Positions 1 to 64,000 of a stretch of DNA of 64,000 nt are shown piece after piece. How positions within the stretch are numbered: position 1 is the first letter of the stretch; every line of letters starts with the position of its first letter. The notes beneath the pieces were generated by a model that saw only the letters and a program-made list of their open reading frames with translations, ran no database searches and was not told the DNA's origin. Both the position numbers and the translations under genes were made by a program. The DNA comes from Branchiostoma floridae. Lineage: Eukaryota; Chordata; Leptocardii; Amphioxiformes; Branchiostomatidae. The stretch covers positions 14,489,378-14,553,377 of the forward strand of contig NC_049995.1 of the NCBI RefSeq assembly GCF_000003815.2, given 5' to 3'.

Positions 1-276
1 TACTCATTTGTTATGGGCAACAGTAAACGATTTCATGAGCAGGTATACGTTGGAGTAGCGTAAGGCACGCTGTAAGAGGAATGTTAAGGTGAGGCTTGTA
101 TATTTGTATGGGGCTACAGTGGATACAGGAATGTTCACTAGTTATCGAAAACGGATTCATGAGCAGGTATACGTTGGGGTAGCGTAAGGCACACTGTAAA
201 AGCAATGTTCATTTGTTATGGGCTATTGTAGATACAGGAATGTTCACTAGTTATCGAAAACGGATTCATGAGCATG
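1..276. repeat. Tandem repeat, unit about 120 bp
   Basis: A unit containing 'ggatacaggaatgttcact', 'cgaaaacggattcatgagca' and 'gtagcgtaaggcac' recurs about 2.3 times, near positions 26, 146 and 265. No coding frame is conserved between copies. Confidence 0.8.
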
Positions 277-302
277 TGGGATCTGCGTGAGCCACGTTGT
301 CT

Positions 303-458
303 TAGCCTCTACCTGGCTTCGTGGATCGGTGGTCTAAGTGTAGAAATTGGACAAATAGAATCTATAGTACGGCCAGAAGAGTACGTTTCCTTACCACATG
401 CTCACCATTCGTGGTGAGGATAATGATTCTACCGATCCACGGAGCCTGGTAGAGGCTA
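303..458. mobile_element. MITE with TAGCCTCTACC ends and 9-bp TSD
   Basis: The 156-bp element has inverted ends TAGCCTCTACCTGGC / GCCTGGTAGAGGCTA and is flanked by a perfect 9-bp duplication ACGTTGTCT (294-302 and 459-467). A 9-bp TSD is typical of Mutator-like elements. No transposase is encoded, so it is non-autonomous. Relatives lie at 28878-29042 and 56605-56809. Confidence 0.85.
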
Positions 459-467
459 ACGTTGTCT

Positions 468-2164
468 GTCTGATGACCAGGTAAGGCATAGAGAAAAATA
501 GGTTTTGTTTCGTTTCGTTTATTTCTTAACACTACAGTAGATACGCCGACAATATTATGCGTTTCAACTAGAGTCCATTCCAAGACACCATGCGGATGTT
601 TGTTGCCATTGTTTAGAATTGATTTTAAAGTTTTGTAATTATATGTCTAGGACATTTGATACTTCAGAAATATTTTTAACACTGTTTCAACTTTATAAAT
701 ATTTCCCTGGTCCTGTAAAACTTTGGAAATATTCATGGTGTGGAATTGGATACTTCTAATGGTTTCTAAATAATGATAACAGCATTCTACCATTATTTAC
801 CATTTTCTACCATTTTCTACCATTTTCTACCATTTTCTACCATTTTTTGTAAATGGTTCAGTGGGCTGGGAAGATAGCAATTCACACATCCTTGCAAAGT
901 ATGGTTGGGTGCCATGCAACAATGGCCCACCACAAAGGATCCACCAGTGCCCAGCAGTGAAATCTAAAAATATACAGATGCAACAATAGGGCTTACTTTT
1001 ATGGGGGCAATAAACTAATTTTACCATTTGGCCAGGTTTACCATTTTTTGTAAATATTTGTAAATGTGAAATAATCACAGAGAGGTTTCACAATTATTCT
1101 AAATAAAGATAGTTTTGTACAGTTACTTTCAAAATGTTTCTAAAATATTCAAAGAAATTCAAATAAATGAGTATTTTCTTAGTCAATTTTTTGAAAATAA
1201 TTTAATTATTGTGGCTCAGATATTCTTTTATTCAAAATAATTCAGACTAATTATAAATATCGCCTAAAAACCCTCATGGTGTCTTGGAATGGACTCTAGT
1301 ACATTTGGTGCATCGTGTTCTTACTTGAATTTTTTTTCAGTGTTTTCCCTAGGCATTTTTGTTTACTTTTTGCTTCATCATAGATAGATTAATCTGAATG
1401 ATTAAGTGAAATGCATTTAGACAATGATTGATATGCCGTTAGTACTAAACACATTGATATCATTCCCTATTCACGTTCCAGACATTAAAACGAACTGTAT
1501 ATGCATTGTTTTTATTCAACTCTTTTGATTTCAAAGCTTGTACCACATTGTTTGACAAATTATATGTTTTTACCAGTATACTTCAACCATTGTTAATTGA
1601 GTGTAATTTAGTGCCAATAGCACCAACACAGCCAAACGTCCACAAATCAATTTTATATTCAGGTTAGGTCCGTCTAATAGCCGTTACTCAAATGGGATTT
1701 CTTATCTATTTCGTACTGCCTTGATGTGTATTTTCATGTGTTCTTGCATACACCTTAGCCCCTACTTTAGTATCAGACTGAGTGAAACCAAAGAACGTCA
1801 GCGTCAGTTATATGCTTTTATAAGATCCAGGTTTAGGCCACAAAGGTTTCCTTTTAGCGATAACACGCTGAAAGGGCAGGAGGCACACTACGTGCACGCG
1901 TTACTGATGGAAACCATTATACTACACCGGAGCGTCGACTCACATTCCAACGCACATGTCACGGCGTGTGTTGTAAGATGATTTGAGAAATAGTGTTCCT
2001 CAAATATAATCTTGAAAACCATCTATGCACAAAATGACACTAATACATTTGTATGCCAATAGGGACAGGTAAAACAGATATATGTGTGGTTTTAAGATCA
2101 TCTTTGGGTTTGTGTACATCTTGGCAAACTGTGATGATTGTCGCTTGGGGTAAAAATTAATACA
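468..2164. other. Non-coding stretch, no gene seen
   Basis: AT-rich DNA. The only clear structure is an 11-bp tandem repeat (taccattttct) at about 794-846, with a related piece near 1035. The longest open frames are short and have no recognisable domain or splice context. Confidence 0.6.
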
Positions 2165-3020
2165 TTAACGTCAGTTGATGCACAGATCCCGTTTCAAACC
2201 AGAAAGTTGTGAAGCCAGTGCAATATCTGATGTTATATCATACCTGAGGTCATCTCAGGCCTTGTATTTAAACTGCTTGGATTGCTGCTTCAGGCGTAAA
2301 GAATAAATTAAAGTTGGTTTAAGTAAAGATGAGCCATATAATACTTCAGGTTTCATATTATATCGAGGGTCATCTGAGGTCTTGTAAATGTCTGTTTTCA
2401 AACTGCTTCACGTGTAAGTAATATATCAGCGTCGCTTTATGCACAGATCACGTCTAAAACCAGGGTTTTTAGAAAGCCAGATACATATGTGTCATATGTG
2501 TCAGGAATATGTCAATGTCACGTTATGTCCAGATCATGTTTGAAACCAGAACATTTTAGAAGCCCAATAAACAAGGCTTCAGCTGTCATATTCTATCTAA
2601 GGCCATCTAAGGCCTTCACATATGTGTGTTTTCAAACTTGTTTTTATTACTGCTTCCCGTGTCAGGAATATATCAAAGTCACGTTATGTCCAGATCATGT
2701 TTGAAACCAAAACATTTTAGAAGCCCAATAAACAAGGCTTCAGTTGCCATATTCTATCTAATATAAGGTCATCTAAGGTCGTGTATATATGTCTGTTTTC
2801 AAACTGTTTTCATTGCTGCTTCATGTGTAAGGAATATATCAACGTCACGTTATGCACATGTCTCGTTTTAAACCGGGGTATTTCTGGGCCAGATATATAC
2901 ATGGCTTCAACTGTCATATTCTATCTAAGGTCATCTCAGGTCTTGTGTATTATTCCTGTTTTCAAACTGTTCTGCTTGTTGCTTCGGGTATGAAAAATAC
3001 ATCAGTGTCAATTTCTTGAC
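2165..3020. repeat. Degenerate tandem repeat array, unit about 80-190 bp
   Basis: The phrases 'atatcaacgtcacgttatgcacaga', 'ttctatctaaggtcatctaaggcctt' and 'ttttcaaactg.ttgctgcttc.ggtgt' recur about six times in the same order. Neighbouring copies near 2510-2690 and 2680-2860 are closely similar. Confidence 0.8.
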
Positions 3021-3048
3021 AGATTATATTTAGAAGGCGCAGCCGTCA

Positions 3049-3178
3049 TAAAATGGAGGGACGTTAAGCCTGCGGTCTTGCGAACGGGGAAACTTAAGGC
3101 CCTATCAAAGTCCGCACTTAAGAATCCAAGCACACTTGTAGTGACATAGTGGGCTTGCGAAATTTTCGGGGACTTAGC
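3049..3178. repeat. Direct repeat, copy 1 (partner 4529-4652)
   Basis: Both copies share 'gggacgttaagcctg.ggtc', 'ccaagcacactt', 'gcttgcgaaattttcggg' and 'gacttag' in order. The spacing is about 1.48 kb, spanning the first assembly gap, so the region may be a tandem duplication that hindered assembly. Confidence 0.7.
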
Positions 3179-3599
3179 GGCTCATACCGTCTCTAATTTC
3201 ACCCCATTATCACAACCAATGGATTCAAGATTATGATCTAGCGTTAGTATCTACCTGACAAATGTTCATTTTCGACCAAATTTTATTGGTCTCAGCAGGA
3301 ATCCAAAACATCGTGTGTCGCCCCGTAATGTATACGCAATGTCTTAAATCGGTGCATATTTAAGGCACAGTACATACCTCCTTAGAGGGTATGCTACTGA
3401 TGTGATCTGATTTCAAGGAATAAGGGTATCTTTATGTGCATATAGAGACCAATGTGCTTAGTACGGGTCACAGCTATGGAATGTTGAAAATTACATAACA
3501 CGAGATTGTGTGATATACAATAATCTACTGCATGTACATGGATTTAGCTTCTTGGTATTTGATTAAAACATTTAGGAGCGTACAGAATAAGCCGTTGAA

Positions 3600-4055
3600 C
3601 AACACATGCAAACATGTCAATAATGTAAAGTCATTCTCGTTATAGTGGTCGAAACATTTTTGTTACTCATACTAAATATATATGATATAGCATCGGCATC
3701 AGTATCATATTAACTATGTGCAATTCATGATGAAATGCAATTTATTGTACCCGCCGCAGGTGATCCCGAATCGACCCTAAAACGTCACACGATGGTTTCA
3801 TTTTGACAGGTCACGTCCAACAAATATGTCAACCATGTAAATTTTTAATCGTTGTTAGAAACATTCTTACGACTCTTGTGTGAATTCTAATTGTAGATAT
3901 GATAACATTTGTATCAATACCACATTAGGTATGCATAATTTATGGTGAAATATACTTTGTGTATCGTCCCACGCAGGTGATCCTGGATCGACTCCAAAAC
4001 GTCACACGGTGTTTCATTCTGACATCTCACGTTCAGCATGGCTTCGAAGCCGCCT
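3600..4055. repeat. Tandem duplication, unit about 210-215 bp
   Basis: 'gcaggtgatcc.gaatcgac.c.aaaacgtcacac' at about 3758 recurs at 3974, with diverged upstream sequence (gaaacatt, tatgatata, gcataatttatg) also repeating. The second copy runs into the gap at 4056. Confidence 0.7.
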
Positions 4056-4495
4056 NNNNNNNNNNNNNNNNNNNNNNNNNNNNNNNNNNNNNNNNNNNNN
4101 NNNNNNNNNNNNNNNNNNNNNNNNNNNNNNNNNNNNNNNNNNNNNNNNNNNNNNNNNNNNNNNNNNNNNNNNNNNNNNNNNNNNNNNNNNNNNNNNNNNN
4201 NNNNNNNNNNNNNNNNNNNNNNNNNNNNNNNNNNNNNNNNNNNNNNNNNNNNNNNNNNNNNNNNNNNNNNNNNNNNNNNNNNNNNNNNNNNNNNNNNNNN
4301 NNNNNNNNNNNNNNNNNNNNNNNNNNNNNNNNNNNNNNNNNNNNNNNNNNNNNNNNNNNNNNNNNNNNNNNNNNNNNNNNNNNNNNNNNNNNNNNNNNNN
4401 NNNNNNNNNNNNNNNNNNNNNNNNNNNNNNNNNNNNNNNNNNNNNNNNNNNNNNNNNNNNNNNNNNNNNNNNNNNNNNNNNNNNNNNNNNNNNNN
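4056..4495. other. Assembly gap (440 N)
   Basis: Run of N. Open frames drawn through it are artefacts. Both flanks are duplicated sequence. Confidence 1.
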
Positions 4496-4528
4496 ACACA
4501 TTCATATGCGTAGCCTTGTCTTATATCG

Positions 4529-4652
4529 TTCTAAATGGTGGGACGTTAAGCCTGTGGTCAAGATATTTAGGCGCTATCAAACCCCTTCATGATACCAAGC
4601 ACACTTATAAGACAAGGGCCAATCCATTGTGCTTGCGAAATTCTCGGGGACT
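4529..4652. repeat. Direct repeat, copy 2 (partner 3049-3178)
   Basis: Diverged copy of 3049-3178. It retains the 'gggacgttaagcctg' and 'gcttgcgaaattctcggggactt' blocks. Confidence 0.7.
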
Positions 4653-5740
4653 TGTAAAACAGAGTGGCTTTACGCGAGAGCTGTAGACATTCACTGTGCG
4701 ATGATGAAGCATCAAGAGGTAACTCCAGGGCAAACATGAAGCATTTACGGTCCTCTGATAAGGATAAATACTGCAGACATGGCGCCGTGTGATGGAACGA
4801 GCTATAGATCATTTTATCAATTGGTAAAAGTGAACGTTGAATATACATCAAACGGAATTTTGGACATGGGCCTTCCGTGAGACATTACAGGCAAATGTCG
4901 AAGCCATTGTGTGACTCTACTGTCAGTAAGTCAGTGTCGCAAACCGAGCGTGATACTGTGTGATACCTTCAGAAACAATTCGTTTTACCCACGTTAGCAG
5001 CTTGAAGGTCTTTTGGAGCTATAAGTTGGATGAAAATCTTCATTATAAGAAACAATTTAGACATCATTATTCGTCACGTTATTTGAGACTCTGAAGCCGT
5101 ACATAGACTTCGGTGTATGATGGAAAAGAGTAGCCATTAATTTTCTATATAATGTATTAGATCTGCAGAGCTTTTTGGAAAATTATGCTCCGAACTTTTA
5201 ACAAATTTCTTGGACGGGAGGAAACATCGCAAACAAACGTGTGTGCCAGCGTGCGATACAATGATCTGCAAGTCAGCAATTTGAGTACTTTCCACGCCAA
5301 ACGTTTGATGGATATCTTCAATGACCAGAAACATTTTAGACATTAGTGTTTGTCACTGTGTGATACCATAAGCAGCAATTCATTTTTCACCAGAGATTTG
5401 AAGGATTTTCGTCAGATAGATATCACTGACAGAAGTAAACATTAAAGACATCCGTAGATTCCATCGTGTACAGCCAACGGCGACAATTCATTCTCAATAC
5501 CGGCAATGCGAGAAACTGTCCGAGCCGACCGAACTTTGAGTAGATATCTTTAACGGCAAAAGATATATCAGACATCCTTTGATGAGGCTAAGTGAGGCAT
5601 TCTGCCAACAGCTATTCATTTTGTCTATCAGCAGTGTAAAGTACTTCCAACGGCAAGCATTTGCGGACTTTGGATCGCTGCCCTGGACATCATAGACAAA
5701 TGTAGATGGCAACGGTTGATGGTTTGAACCGCAGGCCATT
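4653..5740. repeat. Degenerate tandem repeat upstream of the KCNE-like gene
   Basis: Loosely repeating blocks include 'aatttagacat', 'gtgtgataccat', 'gcaacaattcattttt', 'tttgaaggattttcg' and 'gatatcttcaa'. The unit is roughly 110-230 bp. No coding frame is evident. It probably includes the 5' flank or promoter of the gene at 5813, but I see no clear core promoter motif. Confidence 0.5.
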
Positions 5741-5812
5741 ATCTATATAGGAAAGGCGAGGGATTTTCCTGGATAAAATTCAAACGACTGTCGACAAGAT
5801 AAAGGATAAAAC

Positions 5813-6193
5813 ATGCTGATTGAAGGTTTCCAAGGCCGTACCGAGCTGCTCAACGACAGTCTTCGGGAGGAAGTGGACTCGTTCATGAGGGAAAACGTGA
5901 CAAATAACGGTACCTTGCACGTCGAACCGTACGACGGGGTTTCAGTGGACCCGAACGCGTTCATATACATCATAGTCGTTCTCCTATTCTATGTGGTGAG
6001 CCTATCCATACTAATGGTACAATACGTCAGGGGAGAGAAGGAGGATATTGATCTCATCCAGTACTACGAGAACTTCGTGAAGAGGGAGTCATTTCAGGAC
6101 AGGTTCAGGGTCAGGGACTTCACCAGGGATAGAAAAGGGAACCGAATCATTGCCAGAGACTGGGAGAAGTATGGGCCGTGTTCTCTCGTCTGA
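5813..6193 (+). CDS. KCNE-like single-pass membrane protein (126 aa)
   Basis: Predicted small type-I membrane protein resembling KCNE beta subunits, which assemble with voltage-gated K+ channels and modulate their gating. Seen: an extracellular N-terminus with three N-glycosylation sites (N14, N28, N32); one hydrophobic span at about residues 49-71 starting IYIIVVLLFYVV; then a charged juxtamembrane stretch and a tyrosine pair. The Y-I-hhV-hhFYhh layout of the span resembles KCNE3/KCNE4. The length fits the family's 100-220 residues, and an uninterrupted reading frame fits the single coding exon usual for KCNE genes. The C-terminus CSLV matches a class-I PDZ ligand (S/T-x-hydrophobic). The ATG at 5813 is the first in frame. 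Similarity is confined to a short segment, so another one-pass family remains possible. No partner channel lies in the window. Confidence 0.6.
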   Translation: MLIEGFQGRTELLNDSLREEVDSFMRENVTNNGTLHVEPYDGVSVDPNAFIYIIVVLLFYVVSLSILMVQYVRGEKEDIDLIQYYENFVKRESFQDRFRVRDFTRDRKGNRIIARDWEKYGPCSLV

Positions 6194-7464
6194 TAGTCAG
6201 TATACATGTATGGTATTTTAGGAGTTGTTTTTGCAAGAAAGAAAGAAATAAGTCAGATCTTGGTTGCGTTTGCAAAAGCTCCTATGTCTGTGGTTAAAAT
6301 TTGTACGATTCCGAAAATAATGAATGTTATGTGCTTGATCTTTTTGCTTTCAAATAACTTAATAGAAGAACAAATGAGTTGTTCATTATACATGTACATA
6401 AACTCAACATTGTTCAGCTGTGTATATAGTACTTATATTGACTTGAAGATTTCCTGAAAGTGTGCGTATGTCATACATTCTAAACACATGCACGTGTATA
6501 TTGACTGACTGCTTTGTTAGTAAATCATATTCAATTCTTAGAAATGCCAAGGTGTATATTGATATTATCAATCTTTTAAATTTTACACCTCATGATGATA
6601 ATGATGATGAATGTAATCATTATTTGTACACGAATGGTATAGCTATTAATCATTCTTTTTTGTTAAATGTTTGTTGATGGAAATTTACCAATAATGAGCT
6701 CATTTTAAGCTATTTACAAATACAAAAAACAGCATCTGCATGTTGAAACAGTACTCTTTATTTCGTAGTTCAACGTCACTACCAATGTTTTTGTTTTTGT
6801 TTTGCCTTTTTTGTATATTAAATAAGTTTCAACACGTGCAATGCACTCTATTTCATCAGCGGAACAAATTTAAAGCCTTTATTTTAGAAATGCAAAATGC
6901 ATTCGTAATTATGTACAAGTTAATCATTTCAAAGACTGTCCCTTATATTTCTTTAGTATGATATGACTTCCTATATCACAAAAAAGCTTGAATGCACTTT
7001 GCCTTAGTTACGCATGAAACACCCTCATTTATTCTAAGCGAGACAAATTATACCATGGCAAATATCCTCAGATTAAGTAATCAACTTCAAACTGCTCGCT
7101 ATATTTCTTCATTATAAAATAAGCTCCCAGATCCTATAGCAGCATGAATACATTCCATCATATTTACGAAACAAATCCCTTGTTTTCCCAGTGTGAAGGC
7201 GTTTTATTGCAAAAAACATAGGCGGTCAAATCCCCAAATACCAGCAATACATCTTACTTGAGTTGATCCCAATATGCAATAGCATCATGAATACGCTGAC
7301 GGACTCACAATATACGTCAGAAAACAAAGTCATACTTTCTAATAGCATCTAAGCAGATTCAGTGCAAAAAGAATCTGTGTGCCATGATTCTACATATAGT
7401 TACTTTACCTGGTCTCCCATACACATCATTAACTAGGCTGAGTGGAATTCTAATCAGTTTACTA
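6194..7464. other. 3' flank of KCNE-like gene, AT-rich, no gene seen
   Basis: Probably contains the 3' UTR of the upstream gene, but no canonical AATAAA stands out close to the stop. Short open frames here are low-complexity and have no domain signature. Confidence 0.5.
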
Positions 7465-7530
7465 GGTAACGCTAGTTCACCTTTATCCGTGGGTGACCTT
7501 TATCCGCTGTCTTTAAAACAGCACATTTAG

Positions 7531-7715
7531 CGCCATTGGGTTATGTAAATGAGTTAGTGACGTCACTGCCTTGACTGTCAGGGATCCCATGATCCTCTTC
7601 GCTCTCTTCTATCATGGCTGCGATTGAGTGAACATCATTGGAATAAACGCCTCTTCCAATCAAGTTGCATCGGCTCCTATGATTCACTATCGCGTCCCCT
7701 TGTCAATGTTGGCGT
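7531..7715. repeat. 185-bp direct repeat, left copy
   Basis: I see one mismatch (gccttgaCtgtc vs gccttgaAtgtc) against 8830-9014. Each copy begins cgccattgg and ends atgttggcgt, giving short inverted termini. The pair flanks 1114 bp, like a miniature LTR element, but without TG...CA ends. Confidence 0.9.
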
Positions 7716-8829
7716 GGTGTGCAGCGGCTGGGAAACGATACCCAGGCCCAAACCCGAACTTTTCGCAGGGGAGATCGCACTCTGAGTGGACGGGAAGCCA
7801 CTAGCAAATGAGGATGTAGGTCAACAATGGCGCCATCAGATGTGCAGGAGGGGATCTGGTCTTTAGCTCCTCGGCGGAGCCCTTGGTCGGAAGTTATGCT
7901 TGTCTACATCCTTGCGCCAGCTTCGCTGAAGCCCCCAGAGGTCTCATAGAAGACGCAGGGAGTAGTACTCGGCTTACCTATCCGGCAAACCCCCGAATCT
8001 TCCCAGTGTCCCCCGGCCGTGTGAGTACAACGTCAAAATTCACCAACCGCCATGTTTCTTTCGTTCAACCTTCAACATAACGTTCTACCCGATTTGACGC
8101 GGACCGCCCACGGACTTTCCCACCTACGGACTTCGCTCGACAAACTTCGTCTGATCACCGCTGAACTGTACCAGCTCAGAAGAATATCATCTTATTCTAC
8201 ACTGAACTGTGTACCAGCCAAGAGGCACATAATTTTACGCTCCAGCCTAGAAGAACATCGCTCACGCTGAACTGTATCTGTTAACACCACCGGCCAAGAG
8301 AAGCATCGCATGTCACAGACCTGTGACAGTCACGAACTTTGCCCAAACAGAACTCTGCTTCTTCCAGTATTTTTCTTTCTCCTGCAGATAATCGATATTG
8401 TACTCGTCCCCATTTTATGTTAGCTACGACACTGGTATCTCACAGATAAACATTGACAATTTATTTCAGTCCAACTGTTGCCTTCATTCGTACGTAATGT
8501 GAATGTTACATAATTGTTATCTTTCATATTATGTTTAACAAACTTTACCTCAGTAGTCAACAATTTTCTTAACGCATTTAATAATGTTATATATTTCTTT
8601 TCATTAGATCTAGATTTCTTAAGTATTGTTAAAAGGATTATTTCATGGACTTCACCATTGTTAATGCACACCTTGCAGATTTATAGCATTTATACCATTT
8701 TATTACGAAAAGTAGACAACAAGCTCTGTTTTTTTTTAGATATTGTATTCCATTGTTCTCCACAGTTGTTAGTATATGATAACTTGGTAAAAAGGAGAAA
8801 GAGAGAAATAAGAAGATAAAGAGAAATCA

Positions 8830-9014
8830 CGCCATTGGGTTATGTAAATGAGTTAGTGACGTCACTGCCTTGAATGTCAGGGATCCCATGATCCTCTTCG
8901 CTCTCTTCTATCATGGCTGCGATTGAGTGAACATCATTGGAATAAACGCCTCTTCCAATCAAGTTGCATCGGCTCCTATGATTCACTATCGCGTCCCCTT
9001 GTCAATGTTGGCGT
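8830..9014. repeat. 185-bp direct repeat, right copy
   Basis: Near-identical to 7531-7715 (offset 1299 bp). The near-identity implies recent duplication or insertion. The intervening DNA encodes no gag/pol-like frame. Confidence 0.9.
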
Positions 9015-9301
9015 AGGAGTATTAAGTCTGCTGACAGTGGTTTTAAATTTTCAATATTTTCAAATGTTCCAATTTGAAACAAAGTCCGTCGACTTCATAT
9101 CCCTAAATATGTTTTTTTCTTACAGACAACGAATGTAGGTTACCCTTGGATTAAGGTGAACCAGTGTACCCCCCTCCCCCTTCCATCAGCGACCAGCCTG
9201 GGTGCCAATTTACCTTATATTATTCCATATTTCAACAAGTGAAAGGAAAAGGGCGACGCGTTAAAATCACAAATCACTGGAAAGACAAACACATGTACAG
9301 A

Positions 9302-10215
9302 CAAAAACGAGGCGTAAAACGCTGAGCCAAGCCCTTAGCGTCTGCTCGGAGATGAATGGCTTGCTCTGAGCCCAAGAAGCGTGAAACTATGTCGCATTAC
9401 TCAGTACTAGATGAGGCCCAGATAACGGCACATGAGGACTAGCTTTAGTAAGAAGATACGCTTAGAAAACTCCACAAACACAGTCACGTGTTGGGCGTAG
9501 GTCCCATTTCCAAACATGGGCCCGGCCGGGCAGCTTTCGGGATCGAAAAGTATTATATTCCTTATTTTACATGTTGTTTGTACCTGCAATTAGCCCTCGG
9601 GCAAGAACTTGCAATAAACACATTATTATATAAAAGACGTGAAAATTCACAAAATGCCAAAATGAGATTCATGACCATGATTTGTGTAGATTTCTTGGTA
9701 TTCTAATTTTTCGTTTCTTAAAACATACCGGCTGGGTCCCGGTTTGGAAAATATGTGACCTAAGCCTAAAACGCTGAGCCAAGCCCTTTACATCTGCTCG
9801 GAGATTAATAGCTTGCTCTGAGCGCAAGAAGCGTGAAACTAGGCATTACTCGGGGCTAGATGAGGCCCAGATTACGGTGTACGAGGACTAGCTATAGTAA
9901 ACGCTTAGAAAACTTCGCAAACTCACGTGTAAAACGCTGAGTCAAACCATTACATCTGCTTGGAGATTAATAGCTTGCTCTGTGCGCAAAAAGCGTAAAA
10001 CTAGGTCGCATTACTCAGGGCAAGATGAGGCCCAGATTTCGGTGTACGAGGACTATAGCTATAGTAAACGCTTAGAAAACTTCGCAAACTCACGTGTAAA
10101 ACGCTGAGTCAAACCATTACGTCTGCTTGGAGATTAATAGCTTGCTCTGTGCGCAAAAAGCGTGGAACTAGGTCGCATTACTCAGGGCTAGATGAGGCCC
10201 AGATTACGGTGTAAG
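9302..10215. repeat. Satellite-like tandem repeat, unit about 165-175 bp
   Basis: Four copies (starting near 9308, 9766, 9929 and 10097) share 'aaaacgctgag.caa.cc.tta', 'tctgct.ggagat.aat.gcttgctctg', 'gcgcaa.aagcgt' and 'gatgaggcccaga'. Copies 2-4 are contiguous; copy 1 is separated from them by about 280 bp of other sequence. Confidence 0.85.
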
Positions 10216-10284
10216 GGGATCGAATTGTGCGACTAATGGGAACAATCAATGCGGCTGGTGTGCCTCGATTGATGTTGATTGGGT

Positions 10285-10473
10285 CTGATCAGGCAGGACC
10301 GATTTCTCTGTCATCAGATCACGGGTTTAACGGGGAGACGTGAACTGCACGAGGAATCGTGTAGGGACCATCATTACCTTCGCCGGATGGTTATGTTTTG
10401 AGCGTGTTTTTTTCTCGCTTTGTGTACGTGTGTGTTTGTGTGTGTCTGTGTGTGCGTGTGCGTGCGTGCGTGC

Positions 10474-10552
<79 letters not shown>

Positions 10553-10825
10553 TGTCTGCCTGTCTGTCAACGGCATAAGTCGAGAACCCTTGGATGGATC
10601 CTGATGATATTTGGTAGGTGGGTAGGAGTCACGAAAACGAAGGTCGATAATGGGCTTCCTAGCGGTTTCCAAAGGTACTGCAGCAAAACTTCAATTTGTA
10701 TAACTCTTGTTCTGGTTCTTTTCAATAAGATTTTGCAATGATCAGGCAGGACCGATTTCTCTGTCATCAAATCATAGGTTTGACGGGAGGATAGGAGGTC
10801 TACGTGACCTGCACACGTTATCGTG
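10285..10825. repeat. Direct-repeat-flanked block with long (GT)n
   Basis: 'gatcaggcaggaccgatttc' and following bases at 10285 recur at 10740 with few changes. Between them lies a (GT)n microsatellite at about 10423-10565, followed by the dispersed-repeat-like sequence 'gagaacccttggatggatcc'. Cys/Val-rich open frames here are translated microsatellite. Confidence 0.75.
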
Positions 10826-11052
10826 TCGACATACTATTGCTCGATTTATTTTCTTCTTTCCTTTAAGTTTTTAATAAGGTTGGAATTGCGACCAAAACTC
10901 TCTTTAGAAGTTATAAAATAAACTTAATCAATGTTATCAATATAGAAGTCAATTTGGGAAATTTGAGGGGTTTTCTGGTCTTCCAATACACTCTTTTCAG
11001 GAATGAGTAGTATTCAGTTTATGAAGTCGTACGTCATAGAACAGGTTTGGAC

Positions 11053-11485
11053 TAGGGGTGGGTACCGGTACAGAAAATTCAGGTCCAGGTCCGGTTCAGG
11101 TCCAGATGATCAGGTCCAGGTCCGGACCTGAACCTGGACTTGATGCAGTATGACTCATACCAATGGTTTATTTCACTGCAAAGAAATCTGTTTGGTGGAG
11201 TATTAGACTCCCACTGGCGTTTTTAAATCCTACAACGCTAACTGCACCTGTACGATTGGCTGTATAACTTGATAGAAATTACGATTAACTCTACTCTACT
11301 TCACTCTTGTTATTTTCTTCCACCTGCAAGCGCCAAAACGTGTGAATGCCTGATAAAATAATATGTTAATTTTCTAATCGGTCCAACATCCGGTCCACCT
11401 AATTTTTTCAGGTCCGGTTTTTCTGGACCGGTCCAATAAGAAAAACCGGTTTTGTACCGGTACGTTGTACCGATACCCAGCCCTA
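11053..11485. mobile_element. hAT-type MITE with 8-bp TSD
   Basis: The 433-bp element has ends TAGGGGTGGGTACCGGTAC and the complement of TAGGGCTGGGTATCGGTAC, flanked by a perfect 8-bp TSD GTTTGGAC (11045-11052, 11486-11493). An 8-bp TSD is the hAT hallmark. The interior has repeated 'caggtccaggtccgg' subterminal motifs and no transposase. Confidence 0.9.
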
Positions 11486-11499
11486 GTTTGGACGTTTTA

Positions 11500-12560
11500 C
11501 GGTATCCATGCAACACGGTCTACATATAAAAAATGCTATAGACATAAGTGTTATGTCAAGGCTGTAATTAGAATGCAAAACGTTTTATCACAAGATCAAC
11601 ATGTGACTCAAAACGTGAACAGCATGCAGAATTGCGGACTATTCTTTAAATAGACTATTTTCTTTTTAGATGTCGCCCTTTGAGAGGAAATGCTGTAGAC
11701 ATGCGTGTTATTACCAAAGCTATAATAACGATGTAAAGCGTTTTTCACATCACAGGATCAGGCAAAACGTGAACACCAAGTGGAATTGTGGAGGGTCTAT
11801 ATTTGGGCTGTTTTCTTCTGAATGATGCCCTACAACAGGAAATGCTATCGACATTTGGGCCTTACTGATAAAGCTTTAATAACGATGTAAACGATTTTCA
11901 CATCACAGGATAAAAACGTGAGCAACATGTGAACCCCAAACGAAATTACGGAGGGTCTATTCTTTTTCTGTTTTCTTTCAAGTGTAGCCCTGTAACAGGA
12001 AATGGTATAGACGTTTGGTCTATAATAACGATGTAAAACGTTTTTCACATCACAGGATCTCAAAGTGAAGTAACAAGCGGAAATGTAAATGGTCCACCAA
12101 TGAACTGTTTTCCTTTAAATGCTGCCCAACAACAGGAAATGCTATAAACATTTTGGAGAAATAAGAAGAAAACAATCTTGAAACAAAATAAATTTCTTCG
12201 CCAAGTTTGAAAGGAAATACTTATCTGTCGGATTTATGCAGGTTTGGCGCCTGATGGTGAGGAAATGAGGAGATTTTCAGTCGATGGAGGAACAAAAATA
12301 CCTGGGCAATTCAAACAGCATCCATCTTGGTTTACATTGATATGCAAATTCCATTTGATCGCACTTTTCATTTCGAACAGGAAATGCTCTGGACATGAAG
12401 ACCTAATTACCAAAGCTATAATCACGTTTCATTGTCGAGACGTTTTCTAGAAGCATGAGATCAACATGTGTAAAAACATGCGTGTCATTACCAAAGTTAT
12501 AATAACAATGTTAGTACCAAAGTTATAATTATCAAAGCTATGATAACGATGCAAAGCTTT
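11500..12560. repeat. Degenerate tandem array, unit about 130-170 bp
   Basis: The blocks 'acaggaaatgctatagacat', 'taataacgatgtaaa.cgttttt', 'cacatcacaggat', 'gtgaac..catg.ggaatt' and 'ctgttttctt' recur in order five to six times, decaying after about 12160. Confidence 0.8.
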
Positions 12561-12944
12561 TCCGTATCACAAATTAACTCGTAAGCAAAACTTGATCCGA
12601 ACACGGAATCAAACTATTTTGGACTATCCCCTCTATGTGTCCGATTTCTTCTATTTGACCAGGGATCGGCGGAGCCTAGTAGTCGCTGTAGGGTGGAAAT
12701 TGAAATGGTATCTAACTTAAACATTGATATGACAGTGAGGAATCGGCACAAGTACCGTACCGTACCATGCCGTCTGAATCCAGCGGTTACACACGACCTG
12801 TGATGCACGTATCATCTGTGAAATATTCATTCATACGACCGCAAATATTGGATTTACCGCTCAAGGGAGCGAAGGTGCATTGATGTGCTGAAGTCATGTG
12901 TAGCCATGCAATGTAGCGTCTTCTTGATTTTGGAAATGTAATTT

Positions 12945-13712
12945 GACTCGTGTGTTTCATTCCTGTAACTCCAAAGAGTTCATTGACTCGTGTGCTTTAT
13001 TCCTGTAACTCCACAGGTTCCTTGACTCTTGTGTTTTATTCCCGTAACTTTGAAACCTTTGAAAATCTAAAAGAGCTACACATACACACTAATACACACA
13101 CACAAACAAGCGCACACACATACAAAGTCGCCTGCATTTGTGTGTGTGAGAGAGAGAAAGCGAGAGTAAGAGAGAGGGGAGAGAAAGAAAAGAGCTATCA
13201 GCAATATAACATAGGAATAATTATCTAAATACCGTCTGCTTTCTCAGTTTTGTTGACTCAAATGCACCGCTGAGTCGAAGATATTTTACAGAGTTTTTCC
13301 TGACTTATAATTTTGATAACAAAAAGTTCCCTTGATGTGTATGCACCACAGAGTTCCTTGACTTCTGTGTTATATTCCTGTAAGGTCCACAGAGTTCCTT
13401 GACCCGTGTGTCTTATTCCTGTAAGGTCCCCAGAGTTCCTAGATTCGTGTGTTTTTTTCCTGACGGAGAGAGAGAGAGAGACGAACCAACAACCGTTATA
13501 AAATAGGGGTATCTGAGTGCCGTCTGCTTTTTCAATTTGCTAGACACAAATGCTCCGCAGCGTTCTTTGAGCTACATGTTTTACAGAGTTTTTTCTGACT
13601 TATAATTTTGACATCAAAAGACTTCCTTGAGGTGTATGCACCACAGAGTTACTTGACTTCCGTGTTATATTCCTGTAACAGAGTTTCTTGACTTCTGTGT
13701 TATATTCCTGTA
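12945..13712. repeat. Interspersed ~40-bp repeats, (CA)n and (AG)n tracts
   Basis: 'gagttccttgactt.tgtgttatattcctgtaac' and variants occur in three clusters (about 12945-13050, 13345-13460, 13630-13712), separated by CA- and GA-rich simple sequence and by a pair of copies of 'ttttacagagtttttcctgacttataattttga' (13287 and 13580). Confidence 0.75.
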
Positions 13713-14114
13713 ACGTTAATCCTTCTCTGACAGTGACGCACTATCGGGGTCTCCTGACGTGACCCCAATAGTGGCGAGATCAGCAGGAAGAGATGGAGTT
13801 ATTCTTCTACATCTCGGGGGAACGGAAAACCAATGTTCGGTACTCCGGGTTTAATGGGGCGTCGGAGGGAACTCAGCACTGTGTGGAATGACGAACCTAT
13901 CATACTAGTTTACAATGAGACAGTTCAGACAAGGAATAAAACTCACAGGTGATTATGCTATTACTAATATATAAATTATGCTACTAGTACGTTGTTACAT
14001 GGCTGATACAGATAGTAATACTAGTACACAGTACACAGGGGATGATACCAGTGCACATTGGTTAAACATCATTTCACCACGTGCACAAGAAATTAAAGTA
14101 TGTGTGTGTGTGTC

Positions 14115-14146
<32 letters not shown>

Positions 14147-14407
14147 TCTGTGTGTGTATGTATAGTTTGACTGTGCTGACTGCAAAGAGTGAAGTAGTAA
14201 ATTAAAAGCCCCACTCGTCATTATTTGTAAGTGTCAGATCATGTCATTATATTCTATGTTGTTTGCACGTCTTGTTTAAACAGTCCAGAAATATTAGCTG
14301 CCCACATTTTGATGTAGGTGGCTAATGGGCTGAATAACGTTTTCAAGTTTCCATGTCACGTAGGTTCGTGCCCCAGCTATTTCTGTAACCCATGATGAAT
14401 GAGTTTC
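13713..14407. other. No gene seen; (GT)n at 14099-14162
   Basis: Unique-looking sequence plus one GT microsatellite. Open frames are short and have no domain content. Confidence 0.5.
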
Positions 14408-14508
14408 TCTGCTACACTTGAACGTGGAAAAACTGAGACGTTCTCGCGGGTTTAATACACTGATGGAGAACATTTCCTCATCCTACTGTGATCCGTTTTA
14501 CTGAGTAA
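14408..14508. repeat. Dispersed repeat, copy 1 (partner 17118-17212)
   Basis: 'cgtggaaaa.ctgag.cgttctcg.gggtt', 'tggagaac.tt.cctcat' and 'tgtgatccgttttactgagtaaa' are shared with 17118-17212. Confidence 0.75.
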
Positions 14509-16035
14509 ACAAGTGCTTTAAAAAAGCTGGCATTTTGCCAAGGTTTGCGTGTGTAAACGCTTTTTTCTAGTTATTGGAATGTGCTGAAACTATTGTTTAT
14601 ATTAAATAGATGTCAAAAAGGAAACAAGAACAATTGAAAATCACCCTTCCCCTGGACTCGAACAAGGGTCGCACAAGTCGCACGGACCGTAGCTCTGCAA
14701 ATCAGGCTGACGTCAAAGGTATTTGTGTAGTGACCCCTGAACCCGGAAGTCACTTCCCTGCATCTTGGCGCACTTTTCCGAAAACGATATCTCAGCGATC
14801 GTTTACCCCCTGCTTTAAAACTTTTACATTGTCACGGTCTCCATAGTACGTACTACAAATCTGGTTAGTTTGAAGGTCCAGTTCTTTTTCGATATTACAG
14901 GGCGATCAATGAAAAATCGTGGCGTGTTCGGAAAAAATTTTTGCACTGGAAATCCTACTAATAGTGAATATTCCAACCAAAATTTTAAAAACACAATACA
15001 ATGCCTGTTTTTTACTGTTTCTGAAAGAGCTAATCAAGAGGAGTAAAATGCTTTTTAAATGGTGAAAGGTAAGTGTGTGAATATGTCGCATTATTTTCAT
15101 GTTGAGTCATGATGTTACACTGCATCAACAGTACAACTTTACACTTGTATAATAAAATATACATGACAAATGTTTGTACTAATAAGAGATAAAATATCAA
15201 TAGGTAGACATTGTTTAAACACTAAATTTATTAGGATAAGTTCAACATTTTCCAAGGTCAAAGGCTATCTTCAGGATACATACAATCGACATAGATTTCT
15301 TTGATGTACCGTAGTGCAGGTACACACTGTACATGTACTTCTCCTTATTTAATCAATACTAATAATGCATTTGTAAACAACTTTTTACAAAAACAACAGT
15401 CGTACTTATTACTTTCTGTGGTAGCAACAGTATTCTGTAACAAACTTAATGCTAATGGAACTGGCTGCACCACTACCATTCAATATCTCTGCTCCGCTCT
15501 CCGGTCTAATATCAGCTACATCTGGGAGTTTGTACAATCTACATTCCACCTGGAAAACAAAATTATTTGAGTTTTATGATTAACATATGTCTACCATGGT
15601 GATAATGTTCTTCCATCTGAGGGGATGACGACCTACTCCAGTACCATGTCTGATGTTCATCTACATTTCTTTCTTATGACTTCTTTCTTTCTTGTGACGA
15701 AAGAATCAGAATGATCCAATAATGAAATAAAAAATTCAATTAAGAAAGAAAGGCAAGTTGGGGTACCGTAAGTAGATAAATACCTGCAACAAGATGGAAG
15801 GAGGTAAGTGTCACTGTTTCTGCGACTGAACCTCAGTACCAACTGCGACAACCTCGCCCAGTCGTTAGGAACCTGGCTGATAGTAGAGACAAGAGTATAA
15901 TATTGCAGGTAAGTACAGATTTATGATTTTTGCTACACCAGAAAAGTCAAGCAAAAAATCCTTTGGCACAATCTGACAGAGAATACACAATCTGTTTGCA
16001 CAAATTTTTCACGTTGACACTGAAAATTTCATTAG
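14509..16035. other. No gene seen
   Basis: AT-rich sequence with no splice-consistent open frames or recognisable motifs. An unassigned CpG-richer patch lies at about 14650-14840. Confidence 0.45.
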
Positions 16036-16039
16036 TGGT

Positions 16040-16285
16040 TTGAAAAATTCGGGCATAGGTTCCCCGGCTGACCCCTAACCGGGGGCCACGGTGCTTCAAA
16101 TTCAACAAGTGAAAAAAATACACAATGGTATTTTAGACTTGGAATGAGGCAAGAAATGATTCACACGAACAGTAACAATGACATTGAAAATACAATTAGA
16201 TATTTTCTAAAAATTGGGCATAGGTTACCCGGCTGACCCCTAAGCGGGCCATGGTGCCTCAAGTTCAACAAGTGAAAAAAAATAC
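16040..16285. repeat. Tandem duplication, about 160-bp spacing
   Basis: 'cataggtt.cccggctgacccctaa.cggg' followed by 'ggtgc.tcaa.ttcaacaagtgaaaaaa' occurs twice, at 16053 and 16209. Confidence 0.8.
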
Positions 16286-17117
16286 TAGTACACAACAGGC
16301 CAAGCAATGATCCATATGTACAATGTACTAAAGAAAGCAATAAACTAAGAATAATTAATAAGAAATAATTACTAAGAAACATTTTACATACATGTAAGTT
16401 TCATGATTAAAACATGGATAAAGAAACACTGCATAGAAATTTGCTGGGATATTGACTTGAGAAAAAAAAATTTGTTCAAAAGCACATTTTCTTCAACACG
16501 CCCCCCTCCCCCAAACACTACAAGTTGTATCAAGTATTTTACCTTGAAATTCTTCATCCATAGCGTCGAAACAGGTTTTCTTGTGCCGCTTCAGTCACAT
16601 ATCCTCCGTTTCTGAGGGGCGCCAGCCCAAAATTTGGCGCGTCAGGATCACGCGGCGCCGCCGGCCGGCCAAATCGGGGCGATCGTCAGGGAAAACAGCC
16701 CAGCGCTTCGCCGGTGTGCATCAAAACGTAGCCCTGTTTTTTGTCGTCATTTTGGCACCCGGAACAAGAAAAAATAAAATTCTTTCGGTGATTTTTATCA
16801 TTAAAGATCGACAAATACTTTCAAGTTGACTTTTATCCCCCGAAAAATTAATTTTTCCTCATGTTCCAGGCATCATTTTTAAGCTTGAAATGTGCTCTTT
16901 CAACATTCATTCTGCTGCGGTCTAAGATGGCGAAGCGCAAGCGCAGTATTGAACAGGTCCGTTCATCACTCCATCACAACGGCGACTATTCTGGCCTCAG
17001 AGCATTTTGCCGCTAAGGCGGCAAAATGCAAAAATTCAATGGGCAACAAAGAATAACACGCTTCAAATTGTTTCAGTTAATCATCTTTGAAGTTGTACTC
17101 TGTTCCTACGTATTACT
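16286..17117. other. No gene seen
   Basis: Contains a GC-rich patch (about 16610-16700, 'gcgcgtcaggatcacgcggc') in AT-rich surroundings. I could not assign it to a gene or a named repeat. Confidence 0.4.
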
Positions 17118-17212
17118 GCACGTAAACGTGGAAAACTGAGGCGTTCTCGTGGGTTCCATCCATGGATGGAGAACGTTCCCTCATTCTATTGTGATCCGTT
17201 TTACTGAGTAAA
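17118..17212. repeat. Dispersed repeat, copy 2 (partner 14408-14508)
   Basis: Diverged copy of 14408-14508, in the same orientation and about 2.7 kb away. Confidence 0.75.
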
Positions 17213-17837
17213 AAATGCAACGGACAATCAAGAATAATCCGCTTCAGATTAGTTCAGTTTGTCATCTTTGAGGTTGCACTAGTACTCTGTTACTACTTGC
17301 AATATGTAAAACCCACGTCTGATGTATTAATATTGGGTTGTACTCAATTGTTTTTGTTTGTTTTATTTTAAAATGTATTACTTTAAGTAGCCTTTACGAC
17401 GTCGACAGTCATTGTACTTTTCTGTGTCAATGAAGATCGTTCTTTAAATATCTTATCAATTAAAACGTTTTATAAAGATTTTCCTATTTCCTTCAAGATT
17501 CTGTCGTTAAGAAAGAAAATGACGTTACTTCGCTAAACAAACAAACAAAGCTGGAGAATCTAATATAACTTTAATCAAAGTATTTATGGTTTGTCTATTC
17601 CATCTATTTGCTGGGCCTTTGCCCCTTGTCATTCCCAACATAGACAACGTAGCATTGCCTTACATATTTCTCTGCTGCATTCATCACAACATAGACCAAG
17701 GAACATCCACAAATTTGATTAAAGAGATATATGTGTTGGTAACAAAATGCATTTATCTGTTATAGACTGGTCAGTCGCAAAGTACCCTGTCCTTCACATA
17801 CTAGTATATCGATCTTTGACTACAAATGAGGACCCAA

Positions 17838-18330
17838 AGCTGGCCCTGCTAGTTTCCAACGGTCACAGTCTGCCTGTCTGTGTCAATAAATGGAACTTAA
17901 TTGGTCCATTACCCGGAGTTACTAACCCGGAGCGGGCTTCATTGCACCACGAGGATTGTTACTCGAAGGCATGACTATTCCATGTTCTTTTTTGAGCTGG
18001 CATTAGATACTTATCTGTCGGTACGTCCACCAGTGAATTTGTTATGTTTCACATCATGCAAAGTCTGGACATTTTCCTTATGTCTTCAAATGTCATCCAC
18101 TGCATACAAGTCTTTTTTTCTCATCTTGGTAACATTTGATAATAGCATCCCTGTCGTAGTTGATTCTGAACCCTTCTCAGTTTATATCTTTGTCAAGAAC
18201 AAGAACCTTAAACCGGCACTGCTAGTTTCTAACGGTCACAGTCTGCCTGTCTGTGTCAATAAATGGGACTAAATTGGTCCATTACCCGGAGTTACTAACC
18301 CGGAGCGGGCTTGATTGCACCTCGAGTATT
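17838..18330. repeat. Pair of ~120-bp direct repeats
   Basis: 'ctgctagtttc.aacggtcac', 'agtctgcctgtctgtgtcaa' and 'ccattacccggagttactaa' at 17846-17960 recur at 18217-18330 (offset 371 bp) with few substitutions. Open frames crossing the two copies follow the repeat rather than a gene. Confidence 0.85.
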
Positions 18331-19085
18331 GACTGTGAACCGCAATCAAAACCCTAATGGAGAATCGATTGAGTACGGTGAGTTAATGATTTTCTTGGAC
18401 AATCGCCATCATATCCATTATGTCCATCGCTTTTCGTTGTTTTTCAGACCACCTTGTAGCGCCTAGTGTTTGCAGAGTGCAACAAGTTTTATCGCTGTAT
18501 CTGTAGCATTTTTACATCGAACGGGAAAATACGCTAAGCAAACAGAGATTTAGTTGACCAGAATAACTCCAGAATTAAATTCCTTTCAAGTTGGTGGGTT
18601 GTATTGATATTTGGTACTTTGATACTTCTTGATAAGACGACTAGATTTCCGGTTCCTAGCGGCTTGCTATTGTACTACAGCGGAACGTCCGGGTGGATAT
18701 CTCGTTTTAGTTGCTAAGATACTTATTATTGAGTCAGAAATAGATTAAACCAATAGAAATGTTTAGAGGAGTACTGCTCTGATGATACAACACTCCTAAA
18801 CTTTGACCCTTCCTGACCCTCAGACAAAATTAACTGTAACGGGGATGTGAGGATGAATAGACAGATTGCAAATCACGTACAGACAGATAGACGGAAAGAC
18901 GGACAAGTCGGAAGCAACCCTATACTCCGGCGCGCCGTCACGATGATAAATACGCAAGATATTACGTTTTTCAACATATTTCATGCTCAGACAAAGTCAG
19001 TTTGTTTCTTTTCTCTCTCCAAAGTTTTCTCCCAACAGACACATCAACCTCACGTATCACACCCTGACCTTATCAAACCGTACTT
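18331..19085. other. No gene seen
   Basis: A stretch around 18590-18720 ('gggttgtattgatatttgg', 'atttccggttcctagcggct') resembles dispersed retroelement debris and shares 'ttcctagcgg' with 10657. Otherwise unassigned. Confidence 0.4.
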
Positions 19086-19089
19086 GTGT

Positions 19090-19605
19090 GTAGGTGGAGA
19101 ATCACGGATGGGGCTTTTAAATGTTAAACAAGCTTACATTTAAGCAGCGACTCATCACCTGACGTCTGGTATAATTGAAAAGCATTCGGTTGAAAAGGTT
19201 ACAGGAAATGGGTTACGTCTCGCCTGGGTAAATTAACTTAGGCCACTTTGATTTGATTATATTGGATGGCATCCGAGCGCGCATCAATTTTCGGTCATTT
19301 CCAAAAATAAAACAAAAAAGTTTATGGGGCTTTCAAATGTAAAACAAGTTTAATCTCCAAGCAGATCCACAGTGGCGTAATCTAGTATCAAACCCAAAGT
19401 AGCCCGTTTGACTCCATTTGGCCGGCTATACTCCTTTGTCAACTTTGATACTATCTTATGGTATCGTAGGATCTGCTTGGAGAATAAAACAAGCTTACAT
19501 TTAAAGCGGCGACTCATCACCCGTCGTCTGGTATAATTGAAAAGTATTCGGTTGAAAAGGTTACAGGAAATGGGTTACGCCACGCCTGGGTAATGCACTT
19601 ACAGA
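19090..19605. repeat. Duplicated ~120-bp block, second copy carrying a MITE
   Basis: 'acaagcttacatttaa.gc.gcgactcatcacc' through 'gggttacg' at 19129-19225 recurs at 19490-19588. The second copy's left part is interrupted by the MITE at 19351-19486. Confidence 0.8.
19351..19486. mobile_element. MITE with TCTCCAAGCAGA ends
   Basis: The inverted ends are TAATCTCCAAGCAGATCC and the complement of TATTCTCCAAGCAGATCC. The flanks are AAACAAGTT (19342-19350) and AAACAAGCT (19487-19495), a 9-bp TSD with one change. It belongs with the element at 63454-63667. Confidence 0.75.
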
Positions 19606-21289
19606 GTAGTGAACCTGCCAACTCTCGAAGTGTGCAATGCAGTTTTTACAGAAGCAAGAAGGATGCATTGGCCCACTTCTATGCAATGTCGTGGTTTATG
19701 GATTATCCTCTAAATTTTTCTTAATGAAATAATCATGCAATATTCAGGATATGAATCGACCACAAATTGTCTCAATTTTGGTATCAACAGTAGAAAAAGT
19801 CATTGTATGTATTTCTACGTCAATAAAGATAGTACGCCCTGGTAAAATACGGATGGTTAACAGTTACTCATTGCAAGTAATATATATAGAAATTCATACT
19901 TTTTGTTTACTACCATTGGGCTGAAGATTTTGACCATTGTCACTGCAAAAAAGGTAGTGTATTCTACCTTACCAAATTCTATTCAGTTACGTATCACGTG
20001 TTTCTAGTTTCCTCATTTTCCTTATTTTGCCAGTTCTCATATTAAATGTTCAAATAACCCAGTTACGAAGATAAGCCAGTCTTAACTCTGTGGCTTCATT
20101 TTCTTTTCAATTCTTATTTCACTTCATCAAATTTCCACTAATCTTATGTTAAATCCAAGGGCCAATGAATTCAACTGCCGTTGCCTCCAACGCGCATAAC
20201 CTTCCATTACACAACGTTTTGCCATGTCCATATAAGGGCATTTTAAACACACATGAAGAAGCATCCGGGACCTTCAAGGTACACTGCTTTGAGAAAAGAG
20301 TTACGAACTTCAAGGTCACGGCATCTAAAAGCGGACGGGGTGACTTAAATACTTTATTCAGATTAGTATCCACTAAGCTGTACATTACTTGTTACTACCA
20401 TATGTGGCAACTTTAATGACGTAAAAGTTCCTGGAAATTCACAACATTGGCATCAATTAACACGACACCACGTACGTATAATCAAATAATCCCTAATAAA
20501 ACCAAGATCTTTATCATCTCTCATTACCATATATGGTAACTTCAACTTGACTGATTTCCTTGAATTGATATTAGATTTCCTGGAATTCACATCCAATGTG
20601 TACAAAATCACTTTAATGCAACAGAAAACTCGACTGTAATTACTTCACTTCAAGAGATTAATTGCTGTGTTCGACTTGTTACCTGTGCGTGTATTTGTGT
20701 ACATAACAACTTGAAGGGAAATATTGTAAGTGTAATAAATATAGTATTATTTACAAGTGATATATACCATGTTACCACATAATGATAGATATTATCACAG
20801 GACACGCCATAAACTGAAACAAAATCCTTCACCACTATAAAAACCTTAACACATCATTTCCACTTGATAGTCCCGCCATTGCACAAACCCTATCAGGCAT
20901 GTCCAGTACGTATACGCAATTGGTCAGGATCTTTGACCTACAAACTACATAGCCTTTGACCAACCATTCGGCTTTTGTCACCATCCAGTCAAAGTAAAAG
21001 TTGCCATCCGACTCATTTAGCAGTCATCGTCATCGTGTTTACAACAATTACAACACAATCACATTTAATTCAATTCATTTCTTTATAGTAATGATAATAA
21101 CAATATAATTTTGTCTCTAGCCTTAGCAGGTTGTGGTATGAGAATATATTTCCACAGAAATTTGAAGATCTTGGTTGAAGATCTCTTTGGTCCCAAAATA
21201 TAATTTCAATGATCTAGAGGTACATGAATTTAGCCATTAGACCATTTAGGTTACATGTTGGCTTTCCCAAATGATACTCATTGATCGTT
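19606..21289. other. No gene seen
   Basis: AT-rich, unique-looking sequence. The 3' end of the GPCR transcript may extend this way, but no boundary is visible. Confidence 0.4.
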
Positions 21290-23060
21290 TGAGAGTGATG
21301 CAGCATTGGAACTAACAGTCGACAATCCAAAATTCTGCCGGGGGTTCAATTAGGATTGTGTGGCTCGTTTTGGATGTAGCAGTGTCTCAACAGTTTGCTT
21401 TGATCTAGAGGCACGAGAATTTAACCATAGGATACATTTAAGATTGTGACTCGAATGGAAGGGAGTAGTGAACCTAACAAGTCACTATTCCATGGCCAAA
21501 TTCTACTGGGACCATTTAGGATTGTGGCTCGCTTGGGATGCATCAGTGGGCCTAACATTTGACAATCCCAATGCAGCGGTGGATCTAACAGTTGTCTATC
21601 CTAAATTATGATGGGAATCATTTATCGTGTGACCCGTTTGGATGCAGAAGTGTACTTAACATCTGACTATCCCAAATTCTGCCGGGGACCATTTAGGACT
21701 TGGGCTCGTTTGGAATGCAACAGAGGCCCTTAAAGTTGACTATCCCAAATTCTGCCGGGGAATCACTTAGTATCGTAGCTCATTTGGAATGCAGCCGTAG
21801 AGCTAACAGTTGCCTATCCCAAATTCAACCAGGGGTCATTTAGGATTGTGGCCCGTTTAGGATGCAGCAGTGACCTAACATTTGACAATCCCAGATTCTA
21901 CTAGGATCATTTACGCTCGTGGCTGGTTTGGGATGCAGTAATGAGTTGCTGACGAGAGGCGGCTATCCCAAATTCTGTTGGGGAAACATTTAGGATCGTG
22001 GCTGGTTTGGGATGCAGCAGTATTCAGTAACCTAACAGTTTACTATCCCCAATTCTACGGAGGTCATTTAGGATAGTGGCTCGTTTGGGATGTAGCAGTG
22101 GACCTAACATTTCACAATCCCAAATTCTACGTTTGACACTCCCACATTCTGATGGGGGTCATTTAGCGTGTGGCCCGTTTGGGATGCAGCAGTAAACCTA
22201 ACAATGGACAATCCAAAATTCTGTTGGGGGATCGTTTAGGATCGTGGCTCGTTTGGGATGCAACAGTACAACTGATAGTCGACAATCCCAAATTCTACTG
22301 GGGGAACATTCAGTACTGTGACTTATTTGGGATTCAGCAGTGGATATAACAGTTGACTATCCCAAATTCTACTTGGGGTTCTTAAGGATTGTGATTCGTT
22401 TGGGATACAGCAGTGACCTAACAGTCGACAATGAAAATTCCACTTGGGGATCATTTTGGATTGTGGCTCGTTTGGGATGCAGCACTGACCTAACAGTTGA
22501 CTATCCCATTGCCAAATTCTACTAAGAGGGTCAGTTAAGATTATGCGATGCAGCAGTAAACCCAACAGTAGACAATCCTAAATTCCGCTGGGCGACCATC
22601 TTGGATTGTAGTTGGTTTAGGATGTAGCAGTGAACCTAAGTTTACTATCCCAAATTCTACTAGGATCATTTACGCTCGTGGCTGGTTTGGGATGCAGCAG
22701 TGTACCTAACAGTTTGTTATCGCAAATTCTATCCCAACTCGACGTCTACTTCGTAACAGTGACCTCAAATTCTGTCGGGGATCATTTGGGATCGTTTTGG
22801 ATGCTACAGTGGACCTAACAGTTGACTATCCAATATTCTGCCGGTAGATTGTGGGATTATGACCGGTTTGGGATGCAACAGTGAACCTAATCGTTGCTAA
22901 CGACGGCGGTACCCCCGTGGAGACAGGCAGGCCGGTACTGACGGTTGCTGATGTCATGACAGACGAAAGGCGGCTATCCCAAATTCTGTTGGGGGATCAT
23001 TTGGGATTACGTCCGGTTTGGGATGCAGCAGGAACCTAAGCGTTGCTGACGACAGGCGGC
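21290..23060. repeat. Minisatellite array, unit about 70-85 bp, ~22 copies
   Basis: The consensus phrase 'tttgggatgcagcagtgacc' + 'taacagttgactatcccaaa' + 'ttctgctgggggatcattta' + 'ggattgtggctcg' recurs from about 21296 to 23030 with substitutions and small deletions. The array runs into the final coding exon of the GPCR gene (stop at 23036-23038), so it occupies the predicted 3' UTR. A partial copy of the exon sequence is embedded at 22893-22955. Confidence 0.9.
22893..22955 (-). pseudogene. Partial copy of the last GPCR exon inside the minisatellite
   Basis: 'cgttgct.acgac' and 'ccgtggag.caggcaggccgg' plus 'tactgacggt' match the exon at 23041-23095 with a small deletion. It has no acceptor of its own and looks like part of the repeat amplification. 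Confidence 0.7.
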
Positions 23061-23810
23061 GGTGCTCCCGTGGAGGCAGGCAGGCCGGTACTGACGGTAC
23101 CCTGGATGGTAGACACTTGTGTCACCTCCTGCTGGCCGGGCAGTATCCTGAAAAGAGAAAAACGTTTGAAATAGTCCAAAGGTCATTACATCTCATGGAG
23201 AACAATGTGTGCCTTTGATGCTAGACACCTGGTATCCACTAGTTTTCACAGAAGTCATGGTTTCAATCCAAGCTGTACATCACTGATTATACTATAAATA
23301 TAGCAACCTCGGTGACCTCAAACGTCCCATTACTGAACACTGCACATATCAGCTATAATTACTTAAAAATCATTGTAGGAATTGCATAAGCACCTATGTA
23401 GTTAAAAAAGGAACAAACTGTTTCTATCGACTCCAATCGAGTCCACAAGCCATTTAGAATCACGCACAGACGCAGACACAGACACAGACAGACGAATGTA
23501 ACATAACGAAAATTGTCTACTGACTTTCCGAGGATGTGCTTCTTGAGGAACCGCCAGAGCCTAGCTCGTGAGCTGGCCCGGAAAGCCCAGTACAGGTGCG
23601 GGTTGATCATGCTGTTAGCGATGTACAACCGCCTCTTTCTCACACAAACACACAAATAGACGAAGGCAAGAAAGATAACATTGTGTACTGACTTCCCGAA
23701 GATGTGTTTCTTGAGGAATCGCCAGAGCCTAGCCCGTGAGCTGGCCCGGAAAGCCCAGTACAGGTGCGGGTTGATCATGCTGTTAGCGATGTACGGCCCC
23801 CTCACACACA

Positions 23811-23875
<65 letters not shown>

Positions 23876-25746
23876 GCAAATAAATACACACATTAGAAAC
23901 GTTGTGTACTGACTTCCCGAAGATGTGTTTCTTGAGGAATCGCCAGAGCCGTGCCCGGGAGCTGGCCCGGAAAGCCCAGTACAGGTGCGGGTTGATCATA
24001 CTGTTAGCGATGTACAGCCGCTTCGCCACGAAGTCCTTATCCTTGTCCATGTCCATGCCCTGCTGGTTCATCACTGTGCGAACCTGAGGTGTGGACGGGA
24101 ACGACAAAAATAAACTCTCACTATTATAATAAAGAAGAACTTTATTGCACGACAATTGTACATGGTACAAAGTATGGCAACAACTCTTGCATAAAGTACA
24201 AAACAGAGGTATAGGATAAAGCTTAACATCATAGTTAACATAACAATAAGGGCTAATATGCATAATTCATTCATATAGTATCATAATGAAGTAGGCTAAT
24301 CATTAGCTTCAGTATTCTTTCTAATAGCGAAGCAGTCCTTGATATATTTGCTTTTTTTTGCATTATGGGAGTACTTTGTACCAGGTATGAACACATTTGT
24401 GTGTATAGACATATAGGACTCATCATGTCTTTAAATGATGTAAAGTTGTAAACCGTATCTCTGTTATATATCTTGTTTGACCCTTGCAGCAGGCCGATTT
24501 TATTTTCATGATTGAGTTATAATTGACAAAGATCAAACAAAAAGACACAAACAGAGCAAAATAGCTTCGTGCATTGAAACATGTCCAGGTTCGGTTACCT
24601 TTTTAGAAATTTCGTTTTTTCATTAGTATGTTTACGTAATCAGTCACATGGTGATTGTTTATCAGTATTGATCCTGAAGCCAAGAAGGCGACAGTGGTCA
24701 TTAACTTGAAAATTTGAAGTTCTGAAGATTTGAAGATTATAAGTTTTTCAATTATACATATTCCCCTGCCTTAGCATCTGAAAAAATGCCTAGTAGTAGT
24801 GGGTAACTAAACACTCAAAAGAATAAGTATTGCTAAAGGGGGTTCTTACCAAATATGGTGTGAGGCAGATGAGAAAGAACATTGACGTCACGATCATCAA
24901 GATGGCGAACTCGCGCTCCTTCTTCAGTTCTTCTGTCTTGCCTGAAGGCTGAGAGGAGGTAAGAAAGATATGAGAACAATCGGTACTTTCCAAGTGATGC
25001 CATTATAGGGGTAATAAAGGTATGAAAAAAGTTATACTTTGAGAGTGATAATCCATATTTTGTCAAATTCATTGAGTTTTAAATCTTACTTTAGAGAAAT
25101 ACAATCTAAAAAAAGAGGAGGGCATACTGTTTAAGTAGGGACAAAATTGATTCTATAGGACCCAATTTACACAGGATAGAGTGTAACATCGAATGTTTAT
25201 TGAAAGATCATTGAAAGGTAATTGAAAGAACATAGAATGATCTTCGAAGCCCTCTTATATACTGTAAATGCATTTAAGTTCGCGGGGATTTAATTTCGCG
25301 GTAGCGGGAAAATGGACTTTTCGCGGCGGTTTTAATTTCGCGGTAGCACCATGCACTGTAACCTCTTACTGTTATGAAAAAATATTCGCGGTGGTCTTAA
25401 ATTCTCGGTGAAGCGGCCACCGCGAAAACCGCGAACATTAATCCACCGCGAACATTTCTGCATTTACAGTATTATACGTGCTTGCAATACCATGAGATCC
25501 GCAGTGCGGCGCCGCATCCTGTAGAGCTCCTGTACCACAGCCAGGTTGCTGAACACCAGAACCACGATCAGGACAAATCCTGCAACGGCAGAGACGGAAT
25601 GGACATTTCAGACACTACGTCACATTGAGAAAGAGAGAACAATGCACTGTCAGAGTTCTCATCTGATACGGCCTAGGAAAATGTTTTGTTTCCTTTTCAG
25701 TCCTAAGAAAAATCAGGGTCCGTTGGTCCGTAGAGATTATCAATCT

Positions 25747-25799
<53 letters not shown>

Positions 25800-28700
25800 C
25801 CAATCAATCAGCCAATCAATCAACCAATCAATCAACCAATCAATCAATCACTAACTGACCTTGTATGACAGTGAAGTAGGCGTATCCCTGCGCCAGCGGC
25901 CTCTGGTCGTGCCAATCGTACTGACAGGAGATGCCGAACTTCTGTTTGATCTCAACAACTCCCATAAAGGGGATTGTCGTGAATAGGAGCTGGAAAGCAA
26001 AGGGAAAAAAACAACAACAACAACATCAGTGGTATAAACATACTCATAAATCATTTGAGAAAAGAAGCTGGAAGACATAATGGAAATGTTACAGTTATTT
26101 TACTCCTTAACCCGGTTAGACTAGTGAACTGGTATGTTTTTTACCGAAATGAATCATACTTCTTATGACCCTTTAATACATTTAATCGTTTTAAGAGATC
26201 CTATTCTAATGTCTAAGGCCCAAAAGTCTTTTATATCACTGTGTTTTCAAGCCTTTTTGGATAGATTCCAAACTCTTTAATAACGATTAAATCATCAACA
26301 TCAATCTATCAATCATAAGGAAATTGAAATCTTCTTTTATATCTGATATTTATTCGTAAATTTGCGTTGCTTGTTTTTGTATTCATGTATTTTATTGTTC
26401 TTGGCTGCACATTAGATAATAGTTTTCTTTTCAAACTTTCCATTTAAAGATTTCCCTCAATCTTGCATCGGCACAATGATACATTGACTCAACTTTTTAA
26501 TAAGTTACTTAATGATATCTTTAAAAAAATGTTATACCTTGTCGGTAATAGAGACACATGTAAAGAGTCAAATTTATACTTATTAATATCATTATTATTA
26601 TTATTATTTACCATTATATAATAGTGTTAGATTAGAAGATGTAATATCATAACAAGAGTATGTTTGGGGAAAATATTTGTCTTGATAGCGTCAACTCGAC
26701 TTGGGTTGCCTAAAAGTGCGATGATTAAATACCCTCATATATACATGCATGTCATATCGTTTGTTTTCACACACATGTGTTTGGGGTGAAATATCATCAT
26801 GATAATAGTTTTGGCTCGGGTTGCAAGGGTTTTGTTTGTTGACATGAAAAATAGGGCTTATACATATATCATCCGAGTCTATATCTGTATCGCATAGCCG
26901 ATAGAATAGCCTTTCGATACCACATTAAACGACCTGCTAGTGTTACACTACTTACCTTCTTTGCATATCCAATGACGTTATATAACGTTCTTGACATATC
27001 TAAGTCCGGACGTCGTTTTAAGCTAATCTTTTATCTCCTTCAAATCAAATTGACATTGCAAAGTTACCCCAGAGCAGTACTACCTCTGAATACTTTTAAT
27101 TTTACAGAATGGAGTAAAATCACATTAGATAATAAACACAGTAGACAAGACATGAACAGTCCTTAAACTAAAAATACACACATCACATCCATACAAAGAG
27201 AGAGGTCATCGAGAGATTGAGAGAGAGAGAGAGAGAGAGAGAAAGAGACAGAGAGAGACAGAGAGACAGAGAGAGAGAGAGGCATAAGAAGAGACAGAGA
27301 GAGAGACAGAGAGAGAGACACAGAGAGAGACAGGCAGAGAGAGAGAGACAGAGAGAGAGAGAGACAGAGAGAGAGAGGCAGAGAGAGAGACACAGAGACA
27401 GAGAGAGAGAGATCGTGTACTTTTTTTATTACATGTATCGTGTCCTCTCTGTATTGTACATACCGAATACGCCACCACGCCAGCCAGCACACAGAAGGCA
27501 GACTTGTAGCTGACCAACAGCTGGTATTTGAAAGGCAGCTTCAGCGCTAGCATTCTCTCCAGCGCGGAGGACACCACGCAGAGCTGAGACGCAATGTAGA
27601 ACAGGTAGGTCACGAAGGCGCGGTACTTACACCCCGTTAACTCACCTGCTGCACAGGTGCCAAACAGGTGCTCAAAGGTGGCGTGGCCGGTGGCAAAACC
27701 TGGAGAAAGGAGGGGAAGGTGAAGAAACAAGAAATCTTTTTAAAAAGCTGTGCCTTGCCGCGTATTTTATGTTATTTTGGTAAGTTAGACTAGATTCTAC
27801 CCTTAAAAATCCAGAGTTCCACATGTCGCCCCCTCCCTCCTCATTATCATAATTTATGTCAGATGAATTATTGGCACATTAAACAGGTTTTGTAAAACTT
27901 TTTGACCCACAATGAATATGCATTATTTTTTATTACAAACTAAGTTCCTTCTGATGCAATTTGTGATATATCTTTATATAAACATGGTGAGTTAAAGCGT
28001 AGATTTATTACGCTGGACCACATACAGTAACATGCGTCTAGAAGAGCGTTTTAATACTCGCCTGGAATGTACCATTGTTTAACTAAGCCATGAAACTCGG
28101 CCGCGAGTAGCCGCGAGTGAGCGAGCGAGCGATTAGCCGCGAGCGAGCGTTGGCTTGCGTCCCTAATGTCTGTGTACCCTTAGGGGTCAACTACATATGA
28201 GTATGGTCATTGTATCGAATGGTCATTACTAATTTTGAACTGTCACCTTCCAGCAAAAAGAAGGGCCTTTGGAAGGGGCTTTGGAAGGGCTGGGTTAACA
28301 GGTCCGTCCATCCATGGAACCATGGAAGAAAGCTGGCGTAAAGCCTTGCCGGCGGCAAGGCAAAAATGTGAATAAATAGTAGAACAGAAGACATGACGTC
28401 ACGCTTAAGGACTTCGACTAAACTGGTGCTCAAATGTGGCAAGAGCTGCATAAAATAACAAAACAAGGAAATTAGATATGATATACGCAAACACACACAC
28501 ACAAACGCACACACACACACACACACACAAATACAGACAAACACACATACATATGGAAACACACACAAATACAAACACACAGAGAAGCAAACAAAAAAAC
28601 TCACTTCACTTCCTTGTAGTAAAGTCAAAATAAAACGATATAGACAAATGACATACTAGTATTTTGAGCTTTAAACGTTTAAATGTGATATGATTTGAAT

Positions 28701-31700
28701 ACAACATATGATAGGAGATGAATTGTATCTTATTTCCGCCATATGTTTTCATAGCAGAGAAAATTGATGGAGGAACAACATATGAATTGTTTACATCGAT
28801 TATACATATCCCAAATAAAAATCCGGGTTCACACGTGCGTATATATTCAAGTCCATGTGAGGTCCCTGTGGAATTTTTAGCCTCTACCAGGCTCCATAGG
28901 TCGCTGGGAAATTGGTAAAAATTGGAGAAATATATAACATGCCAGAGGAGCTAGCTACCAGCTAACGCCTCTGGCATGTTATGTGTCTGTCTTTGTCTAC
29001 TTTATATTTTTTCCAGCAACCTGTGGAGCCTGGTAGAGGCTAAGACTCCCATACCAAACTCACACGTACTTGAATATATACGCACGTATGAAACCACTTA
29101 AGCTAGGGGCACAACCCGCCGTACTTGCAAGTGCGTGCTGTCTACGTGCCAAAACGTGGGCAATCTTTTGGTATCCGTAAGTGGTAAGTACCGTCTCCGT
29201 ACGAACACGTGGCGATTCCCACGGATTTGGGAGCACGCAGACACGCCGTAGAAATTTAAGTGCATGCAGAACTTTCTCTGCGTTCGGGCTGCGGATTCGC
29301 CCTCCGTATGTGCCAGTACGGGCGACGCACCTGCCATGTACAGACTGAACGTTTTCAGGAATACGTGGCGGACGTGGCCTCCACAAAAAACGTACGGACA
29401 AATTGCACGTACGGCGGGTTGTGACCCAGGCTTTAATAAGCATTTATTTACCGTTTGGATAAGAGCAGTAGTAGACTTCGGGGTGCGGTGACCAAAGTAA
29501 TTTCATTGTCAACCTACTAGCCTTTGGTAATAGCTCTACATTCTAGCTATGTGGTAGGCAGTCCATCCTCCTAACGCCCGGTCCCCAACGGCATTACCTT
29601 ATGGGGCCCTGCTATCCCATGCCCTATCCGTGGTTATTATGATTGTCGCCACAAACAAGCTGTCAACCAATCAGAGAATAGGCCTTTCTTGGGCTTGTTG
29701 TTGTCGCAAGCTGTCTCGCAAAGGCCGCTGGGAAGCTACCAGCCAATCATGCTACGTCTTACATGGCTCCATCCTCCTACGCCCGATCCCCAACGGCTGA
29801 CTGCCCATATAAGGGTAAGCTCATTAATATTTATAAGTAGGGCGGTCCCTAACTGGTCTGAGTACACAAGGTAGCAGAGGTAACACAGGAAGTTTTGACA
29901 CGACTGTGCTTCCTCTGCGTAGGAGAATGTAGGTAGTCAAATTAACAAAAAGATCAATAAAATCACTCAAAAGCTAAAAAAGAGTCCTGAAGAAAGGCCG
30001 CTGTTGGGAAGGCTTTTAAAAGCGCATAAACGAATCTACCAGAGTAATGCTGTCGTTATAATTAGAATTAAAGGCTTTTTGGCACTATCGAGCTTGGCCC
30101 TTACCGTGTCTCCGTGATAGCCTGGTATCCAGCCGTAATATAGCTCCCGAGTCTCTTCTCTCCTCTCTGCAATTAAAGAGAGGAGAGAAGAGACTCGGGA
30201 GCTATATTACGGCTGGATACCAGCCTAACCGTAAGTACCACTCTCTTTAAAACTAATGCGGTTCCGAAAGACAGAAACAAGCAAACAAAACTTATCAAAC
30301 AGCATCCCTGCTGCTGTGTTCTCACATGCAATAATTATAACCTATACAAAAAGGTGGATAACCCTTTACGATCATTGAAAAACTAGCACTAACAGCCGAC
30401 CGCTAGATCCGTGCACGCAATGGTTGAGTACGTACAGNNNNNNNNNNNNNNNNNNNNNNNNNNNNNNNNNNNNNNNNNNNNNNNNNNNNNNNNNNNNNNN
30501 NNNNNNNNNNNNNNNNNNNNNNNNNNNNNNNNNNNNNNNNNNNNNNNNNNNNNNNNNNNNNNNNNNNNNNNNNNNNNNNNNNNNNNNNNNNNNNNNNNNN
30601 NNNNNNNNNNNNNNNNNNNNNNNNNNNNNNNNNNNNNNNNNNNNNNNNNNNNNNNNNNNNNNNNNNNNNNNNNNNNNNNNNNNNNNNNNNNNNNNNNNNN
30701 NNNNNNNNNNNNNNNNNNNNNNNNNNNNNNNNNNNNNNNNNNNNNNNNNNNNNNNNNNNNNNNNNNNNNNNNNNNNNNNNNNNNNNNNNNNNNNNNNNNN
30801 NNNNNNNNNNNNNNNNNNNNNNNNNNNNNNNNNNNNNNNNNNNNNNNNNNNNNNNNNNNNNNNNNNNNNNNNNNNNNNNNNNNNNNNNNNGTGCGGTTCG
30901 CAGAACACTACCAAAAACATACACTTAGGCATACCAAGTTTGACCGCCTAGAATACACTCTTAGCAATGTTGCCTCTAAGCACTAGCCTAACCCTAACCC
31001 TAACCCTAGCGGTTAGTGCTTAAGTCATATCTCGGCAAGTAAGCACCCGATTCCAAAACGGTTTGCAGATTACAAATCGGTACCAACATAAAGTTTGTAA
31101 TGATACCAAGTTTGACCGCCTAGAATACACTCTTAGCAATGTTGCATCTAAGCACTAGCCTAACACCCTAGCGGTTAGTGCTTAAGTCATATCTCGGCAA
31201 GTAAGCACCCAACTTCAAAACGGTTTCCAGATTACAAATCTGTACCAACATACCTTTGTAATGATACCAAGTTTGACCGCCTAGAATACACTCTTAGCAA
31301 TGTTGCCTCTAAGCACTAGCCTAACCCTAACCCTAACCCTAGCGGTTAGTGCTTAAGTCATATCTCGGCAAGTAAGCACCCAATTTCAAAACGGTTTGCA
31401 GATTACAAATATGTACCAACATACCTTTGTAATGATACCAAGTTTGACCGCCTAGAATACACTCTTAGCAGAATGGAACACCCCGTGCACGTGTAGTTAT
31501 TCCCAAAGGCACAGGCGTAGTTCGAATCACTTCCATTTTAACACTTTCTCGTCACCATCAACAAAGAAAACAAACAAACAAACAAACAGAAAGCATAAAC
31601 AAACTAGAAAGGCCGACATTTGCTTAAGAGCAAATACAGCATATTTCAGCCATACCCCTTCCCACGCAACATTGGACTGTTCCAAATCACCCCTGCGCAA

Positions 31701-34700
31701 AAATGGAACATCCTCTTAACAGTACATTATCCCCCAAAGTGGACTGGTATTGTGAATTGATTCCAGGTAAAAACAGAGCTTGCTTCTATTTTTCAGAAAA
31801 TGACAATAATCACACCTTCCATTCAGAAAATTTTCATCATGACTGAAAATTGTTGAATGACTTCATGTAATGTCATTAACAATTTTCAGTACGATAACTA
31901 GGTGTAAGTTTAAAAAAGTATAAGCTCCTTGTGATGTGGGTACATTTATTATTGCAGTGAAATTTTTCTATTCAAGTAGGGCATACGATTTAATAATTAT
32001 CAAGCAGGTGCAGGTACTGTAGGAGCGTTTGTTTTCTTCAAGCTGTAAAACTGTTAAACTGTTTTACTTTGTATGCAATCAGCCATCGAGCCTATTCTTA
32101 TTTTAGTTTAACAACTTCCTGCCAGACCCGGAAGATACGATTGAACCTTGTTCGAGGATTTATTTTCGTCTGTCTGGTCAGTCTGTTCACCCTGGCGCTG
32201 AGAGTGTTTTATTGGGCTGAAACTCTGGCAGTTTAAAGTTACTTACAATTTAAATGTTCAAAGTTTATGTCAAACAACAACAGCACTAGGAAATGTGGCC
32301 ACTATAGACAAGTGGTCACTATAGAGAAAATGCTGATCTATTGACTAGGAGCCATATGTACACATGATTTCAGTACACTGATCATTAATCATATAAACAT
32401 TGCACAGGTAAGCCAATTGTTTAGATGTACAATTAAGTTCAAATAATTCTGAAGAGAAATATTGATGAGAAAATAATCATTCTCGCCACTGTCTAACTTA
32501 TAATTACGTATCAAAACTAAACGCAGATTTTCTAACTAACGCACCTTTCGCCGACTTCATCAAGGGACCGCCGGCTAGCAAACACGGCTGTTGATTAGAC
32601 TTAGAGTTTCAAACAGTCATGTGCTGTGTGCCAGTTGACAGCGAACTTCGTGCTACGTGATGTTTTACATTGCTTGGACCTTCTTTCCTACAGCGGTGCT
32701 TCTACAAAATATTTAGACTGTAACACTGAGTCCCACATGTTTTATAGAATAGAATTTGACGCAGTACAGCGTTTTTTGCTGGGTATTTTTCTTCAAACAT
32801 GTCCGTGGGAATATCAGCGAGGCGGCGACGTAGGGATATCAGACCGTCAACAAAAGTCGCACGGCGGCTAACGGCGCAGCGAAGATACTAGCGCTATAAA
32901 TAAGCGCTTCAACTAAGGATGGCAACCCGTACAATATTTTTGTATACTGTTGAGCTAAGTAAAGTTTGTTGTTTTTGAGGTTTTAGTTGTCTTTGAAGCT
33001 TTGACCCGAAATATTTTAAAGTCAAACTGCTGAAGAGAAGTAAGTGACTGCTACGATTATCGTAGATATGGCCCTAAAAATGCTGATAAAAGAAGCCTTC
33101 TCAATAGTCTAAAATGCAAGAGCTTCCGGGGGGGGGGGGCTTCGCCCACCTGGGTCCCCCCCACAGTGGCCCTGCCCCTGGACCCTGCCAGGGACATTCG
33201 GCGGCCCCCGGACCCCTGTCCGACGCTTTGAAAAAATCCTGGCGAGAAGTCTGTACGGCCTGAGTCTTCAAGTTAACGTATTGTGTGGTCCCGCTTATGA
33301 ATATTAATTAGCATTCGCTTTCCTCTTCGCTGATTGGCTGAATCATTAATGGAATTAACTCTTCCTGCCGGCTAGACGCAGGTGCAGATGTCGGCTCTGT
33401 GGGATGAACGTCCGAAAGGTCATGGCATGGAGAACGAAAGAAAACCAATTTCCCCTAAAAAAAGTGCTGTAATTAAGCCTTTTACAGTACTTTATGCCAA
33501 AAATTTTACTTGGATCATTTTACCAACTATCTTATGCCTATCTATACCAAATGTTACTCATACCAGGGTACAGGGGTGCAAAATATACCGTTATAAGACC
33601 GTCAACAACAGTCGCACGTGCACGGAGCTAACAGCGCAGCGAAAATACCATCGCTAGCGTTTCAACTTCGGATAACAAGTTATAAGTACTGTTGAACTCA
33701 GTAACGTTAAAGTTTGTTTTTAGTTGCCTTTGACGGTTTGACCTGAAATAGTGTTACGCTAAACTCCTGAAGAGAAGTTAAGTGACTGCTGCGATTATCA
33801 TAGATATGCCCCTAAGAACTGATACAATATAAAGCCTTCTGAATAGTGTAAAATGCGAGAGCCTTAGGCGGGCTTCGCTCCCCCTGGCGGGAACACTGCT
33901 ATATACGGGATCATGAGGCCCCGCTTATGAATATTAATTAGCCTTTGGCCTCCTCTTCGCTGATTGGCTATGTCTTTGATCCAATTAACTCTCCGGCTGA
34001 CGCGCACAGGTGTGGCTCTGTGCGGGGTCACGGAAGGTCACGTCAGGAGGCCAAAAGAAAACAAATTTCCCCTCAGAAAAGTGCCAAAATTAATCATTTT
34101 AAAGTTGTTTATGTCAAAAATTTTACTTGAATCTTGTTACCAAGTATCTAATGCCTATCTATACCAAATTTCAGGTCATTTAATTGTAATACCAGGGTAC
34201 AGGAGCCAAAAGTGTCCTTTTTTGGTCAAAAATTGGCCAAAAATCGCAAAAATAAGCATTTTGTTGCACTGTACACCAAAAGTGTTATTGAATTTATATG
34301 AAGGGATTATCAAGGCACATCTGTGTCAAATTTCAGCTCATTCGGTTGCAATACCAAGGTACAGGAGCCAAAAGTGTCCTTTTTTGGTCAAAAATTGGTA
34401 AAAAAATCGCAAAAATAAGCATTTTGTTGTACTGTACACCAAAAGTGTTATTGAATTTATATGGGGGCGTTATCAAGGCACATCTCTGTCAAATTTCAGC
34501 TCATTTGGTTGTAATACCAGGGTACAGGGGCCAAAAGTGTCCTTTTTTGGTCAAAAATTGGTCAAAAAATCGCAAAAATAAGCATTTTGTTGTACTGTAC
34601 ACCAAAAGTGTTATCTAATTTATATGGGGGCATTATCAAGGCACATCTCTGTCAAATTTCAGCTCATTTGGTTGTAATACCAGGGTACAGGGGCCAAAAT

Positions 34701-35184
34701 ATACAGTTTTGGTCTAAAATTGACCAAAAAATCTCAATAAAATCATTTTAGAGGCAGATATGAAAAAACTGAGAAAAAGCATCAAGGTATTGGCCCATTC
34801 TACCCCTGTGCCAAATTTCAGGTCATTCGGTCCAGGAACGGCGGAGATGAATCACTTTGAAGATTTGACAGGAGAAAGAAGAAAGAAAGAAAGAAAGAAA
34901 GAAGAAACATTACGAATACAATATATTTCACCATACTATGTATGGCTGAAATATAAAAAAAAGTACTTACACCCAGCCGCTAGATCTGTGCAGGCGATGG
35001 CGAGTACGAGCAGCCGGGGAATGCTCTTGCCTCCCTTCAGCAATCCCCTCACCAGCACCGTGATCAGTACAGAGTTTGGGATGACTATGCCAAAGAAAAA
35101 CATCAGGGCCGTACCCGCCTTGGCCCAGTTGATGACGTGGTTGTTGGTGGCCCATGTCCAGTTGTCACACTTAAACTTGTCCAT
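23036..35184 (-). CDS. Prostanoid-receptor-like GPCR, 7 exons, 349 aa
   Basis: Predicted class-A receptor for a prostaglandin-like lipid at the plasma membrane. Exons: 34971-35184, 27464-27699, 25860-25989, 25491-25579, 24850-24948, 23914-24083, 23036-23147; all junction phases agree (1,0,1,0,0,2). Seen: N-glycosylation site N8; TM1 about 21-45; TM2 with CTDLAAG; C95 (3.25) and E119-R120-M121, exactly 25 residues apart; C172 in loop 2; TM5 in exon 4; TM6 with P254; TM7 with N287-P-H-L-Y. R278 lies nine residues before N287, matching Arg7.40, which pairs with the ligand carboxylate in prostanoid receptors. The E-R-x in place of D-R-Y and the MFFFGIVIPN segment also resemble EP2/EP4. The canonical loop-2 GxWCF motif is altered. 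An in-frame TAG lies 18 nt upstream of the ATG. The tail is Ser/Thr/Pro-rich. Subtype and ligand cannot be assigned. Confidence 0.85.
23518..23628 (-). pseudogene. Extra partial copy of GPCR TM7 exon (copy 3)
   Basis: Encodes RRLYIANSMINPHLYW and the following helix-8 segment, nearly identical to exon 6, including the GTCAGT donor after 'ggaaa'. It lacks the first ~20 codons of the true exon, which are replaced by TG-rich sequence. It retains the TM7 arginine. Confidence 0.85.
23692..23803 (-). pseudogene. Extra partial copy of GPCR TM7 exon (copy 2)
   Basis: Encodes GPYIANSMINPHLYW and onward to the same GTCAGT donor. The 5' end is truncated at a (TG)n tract and the ligand-binding arginine codon is lost. 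Copies 2 and 3 lie downstream of true exon 6 (23914-24083) in the sense of transcription, before the last exon. Confidence 0.85.
23801..23874. repeat. (CA)n microsatellite
   Basis: CA repeat between TM7-exon copies 1 and 2. Cys/Val-rich translations on the minus strand come from it. Confidence 0.95.
25260..25471. mobile_element. MITE with TACTGTAAATGCA ends and CGCGG motifs
   Basis: The 212-bp element has inverted ends TACTGTAAATGCA...TGCATTTACAGTA, repeated subterminal 'ttcgcgg' motifs on both arms and flanking TTATA. Relatives occur at 40329-40498 and as fragments at 46054-46104 and about 46573-46622. It lies in the intron between GPCR exons 4 and 5. Confidence 0.85.
25739..25852. repeat. 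(AATC)n microsatellite
   Basis: Tetranucleotide tract with a few 'caac/cagc' interruptions, ending two bases before the splice donor of GPCR exon 3 (25854-25859 on the + strand). Confidence 0.95.
27215..27415. repeat. (AG)n/(ACAG)n purine tract
   Basis: About 200 bp of nearly pure A/G with ACAG interruptions, about 50 bp beyond the donor of GPCR exon 2. The Leu/Ser- and Arg/Glu-rich frames here are not genes. Confidence 0.95.
28878..29042. mobile_element. MITE, TAGCCTCTACC family
   Basis: Inverted ends TAGCCTCTACCAGGCTCC / GGAGCCTGGTAGAGGCTA. The interior contains a second inverted pair, 'aacatgccagagg' / 'cctctggcatgtt'. No TSD is obvious, unlike its relatives at 303-458 and 56605-56809. 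Confidence 0.8.
29098..29436. mobile_element. MITE with TTAA target duplication
   Basis: The ends carry 'cacaacccgccgtac' and 'gtacggcgggttgtg' as inverted repeats and are bounded by TTAA (29098-29101, 29433-29436), the target site of piggyBac-type elements. The long minus-strand open frame is a by-product of its CpG-rich palindromic composition. Confidence 0.75.
29561..29800. repeat. Short direct-repeat pair
   Basis: 'tccatcctcctaacgcccgg' + 'tccccaacggc' at 29562-29592 recurs at 29768-29797. The intervening sequence includes a second pair, 'aaccaatcag'/'agccaatcat'. Confidence 0.6.
30119..30226. repeat. Near-perfect long hairpin, ~48-bp arms
   Basis: The arm from 'agcctggtatccagccgtaa' to 'tctctcctctct' is the complement of 30177-30226, with a loop of about 8 nt. 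It resembles a compact foldback element. It lies in GPCR intron 1. Confidence 0.9.
30394..30437 (-). pseudogene. Broken copy of GPCR exon 1 end, cut by assembly gap
   Basis: The minus strand reads ...TIACTDLAVG followed by a GTTAGT donor, aligning with LAIACTDLAAG|GTAAGT at the end of true exon 1. One extra base shifts the frame upstream of this segment. The copy continues into the N run at 30438, so its full extent is unknown. Confidence 0.75.
30438..30890. other. Assembly gap (453 N)
   Basis: N run flanked by a GPCR exon-1 copy on one side and a satellite on the other. Open frames through it are meaningless. Confidence 1.
30891..31470. repeat. ~171-bp satellite with telomere-like CCCTAA motif
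   Basis: 'accaagtttgaccgcctaga' recurs near 30934, 31105, 31265 and 31436. Each complete unit contains 'gcactagcc' + 'taaccctaaccctaaccc' (shortened in the middle copy) + 'tagcggttagtgcttaagtc'. Copies are highly similar and the array abuts the gap. Confidence 0.95.
31471..32820. other. GPCR intron 1 sequence, no feature seen
   Basis: AT-rich sequence with a short related pair 'gaatggaacaccccgtgcac'/'aaatggaacatcctctt'. No splice-consistent exon was recognised. Confidence 0.4.
32826..34165. repeat. Tandem duplication, unit about 600-760 bp
   Basis: Copy 1 (32826-33590) and copy 2 (33591-34165) share, in order, 'agaccgtcaacaa.agtcgcac', 'gaagagaagt.aagtgactgc', 'cccgcttatgaatattaatt', 'cctcttcgctgattggct' and 'aatttcccct.a.aaaagtgc'. 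A G-run and GC-rich block at 33128-33230 is present only in copy 1. Confidence 0.85.
34110..34840. repeat. ~160-bp tandem array, about 4 copies
   Basis: 'gtaataccagggtacaggag' + 'ccaaaagtgtccttttttgg' + 'tcaaaaattgg' recurs near 34188, 34352, 34513 and 34674. The frame stays open across several units, giving repetitive hypothetical peptides. Nearly identical units and the A/T-run composition argue against coding. Confidence 0.9.
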
Positions 35185-35214
35185 GTTTACCAGTCTTACC
35201 TATAAACGATGAGG

Positions 35215-35460
35215 CGATATTTAGCCGTGCGATTCGTTTGTGGTAAGATTGCAAGCTAGACTTTACGTAGGTCGTGCGATCGCCTCACCTAAAGTTGCGG
35301 CGAAATTTAGTCGTACGATTCGTTTGATGTAACGTCCTTGGTTTGTGGTAAAATTGCAAGCTAGACGTCACATTGGTCATAGGTGGTGCGATCGTCTCAC
35401 CTATTTAACGTTTCTGAGCAATTTAGTCGTACGATTGGTTTGTCGTTAGCCTGAGTACCA
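35215..35460. repeat. Degenerate repeat near the 5' end of the GPCR gene
   Basis: 'tttagtcgtacgattcgttt', 'gcaagctagact' and 'ggtgcgatcg.ctcacct' recur two to three times. Related fragments occur at 36340-36480 and 36720-36760. Confidence 0.7.
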
Positions 35461-35586
35461 TCATCCGCCGATCCTATACTTTGGGTACCTTCGGGTACCT
35501 TCGGCATCTGTCGGAACTCGCCATCGGAACGTTCGACACTCACTCGGGTGATCCCGAGTACAATGTACTACAATTTCGGGTTACAC

Positions 35587-36235
35587 TATACCCCCCTCAC
35601 ATTAGGCGAAAATCGATCGGACGACCAGTGTGAGAACTCTACTTGCTTAGGAGGGATGATCATGATGGTAAAAGAGGTTGGATCGAATTTCTAAACAGGT
35701 AATATATTATCCTTTGTCAGTAGATATAATTTTGTACCCACGCTACAAAGTAAGAAGCAGTTTAACTTGAATGTACAATGTAGCGTGCATAGACCAATGG
35801 CTAATGGCCCTGCCAAGAGGTTCTAATGTCCGCGCTACAGGAAAGGGCCGCAGTCCTTACTTAATAGGATGCATGCCATGTTAAGCTGTTGTCCACCGTT
35901 CATTGTGCAAAGAATGAACGGAATCTTGTCATACCCTGTAAATACTTTACATAGCATAAAATTATGTCTTCTCTGTGATGCCTCATGTAAGAATAGCTCT
36001 TTGCTGAGCTAACATCANNNNNNNNNNNNNNNNNNNNNNNNNNNNNNNNNNNNNNNNNNNNNNNNNNNNNNNNNNNNNNNNNNNNNNNNNNNNNNNNNNN
36101 NNNNNNNNNNNNNNNNNNNNNNNNNNNNNNNNNNNNNNNNNNNNNNNNNNNNNNNNNNNNNNNNNNNNNNNNNNNNNNNNNNNNNNNNNNNNNCTCGTCG
36201 TCCGATCGACTTTCGCCTAATGTGAGGGGGGTATA
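35587..36235. mobile_element. TIR element, TATACCCCCC ends, interrupted by gap
   Basis: The left end TATACCCCCCTCACATTAGG plus 'cgaaa.tcgatcgg' is mirrored at the right end (cctaatgtgaggggggtata, 36216-36235). The interior includes the 176-N gap, so coding capacity cannot be judged. Confidence 0.75.
36018..36193. other. Assembly gap (176 N)
   Basis: N run inside the TIR element. Confidence 1.
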
Positions 36236-36759
36236 AGGAATACCAACCCCGGGCAGTTCAGGACGGGCGATCCAACAATAATTCCTTGGCCTACTGCCTA
36301 TGGTGAGACTGCAACCTGGACTGTAAACCGGAGCCCCCGACAAGACTTACGATTTTTTCGTCGAAAAATTGCTAGCTAGACTTTAAAACAAAGCCTCATA
36401 GAACACGTAGGATTCGTTCGTCGCAAGATTGCAAGATAGACTGTAAAGGAGAGGTCACTATCGTCGTACGATTTTGATGCCATAGAATTTTCAAGGAGGC
36501 CGTGACAGAACCGCCCACCGACATGGATCCAAAACAGCATTTTGTATACCAAGACAGTCGAACTTTGTAGAAAACGTACATTTTTTTCCTACAAAATGAC
36601 CAAAGTTGGCGATCGTACGACGATCGCACGACCTGTATGACCACGCCCAAAATAAAGGCCCCTAGAACACGTATGATTTGTAGTCTTTGTCCAAATCTTA
36701 AAACCAACAAAACATGCCCCGACAAGCTTACGATTCGTTCGTCGTTACATTTCGAGCGA

Positions 36760-37794
36760 GACTAATAAGACCATATAACAGCCAACAATGATTTGTTCAT
36801 TTGCCACGGGAAAAATGCACGGTTTTTAGCGAAACTATGATATAACTAGCCACCTACAAGGATCCACGACTACCACAAAACAGAATATATTGTGTCATAC
36901 CTTCACGGCTGTCTCAAAGAATGGTCTCAGTGTCTGCCGTCGTTACCCTATCGATACGAAGCAAATGTGGCAGGGCATTTTAGAGCAGGCGACTAAAAAA
37001 ACACATCTGTACGATGCAGGTCAGAAAAATGTTACTTATACCCAGAACGTAGACAATTACGTCTCCCTTTGCCACACGCACGTAGGTTAACGCATGTATT
37101 ACCTTAGAAGTTGCCGCATCGCGCAAACAATAAAATGTCAGACCGTGACACCTTTTATATGCCTCCAGGGTTCCCAATCCTACACCAAACAGATGAGACG
37201 ACAGGGATTGTATAAAACACTAGCCGGAATATCAGCTTTCGCTTACGTTAGCGGAAATTGCGAAGCCTCTTACCTGTGGTATTTTATCTGGTTATCCGGT
37301 AGGTTTATAAGATTATGGTTCTTCCAAAAATCGCATTTTGGGAGTTAATCCGCGGCGCGTGGCTAAACATTTAAATCCACGTTAAGCCGATTTAAAGCGA
37401 AAAGATAAATGTGACTTTTAGTTTTACATTGGAGCAAACAATGTAAAAGTGCTCCAAACTTTTGAAGCTGTCTTTATGTTTGAAGAATTAAAGTATTCTT
37501 TTGTCAAAACAAGCTGTTACTGTCTGGTAACTAGGCGACAGAAACATTCATTGTACTATTTTTGTCGGACGAGTTTTAGCGAGGCCTCTTCAGAAGGTGA
37601 AGGCTCTAGTGCAACCACGTCCGCCATAACAGCTAAAGGAATCATTATACACACAACCACGATCGTCACAAAATGCCTCCAATTAACGTGAGGCCAATGT
37701 GGATCGTCCTCAGTAATTTGTGTTGGTGACCAAAATGATAACAAGGCTAGCTAACAATTTAACAGTACATGTATCTGTTGAATGAGAGAATGGA
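36760..37794. other. No gene seen
   Basis: Unique-looking sequence with only short open frames and no supported exon. Confidence 0.4.
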
Positions 37795-37990
37795 TGAATG
37801 AATGAATGAATAAAAAAAAAAGGAAGCAAGGAAACAAGAAAAGAAGAAGGATGGAAAAAGGGGGCTAAGGAAGGAAATAAGGAAGGAATAAAGGAAGGAA
37901 GGGCGGAAAGAAAAAGGAAAAGAAGGAAAAAAGGAAGGATGGAAGGAAGGAAGGAAAAAAAGGAGGAAGAGAGGGGGAAAGGAAGGAAAA
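37795..37990. repeat. Purine-rich (GGAA)n tract
   Basis: About 200 bp of almost pure purine with GGAAGGAA motifs, preceded by (GAAT)n. Confidence 0.95.
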
Positions 37991-38219
37991 TCTGTAACCT
38001 GAATCTTCCCAGATGTGAAGTGAAATGGCTAGTAAGGTTGTTGTTAAAATATGCATCACTCCCTTTATATCATACTATTCCGTATAACGCGCGCACACTC
38101 CATGTCACTAGTGTATAATAAATCTCGTGTGTCTATAAAACATAATAACATAAATAATGCATCGGAACAAAAACAATCTAGTCCGCATACAATATATTTC
38201 ATTTCATAAGGGTCTAATC

Positions 38220-38850
38220 TTTGATCCCCTGAACTTTCAACCAGAGGAATATACCGAATACATACTGATCGAAAAATCTACATGAGATAATGTAACAAAG
38301 AGGTCGACTAAGGATGCGAAGGCTCCTAGAGAACATAAGAGGACAACTTTGACATCGACACTGCTGCTATTCCTGAACGTTATGAGTAATGAATTGTAAC
38401 ACAAAATAAATGACCCTGCCTAGCTTACATAACAAAAGTCTTCCCTTCCAAACTTCGTATAGAGTTACAAAAGAAAGGATCAAAACTAGCCAAGCTGCTT
38501 ACGCCAATTAATTCACCCGATTCGCCCTTTTTAATTTCAAGGTAGCCATGGTGAGATAGAACCATTTTATCTTACTGGAAGGACTTACCAGATTCGCAAT
38601 TAGATCTACATCTCATGAAAGAAGGAATTTTCACAAGGTAATAAGATTAATCCCTGAAACATAAATTGTTCCGTTATCATGATGAGGTTTTGAAAGCTTT
38701 GCAAAGATCATCGGATATGTGCAACACAGATCCTAATTGTACGGACCTCATAAATTGTGTTAGCGCTACTCGTCTGTCCAAATTTAGACATTCTATAAGC
38801 TTACAGCAGGAAGAAGGGAGACTCAAATGGTTCAGGAAATTGTGAGGCTT
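38220..38850 (+). pseudogene. Possible decayed ORF fragments, unassigned
   Basis: Protein-like frames appear in pieces, for example PLNFQPEEYTEYILIEKS (from about 38228) and an ATG-less frame at about 38650-38845 containing YHDEVLKALQRSSD and LINCVSATRLSKFRHSI before a stop. The pieces lie in different frames with stops between them. This could be an old transposon ORF; I do not recognise the family. Confidence 0.3.
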
Positions 38851-39009
38851 TGGCACATGCAAAGTAGTACTTTACTAGTCTCTAAGCAGATGAAAGGATC
38901 TGACTGTCTCGGTGATTGGCGTCTGTTTTTGAAACTTTTATATTAGTTAAACGTTCTAGCAGAAGGCAAGTCGTTGAATAGTGTAAAGCACTAAACATAT
39001 ATGTTTCGT

Positions 39010-39205
39010 ATCAGCCTCATGGTGATCTACATCTTTCACCCGGACCGGTGTGTCACCCCGTAAGGGGCGGTATAACCCGTCGTGTGCGAACATGTGCGAA
39101 CATGTACAGGGTTAGCCCTTGATAATAGCCTACGGCTAGTTGGACAGCCCTGGCTCTTTGTAAACAGCTGGAGAAATAAATAAATAAATAAATAAATAAA
39201 TGTTC
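39010..39205 (+). mobile_element. SINE-like element with (AAAT)n tail
   Basis: Begins 'cagcctcatggtgatctaca', contains 'aacatgtgcgaacatgtaca' and ends with (aaat)n at 39173-39199. The same sequence appears in reverse orientation at 43538-43745, preceded by (ttta)n, confirming a dispersed element with a simple-repeat 3' tail. Confidence 0.75.
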
Positions 39206-40100
39206 TTAATGTTGCTAACAGGACGGAAACACTGACCTGGCTACTTGCATCTATTTGTGCATTACCAGCATGTTGGGGGCTGTAAGCTTTTTCGTTTACA
39301 CTAAAGTATAGACTGAAAGTATTATTAACATTTAAGAAACAAACACGCAAACCAGAGTTCTCCACAGAGGATGGAATAATAGTCGTTTTGCCACTTCACA
39401 ACAAAGGAATCACTATAATATATCATACTTGTACAAGTTGTAGTATTTAACACCCTCTGTCATGCAAACTGAACTGTCATGCAAACTGAACCATTTTCAT
39501 GAAAGCGCAGCGCATCAGCGGTTCAGGTTATTTTTGACAGCCTCTTCACTATACTAAAAAATTCTGGGGAGAACCCTGCAAACTTATATAATTACTGCAT
39601 ATCTTCCGAATAAGATTAACAATCAGTAAACACATGCGTGCCTTGCATGTACATTTCTCTCATTTTTCCATTAACTACCCTAAACTAAACTAGAGAAAGC
39701 AGTCATCCTCAACTGATAGCTGACACAAATTGCCAATATTAATTACAATGCTAGAAAAATAACGTAAATTCGAGAAAAAAGAGAAAGGTGTTGTAGCTCA
39801 CCTTGAGTCCGTGTTGACTATATTCAGCGATGTTTTTCTCGGAAGGCTAAAATCAGGTAACAGCTGTTCACGTCGGCACAAATCAATAGGTGAAGGTCGA
39901 GTTCACGTGTAGTGTGATGGTTTCAGAGTACTAAAACGACAAGCCCTTTCGCTTTTCTTGTATCATGATATTGTGTGTGGTATCATTACTAACAAAGAAC
40001 ACATGTTACAATGTGCCCTGCCTTTCAACTTTCTTTCTTTTCTTTTCTTTTCTCTTTAAGTCCAACCATGGACGTTACTATAGTATATAATGTCCTTGTT
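39206..40100. other. No gene seen
   Basis: AT-rich sequence with a CT-rich patch at about 40026-40056. No supported exon. Confidence 0.4.
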
Positions 40101-40103
40101 AGC

Positions 40104-40325
40104 TACGGCCGCGTGGCGCGTTGGTACACCCGATCCCTCGATCTCGGAAGTTAAGCAACGCGCGGTCCGGACAGTACCAAGGACGTCCGGTTGCTGTAGC
40201 CTCACGAAGCTTTCCACGAAATCGTCTTCCGGGAGGGACGTAAAACGGGGGTCCCGTGCTCGAGGAGGTGCCTCAACCACGTTAAACAGCCTCATTACCC
40301 ACACTTTGGGTACCTACTGGCTGCA
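40104..40325 (+). mobile_element. SINE with 5S-rRNA-like head
   Basis: 'agctacggcc', 'cccgatc', 'gatctcggaagttaagcaac' and 'ggtccggacagtaccaagga' match, in order and spacing, the start, internal promoter and following region of 5S rRNA, with many substitutions. The tail 'gggacgtaaaacgggggtcc' + 'cgtgctcgaggaggtg' is shared with 49018-49085. A 5S-derived SINE (SINE3-like) fits better than a functional 5S gene. Confidence 0.65.
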
Positions 40326-40328
40326 AAA

Positions 40329-40498
40329 TACTGTAAATGCATTTAAGTTCGCAGGGATTTCATTTCACGGTAGCACCATGCACTGTAGTCTCTTACTGTT
40401 ATGGAAAAATTTTCGCGCTGTGGTTTTAAATTCGCGGTGAAGCGGCCGCCGCGAAAACCGCGAACATTAATCCACCGCGGACATTTCTGCATTTACAG
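40329..40498. mobile_element. MITE, TACTGTAAATGCA family
   Basis: Shares ends and 'ttcgcgg' motifs with 25260-25471, with an internal deletion of about 40 bp. It directly abuts the 5S-type SINE. Confidence 0.8.
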
Positions 40499-40499
40499 A

Positions 40500-41605
40500 A
40501 CACCCGACATTATTATTATAGCAAAGAGACAGAGAAGACCATTCGCGTGAAGGCCGACGGGAGTTTTACTTCCGGTCTGTGGAATGCGGAAGTAAGATAG
40601 CAAGTTGGTGAGAACGCGAAAAGAGAACGCGCTTGGATTCTATCGCAGTTTCCTATGCATGTTTCCCTCTCACAGCAGCGTGTCTTTTACTCATATGTGG
40701 TAAACAATGGTAAACAATATACAAGTGGCACAAGGTACATTAATCCTTGATTAATCATTATCTTAACGGAAGTGTCAGACCATGTTGGGGTGAATGTAAA
40801 CCTAGCGGTTTAGACCAAAGCTGCATGATAGCTTCATTAACATAATTTATGTTACAATCTAAACATATGTCTATTTTTCACAGTCTTTCATAATCTACCG
40901 TTTTTAGCCTCATAAAAGCATTTCAATTTATTTTGCAAAGACGACTTTTCATTCAAATGATCATTTTTGATTTTGCTGTATGTCTTTAAACAGTATTTAT
41001 TTTCTCGACCACAAATAGATAATAACGCAAAAAATACGAGCTCAAGGGATATTCTCTTCTAACTACACGCAAACCTGTCTTATATTGGCGAATATACAGC
41101 TAATAGTTAAACTCTAGTAAAGACACAATTTTTGTAGGCCCAACTCGATCGCCACACCCTTTCGATTGGGCAATCCCTAAACAAAGGAGAACATTCATTT
41201 GCAAATCAACATACACAAAGACAGATGCAATACGTTTTAACTTCTGAGGGTCTGTGTTCTCTTCTGAAAGCTGTAGGCAGTCTATTTTGATTTCCCCTAT
41301 TTCGTAGGTTATTGCAGACTATCTCAAGGACGTTATTTAACTATTCTCCAAGCAAAGGTTGAGGCGTGGAGATTAAATGGCCTCCTTGGTTCTTCGAAAT
41401 TCAGCGTAAGTTAAGTGTTGTGGGAAAATCCCATGAAAAACATTGATTTGTAGTAAGTACAAGCGTCTTTATATGTCTTTTAAGTACATGTATATGAAGA
41501 TTTCTATTTCGGTAAACTCTCCTTGTTCTTAGGTCAGTCACTTTACATGCATCATTTATTGCATATCTGTCAAAGGTCTCTATATAACGTCCTTGTTGTA
41601 ACAGT
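40500..41605. other. No gene seen
   Basis: AT-rich sequence with no supported exon or repeat. 'tattctccaagcaaaggttgaggc' at 41342 resembles one end of the CTCCAAGCAGA MITE family. Confidence 0.4.
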
Positions 41606-41672
41606 CTATGGCTAGTTGGTAGCGTAATTCTGGCTGTATGTCGCTATTCAGCCAAAAAAAAAAAAAAAACGT
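41606..41672 (+). repeat. Short A-tailed fragment with A-box-like motif
   Basis: 'tggctagttggtagcg' resembles a tRNA A box and the fragment ends in a 17-A run. Probably a truncated SINE. Confidence 0.4.
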
Positions 41673-41793
41673 AAAAGGAAAGGAGCTTTTTCAAGATGAA
41701 ATTTCCTTGAGTACGCAGAGGGCATGTTTTGAATGGATGGTCTAGGCAAGGACGTTATATCACGTCCTTGGTCTAGGTGTATTGGGTTTCAAG

Positions 41794-42805
41794 CGACCAC
41801 ACGGCGACAATGACAATGATCCTGGCGGCTCGTATCATTACTACAGGGGAGGTTATTAACATAATTTATGCCGACGAGGAATTCTTTTTGTTAAATGCAC
41901 GTACATTTTCACCTCGAACAATTTTCGCTCTTTGTAAAACAAAAAAGCTATTTTTTTCAATAACTGTATATCCAAAAAGTCACAAAATACCCAGATTTTA
42001 ATCCGGAACATGCAATATAATGATTTAACACCCACAGTTAAATTCTAAACAATTTCATAACATGACTGCCAGGTCGCCGAAGAAAAGGCTGAGTTCCTCG
42101 ACCTCATACTATAGTTATTGAATCCAACGATTCTTGAGTTATCATATTTTTGGCAGCCTGCTTTAGTATAGCGGGCCATAAATAAATAAAAGAAGTTTCA
42201 CCTTTACAGCATTTGACATTAATCTGTGAAACACAAACTCTGCTGCCCGGGGCTTTAACTGGCCCCCACCCCAGGATGTTGGACGGGCTGCTATAAGCGA
42301 GATTTAATCAGGCTAATTTGACACTTACTCGTCATAAACTGAGTCCTCCGCCACACATTTGATTGAACTAGCACTCTATATATACATCTGAGAGTACATG
42401 GCGACAATGACCCTAGCGGTTCGTATCATTACTGCAGGTAAAGCTTCTTAACATAATTTATACACACAAGGAATTTATTTCACAAGTGCAAGTTAATTCT
42501 TATTTTGTAGAACGTTATTTTTGTAAAATTGCACAACATTGTCTATTGCATATAACTGTTGAGAAAAAAGCTATAAATTAGATAGATATTTACTTGTAAA
42601 TGACAAAACTCCGTTTTACAACCCACAGTCAAAGTCTTCCTATGTCTGAAACTGGCTTCATTGGTATACCATGTTTAGTAGAGTTCGTAGACCTCATACT
42701 TGTTATATCGCATCCATCCGTTCTTGAGATATATCTAAATTTTTGGGATGCCTGCTTAGTAGCGGGCGACAAATAAACAAAAGAATTTCAACCCCAAGAC
42801 AGTTG
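41794..42805. repeat. Tandem duplication, offset about 610 bp
   Basis: 'acaatga.cct.gcgg.tcgtatcattact.cagg', 'taacataattta', 'cttgagttat' and 'gcctgcttagtagcggg' are shared in order between 41794-42215 and 42403-42805. Confidence 0.75.
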
Positions 42806-43286
42806 ATCATCTATAGTATACGAGAGTAAGAAGCTATTTAGGAGCGCTAGTGCACAGTGACTTGATACTATTTTGGTGTTTTACAGTTATTTTATACCTA
42901 TGGACTATCAAATAAAAAGAAAAATAACAACACATATTGACATGAATGTCTATATATTATACTCATACATATTTCACTATAGTACGAATTACTTTTGCAA
43001 ACTATTGCACATAGGCATTGTACATTTTGCATGTAACATATGCTTAATGTTTACATCTACTGTAAATTGAAATTTTCCAGTCATGTCATGTTTGTAGTTT
43101 TCTTGTTTACTATTTATTTGTTTATTTGTTTACCTCTCAAAGTCACCAACCTGTGAACATTCATTTGGCCTTCTGCGCTTTCTTCCCATTATGACGTTTA
43201 ATAGATATATTTGCGAGAGCAAACACACGAGGTACTGCACATGAAAGTGCATCTGTATTGGCAAATGACATGAAGAAACTAACCAT

Positions 43287-43500
43287 TAGGTACCGAGTTC
43301 GAGTCTTGCCATCTCACCAATCTTGTGCACTTTATTAGGAAAGGCATTTTACACGACTTTCCTCACTTCACTGAAAATGAGTACCTAGCTTCAGCTAGGA
43401 TTGTCCCTCAGATAGGACGTTAAATGGAGGTCCCGTGTTTGGGGAGAGCAATAACTCAAGCACGTTAAAACCCACCACACATAAAAGAGTGGGGGCATAC
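43287..43500 (+). mobile_element. tRNA-headed SINE
   Basis: The B-box-like 'gagttcgagtcttgcc' near the left end is followed by 'taggacgttaaatggaggtc' + 'ccgtgt', which reappears inverted at about 43846-43893. Confidence 0.6.
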
Positions 43501-43537
43501 CCCGGTGTGTGATGGTGCAAATCCCTCAAGCTGCAGT

Positions 43538-43745
43538 ATTTATTTATTTTTATTTATTGATCTTTAGGGTAGTCCCTTCAGTTAACGTACTACCGGTAAC
43601 TGATTTCCAAGGGAGCCCTATATACATGTTCGCACATGTTCGCACAACGACGGGTTATACCACCCCTGTGACACACCCGTCCGAGTGAATGATGTAGATC
43701 ACCATGTGGCTGATACGAGACAGAGGTCGCCAGGCCTCCATCCGG
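43538..43745 (-). mobile_element. SINE-like element, reverse copy of 39010 type
   Basis: Starts with (ttta)n and contains 'tgttcgcacatgttcgcaca' and 'gatgtagatcaccatg', the reverse complement of 39010-39205. Confidence 0.75.
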
Positions 43746-43965
43746 GTGATTTGAAGTGAATCATCAACTTCCGACAGAAGAATTTGCACCAACGCACACC
43801 GCACCATCGCACGTGTGGGGGTTCTTTAACGTGCATAGGGTATGGCTCTCCCCATACACGGGACCTCCATTTAACGTCCTATCCGAGGGACGACTCATTT
43901 TTCACTTGAGTAAGTAGATGGGTACATTCCCCGAACAAGGTTGACAGAGTCAGCCGAAAGGTCCC
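43746..43965 (-). mobile_element. SINE-like element, reverse copy of 43287 type
   Basis: 'gggacctccatttaacgtcc' + 'tatccgagg' is the complement of 43415-43440. Two SINE types lie adjacent in reverse orientation. Confidence 0.65.
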
Positions 43966-44039
43966 AAATATCTTCCCAATGCTGGTTAGATAAAGTTTAG
44001 TTTCTTCATAATACATGAGGTATTAATAATACATGTGTA

Positions 44040-47000
44040 TCAAAACTTAAAGTGTGAAACAAATGTGATATTTCTACTAAGACATATTGCAGCCAGCAGT
44101 TTGGCACCTTCTTCCATTAGTAAACCGTTCTCTGAGACGTCCAAGTGTAAAAGTTCACATGACTTTTCCACAAAGTCTACCAGACTTTCCTGAGTCAGTG
44201 GTATCATACCAAGGTTCAGGTGCTGAATGAGGGGTATGTATTTGTTGATGACCTGAAGTGACCTCTGTGTGACCTGTTTACAGCCGCTCAGGTTCAGACT
44301 GATCAGGTTTGGCAGGTTCTGAAACAAACAACAACAAATGCAGGGTGTGAAACTCATCGTTTTCTTACCCTGCAGGTGATAGTTTGTGATATATATTGGA
44401 TAGTACAAAGAACTCAAGCTCATCTATGTTGGCACATTGTAGAACACATGTCTAAAACTGTGTATACTGCGCATGCAATTCTTAAAAACTTTCCTTTACC
44501 AGTTGGTCTGAAGATTTCCCTATTCTCTATATTGTTTGTTTGTTTGTTTGATTGATTGATTGCATCTTGCTGCACATACTTTTTTCATCTATTGCTTGTA
44601 TTGTATACCCCAAAAGCTTCAGTGGAAAACAGCTTTCAAAGTCACAGTGTAAACAAAACCAGTTCAAGCAAACAGGCAAGAACAAATAAATGAAAACATA
44701 AATGGACGCACAAATAAATGAATGAAATATTGAATTAATATATGAATAAGAGAATGAAGGAACAAATGAACAAAAGATTGGATAGTAGAGTTTTCTTTCT
44801 CACAATCAGTGAATCTTACCTGCTAACATGTTGATGCAATGTTTTTATTTTCGAACAAATGAATGAAGAATGAATGGATGAACAATAAATGAATAATATA
44901 TATATGAATAAACAAATGAACGAACGAAAGAATGAATCAGGGTTGTAGCCAGCACCTGTCCTTCAGTCCTTTGAAGGAATTTTGCAGCTGGGGACTGAAA
45001 AAAGTTTTCCCCATTCCGTCCCCTGGGACAGACAAAAATTGATATGTAAAGATATAAAAAAACTGAAACCCATGTGTTCTTCTTCACCAAAACAGATGCC
45101 ATTGAACAGCTTAGTCTACAAGCAAAATTTGCACCTCAAAATGCAGGAAATGGTGTTTAAGAGGGTCTTGATTTAAAAATTATCAGGGACCCAGACCCTC
45201 TAGAAATGACGCGCAACGTCACGCCATGCCTTCGGTGCTCGATAGGATTCCCATTCAAAATCAAGGGGACTGAAAATGATTTCAGGCTGGCTACAACCCT
45301 GGAATGAATGAATGAAAAAAAACTCCACATCTCCTCACCTTGACCAGCATGGTGACCACCTGATCGTTCACCGCGTACCCAGCATCCCTCAGGCTAAGCT
45401 TGCGAAGCTCGGGACATTTCTGTACGAGGATTCTGGCGGTGCCGTTAGTGAAGTACATGTCATGGAGGTCCAGACTGTCCAGGGAACGGCTGAGCAGGCT
45501 ACGGAGAACGGCGTTGGTCAGTTGACGTCTTCTCCGCAACTTGTGCAGCATGCAGCTGGGGACAGGGAATGACACTAGTTTATCCATTATTAGTGTATAG
45601 TGGAGATCACAGAAACACACTCATACAAACAGACACACACAGGTCAGTTCAAACAGACTCAGCAGGCTGCGGAGGACGGCGTTGGTCAGCTGACGTCTTC
45701 TCCGCAACTTGTGCAGCATATGCAGCTGGGGAAGAGATTAACACTGGTTTGTCTATTATTTGTGTATATTGGAGATCACAGAAACACACTCATACAAACA
45801 CACACACACACACACAGGTCAGTTCAAACAGACTCAGCAGGCTGTGCAGGACGGGGTTGGTCAGCTGGCGTCTTCTCCGCAACTTGTGCAACATACAGCT
45901 GGGGAAGGGGTCAACACTAGTTTATGAATTGTTTGAAAAAAAAGACTATTCAGAGATATCAAGTCAATGGACACAGGATTCAAACTGCAATATCTCAGAA
46001 ATACAGTCAGTATTGCCCTGTAAAACCACGATCCTCGGCTTGATATTTCTGAATACTGTAAATGCATTTAAGTCCACAAGGCTTTAAATTCGCGGTAGCG
46101 GGACATTTCTGTGTGAGGATTCTGGCAGTGCTATTCAGGTGAAGTACATGTCATGGAGGTCCAGACTGTCCAGGGACCGGCTGAGCAGGCTATGCAGGAC
46201 GGCGTTGGTCAGCTGGCGTCTTCTCCGCAACTTGTGCAGCATGCAGCTGGGGAGGGATTAACACTGGTTTGTCCATTATTTGTGTATATTGGAGATCACA
46301 GAAACACACGCATACAATCAGACACACACAGGTCAGTTGAAACAGACTCAGCAGGCTACGCAGGATGGCATTGGTCAGCTGGCGTCTTCTCCGCAACTTG
46401 TGCAACATGCAGCTGGAGAAGGGATCAACACTAGTTTATGAATTGTTTGAAAAAAGAAGACTATTCAGAGATGTCAAGTCAATGGACACAAGATTCAAAC
46501 TGCAATTTCTCAAAAATGCATGCAGTTAGTATTGCCCTGTAAAACCACAATCCTCGACTTGAAATTTCTGAATACCACAAATGCATTTAAGTCTGTGGGG
46601 ATCTAAATTTGCGGTAGCGGGACATTTCTGTACGAGGATCCTGGCGGTGGCGTTAGTAAAGTACATGTCATGGAGGTCCAGACTGTCCAGGGAGCGGCTC
46701 AGCAAGCTACGCAGGACGGCATTGGTCAGCTGACGTCTTCTCCGCAACTTGTGCAACATGCAGCTGGGGAAGGGATTAACATTTTCAATACGGCATACAG
46801 CATGTATAACTGTAATAACATTTGCCAAAACTCACAACTTGTGCTGCATACAGCTGGGGATGGGATTTTTTGCTGCAGTGTTGTGTAATGTAGATCACAG
46901 AAACACACACAGGCTTAGAAGGCTGCCCAGAACAAAGATGTGTATAAGTTGTGTGACACACAGTTGGGAAAGGGATTAATCAACAGAACGCTTTTCTTAT

Positions 47001-48798
47001 ATAATTACATCACTTGCGAGCAATGTTGGAATCAGTAGCAGGTATGACGGCAGACTTCATCCATTCACTTTTAGTTATACTGATTTTAGATCCTCCTATT
47101 TCTACATAAAAGCAGCAACAAAACACACACATACATATATTCGCCCAAGGCAAATAATACCGGATAAAAACTGGTATAAAGACCTACTTGACAATGAAGT
47201 CATCCTGGAAGCACTCCAAGTCGAACTGTTTGATGTTGTTACACACAAACTCCATACACACTTCCAACAGCCGCGGGACCTTGGTGCCATCATGGTAAGG
47301 ATTCTGTAGGAAAATAAGGTACATTTGAAAAATGGGTAAGAATACTCACAACAATTAAATTTGCATTGTTGAATACTTGTGTATCCTGCATTTACAAGGA
47401 CACTAGATATTTTGAAATGGAATGCAGACATATAAAGCATATACAGTGCACAGTTTATTTAGGATCTGTAGTACCAAATCCTTAAATTATTCTGACTTAA
47501 CTTTGTGCTCCTCTGGTCTCTTCAAACCTTTTGTATCTGCTTGACTTTTTATTTTCCCTTAGAAACTCTAGCATTATCCTTACAGTCAGACTTCTAGAAC
47601 AGCGTTCTGTAATATTGTAACAGTGGTGTTCAAATACCGCCTACCGTCCTTGCCCAAGGGCTCTAGATCTTTTGTGGCGACAGCGATAGCGGTCACGATT
47701 TGTAATCCGCCGCCCCGGGTTCGATCCCCCATGTCGGCATGTTTGTTTCTTTCTGTTCTTACTCGCCCCTCTGAATTTCTACAATATTTATGTATTCATG
47801 TGTGGGTAACAACATACCGCTACCTGCGACCCACTTGTATTGTGCCATCTTGCAATCTTAATATTTCAAATCAAATCAACTCCTTACCCTCTCAAACCTC
47901 CTCCTATACAGCGCCCTGACAAGTGTTCTGTCCTTTTCTGGTCTTTCCTCAAACCGTTTGTGTCCCCTGTAGCTGGTCGACTCTCTCACCTCCCTCAGTA
48001 CCTCCTGTTTCTGGTGATGTCTCAGGAGAGGGACTGTCATCAACTCATCTATGTCTACAAAACCTAACGGAGTAAAAAAAAAAAAAAAAAATTATGTTAA
48101 GGTTGAATTGACACTTTATATAGCCCACCACCTATAGTTACTCCAAGGTATTATTACCCTGTTACACACCACTTTGGTAAGAGTGAGACTAAGACTATCT
48201 ACTCTGTTTTCATAGTAGACTAGTACATCATAGTTGCACTTGAATACACTAATTTAGCTCTCTGTTTGACTTTCACACTAGGATTACTTTGCCTGTTTAT
48301 CTATTTCTCTCAATGAATCTCATTCTTTGCTATAAAACTGTGGCTAATTTTTGTATAATAGAGTTTCAAACGTTTTAAAAGACTTTGCGACCACTTAATT
48401 CAAATGATTCAAAATGTCCATTTTGTGTACAATAAAATAATACACTCTAATATGCAGAATACATTTGTTCTTGGTCATTAGATAAATTCATTCAAAACGT
48501 TTTGGAATGTTGTTTGGAGCGATGTCGATGCATCAATCGCAAAACAGAATGAAAACATTCAAGAAAGTGCTGATAATGTGTATTTGCTTTAGAACATAAT
48601 AAACAACTGTACAGAAGAGAAACAATTTTAAACCTCACCTCCTTCCCTCACCTGTAGCCCCTCCTTTTCAGCTCCATACCTTAACAGGTACGCCAGTCTC
48701 TTTCCCAGACGGAGGTCTTTGATTGGTGGGATTGTCTGAGTGCTAACTTCTGATTGGTCGTCTGAATTCACCTGTTCCTCCATAGAGCTTTCGGTCAT
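44040..48798 (-). CDS. Tpt1-N-domain / AMN1-like LRR fusion protein, 315 aa
   Basis: Five exons with matching phases: 48639-48798, 47888-48063, 47188-47303, 45339-45555, 44040-44318. Residues about 28-105 resemble the N-terminal RNA-binding domain of tRNA 2'-phosphotransferase (Tpt1/KptA): LGKRLAYLLRYGAEKEGLQ, then GFVDIDEL, HKRF and LVRAL. The family's essential R-H-G is R40-Y41-G42, and the NAD-binding half is absent, so phosphotransferase activity is unlikely. Residues about 119-315 hold AMN1/zyg-11-like leucine-rich repeats (VPRLLEVCMEFVCNNI, SLDSLDLHDMYF, LISLNLSGCKQVT, LLHLDVSENGL), which in related proteins bind partners, often in ubiquitin ligases. The ATG at 48798 sits just after a poly-A run and an AG acceptor. 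The function is inferred. Two adjacent genes instead of one is possible, but the shared phases favour one transcript. Confidence 0.65.
45651..46977 (-). repeat. Tandem partial copies of the LRR exon
   Basis: Copies of the start of exon 45339-45555 lie at about 45651-45734, 45829-45903, 46100-46252, 46341-46417 and 46618-46768, with remnants at 46832-46862 and 46914-46975. Most keep a CCCCAG acceptor and the CMLHKLRRRRQLT codons; the first has a 2-nt insertion and the third has TGA after DMYFT. A ~515-bp higher-order unit is visible (45829 vs 46341; 46100 vs 46618). Intervening DNA includes (CA)n and MITE fragments. Confidence 0.9.
46054..46104. mobile_element. MITE fragment, TACTGTAAATGCA family
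   Basis: 'tactgtaaatgcatttaagt' followed by 'aaattcgcggtagcggga' matches the left end of 25260-25471. A second, more diverged fragment lies at about 46573-46622 in the next higher-order repeat. Confidence 0.75.
47655..47740 (+). mobile_element. tRNA-like SINE head or tRNA pseudogene
   Basis: 'gatagcggtcacgatttgta' and 'ccgggttcgatcccccatg' resemble A and B boxes; an anticodon-loop-like TTTGTAA (Thr TGT) is present, but the anticodon stem does not pair well. Most likely a degenerate tRNA-derived SINE head within an intron of the LRR gene. Confidence 0.45.
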
Positions 48799-48889
48799 GA
48801 TGTAGTTTTTTTTTTTTTTTTCAATAAGAATATCTGAAAAAAATAATAAAACAGTGAGTGAGTGATAATTTCGGTTTTTGTAGCTTATT

Positions 48890-49085
48890 GATATCTGATG
48901 GGCATCAGCCTCATAGTTAAGCTTTTGGTTCCAATTAGTAGTAGTTGGTAACTGGGAGAACCATGTTTGAATCCAGGAAAGAGCATTCTGGTTGGAGCTG
49001 CATTTGTCTTTCAGCAGGAATGTAAAATGGGGGTCCCATGTTCGAGGAGGTGGCTTGAGCACATTACAACAGCCTCATTACCCCT
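48890..49085 (+). mobile_element. SINE copy sharing tail with 40104-40325
   Basis: A tRNA-like 'gtttgaatccagg' B box is followed by the tail 'aatgtaaaatgggggtccca' + 'tgttcgaggaggtgg'. It lies in the intron between the putative 5' exon and first coding exon of the LRR gene. Confidence 0.6.
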
Positions 49086-49300
49086 CATTTAGAATTTTGA
49101 AATAAAGAAAAATGCATATATACACTATATATGTACAGCATTTCAATTATACAATACTTTAAGTCATGGTAGTAAAAAAAATGTAAACAGACTCTCATTC
49201 ACTTTCTCAGCAATAACATTTGAAACATCAAATTAAAAAAAAAAAGGTATAAAACGTTATTTTCTGGGCTTTATTTATACAATTTGTATGTCCATCTTAC

Positions 49301-49447
49301 CTAGTATGTTGTCCTGAACAATTTGGCAGTATAGAATTCCAGAACCACCTTGTGTCTGATGTATTCCTGAAGAGTGTTCTCTTCCAACCCTATCCGTTTC
49401 ATTATTTTGCGTTGGCTACGTGTGATGCAATGTTGTGAAACTGCCAT
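49301..49447 (-). CDS. 48-aa small ORF in putative 5' exon of LRR gene
   Basis: ATG at 49447 opens a frame of 48 codons (contains RIGLEENTLQEYIRHK) whose TAG is immediately followed by a good donor, GTAAGA (49295-49300). The spacing and strand fit a 5' untranslated exon joined to the acceptor about 40 nt upstream of 48798. The ORF could be an upstream ORF or a separate microprotein. I recognise no homologue and see no TM segment. Joining to the next exon would put its frame out of phase with the main protein. Confidence 0.35.
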   Translation of the reverse strand: MAVSQHCITRSQRKIMKRIGLEENTLQEYIRHKVVLEFYTAKLFRTTY

Positions 49448-50397
49448 GACGTCACACAATCACTTTGCTGATATCGTCAGAGCTCAGAATTCTAAAAATT
49501 GACGGACATGTGTTCATAGGTTACTCCAGAATATTCCGATGTCTCTGGTAGCAACAAAAAAGTAGCTTTAAACTCAGAAAATGAGTTCGAAAAGTTTAAT
49601 TCCTTACTGCCCCCCTCCCCATCAGATTAACCAAGCTCGAAGAATGAAATAAAAAGTCGTTTAAAATGTGAGTAACTTACCTCTTTCATGACCGGAGACC
49701 CATGTAGAATAACTGCTATCTATCTTACTGACAAAAGACAGCTAAGAGAAGCAAAATGGAAGCTAACTTTCTCGATTGGTACAAGTATCATATTCGCGGG
49801 TTTTCTTGCAATGAAAGTGCTGCACTTTTGTAAACATTCGATAGAAGGCGCTTTAGAAATTCAATGGGCACTTACATTTGCAACTAAAACATCCTAGCTC
49901 ATGTTGTTTGTGATTTTTCTACAATTTGGCGATCTGAGTATTTCAATGTTATATTTTACAAAACAAAAATATGAAATTCATGATGTCGACTTAGAGATTA
50001 ACTGCTAACGTTGCATACTTGTAGATCGCTTGCGTAGAATTTCGCGGAAACCCATAAACAAGTGGTATAGTCCAGGTGTGCCATGTCGGGGTCATCAACT
50101 TTTAACAGCGAAATAAATGACATTACGATTATTTTGTTATCATAGGCGCTTCAATATACATGTGTATACCGTAGTTCAGATAATCAATGAATCATTTCCT
50201 TTATTCTACAAAACAAAGTTTGGACATAATCTTCCACACACTTTTACAAATGGAATGATCTAACATTAATTATACATTCAAGGACAGGTGTGTACCAAAC
50301 AAAGGCTAAGTAGGTTTCGACCTACCCGGGCGGGGTGTAGCTAGGTAAACGTCAGGTCATTGCTCTTTATTATTCACGGAGCTGAGACAAAAACAAC
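49448..50397. promoter_or_regulatory. Head-to-head intergenic region
   Basis: About 950 bp between the putative 5' end of the LRR gene (-) and the TEX264-like start codon (+). A shared or bidirectional promoter is plausible from the arrangement. A CRE-like 'tgacgtca' occurs at 49446-49453. No TATA box is obvious near either start. Confidence 0.35.
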
Positions 50398-51647
50398 ATG
50401 GTGGTCGCGCTAGTCGTGGGGATTGTTGTGGCGGTGGTCGCCGTGGTTCTGGTTTACGCTATCCACTCAGGACTCTTCCATAAAGTAAGGATTAAGTCTT
50501 AATGAATTCTTATTGGTCAATGTATATTATGTAGTCTCCATGAGGTCGTCTTAGAGGGTTATAGAGGGTTAAGATTCGGCGGGAATATGGGAATTCTTGG
50601 TCTGGGATATACTAGTAGTATGGGTAACTCCCCTGGCAAATTATTCCCCCTTTAGCCAGCGTACTTAATTGGTAACGTTATTGAGACAGTGGCTAAATAA
50701 GAAAGTTGCAAGACACAAGGATTCGATTTTAAAGCCAGCTAACGTTATTTTAAGTGATTGCAATAAATTCTATAAAACGTATAACTTACTTAGTTGCTAC
50801 CCGAATAACTCTCTTGGAAATGTATTTGTCGTATTGGGCCTACTCTTAATTTTTTCTTCAGCCAACACTAAGAAATCTAAGAATAAATCAGCGTAGGCAC
50901 CTCAACGTGTGTCCTTTTACTGTAAACAATGTCACGTTTGTTTATGGTACATTCTTAAGTATATAGGGCGTGCCGGTGATTAGTAATTGTGATGGGGGCT
51001 GAAAGGGTTTTCGGGGTTACCTGTTCATCTAGTTTATCTTACTCCTGCCGTAACGACATAAACATAAAACGTCATGAATGTGACTTTAAAATTAACTTTG
51101 CCACCGTACGAAAAAAAAAAGTTACTTTTAAGTTTGTTATTCCTTGTATGATAAGACTTCTCGTATCTGCTTGTTTTCTTTTAGCTATGATTCAAACATG
51201 TATGTTTGTCTAAAATGCGCATTTCATCATCTTCTTCTGTGCAAAAGAGCTTCAATGTATTTTAGTGTTCACTGACTGAATCAAATAGACCAATCTATGA
51301 TGTTTTTCGATGCGTTTGCAGGTGACCGTAACCACAGGTGCGCCCCCTATCGGTAAGTTCACGGGTGCGTACAAGCACTATCGGGGTCCGTACCGGAACG
51401 CCGGCCCGACTTTCCGGGAGCTGGGTGACATCTGCCCCGACAGGAAATGTTTCGGCGTCTGGTATGACGACCCGGAATCGGTGAGACCACAGATATTTCT
51501 GTTTCAGTACTATCTTCAACAAAACGCACATACATGTTGTATTCTGTTTTCGCTTTTCGAAGTGACATCCTTACCTAACTGTTCAGCTTATCCAAGCCGG
51601 ACTATATATAGACGTAACGGACTTTGCTTGAGAAAAAAATAAACATG

Positions 51648-51691
<44 letters not shown>

Positions 51692-53116
51692 CATTTTGTT
51701 CACAGTATTGTATATTTTGTTATTGTTTAGAGTTTTAGAGGCCATGTTTCCTTGGGGCTACCTGCTTTACTGGACTGGTTTATACTAGTATATTTCTTTC
51801 ACAAATACAGAGATGACACGAAAGAAAAGCAGTCTCAGTAACAAGTACGCGAGTTACTACTAGATACATGTACACATGCATCATATACAAACTATGTCAC
51901 ACCTAAAAATAATAATTCAAACTCAGGTCGCCCCGGAGAATCTCCGGTGGATCACAGGAGCTATCCTGGCGGAGAGTGACGAGAAAACGGACCCAGAAAC
52001 GGTCAAGGCTCTGCAGGAGAAGGGATACAAGCTGCAGGAGTAAGTATTGTGGAACTTATGCCGTTGGTGTTAACAGGCTAGGGGATGAAAAGGGCAAGTC
52101 TACAAAGGGTGTCAATTAATGGTCCTCGTAGGTTCATTGTGGCGTTGTTATAACTGTATAAACTTGTGTCCGTAACTTTTTTGCTACGAGTCATTGGCCA
52201 CCACGTAACACGACCCACCTGTAAAGCGAAGGCCGCTTCGAGGCTACAGTTATGTTATATGACGATATAACGTTAACATGTAGCAGCATATCTTCTCCCT
52301 AATTTAGAAATATCATGATTGAGACCAGGTCGCTATTTCGTCGTTTATTTCAAGCACTTGTATTGCCAATGTTGCTAACCTCAGAAATAAACAGATAGAA
52401 ATGTAAATAAAAAAATCTCCTCAGCTTCCCCGAAGTTGCCCGTGCTGTCAAGACATCCTTCCCATTTGTGAACACCCTCTCAATTATCCTGGCCGTGCGG
52501 AAGGTCTACACTGCACTGTCAGACTATATTAAGGTAACACATGTAAAAACAGTCTTTTTGGTGTACTAATCAACAATGAAATTTTTGATTGTTTTATTTG
52601 GAGTATTACAGATGTAAAACTAAAAGTCAGGATAAGTTTATCAAGAAATATTTATTTATTAAGAAATAAGCCACGATATATATACACCCGAGGATTGAAG
52701 TGATAATGTCAGTGTGCTTTAATTTTGCTACCGAAATGATCAGATTGCAGAATATAATGGTCGTGCACGTGATGTCTGCCCATTTTCAATGTAGACTCAT
52801 TTCACTATGCAAGTACCTGCATATCTATTATATTAGATCCTCTGCCAAGTTTAGAATAGTTTAGCATAACTTGCACTGCAAAATTGTTGTAAATAAGTGT
52901 TTGATTATCTTATTGTATGGTTCATTGGATGATTGGGGATTGGCACATCAGTTAATTGATCGATTAAACGATTGATTGATTGATTTACAGGCCCGTGGGC
53001 TGGAGGCCGGCCCGTTTATAGACGTGTATGACCCTGCTCACACCGTGAGTCACTTCATGGCGCCGCTGGAGCTTCACCAGCTCTTCTACGTGCCTGAGGT
53101 CAAGCCGTCATCTTAA
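50398..53116 (+). CDS. TEX264: TEX264-like ER membrane protein, 197 aa, short form
   Basis: Five exons: 50398-50484, 51322-51480, 51927-52039, 52425-52533, 52991-53116; phases 0,0,2,0. Residues 2-22 form an N-terminal membrane anchor. Residues about 30-190 form the GyrI-like fold of TEX264: GAPPIGKFTGAYKHYRGPY, FGVWYDDPE, LRWITGAILAESDE, SFPFVNTLSIILAVRKVY, DYIKARGLEAGPFIDVYD and HFMAPLELHQLFYVPEVK all align in order with vertebrate TEX264. Vertebrate TEX264 is an ER-phagy receptor and a cofactor in DNA-protein crosslink repair; its ~110-residue disordered tail carries the LC3-interacting motif. Here the stop follows VPEVKPSS, so that tail is absent. A candidate AATAAA lies at 53504-53509. 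Confidence 0.9.
51656..51689. repeat. (CA)n microsatellite
   Basis: Short CA tract in intron 2 of the TEX264-like gene. Confidence 0.95.
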
Positions 53117-54522
53117 ACGTCACAGGCGGTTATATACTACATGCTCAATAGTTTGGATATTCGATTTTCTTTCTTATATATGCCTTTCTGTACTTGCGAT
53201 GGCAGTTTGCATAGGGCATCTTTAAGAGGGAAAGTCGAACAGAAAATAATCTAAAACTATAAGTAAATGGGTCCCAACAAGCGGTGATATTCTGATTTTC
53301 TCCGGAGTTTAGACATTCAGTTTTCTTTCTTACGAACGCCTTTCTATATATACGTGCAATGACACTTTGTTTTGGGCATCACTTAAGTGAGTTTTGATCT
53401 ACAAAACTATTTCTAATCCATTCAGTTTCTTGAATCATTCTAATGCCTCTTTCACTTTTCTTCATGACAACATCTCTGTGGAGAGTTATGGCACTTTTAT
53501 TTCAATAAAAACATTTTTGAATAATTTTATGTTTGACACAGTAATCTTCCAACTAAGATATTACACGACTAACTGTTACTTATAATCACTAATACAGATA
53601 TCAAACCAATATATATCGTATACTTTCATCTGAAGAATGAATTGCATGCAACCTCTTGACACATACCGTATGGTAACTTGTGTTTTCCATTATATGATTA
53701 TATTGATATACAAAAATACACACAGCAGATGTGATACGAGTTCTGCTGAAGATAGTAACTTTACGTTAACCAAAATAACAGGTTATACAAGGCGTTTATC
53801 AGATATCTCTGATATTTCTTTCTTTACGTATAGTACAGTTCTGCACCCTGTTAAAGGTGACACCAAAATTGTCCTCTTTTTTGTCATATTGCAGACATAA
53901 GTATAAATCCACTAGTTCACATGGATAAAACAGTCATATATTTGTACACAAGACTGACTTTCTAACAGTCGTTTTTCTATATGACAATTGATATTAGCAA
54001 TACATGTATCTTAACATGTACGTACAAATGTCATACATTGTACCTGTTACAACTGTCACTCAATGAAGTTCTAATTCTTCTAGTTATAGGTTCAAGGTTA
54101 GAAGCATAATACATTTACATACACGTTTAGTAAATATCAGTGTCTTCCATATTTCTTGCGTATAACTTACACATTCCTTATAGTAGAGGTGTGACATATT
54201 CAAATGAATATAAGTATGTACAGAAATATACACATTTTACGTATTGTTAGTCTGACTACCTTTTTAATCCATCTCTGGGGATACATGTAACATCCTAACT
54301 GTTATATGTAACAAACATGAATACATTGTGTATAGGGGAACAACTTATGGTTTGTACATTTAAATCGTCGTCATGAGCCCTTCCAATTTGTAGTCAACTG
54401 TCCAGTTGTCCAGGTGACAACGTTTTTACATGACGGCATACGGAATTTCTTATTGTTTATTTTCATCCAACTGAAACGCACAGATTGCACACCAGGAAGG
54501 GCCGACAGGGGGCGTTGTTGCA
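53117..54522. other. Convergent 3' region between TEX264-like and receptor genes
   Basis: AT-rich. Holds the 3' UTR of the + strand gene and probably that of the - strand receptor gene. A partly duplicated phrase, 'attttctttcttac/tat...gcctttct', occurs at 53162 and 53317. No further gene seen. Confidence 0.5.
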
Positions 54523-57500
54523 CTAATTGTCGTAACCATAGACTTCGCTTTGGTCGTTTTCGTAACCGTAGATTTCCGCGGCCGGTTCTTGTTGTCTTCT
54601 GTTTCTCACCTGGACGCCTGTAAAAAAAGAGAGTATTATGACATTAGCTTCATGATTCTATCATCAGTTCCAGAATGTACACAGGGAAACAGAACTTAAT
54701 AGTAAAGAGTTTTGAGGTCCCTTCGTACAGCAGTGACTGGAAAGAGGGGGAAATGTGAAAGAGGCAGAGAAAGAGACACGAAGAGAGTGAGAAGGCGAGA
54801 GAAAAGAAGCAGAGAGAGAGGGAAAGATAAAGACAAAGAAAAGAGATAAAGGAGAGAAAGAGGGTGACAGATGGCGAGAGAAATCTAGAGAGAAGAAAGG
54901 TGCGGAAGGGACACAGAGAGGGAGGTAGAGACGACCGGAAGCCTAGGTATTCATACTTACGTATACTGTACTAAGTTCATAGGAGCTAGAGGTTTAATGA
55001 TAGCAAGGTCAAAGATATTTTGCTTTCCGTAATACTCGTACGAATTCCGTTAAAGTTGAATGGATACTTAGGCACACCTGGAGACGGGCAAAAAATCATT
55101 CCAGATAGGTAAAAAGTGCATGCTCAGTACTCGAGACATCAAACTAGGAATTCTAAGTTCCGCTGCAGTACCATAGCGCGCAGCTAGGGAGCCCAATGTC
55201 TAATAGTGTCAAGGTCTTATAAAAACCTACCCACGTATCAAATCAATACAATCCATCCAAGCTAGCGTTCTCGAGTTATGCTGGTATTCTACAAACATAC
55301 AAATAAACGCTACCCAAAGTCTAGCCATCTCGGCTTGAAGGTATGTACAGTAGAAGCCGCTTAATGCACGGCCTGTTTGCCAGTGAATTTCGTGCAAATA
55401 TCCGGCCGGTGCAATTAGGCGAAGTTATCTAGCTGGACCGCACCGGTTTGGGATTTTGGGATTCCGTGCAGTAAACAGAAGTTTGTGTTAATCTATTGTG
55501 CAATTAATTGGCTTTTACTGTAATGATAACTTACGTGGCGGTCTTTGTGCTCTCCTGGCGGACTCCGGTCGGGGCCCGGCCGGCGGTGGGGGCGGCACTT
55601 TTCTCGTCTTCTTCCTCCCTCCTGCAGTACCGTGTGGAGACGCTGTGTGGTGCGGGGACTGAGTTAGAGGCGTTTGTGTGGGTGGTGGGGGTGGGGGAAG
55701 ACTGGGGAGATCTGCAGGGGGTAGGGAAGGGGGAAGTTGGGAAGTTTGGAAGTGACTAGGGGTATCTTCTGGGGCTGGGGGAGGGTCGAGCGAGGGCATA
55801 CTGTCCATGGAGGCTATGGAAGGAAACTGTTCATCATCGCAGTCCGGAGGGGGAGGGAAGTCGTGTACTGGGTCATGTTGTGCTGTGTAGTCGTAGTACA
55901 GGTGTGGGTCCTCGTGTGACAAGGGTTGCGGGTTAGATTCTTCAAAGTTCTGATACATCGATGGGTCTTCTTGTGTTACATTTGACTGCGCCGCGAAACC
56001 GGTATTTTGGTAGACCGGTTCGGCTGTCTCGAATCCGGATTGTCCGGCGTCTCCTGAAGCCGGATACTGGTCACCTGAAACCGGATACTGGTCACCTGAT
56101 ACCGGATACTGGTCATCTGAAACCGGATACTGGTCACCTGAAACCGGATACTGGTCACCTGAAACCGGATACTGGTCACCTGAAACCGGATACTGGTCAC
56201 CTGAAACCGGATACTGGTCACCTGAAAACTGATTCGGGTCGTTCCCATACACGGCGTCCTGCTGCGCAAGCGCGTCGTCATGGTAACCGTAGTTGGCCGC
56301 GCCCTGGTGATGGTTCAGTTCTTCCAGAGGCGGCTGATCGTAGATGTCGTCATCAGTAGATCCCGGATTGAACTGGTCCGGCTGTGGTTCGACGTACACG
56401 TCAGCATTCACATTGACGTCATCGTAGGCGTCATCTTGTTGGTGGGCTGGATTGGCCAATCCGGCGTGGTCGACGTACTCCTCATTTGCATACGGGCCGT
56501 CCTGGTTCATCTATGATGAAGATTGGGATAAAGTATTGTAATTTTCATGTTTCTATTATTTCGACGTTGCCAAGGATGATAACTTAATGGCTGTTGTTTA
56601 TCTTTAGCCTCTACCAGGCTCCACAGGTCGCCGGAAAAATAGTAGAAACTGGCCAAATAAAACAAAAACCACGTCAGAGGAGTTAGATGGCCCAGGGGTA
56701 CAGTTTGCGACCTAAAGCCGGCCAACACTCCTATGCCTATTTCCAAGTAGGCTTTTATTCCTAACTTGGTCAAAGTTCATTCGGCCAGGTGGGAGACTGG
56801 TAGAGACTAGTTTATCTTACGCAGTGCCACATTGTCCTTGTCTGTCTTCAAATTGCAAAGCAAAAGTTAACTTACAATGTTATTCTACCTCAACTCTTTA
56901 AAATATATATACTAAAATCATGCAAATTACAAGAACAAAATTGAGTTCTAAACCTTGATTAACAATACTATTCCACCTCAACTCTTAAAGATATCTAATA
57001 AAACCATGCTCTAAACCTTGACAAAACACCATAATTAAGTACCTCCGGATTTCTCACACTATTCGGGCCAGGAACGTAGCTGTTTCTCTTCTGCAAATCA
57101 GACGAGAAGGAAATTATTGAGTGTTCAATCAATCTGATACATTTCCCTAAAACAATCGCAAAATTTACAATTTGAAATTCTAAAAGTGTATACCAATTGC
57201 AAGTTCCACCAAATGGCAATTAGGGCGGCGCCCATCTCGGTTTATGTAGCCCTGCTCGGCCGCATAGCTTAAATGTGCAATCACTACAGCAGGGGGCTAC
57301 TTCAACACAGACCACCGCTGCTGTAGTGATTGCACATTTAAGCTTAGTGGCCACATGTACGGTAAGATTTATTATAAAGGCTACTTACCCTTTTCTTGGA
57401 CTTTCTCTTCTTCATCTGTCGTCATAGAAACAAAAGAAAAATATATTGCATCATTACAATCATGGTTTTATTTATTTTTGTCACCTTACAACCCGGCCAC

Positions 57501-58684
57501 TGATGGTCCGGGTCAACGGAAAAAAAATTAAAGGGAGCACCATGAAGTAACAGTCACTGCATTTGTGCAGTGTAGGTCACTTGGTCACTAGAACAAATTT
57601 TATTGTGCAAAAAAATGATGAATTTATGAAAATATCAAGGCGATGGTCTCACCCCAATGTTTTCTTCCCCTTCGTCGGTCTCCTCCCGCGGTTCCCTTCG
57701 CCTCCGTCTGATACAACAGCAGATGATGCCTATAATGCCACCCGTCACGACAATGCCACCACCTGTACCTATCAGTGCCCAATGCCATGGGAGTAACACT
57801 ATCCCTTTTGTTGATGTAATAACGCGACATTGACCATTGTGATCGCATCCATAGTCCGGGTTGCAATTCTCATGGCAGCATCTCTCACTCCCGTCGCCAT
57901 AGCAACCGGTTGTACACTTGTCATGGCAACAGCTGCTACCAGAGCTACCGTAGCATCCTTTATCTTTACATTGGACGTGGCAGCATAGCTTAGAGTTACT
58001 CCAAGGTGGTTCCAAGTCGCTTGGGCATTCGTCGACGCATTCGAGTTTTATCGAGTAGCCCGCCGGTTCGGTTATTGGCTTTTCTGTTGAACTTGTGGCG
58101 GTCGCCGATGTAGCGTTTGGATGCGTTGACGATGACGTAGCATTATCAGTGACGTCAGGTGATTGTGACGTAGTTGTAAGTCCAAACGTCAGAGTCCGAG
58201 AAAGGGTAGCTATTACCGTGGTCGGTCCAACGGTCGCTGCTGTTTCAGCGGTTGTCTGTTCCGTCGTATTTGTTCCAATAGGGGTCGTTGCTTCACTGTC
58301 GTAAACAACGTCTTGCACGATAAAGCTAGATATATTACAACTTGTACAATCTTTATTCTCTGGGCCAGAACAACGTCCACAACTGTCATGACATGACTCA
58401 CAACTTCCGGAAACGTTTGGACTTCTCAACTCACAGTACTCTGTTTGTGAACAGTTCCAATTGCTGTCGCAAACAGAATCTGGCGGTGGTTTGACCGTTA
58501 TTGGCATTGTGGTAATTTTGTCCGTAATGCTCGTTGTTTGCATCGCAGTCTGTGTCTGGGTAGTTATTCGTTCTGTTGTGGTATAACTATGCACACACTG
58601 GACCTGTAAAGGATAGGAAAGAAAAGTCACATGTAAGAAAGTTCTACTTTAACAACGTCATTATACTCCTTTTATTTTCTTGCA

Positions 58685-58725
<41 letters not shown>

Positions 58726-61700
58726 CTCTCTTTCCCTTTCTCTTCCTCTCCCCCTTTCCCTATCGTTCTCTACTCGTTTCTTTCCCTCTATCCCATTCCC
58801 TCTCCCCTTCCCCCTCCCTTTCTCTATCTCTCTCATTTTTCTCTCTGTCCTCTCATTACATTTTTTTAAACATGAGATTTAATGTCGCACACGATTTCTT
58901 TCTTCTTTCGCCGTTATGAAGCCCTGCCTTTCCCAAATCTGCTACGAGAATACCTGATAGAATGTGGGAAAAAGAAACTGAAGCTAATGTTACTCCCTAC
59001 AAATAGAATGGATTATTCCGACAGCCTGTTTACCCGAAATATACCAACATACCAGCAATATTCAAGTCCTATGAACTTGTCTTTGAAGGTCACCGACCGA
59101 GACATGACTCAGCGAATAGAGAGAAACAGGTGAACGTGCAAGGATGCATGCACAGTTCATATTACATTTATCAAGTAAGTTCCCTCTACCCTCTCGGACC
59201 AACGTTATTTATCTGTTTCATACGTATGTAAATTCATCGCCTTAAATAATACACACTGTTCTTGGTAAGGAGATTCCTCTTTTTAGTCTAGATCTGTTAT
59301 GAAATTGGAGCCTTTTCCACATTCTAATTGCCAAAGAAAAATACTCCTTGTGCTTAATTAAAAAAGAAAGAAGGAAAAAGAGAGTGCAACAAATTCCATC
59401 CCCTACAAGCAGATAATTATTCTGATCTTTTGTTTACTCAAAATAAGACTAACATACCAAGAACGTTTAAGCCCTTCTGGTGATCTCGTCTCTGAACGCC
59501 TCCAACCAGAAGGAATCAACAAATAGTCAGAAACAAACGAACCTTGATAAACAAACGCACAGGTGCAAGGTACAGTAAATATTACAATAGTCTAGGTTTC
59601 CTATATTTCCTGAACACCTGTTTCTTGCGCAAGTATTAGTATTGATACTAGGCTTCTCTTTATACGAAGCGCGTATTCGACGCCTCTTCTTTATCATAGT
59701 CCATAGTCAGTAAAACCTATAGCTATATTATGCAACCTCAATCGCAGACTTCGTAGCTACACTTTTTGTTGGCTTATCATGTGCTGTTTGGTCTATCGTT
59801 TGTCAGTTTCCTTAAGCCCCCTTTACAAATCAAGAATTTAGCTCGGCCGAGTTGTCAGCGAGCTCTAAATTACGAGGAGGTNNNNNNNNNNNNNNNNNNN
59901 NNNNNNNNNNNNNNNNNNNNNNNNNNNNNNNNNNNNNNNNNNNNNNNNNNNNNNNNNNNNNNNNNNNNNNNNNNNNNNNNNAGTTTCTTCGTCAGCATCA
60001 GGGTCACACCTCAACGTAAGTTAGAGTTTGCTGGCACTTCGGCCGAGCTAAATTCTTGATTTGTAAAGGGGGCTTTATGAAAATATGTTTCCTACAATCA
60101 TCCAGCATAATTAATCTAAGGATAGAACTGTTGCATCATGAGAAAACAGGGGAATGATTTGCGGCTATCACATGATCCTTCACTGAGCGATGTAACATAT
60201 GTACACACTCATGCATCGGTTGGATGAGTGACAATTTTCTCCAGGGTCATTTCCTCCTTGGCTCACGAAGGAGTCTTAAAAGATAAGCAGGCGTTACTAA
60301 GTCGTCTACAAGGAAGTAAATAAATACGGATGATTCAGATTCTCCCGATGACTCAAACATTTCCCTGTCACGACAAAGTCTTACCCTAAGGACTATATTT
60401 CTGCCTTGTCATATAAAGGATCCCTCTATTTTTATCAACGTAATTAAAATATAAAGCTTATAAACTCTACATGGAGAATTATTCTAATCAGCTTAAGCTG
60501 TCATTTAGCGAAGAGGAGAAGAAATGTGCTTTTTTATGTGCAGCTATCTTTTGTGTTTACATGTATTGTAACATTAATATTACAATAAATTCAATTTAAC
60601 TGACAAAACGTCAAACGCGGACAGTAGTGAAGAACTATCGTAAATGTTGTGTTCGTAATTCAGCAGTACAAAAGGAAAAATAACCAAAATCAATCCAAAC
60701 CTCAAGTTTATTTCATTATAAATTCTACCGAAAACATGTTTACTTTCTTTATATCCTAAGTAATACTTACCATTGTCCTGAGAATCCCACACCAGACACA
60801 GTGTGTTTGTTTCCGTCTATAGCAACGGTTACTGATACGTGAAGAAATGTCTGTGAGAAACGGTTGGTCTGATCATTTCACCTGTCCGTCCCTCTAAATT
60901 ACTTACTTCCCCTTTTTGTCCCTTTCAAATCGCCCCCCTTTCTATTTTCTCAAGTAACAGAATGCCGTGAAAAACACAGTTAACAAACCGCTGCTCATAA
61001 ACAAGTCGGTTTCGTAGAGGAGGTTCTTTTGAAAGACTTCCCCAAACTGTAACTCGAGATGGTGTAGAAACAATTTCTTCACATGTGCCAGCCACAACAC
61101 TTGTCTGTTTCTGCGTGAATTCTTTTTAACCTTTTAAGAGTATTTCACAAGAAGTCATTCGAGGGAGTTTCCCCTTGAAATATTAACAGAATATGCCCTG
61201 CAGAAAGGTCTCTTATACACTGACGATTAAACACTCTAAGCGGTACCTGTAATATTTTTAAAGAGTTTAAGGCAATAACTCAGTGACCCCCTCCAAAGTT
61301 TTACATTGTAATATGACAAGTATTATTCACTACACACTAACACAGTACATACTATTTAGTAAACAGTATATATTCGTGAATAAACCACAATCGCCTACCA
61401 CAAAATTCCGCCTATCTTTTTGAAAGTAAACTGCGGTGATAATGTTAATCGTAAGAACCCCTAACCCCATTAGTTTTACATCAAAATGTGCCACGAAAAT
61501 TAAACGTTATACATTCGCGACTAAAAATCTACATAAAAACGTGCCTATAGCCAAAACAGCTACAAAGATCAAAGTACAACCGTACTCAGGAGATCAACAA
61601 CAGTTAAGCGCGCCCCTACGTGATAACCCCTTCCCCAATAAGATTCCTTTGATTTATGCAAACTGTTCCAGTAAAAACTAACTTTTTATAAATTACTAGT

Positions 61701-62553
61701 TATCAACACATATCATTGCAGGTTGAAAATTGGTAACAAATCAAAAGCGAGAAAGCAGAAACTAAGCTTGTATCTATATGTCTAGTTACCACTGCGCACT
61801 TAATGTATTTACAGTCGGTCACACTGTGAAAAATGTTTCAATATTTGCACATTCCAGAACGCAAAGGTCAAAAACCAAACATACATATTTTTCTACATAC
61901 GTTAAATCACAAATTTGAACTTTGAAGCACTTGACTCTTATACATAGCCCAATCACGTATTAACTATATCTGACACGTTGTCATCATGTTTAGACGAAAT
62001 TGAAGTAAAAATGACAATTAAGTTCTTTCCATTCACGTCCGTCACCTTGGCAATATGTATACATACCCTTAGAGAGGAACTTAGGATTCAAATCGCAACA
62101 ATAAATTAAGCCATACTCATAAAAGAGATTGGATGTTCACAACAAAATTGTTAAGTACACAAAACAGTTATATTGCAGTTGAAGTGTATAGTATACCAAG
62201 CTGTGTAAATGTATTCTCAAACAACACTCAACGACACGGAAACCCCCATGCATTCACAAGACTTAAAAGCGGAACATATCATTAACTCTAATCTTTACCT
62301 AAACCGTTGTTTTTGCATTTGACAACAGGCGAGCTAAAACCACTGTTATGTTTATTATGTTTACTGGTAGACACGCTAGACTACAAGTACTTATCCAAAG
62401 GTCTAAAACCTTTCAGTAAGGTAAGAATACTAGCGAACAACGTACGGTAACAAACACGGAAGTAAAAACCTTCGAAAATTCCCTTACCGTCAAAACAGCA
62501 AGAAAGGCGACGAAAACCGCTCGCAATCCGTTCCTCTTGTCACCGACCACCAT
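54523..62553 (-). CDS. Furin-like Cys-rich type-I receptor with tyrosine/proline docking tail, 720 aa
   Basis: Six exons, phases agreeing: 62488-62553, 57653-58603, 57389-57415, 57043-57090, 55535-56510, 54523-54617. Residues 1-22 are a signal peptide (AVFVAFLAVLT). The ectodomain has a Thr-rich stretch, a furin-like repeat (CESCHDSCGRCSGPENKDC), several N-glycosylation sites, and insulin-receptor-like units of the form CCHxxCxxGCYG. TM is about residues 297-320 (IGTGGGIVVTGGIIGII), followed by RRRRR. The cytoplasmic tail (~395 residues) has no kinase. It shows many tyrosine motifs (YDQP and YVEP, Crk/Nck-type; YQNT and YQNF, Grb2-type), eight DQYPVSG-type heptads (about 460-515), FPPPP (EVH1 ligand), polyproline runs and a C-terminal YGYDN. 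Inferred role: an adaptor-recruiting surface receptor phosphorylated by other kinases. No named orthologue recognised. Confidence 0.75.
54750..54930. repeat. (GA)-rich simple sequence
   Basis: Purine-rich tract of GAGA/AAAG motifs in the last intron of the receptor gene. Confidence 0.85.
56062..56229 (-). repeat. 21-bp coding minisatellite, 8 copies
   Basis: On the + strand, 'ggatactggtcacctgaaacc' repeats eight times with three visible variants (gaagcc, gatacc, tcatct). On the minus strand it encodes eight heptads, six SGDQYPV plus SDDQYPV and SGDQYPA. All units are 21 bp, so the frame is preserved. Confidence 0.97.
56605..56809. mobile_element. MITE, TAGCCTCTACC family, 9-bp TSD
   Basis: The inverted ends TAGCCTCTACCAG / CTGGTAGAGACTA are flanked by a perfect 9-bp duplication GTTTATCTT (56596-56604, 56810-56818). 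It lies in the receptor intron 95 bp upstream of exon 5. Confidence 0.85.
57266..57344. repeat. Perfect 27-bp stem hairpin, 25-nt loop
   Basis: 'agcttaaatgtgcaatcact' + 'acagcag' (57266-57292) is exactly complementary to 57318-57344; the pairing continues imperfectly outward through 'ggcc'. It is intronic, between two short receptor exons, with a size like a pre-miRNA or tiny foldback element. Confidence 0.9.
57389..57415 (-). other. 27-nt microexon encoding MKKRKSKKR
   Basis: Bounded by ACGACAG acceptor and AGG|GTAAGT donor, phase 0 on both sides. It adds nine residues, seven of them basic, to the juxtamembrane tail of the receptor. The next exon (57043-57090, 48 nt) is also phase 0/0, so both could be skipped without frameshift. 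Confidence 0.7.
58686..58870. repeat. (CT)n tract and pyrimidine-rich stretch
   Basis: Pure (CT)n at 58687-58722 followed by about 130 bp of C/T-rich sequence. Leu/Ser-rich frames derive from it. Confidence 0.95.
58871..59812. other. Receptor intron 1, two related blocks, otherwise nothing
   Basis: 'ataccaacataccagcaata', 'ttcaagtcc' and 'gtttaccc' at 59018-59070 resemble 59431-59475, suggesting an old ~400-bp duplication. No exon supported. Confidence 0.4.
59814..60076. mobile_element. TIR element with ~37-bp ends, interrupted by gap
   Basis: 'aagccccctttacaaatcaa' + 'gaatttagctcggccga' on the left is repeated inverted at about 60040-60076. The interior contains a 100-N gap (59882-59981). 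Non-autonomous as far as visible. Confidence 0.85.
59882..59981. other. Assembly gap (100 N)
   Basis: Exactly 100 N, a conventional placeholder, so the true size of the missing interior is probably unknown. Confidence 1.
60077..62487. other. Receptor intron 1, one exon-like segment of uncertain status
   Basis: AT-rich. About 60775-60854 (-) is bounded by a CTCACAG acceptor and an ATG|GTAAGT donor, but it is 80 nt long and would shift the frame if joined between receptor exons 1 and 2. Otherwise nothing seen. Confidence 0.45.
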
Positions 62554-63453
62554 TTTGAAGACTTGAGTTGTATGAATTCCTCGGTTTATGTCGCTAGTTT
62601 AGCGGTAAGTTCACAAGTTGCTCGTTAAAAGCTAACACGCCTACCACTACCGGACCATGCAAATATGTTTTCGCTGCCAAGTTGCCGTGACCTAACGTCT
62701 CAAAACGAGGCGGCTTCGGACGATTCCAAAACCAACCAAAAAGGGGGTTACATTAATTTAAGTCAATTCAAAAGTATAATGAAAGATAAATGTTCTTTCT
62801 ATTACTGCATATCTAAACTTGAATGTTAATTCAGATGTAAAATTAGTATATTTCAATGTATATAAGGAATTGAGTATAATGTACAACTTCTATGCCCCCC
62901 ACTGTACGCATAGTTGGTATCGCCGTTAGTGATTGCAACATAGGATTGGGGCGATCTATCAAAGGTCGTCTTACACGTAACGTCTTATAATTAGGGACTT
63001 TCCAATGCCCAAGGCGCTAGACACTTCCTGAAGTTCCTTTTCTTACACTCTAGTGACCTCAATTTTCCTAGTCATGTGTGAGGAAGAATGACCAGACAAA
63101 GCCAAAGCGCCAATAATTTTTTAGAGTTTTGTCAAATTTTGTCAGAGTTGAGTCGAGTACTGAGGTTTCTTGGAAATTTTTTTATTTTTTTCTCGGAGAA
63201 ATCTATGCAAGAAATGATATATCTTAATCTGTATCTATATAGCCGGTATAACCACCCTTTGGCTTATCACACCAGCTTCGCAGGCACGCGGCGCGGCAGC
63301 AGCTGGTTTATATATACTAACGTTAGTAGTTAAACCTACAAATGTATACCTGGTAGTAGTGGCCCCTTTTTGCTGACCCCTAGGCCTTTGTTTTTATTTC
63401 CCAAGCATTAAGAAACCGTGTATGGTGCATGATCCATTTTTGTTAACGTTGGG
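62554..63453. other. Upstream flank of receptor gene, no gene seen
   Basis: Presumably holds the promoter of the minus-strand receptor gene just above 62553, a moderately GC-richer patch (62560-62720) without a clear TATA box. The + strand open frame at 63088-63333 has no supporting features. Confidence 0.4.
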
Positions 63454-63667
63454 TACTCTCCAAGCAGAGGTTAGGCTCCGGCTGGGTTTTTTAGTCGTTT
63501 TTATCGGGCTTTCTATTTTGTAATTTTTCTTGAAGTACGCCAGCTAGGTTTTGATACGTATACAGCAAGATAAAATACAAAACAGAAAGCCGCGATAAAA
63601 AACGACTAAAAAGTTAAAAAAAACAAACAAAAAAAACAGCCGGAGCCTAACCTCTGCTTGGAGAGTA
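63454..63667. mobile_element. MITE with TACTCTCCAAGCAGAGG ends, 9-bp TSD
   Basis: The 214-bp element has ends TACTCTCCAAGCAGAGG + TTAGGCTCCGGCTG and its complement, flanked by a perfect 9-bp TSD AACGTTGGG (63445-63453, 63668-63676). A second inner inverted pair ('tttttagtcgtttttatcg'/'cgataaaaaacgactaaaaa') extends the palindrome. No transposase. Confidence 0.9.
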
Positions 63668-63676
63668 AACGTTGGG

Positions 63677-64000
63677 TACTATTGACAGGTCTCACTGTAC
63701 CTATCTTTGCAAAGTTCAAACCCATATAAGTACACAGCACATGTTTTCCACTTGTTAAACAGCATACTATACTGTCGCCCGCCAGACTTGTTTATCAAGA
63801 TTTTATTTTTTATGTTGACCTTTGGCGCCACGGGTCAGTCACTAGGTGATTGTTCTGTGTAAGTTCTCACGGGCTGAATGTTTTTGTGAATATTCATTCA
63901 CACGAAAAGGTATTCCGGTTTGTTGTGTGATGTTCAACACTCACAGAACACCGATTCGCAACCCTCGTATTGTGCCAGAATTTATAGCTGTATACATTGC
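63677..64000. other. No gene seen
   Basis: Unassigned sequence to the window edge. 'gaatgtttttgtgaatattcattcacacgaaaa' forms a minor imperfect palindrome. Confidence 0.4.

Follow-up and report, generated by a model that had tools for sequence, protein, structure and literature searches.

A 64,000-nucleotide stretch of the Branchiostoma floridae genome, referred to here as the window, carries on its minus strand a six-exon gene (62553 to 54523) predicted to encode a 720-residue single-pass protein, which is reasonably likely to be a non-catalytic surface receptor-scaffold in the manner of CD6, nephrin or LAT. The predicted layout is a signal peptide, a furin-like cysteine unit, a Thr/Ser-rich stalk, three CCHxxC units, one transmembrane (TM) segment and about 395 cytoplasmic residues. 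The tail is enriched in docking motifs, its exon carries signs of constraint, and no kinase was found in the gene. The parts are familiar, and their combination seems unusual.

Exon 1 (62553-62488) holds the ATG and signal peptide in 22 codons, and exon 2 (58603-57653) encodes the FU-type cysteine unit, the stalk, the three CCHxxC units, the TM segment and a juxtamembrane segment with CCC and RRRRR. Two microexons follow, the basic exon 3 (57415-57389; 9 codons, MKKRKSKKR) and exon 4 (57090-57043; 16 codons, KRNSYVPGPNSVRNPE). The cytoplasmic docking tail lies in exon 5 (56510-55535), with YAN, YDDV, YVEP, YDQP, YGN, two YQN, eight DQYPVSG units, FPPPP and polyproline, and exon 6 (54617-54523) adds the C-terminal EIYGYEN...EVYGYDN and a TAG stop. 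An AATAAA-type signal lies on the same strand at 54456. Exons 3 and 5 each start with ATG. All five introns are GT-AG, in phases 0, 0, 0, 0 and 1. Splice sites were scored with a vertebrate-consensus weight table among the 554 AGs and 562 GTs of the minus strand between 54000 and 63000. The acceptors of exons 2 to 6 ranked 1, 19, 7, 14 and 4, and the donors of exons 1 to 5 ranked 4, 9, 2, 55 and 6, the weakest site of the model being the exon 4 donor, GAG/GTACTT (55 of 562). With 337 and 331 codons, the two large exons have the longest frames free of N anywhere in the window (the next is 197). Both are far longer than chance, the longest frame in 60 dinucleotide-model windows being 223, and the splice sites are mostly strong. 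ORFs, splice ranks and hydropathy all bear out the six-exon gene with a signal peptide, one TM segment and a tail of about 395 residues that a first-pass annotation had proposed. The joining of exons 2 to 5 is predicted from splice sites alone, and lancelet "novel architectures" have been described as possible prediction errors (PMC4967905).

Mean hydropathy exceeds 1.2 in two stretches, residues 9-27, where the signal peptide peaks at 1.77, and residues 302-320. In the ectodomain, of about 270 residues, 25 cysteines fall within the span from residue 23 to residue 285. Its first unit (58316..58480, minus strand) matches the FU cysteine spacing, C..CH..C..C.{7}C..C, exactly, as did none of 200,000 shuffles; the consensus is a general one, also read off ErbB3/EGFR alignments, and is slightly shorter than the spacing of the first unit in EGFR itself. 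Three PDB matches were obtained with this unit, all to ErbB3/EGFR and all sub-threshold (E 0.027, 1.0 and 1.3). The Pfam Furin-like family (PF00757) gave no match to the whole protein or its pieces at a setting of E 10, where filtering removes the majority of matches weaker than about 0.1, and the gene's locus is absent from the five PF00757 matches in the genome. Of the earlier description of the ectodomain as furin/insulin-receptor-like, what stands is a cysteine-spacing similarity; insulin-receptor homology by profile was rejected, and the furin-like label, weak by profile, is weakly supported by the exact spacing and the sub-threshold ErbB/EGFR matches.

Three CCHxxC units lie at 57815..58057 (minus strand), one of them with the ErbB spacing CCH..C..GC.G.{5}C. 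This long form occurred in 2 of 200,000 shuffles, and three CCH..C in none of 100,000. The region aligned to ErbB3 within a larger PDB match; searched alone, it gave unrelated PDB chains only and no Pfam family, and matches of a CCH fragment to BMX (E 0.11) and an aspartic proteinase (E 1.5) were taken as chance. A single-sequence AlphaFold model of the CCH domain had a mean pLDDT of 49, too low for a fold search. The gene resembles the furin-like region of ErbB/EGFR in its FU and CCH spacing and PDB matches, but has no L-domain or kinase match, and its short units are isolated, parted by a mucin-like stalk of 86 residues (41% Ser+Thr). Six NxS/T sites lie on the extracellular side, and CCCIRRRRR stands at the TM/cytoplasm border. 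An integrin alpha-IIb match to the TM segment (E 0.89) was attributed to chance or composition, and the same was concluded for Pfam matches that stayed below cut-off with the protein or with exon 2 (Orthoreo_P10, Phage_1_1, TMIE and Mucin). Pfam, PDB and genome searches gave no significant homologue of the ectodomain, and a second copy was not found in the 513-Mb genome, where only four weak matches appeared (E 0.19 to 0.72).

The protein had been called kinase-less, and Pfam agrees: no kinase was found in the 720 residues, nor in 10 of the other minus-strand frames (23 frames of at least 60 amino acids are listed between 52000 and 64000), and the cytoplasmic kinase domain of receptor tyrosine kinases such as ErbB and InsR was not found in the predicted protein. 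L-domain, SH3 and Cas domains likewise gave no Pfam match in the protein. The sole family above cut-off was a repeat-driven beta-roll, grass ice-binding PF21300 (30.8 bits against 30), and a solved ice-binding protein, PDB 3ult, matched at E 1.8e-8; both matches are confined to the DQYPVSG repeat. We rejected membership of this family, judging the match to be shared periodicity within a cytoplasmic tail, and apart from this match no Pfam family passed its cut-off, in line with the earlier remark that no named family was known to have this combination. In view of the 3ult match, the repeat may form a folded spacer.

All of the tail motifs reported earlier (YDQP, YVEP, YQNF, YQNT, FPPPP, polyproline and the DQYPVSG repeats, of which there are 8) are present, together with YANE, YGND, YDDV and the terminal IYGYEN/VYGYDN. 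YxN, one of 14 patterns counted, occurs six times against 1.12 expected, a count reached in 7 of 20,000 shuffles. YDx[VP] occurs twice against 0.35 (914 of 20,000), [FWYL]PPPP twice against 0.02 (1 of 20,000), and polyproline runs three times against 0.02. The enriched YxN is of the Grb2/GADS type, YDDV and YDQP are of the Nck type, and FPPPP is of the Ena/VASP type. The strict ActA-like form [FWYL]PPPPx[DE] was not found in the tail, nor were ITAM-like YxxL/I, NPxY or YxxM. Short motifs are weak evidence for binding, and the enrichment of YxN, [FWYL]PPPP and polyproline supports the proposal that the tail carries adaptor- and actin-docking motifs. p130Cas is a cytosolic protein with an SH3 domain, many YxxP motifs and a tyrosine- and proline-rich docking region. 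The amphioxus tail shares such a region, but its YxxP motifs are at chance level (2 against 2.89 expected), an N-terminal SH3 and a C-terminal Cas domain are absent from the Pfam matches, and it is YxN, a motif of the Grb2 family, that shows enrichment; the Cas-like reading was therefore rejected. The EVH1 motif was defined as in an earlier study (PMC8789275).

The tail exon, exon 5, recurs 7.7 Mb away at C17:6800353-6801348. The copy keeps its frame, with all six coding gaps being multiples of 3, and retains all 11 shared non-repeat tyrosines, seven of them in an identical 7-residue context; the FPPPP of the gene is LPPPP in the copy, still an EVH1 motif. For the pair, dN/dS is 0.29 (Fisher p 6e-5), falling to 0.09 across the 71 codons with YDDV, YVEP, YDQP and YGND. 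These are moderate signs that the pair is under purifying selection. The case is weaker if CpG sites mutate fast: neutral runs had equally few amino-acid changes in 18, 39 and 87 per 1000 at 5x, 10x and 20x CpG rates. The flanking intron differs between the copies at 9 of 253 sites, below dS. In the 40 kb around the copy, nothing better than E 1.9 was found for exons 1-4 or 6, and the docking-tail exon has been duplicated apart from its ectodomain.

From these features we infer a mechanism, including its binding steps, kinase, ligand, glycosylation and palmitoylation. The small cysteine-rich, furin/ErbB-like ectodomain would stand on a glycosylated Thr/Ser stalk and be clustered by ligand, and palmitoylation of the juxtamembrane CCC is probable. 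The disordered tail would then be phosphorylated by a kinase that the receptor borrows, in all likelihood one of the Src family. Grb2-family adaptors (Grb2, GADS) could next dock at the six YxN sites, Nck or Crk at YDDV/YDQP and Ena/VASP at FPPPP, and these partners would jointly start Ras-type and actin signaling.

The exons might instead belong to two genes or main transcripts, exon 2 encoding a small mucin-like membrane protein whose read-through ends in VRPSP and a stop at 57635, and exon 5 a separate cytosolic scaffold starting at its own ATG at 56510. This ATG directly follows an in-frame stop, AATAAA-type minus-strand signals lie between the exons (57599, 57471, 57467, 57368 and 56754), the tail exon was copied without the ectodomain, and gene fusion is a known lancelet prediction error (PMC4967905). 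However, donor 2 ranks 9 of 562 and the acceptor of exon 5 ranks 14 of 554; the roughly 1.1 kb between them is spanned by two microexons that keep the phase, and of the four splice sites of these microexons three have ranks from 2 to 19 and the fourth is 55 of 562; and a tail rich in phosphotyrosine motifs would fit beneath a TM segment. We regard two genes as doubtful.

A single protein could also serve mainly as an actin/adhesion scaffold that works through its EVH1 and SH3 motifs; the tail would be acidic and disordered, with tyrosines of no particular importance, and the repeats of 7 residues would be a spacer. The threefold occurrence of polyproline runs where 0.02 are expected, the preservation of polyproline and FP4 motifs in both tail copies and YxxP at chance level all suit this account, which is nevertheless unlikely given the YxN enrichment (7 of 20,000 shuffles), the retention of every one of the 11 tyrosines shared outside the repeat and a dN/dS that is lowest in the tyrosine-motif part. 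A protein without a signaling role, either a decoy or a mucin of the cell surface, whose tail evolves fast would explain the 86-residue stalk with 41% Ser+Thr, the six extracellular NxS/T sites and the short cysteine units; a long tail with constraint signs and enriched docking motifs would be unexpected for a decoy, and this reading appears highly improbable.

The receptor-scaffold that we favor has several known parallels. Robo receptors are kinase-less, with an Ena-binding proline motif, polyproline and an Ig/FN3 ectodomain; the gene resembles them by description in the first three features and differs in its ectodomain. CD6 is also kinase-less and has a cysteine-rich SRCR ectodomain. LAT, one of the transmembrane adaptor proteins (TRAPs), contains YxN sites. 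The tail tyrosines of CD6 recruit GADS and SLP-76, and GRB2 also (PMC5440646). The likeness here is Grb2-family docking on the tail tyrosines of a surface receptor, which in amphioxus is predicted from motifs; CD6 differs in having another ectodomain and in being a vertebrate protein, and FPPPP and the DQYPVSG repeats are extra in the amphioxus tail. Nephrin has YDxV sites for Nck, Src-family phosphorylation upon clustering and an actin output (PMC12203975). The amphioxus tail shares a YDxV-type Nck motif, but nephrin has an Ig ectodomain and three YDxV, whereas the gene has one YDDV and one YDQP, with YxN dominant. TRAPs have a single TM segment, juxtamembrane cysteines in some, and a long tail that bears as many as 10 tyrosine motifs (PMC2803307), features that the amphioxus protein resembles; their ectodomain is short, in contrast to its roughly 270 residues with cysteine units. 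Four of seven TRAPs (LAT, LIME, NTAL and PAG) carry a juxtamembrane CxxC palmitoylation motif (PMC2803307), compared with CCC at the TM border here. Since kinase-borrowing receptors and adaptors that dock Grb2, GADS or Nck are already in print, the suggestion of an undescribed system was too strong.

Grb2, Lck, GADS, SLP-76 and Itk have been published for B. belcheri. A 2017 account of amphioxus describes GADS, SLP-76 and Itk as present and a LAT-like protein as not found, offering a membrane molecule as one possibility (PMC5431462). Because amphioxus has these three proteins and no reported LAT, the gene is a testable candidate for the LAT role. It would be a long shot to see in it the membrane anchor that the amphioxus GADS/SLP-76/Itk signalosome lacks, an equivalent of LAT that is built like a receptor, senses a ligand and has six YxN; if true, the LAT docking role would be carried outside vertebrates by an unrelated cysteine-rich receptor, and the tail exon would be a module duplicable away from its ectodomain. 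The LAT profile had no match in the protein at a setting of E 10 (filters drop most above 0.1) or in the genome at E 1, the control genomes for that search being ones that carry no LAT. The Ena/VASP tetramerisation profile had one match in the genome, and was also above cut-off in one of 14 control genomes, an archaeon. Among six neighboring ORFs scanned, two were without matches, three stayed below cut-off and one gave a GPCR profile past it (24.1 against 23.8 bits).

The 720-residue receptor predicted in the window (C17:14489378-14553377, in a genome searched over 513,431,437 bases in 431 contigs) is encoded by six minus-strand exons at 62553-54523, joined across GT-AG introns of phases 0, 0, 0, 0 and 1. 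When splice sites of the minus strand between 54000 and 63000 were ranked with vertebrate-consensus weights, the acceptors of the gene stood at 1, 19, 7, 14 and 4 of 554 and its donors at 4, 9, 2, 55 and 6 of 562. The two longest N-free open frames in the window, of 337 and 331 codons, both fall within this gene; the next has 197, and the longest frame in 60 simulated windows was at most 223 codons. Two hydropathy peaks, at residues 9-27 and 302-320, are predicted to be a signal peptide and a transmembrane span, respectively. The receptor had been described in the first-pass annotation as kinase-less, and this description gains support from a profile scan of 10 further minus-strand frames at the locus (part of the 23 of at least 60 aa in 52000-64000), in which no kinase was found and the single profile match, at E 0.098, fell far short of the cut-off. 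The gene has a well-supported structure and ordinary parts in an unusual combination. Its intron 1 also carries a 75-base inverted repeat, 87% identical (59807-59881 and 60008-60082), that flanks an N gap and resembles a small terminal-inverted-repeat element.

The ectodomain, in exon 2 (58603-57653), contains CESCHDSCGRCSGPENKDCTSC at residues 65-118, a cysteine spacing that we take to be that of a furin-like repeat and that was matched in none of 200,000 shuffles. Three CCHxxC units follow at residues 205-285, one of them with the ErbB spacing CCHxxCxxGCxGx5C (2/200,000 shuffles), and the stalk separating the cysteine units is 86 residues long and 41% Ser/Thr. Against PDB, the first cysteine unit matched ErbB3 and EGFR and nothing else (E 0.027, 1.0 and 1.3), the whole of exon 2 matched ErbB3 (E 0.41) and an integrin transmembrane segment (E 0.89), and the CCH fragment alone matched unrelated chains only (E 0.11 and 1.5). 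Pfam Furin-like gave no match to the ectodomain, whole or in pieces, at an E 10 setting under which HMMER filters still discard most matches above about 0.1. The furin-like character first proposed is weakly supported, by cysteine spacing and the sub-threshold ErbB3/EGFR matches, and not by the family profile. No second copy of exon 2 was found in the genome search, which returned four other matches (E 0.19 to 0.72).

Motifs in the cytoplasmic tail, most of it in exon 5 (56510-55535), were counted after collapsing its 7-residue repeat to one copy, leaving 352 residues with 19 tyrosines, and 14 patterns were compared with 20,000 shuffles. YxN occurred six times (1.12 expected; 7 shuffles as high), an enrichment that holds after correction for the 14 patterns. 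The pattern [VILED][IV]Y[GDE], a Src-type context picked after inspecting the sequence, occurred three times (0.07 expected; 1 shuffle). [FWYL]PPPP was seen twice and runs of five prolines three times (0.02 expected for each; 1 and 10 shuffles), for both of which shuffling is too lenient a control given the proline runs of the tail. SH2-type patterns pooled gave 9 against 4.17 expected (211 shuffles), YDx[VP] gave 2 against 0.35 (914) and [RK]xxPxxP 2 against 0.66 (2,768). The Cas-like label given earlier to the tail was not borne out, as YxxP was seen twice against 2.89 expected (16,437 shuffles). YxxM, NPxY, YxxL/I, PPxY, PxxPx+ and [FWYL]PPPPx[DE] had no occurrence in the 352 residues; the residues after FPPPP are DCDDE. 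In published work, the Grb2 motif is pYxNx (PMC10968029), that of Nck is YDxV (PMC12203975), and that of Ena/VASP EVH1 is [FWYL]PxΦP, helped by acidic flanks (PMC8789275). The repeat itself is a 21-bp coding minisatellite (DQYPVSG x8, window 56049-56240); it scores slightly above the cut-off of a grass ice-binding beta-roll profile, matches a solved ice-binding chain and has tens of other matching places in the genome.

A second copy of the tail lies 7.7 Mb away at C17:6800093-6801348 (in locus L035) and comprises exon 5 from codon 19 onwards together with a portion of intron 5; in the 40 kb searched there, exons 1-4 and 6 left no persuasive match. The frame of the copy is open over 360 codons, with 12 units of the DQYPVSG-type repeat, by manual count, against 8 in the receptor gene. 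Each of the six coding gaps between the copies (6, 84, 6, 6, 18 and 9 nt) is divisible by three; gaps in the intron measure 2, 4, 175, 30, 4 and 6 nt. Outside the repeat, 237 codons show 24 synonymous and 25 non-synonymous differences (dS 0.162, dN 0.047, ratio 0.29, Fisher p 6e-5; by region, the ratio is 0.09 at the start, 0.44 in the centre and 0.31 at the end), distributed as 14, 8 and 27 over codon positions 1, 2 and 3 (position 3, p 0.0014). All 11 shared non-repeat tyrosines are retained, seven in an identical 7-residue context. In 5000 neutral runs the number of amino-acid changes was never so low, and a stop was present in 80% of the runs. Constraint on the exon pair is thus likely, and constraint on one copy alone would be expected to give a ratio of about 0.5 or higher. 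Constraint on the pair is not certain, however, because raising the CpG mutation rate 5, 10 or 20 times yielded 18, 39 and 87 of 1000 neutral runs with as few amino-acid changes, and because the adjoining intron shows just 9 differences over 253 sites. A Death-domain frame (C17:6796387-6796743) lies on the same strand, downstream of the second copy.

Of the docking scheme proposed for this receptor, the observed part is the presence of the motifs together with how enriched and how well retained they are. In the scheme, a ligand would cluster the receptor, a Src-family kinase would phosphorylate the tail, YxN sites would dock Grb2/GADS, YDDV/YDQP would dock Nck or Crk, and FPPPP would dock Ena/VASP. 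Grb2 (PMC10199209), Lck (PMC8211107) and GADS, SLP-76 and Itk (PMC5431462) are published for B. belcheri; the Ena/VASP tetramerisation profile had one match in the genome searched and, among 14 control genomes, also scored in one, that of an archaeon. According to PMC5431462, a LAT-like molecule was not found in amphioxus, the possibilities offered being an unknown membrane-bound recruiter or none at all. The Pfam LAT profile had zero matches in the genome at E 1, in an exon-wise search that could miss LAT and whose controls included no LAT-bearing genome. The predicted receptor has the anatomy that a membrane-bound recruiter needs. Since its ectodomain length places it outside the definition of the LAT-type transmembrane adaptors (TRAPs), and since it has no LAT homology, it would work like LAT without being LAT. 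Among the matches listed in the open literature there was no amphioxus receptor that is furin-like, kinase-less and YxN-tailed, and an annotated orthologue may well exist; PMC10199209 reports FrLRR recovered by Grb2 immunoprecipitation from amphioxus gut.

A second candidate for a kinase-less furin-like receptor was seen in frames that may form one gene at C1:17306858-17311604 (L011:6859-9596 and L012:475-1614), with Furin-like and GF_recep_IV domains separated by a Thr/Ser stretch and followed by ZU5 (E 9e-16) and then a Death domain (E 1.5e-6), the order of an UNC5-like tail. Elsewhere in the window, a GPCR-like C-terminal segment (YIANSMINPHLYWAFRASSRARLWRFLKKHI) occurs in three copies within less than 1 kb at 23359-24266 (-), reflecting either alternative exons that arose by duplication or a region duplicated in the assembly. 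An open frame at 5810-6193 (+), without a match in a Pfam scan, resembles a KCNE-type potassium channel subunit, and a partial Tpt1/KptA-like frame lies at 48628-49074 (-), with an E of 0.0025 that is under the cut-off.
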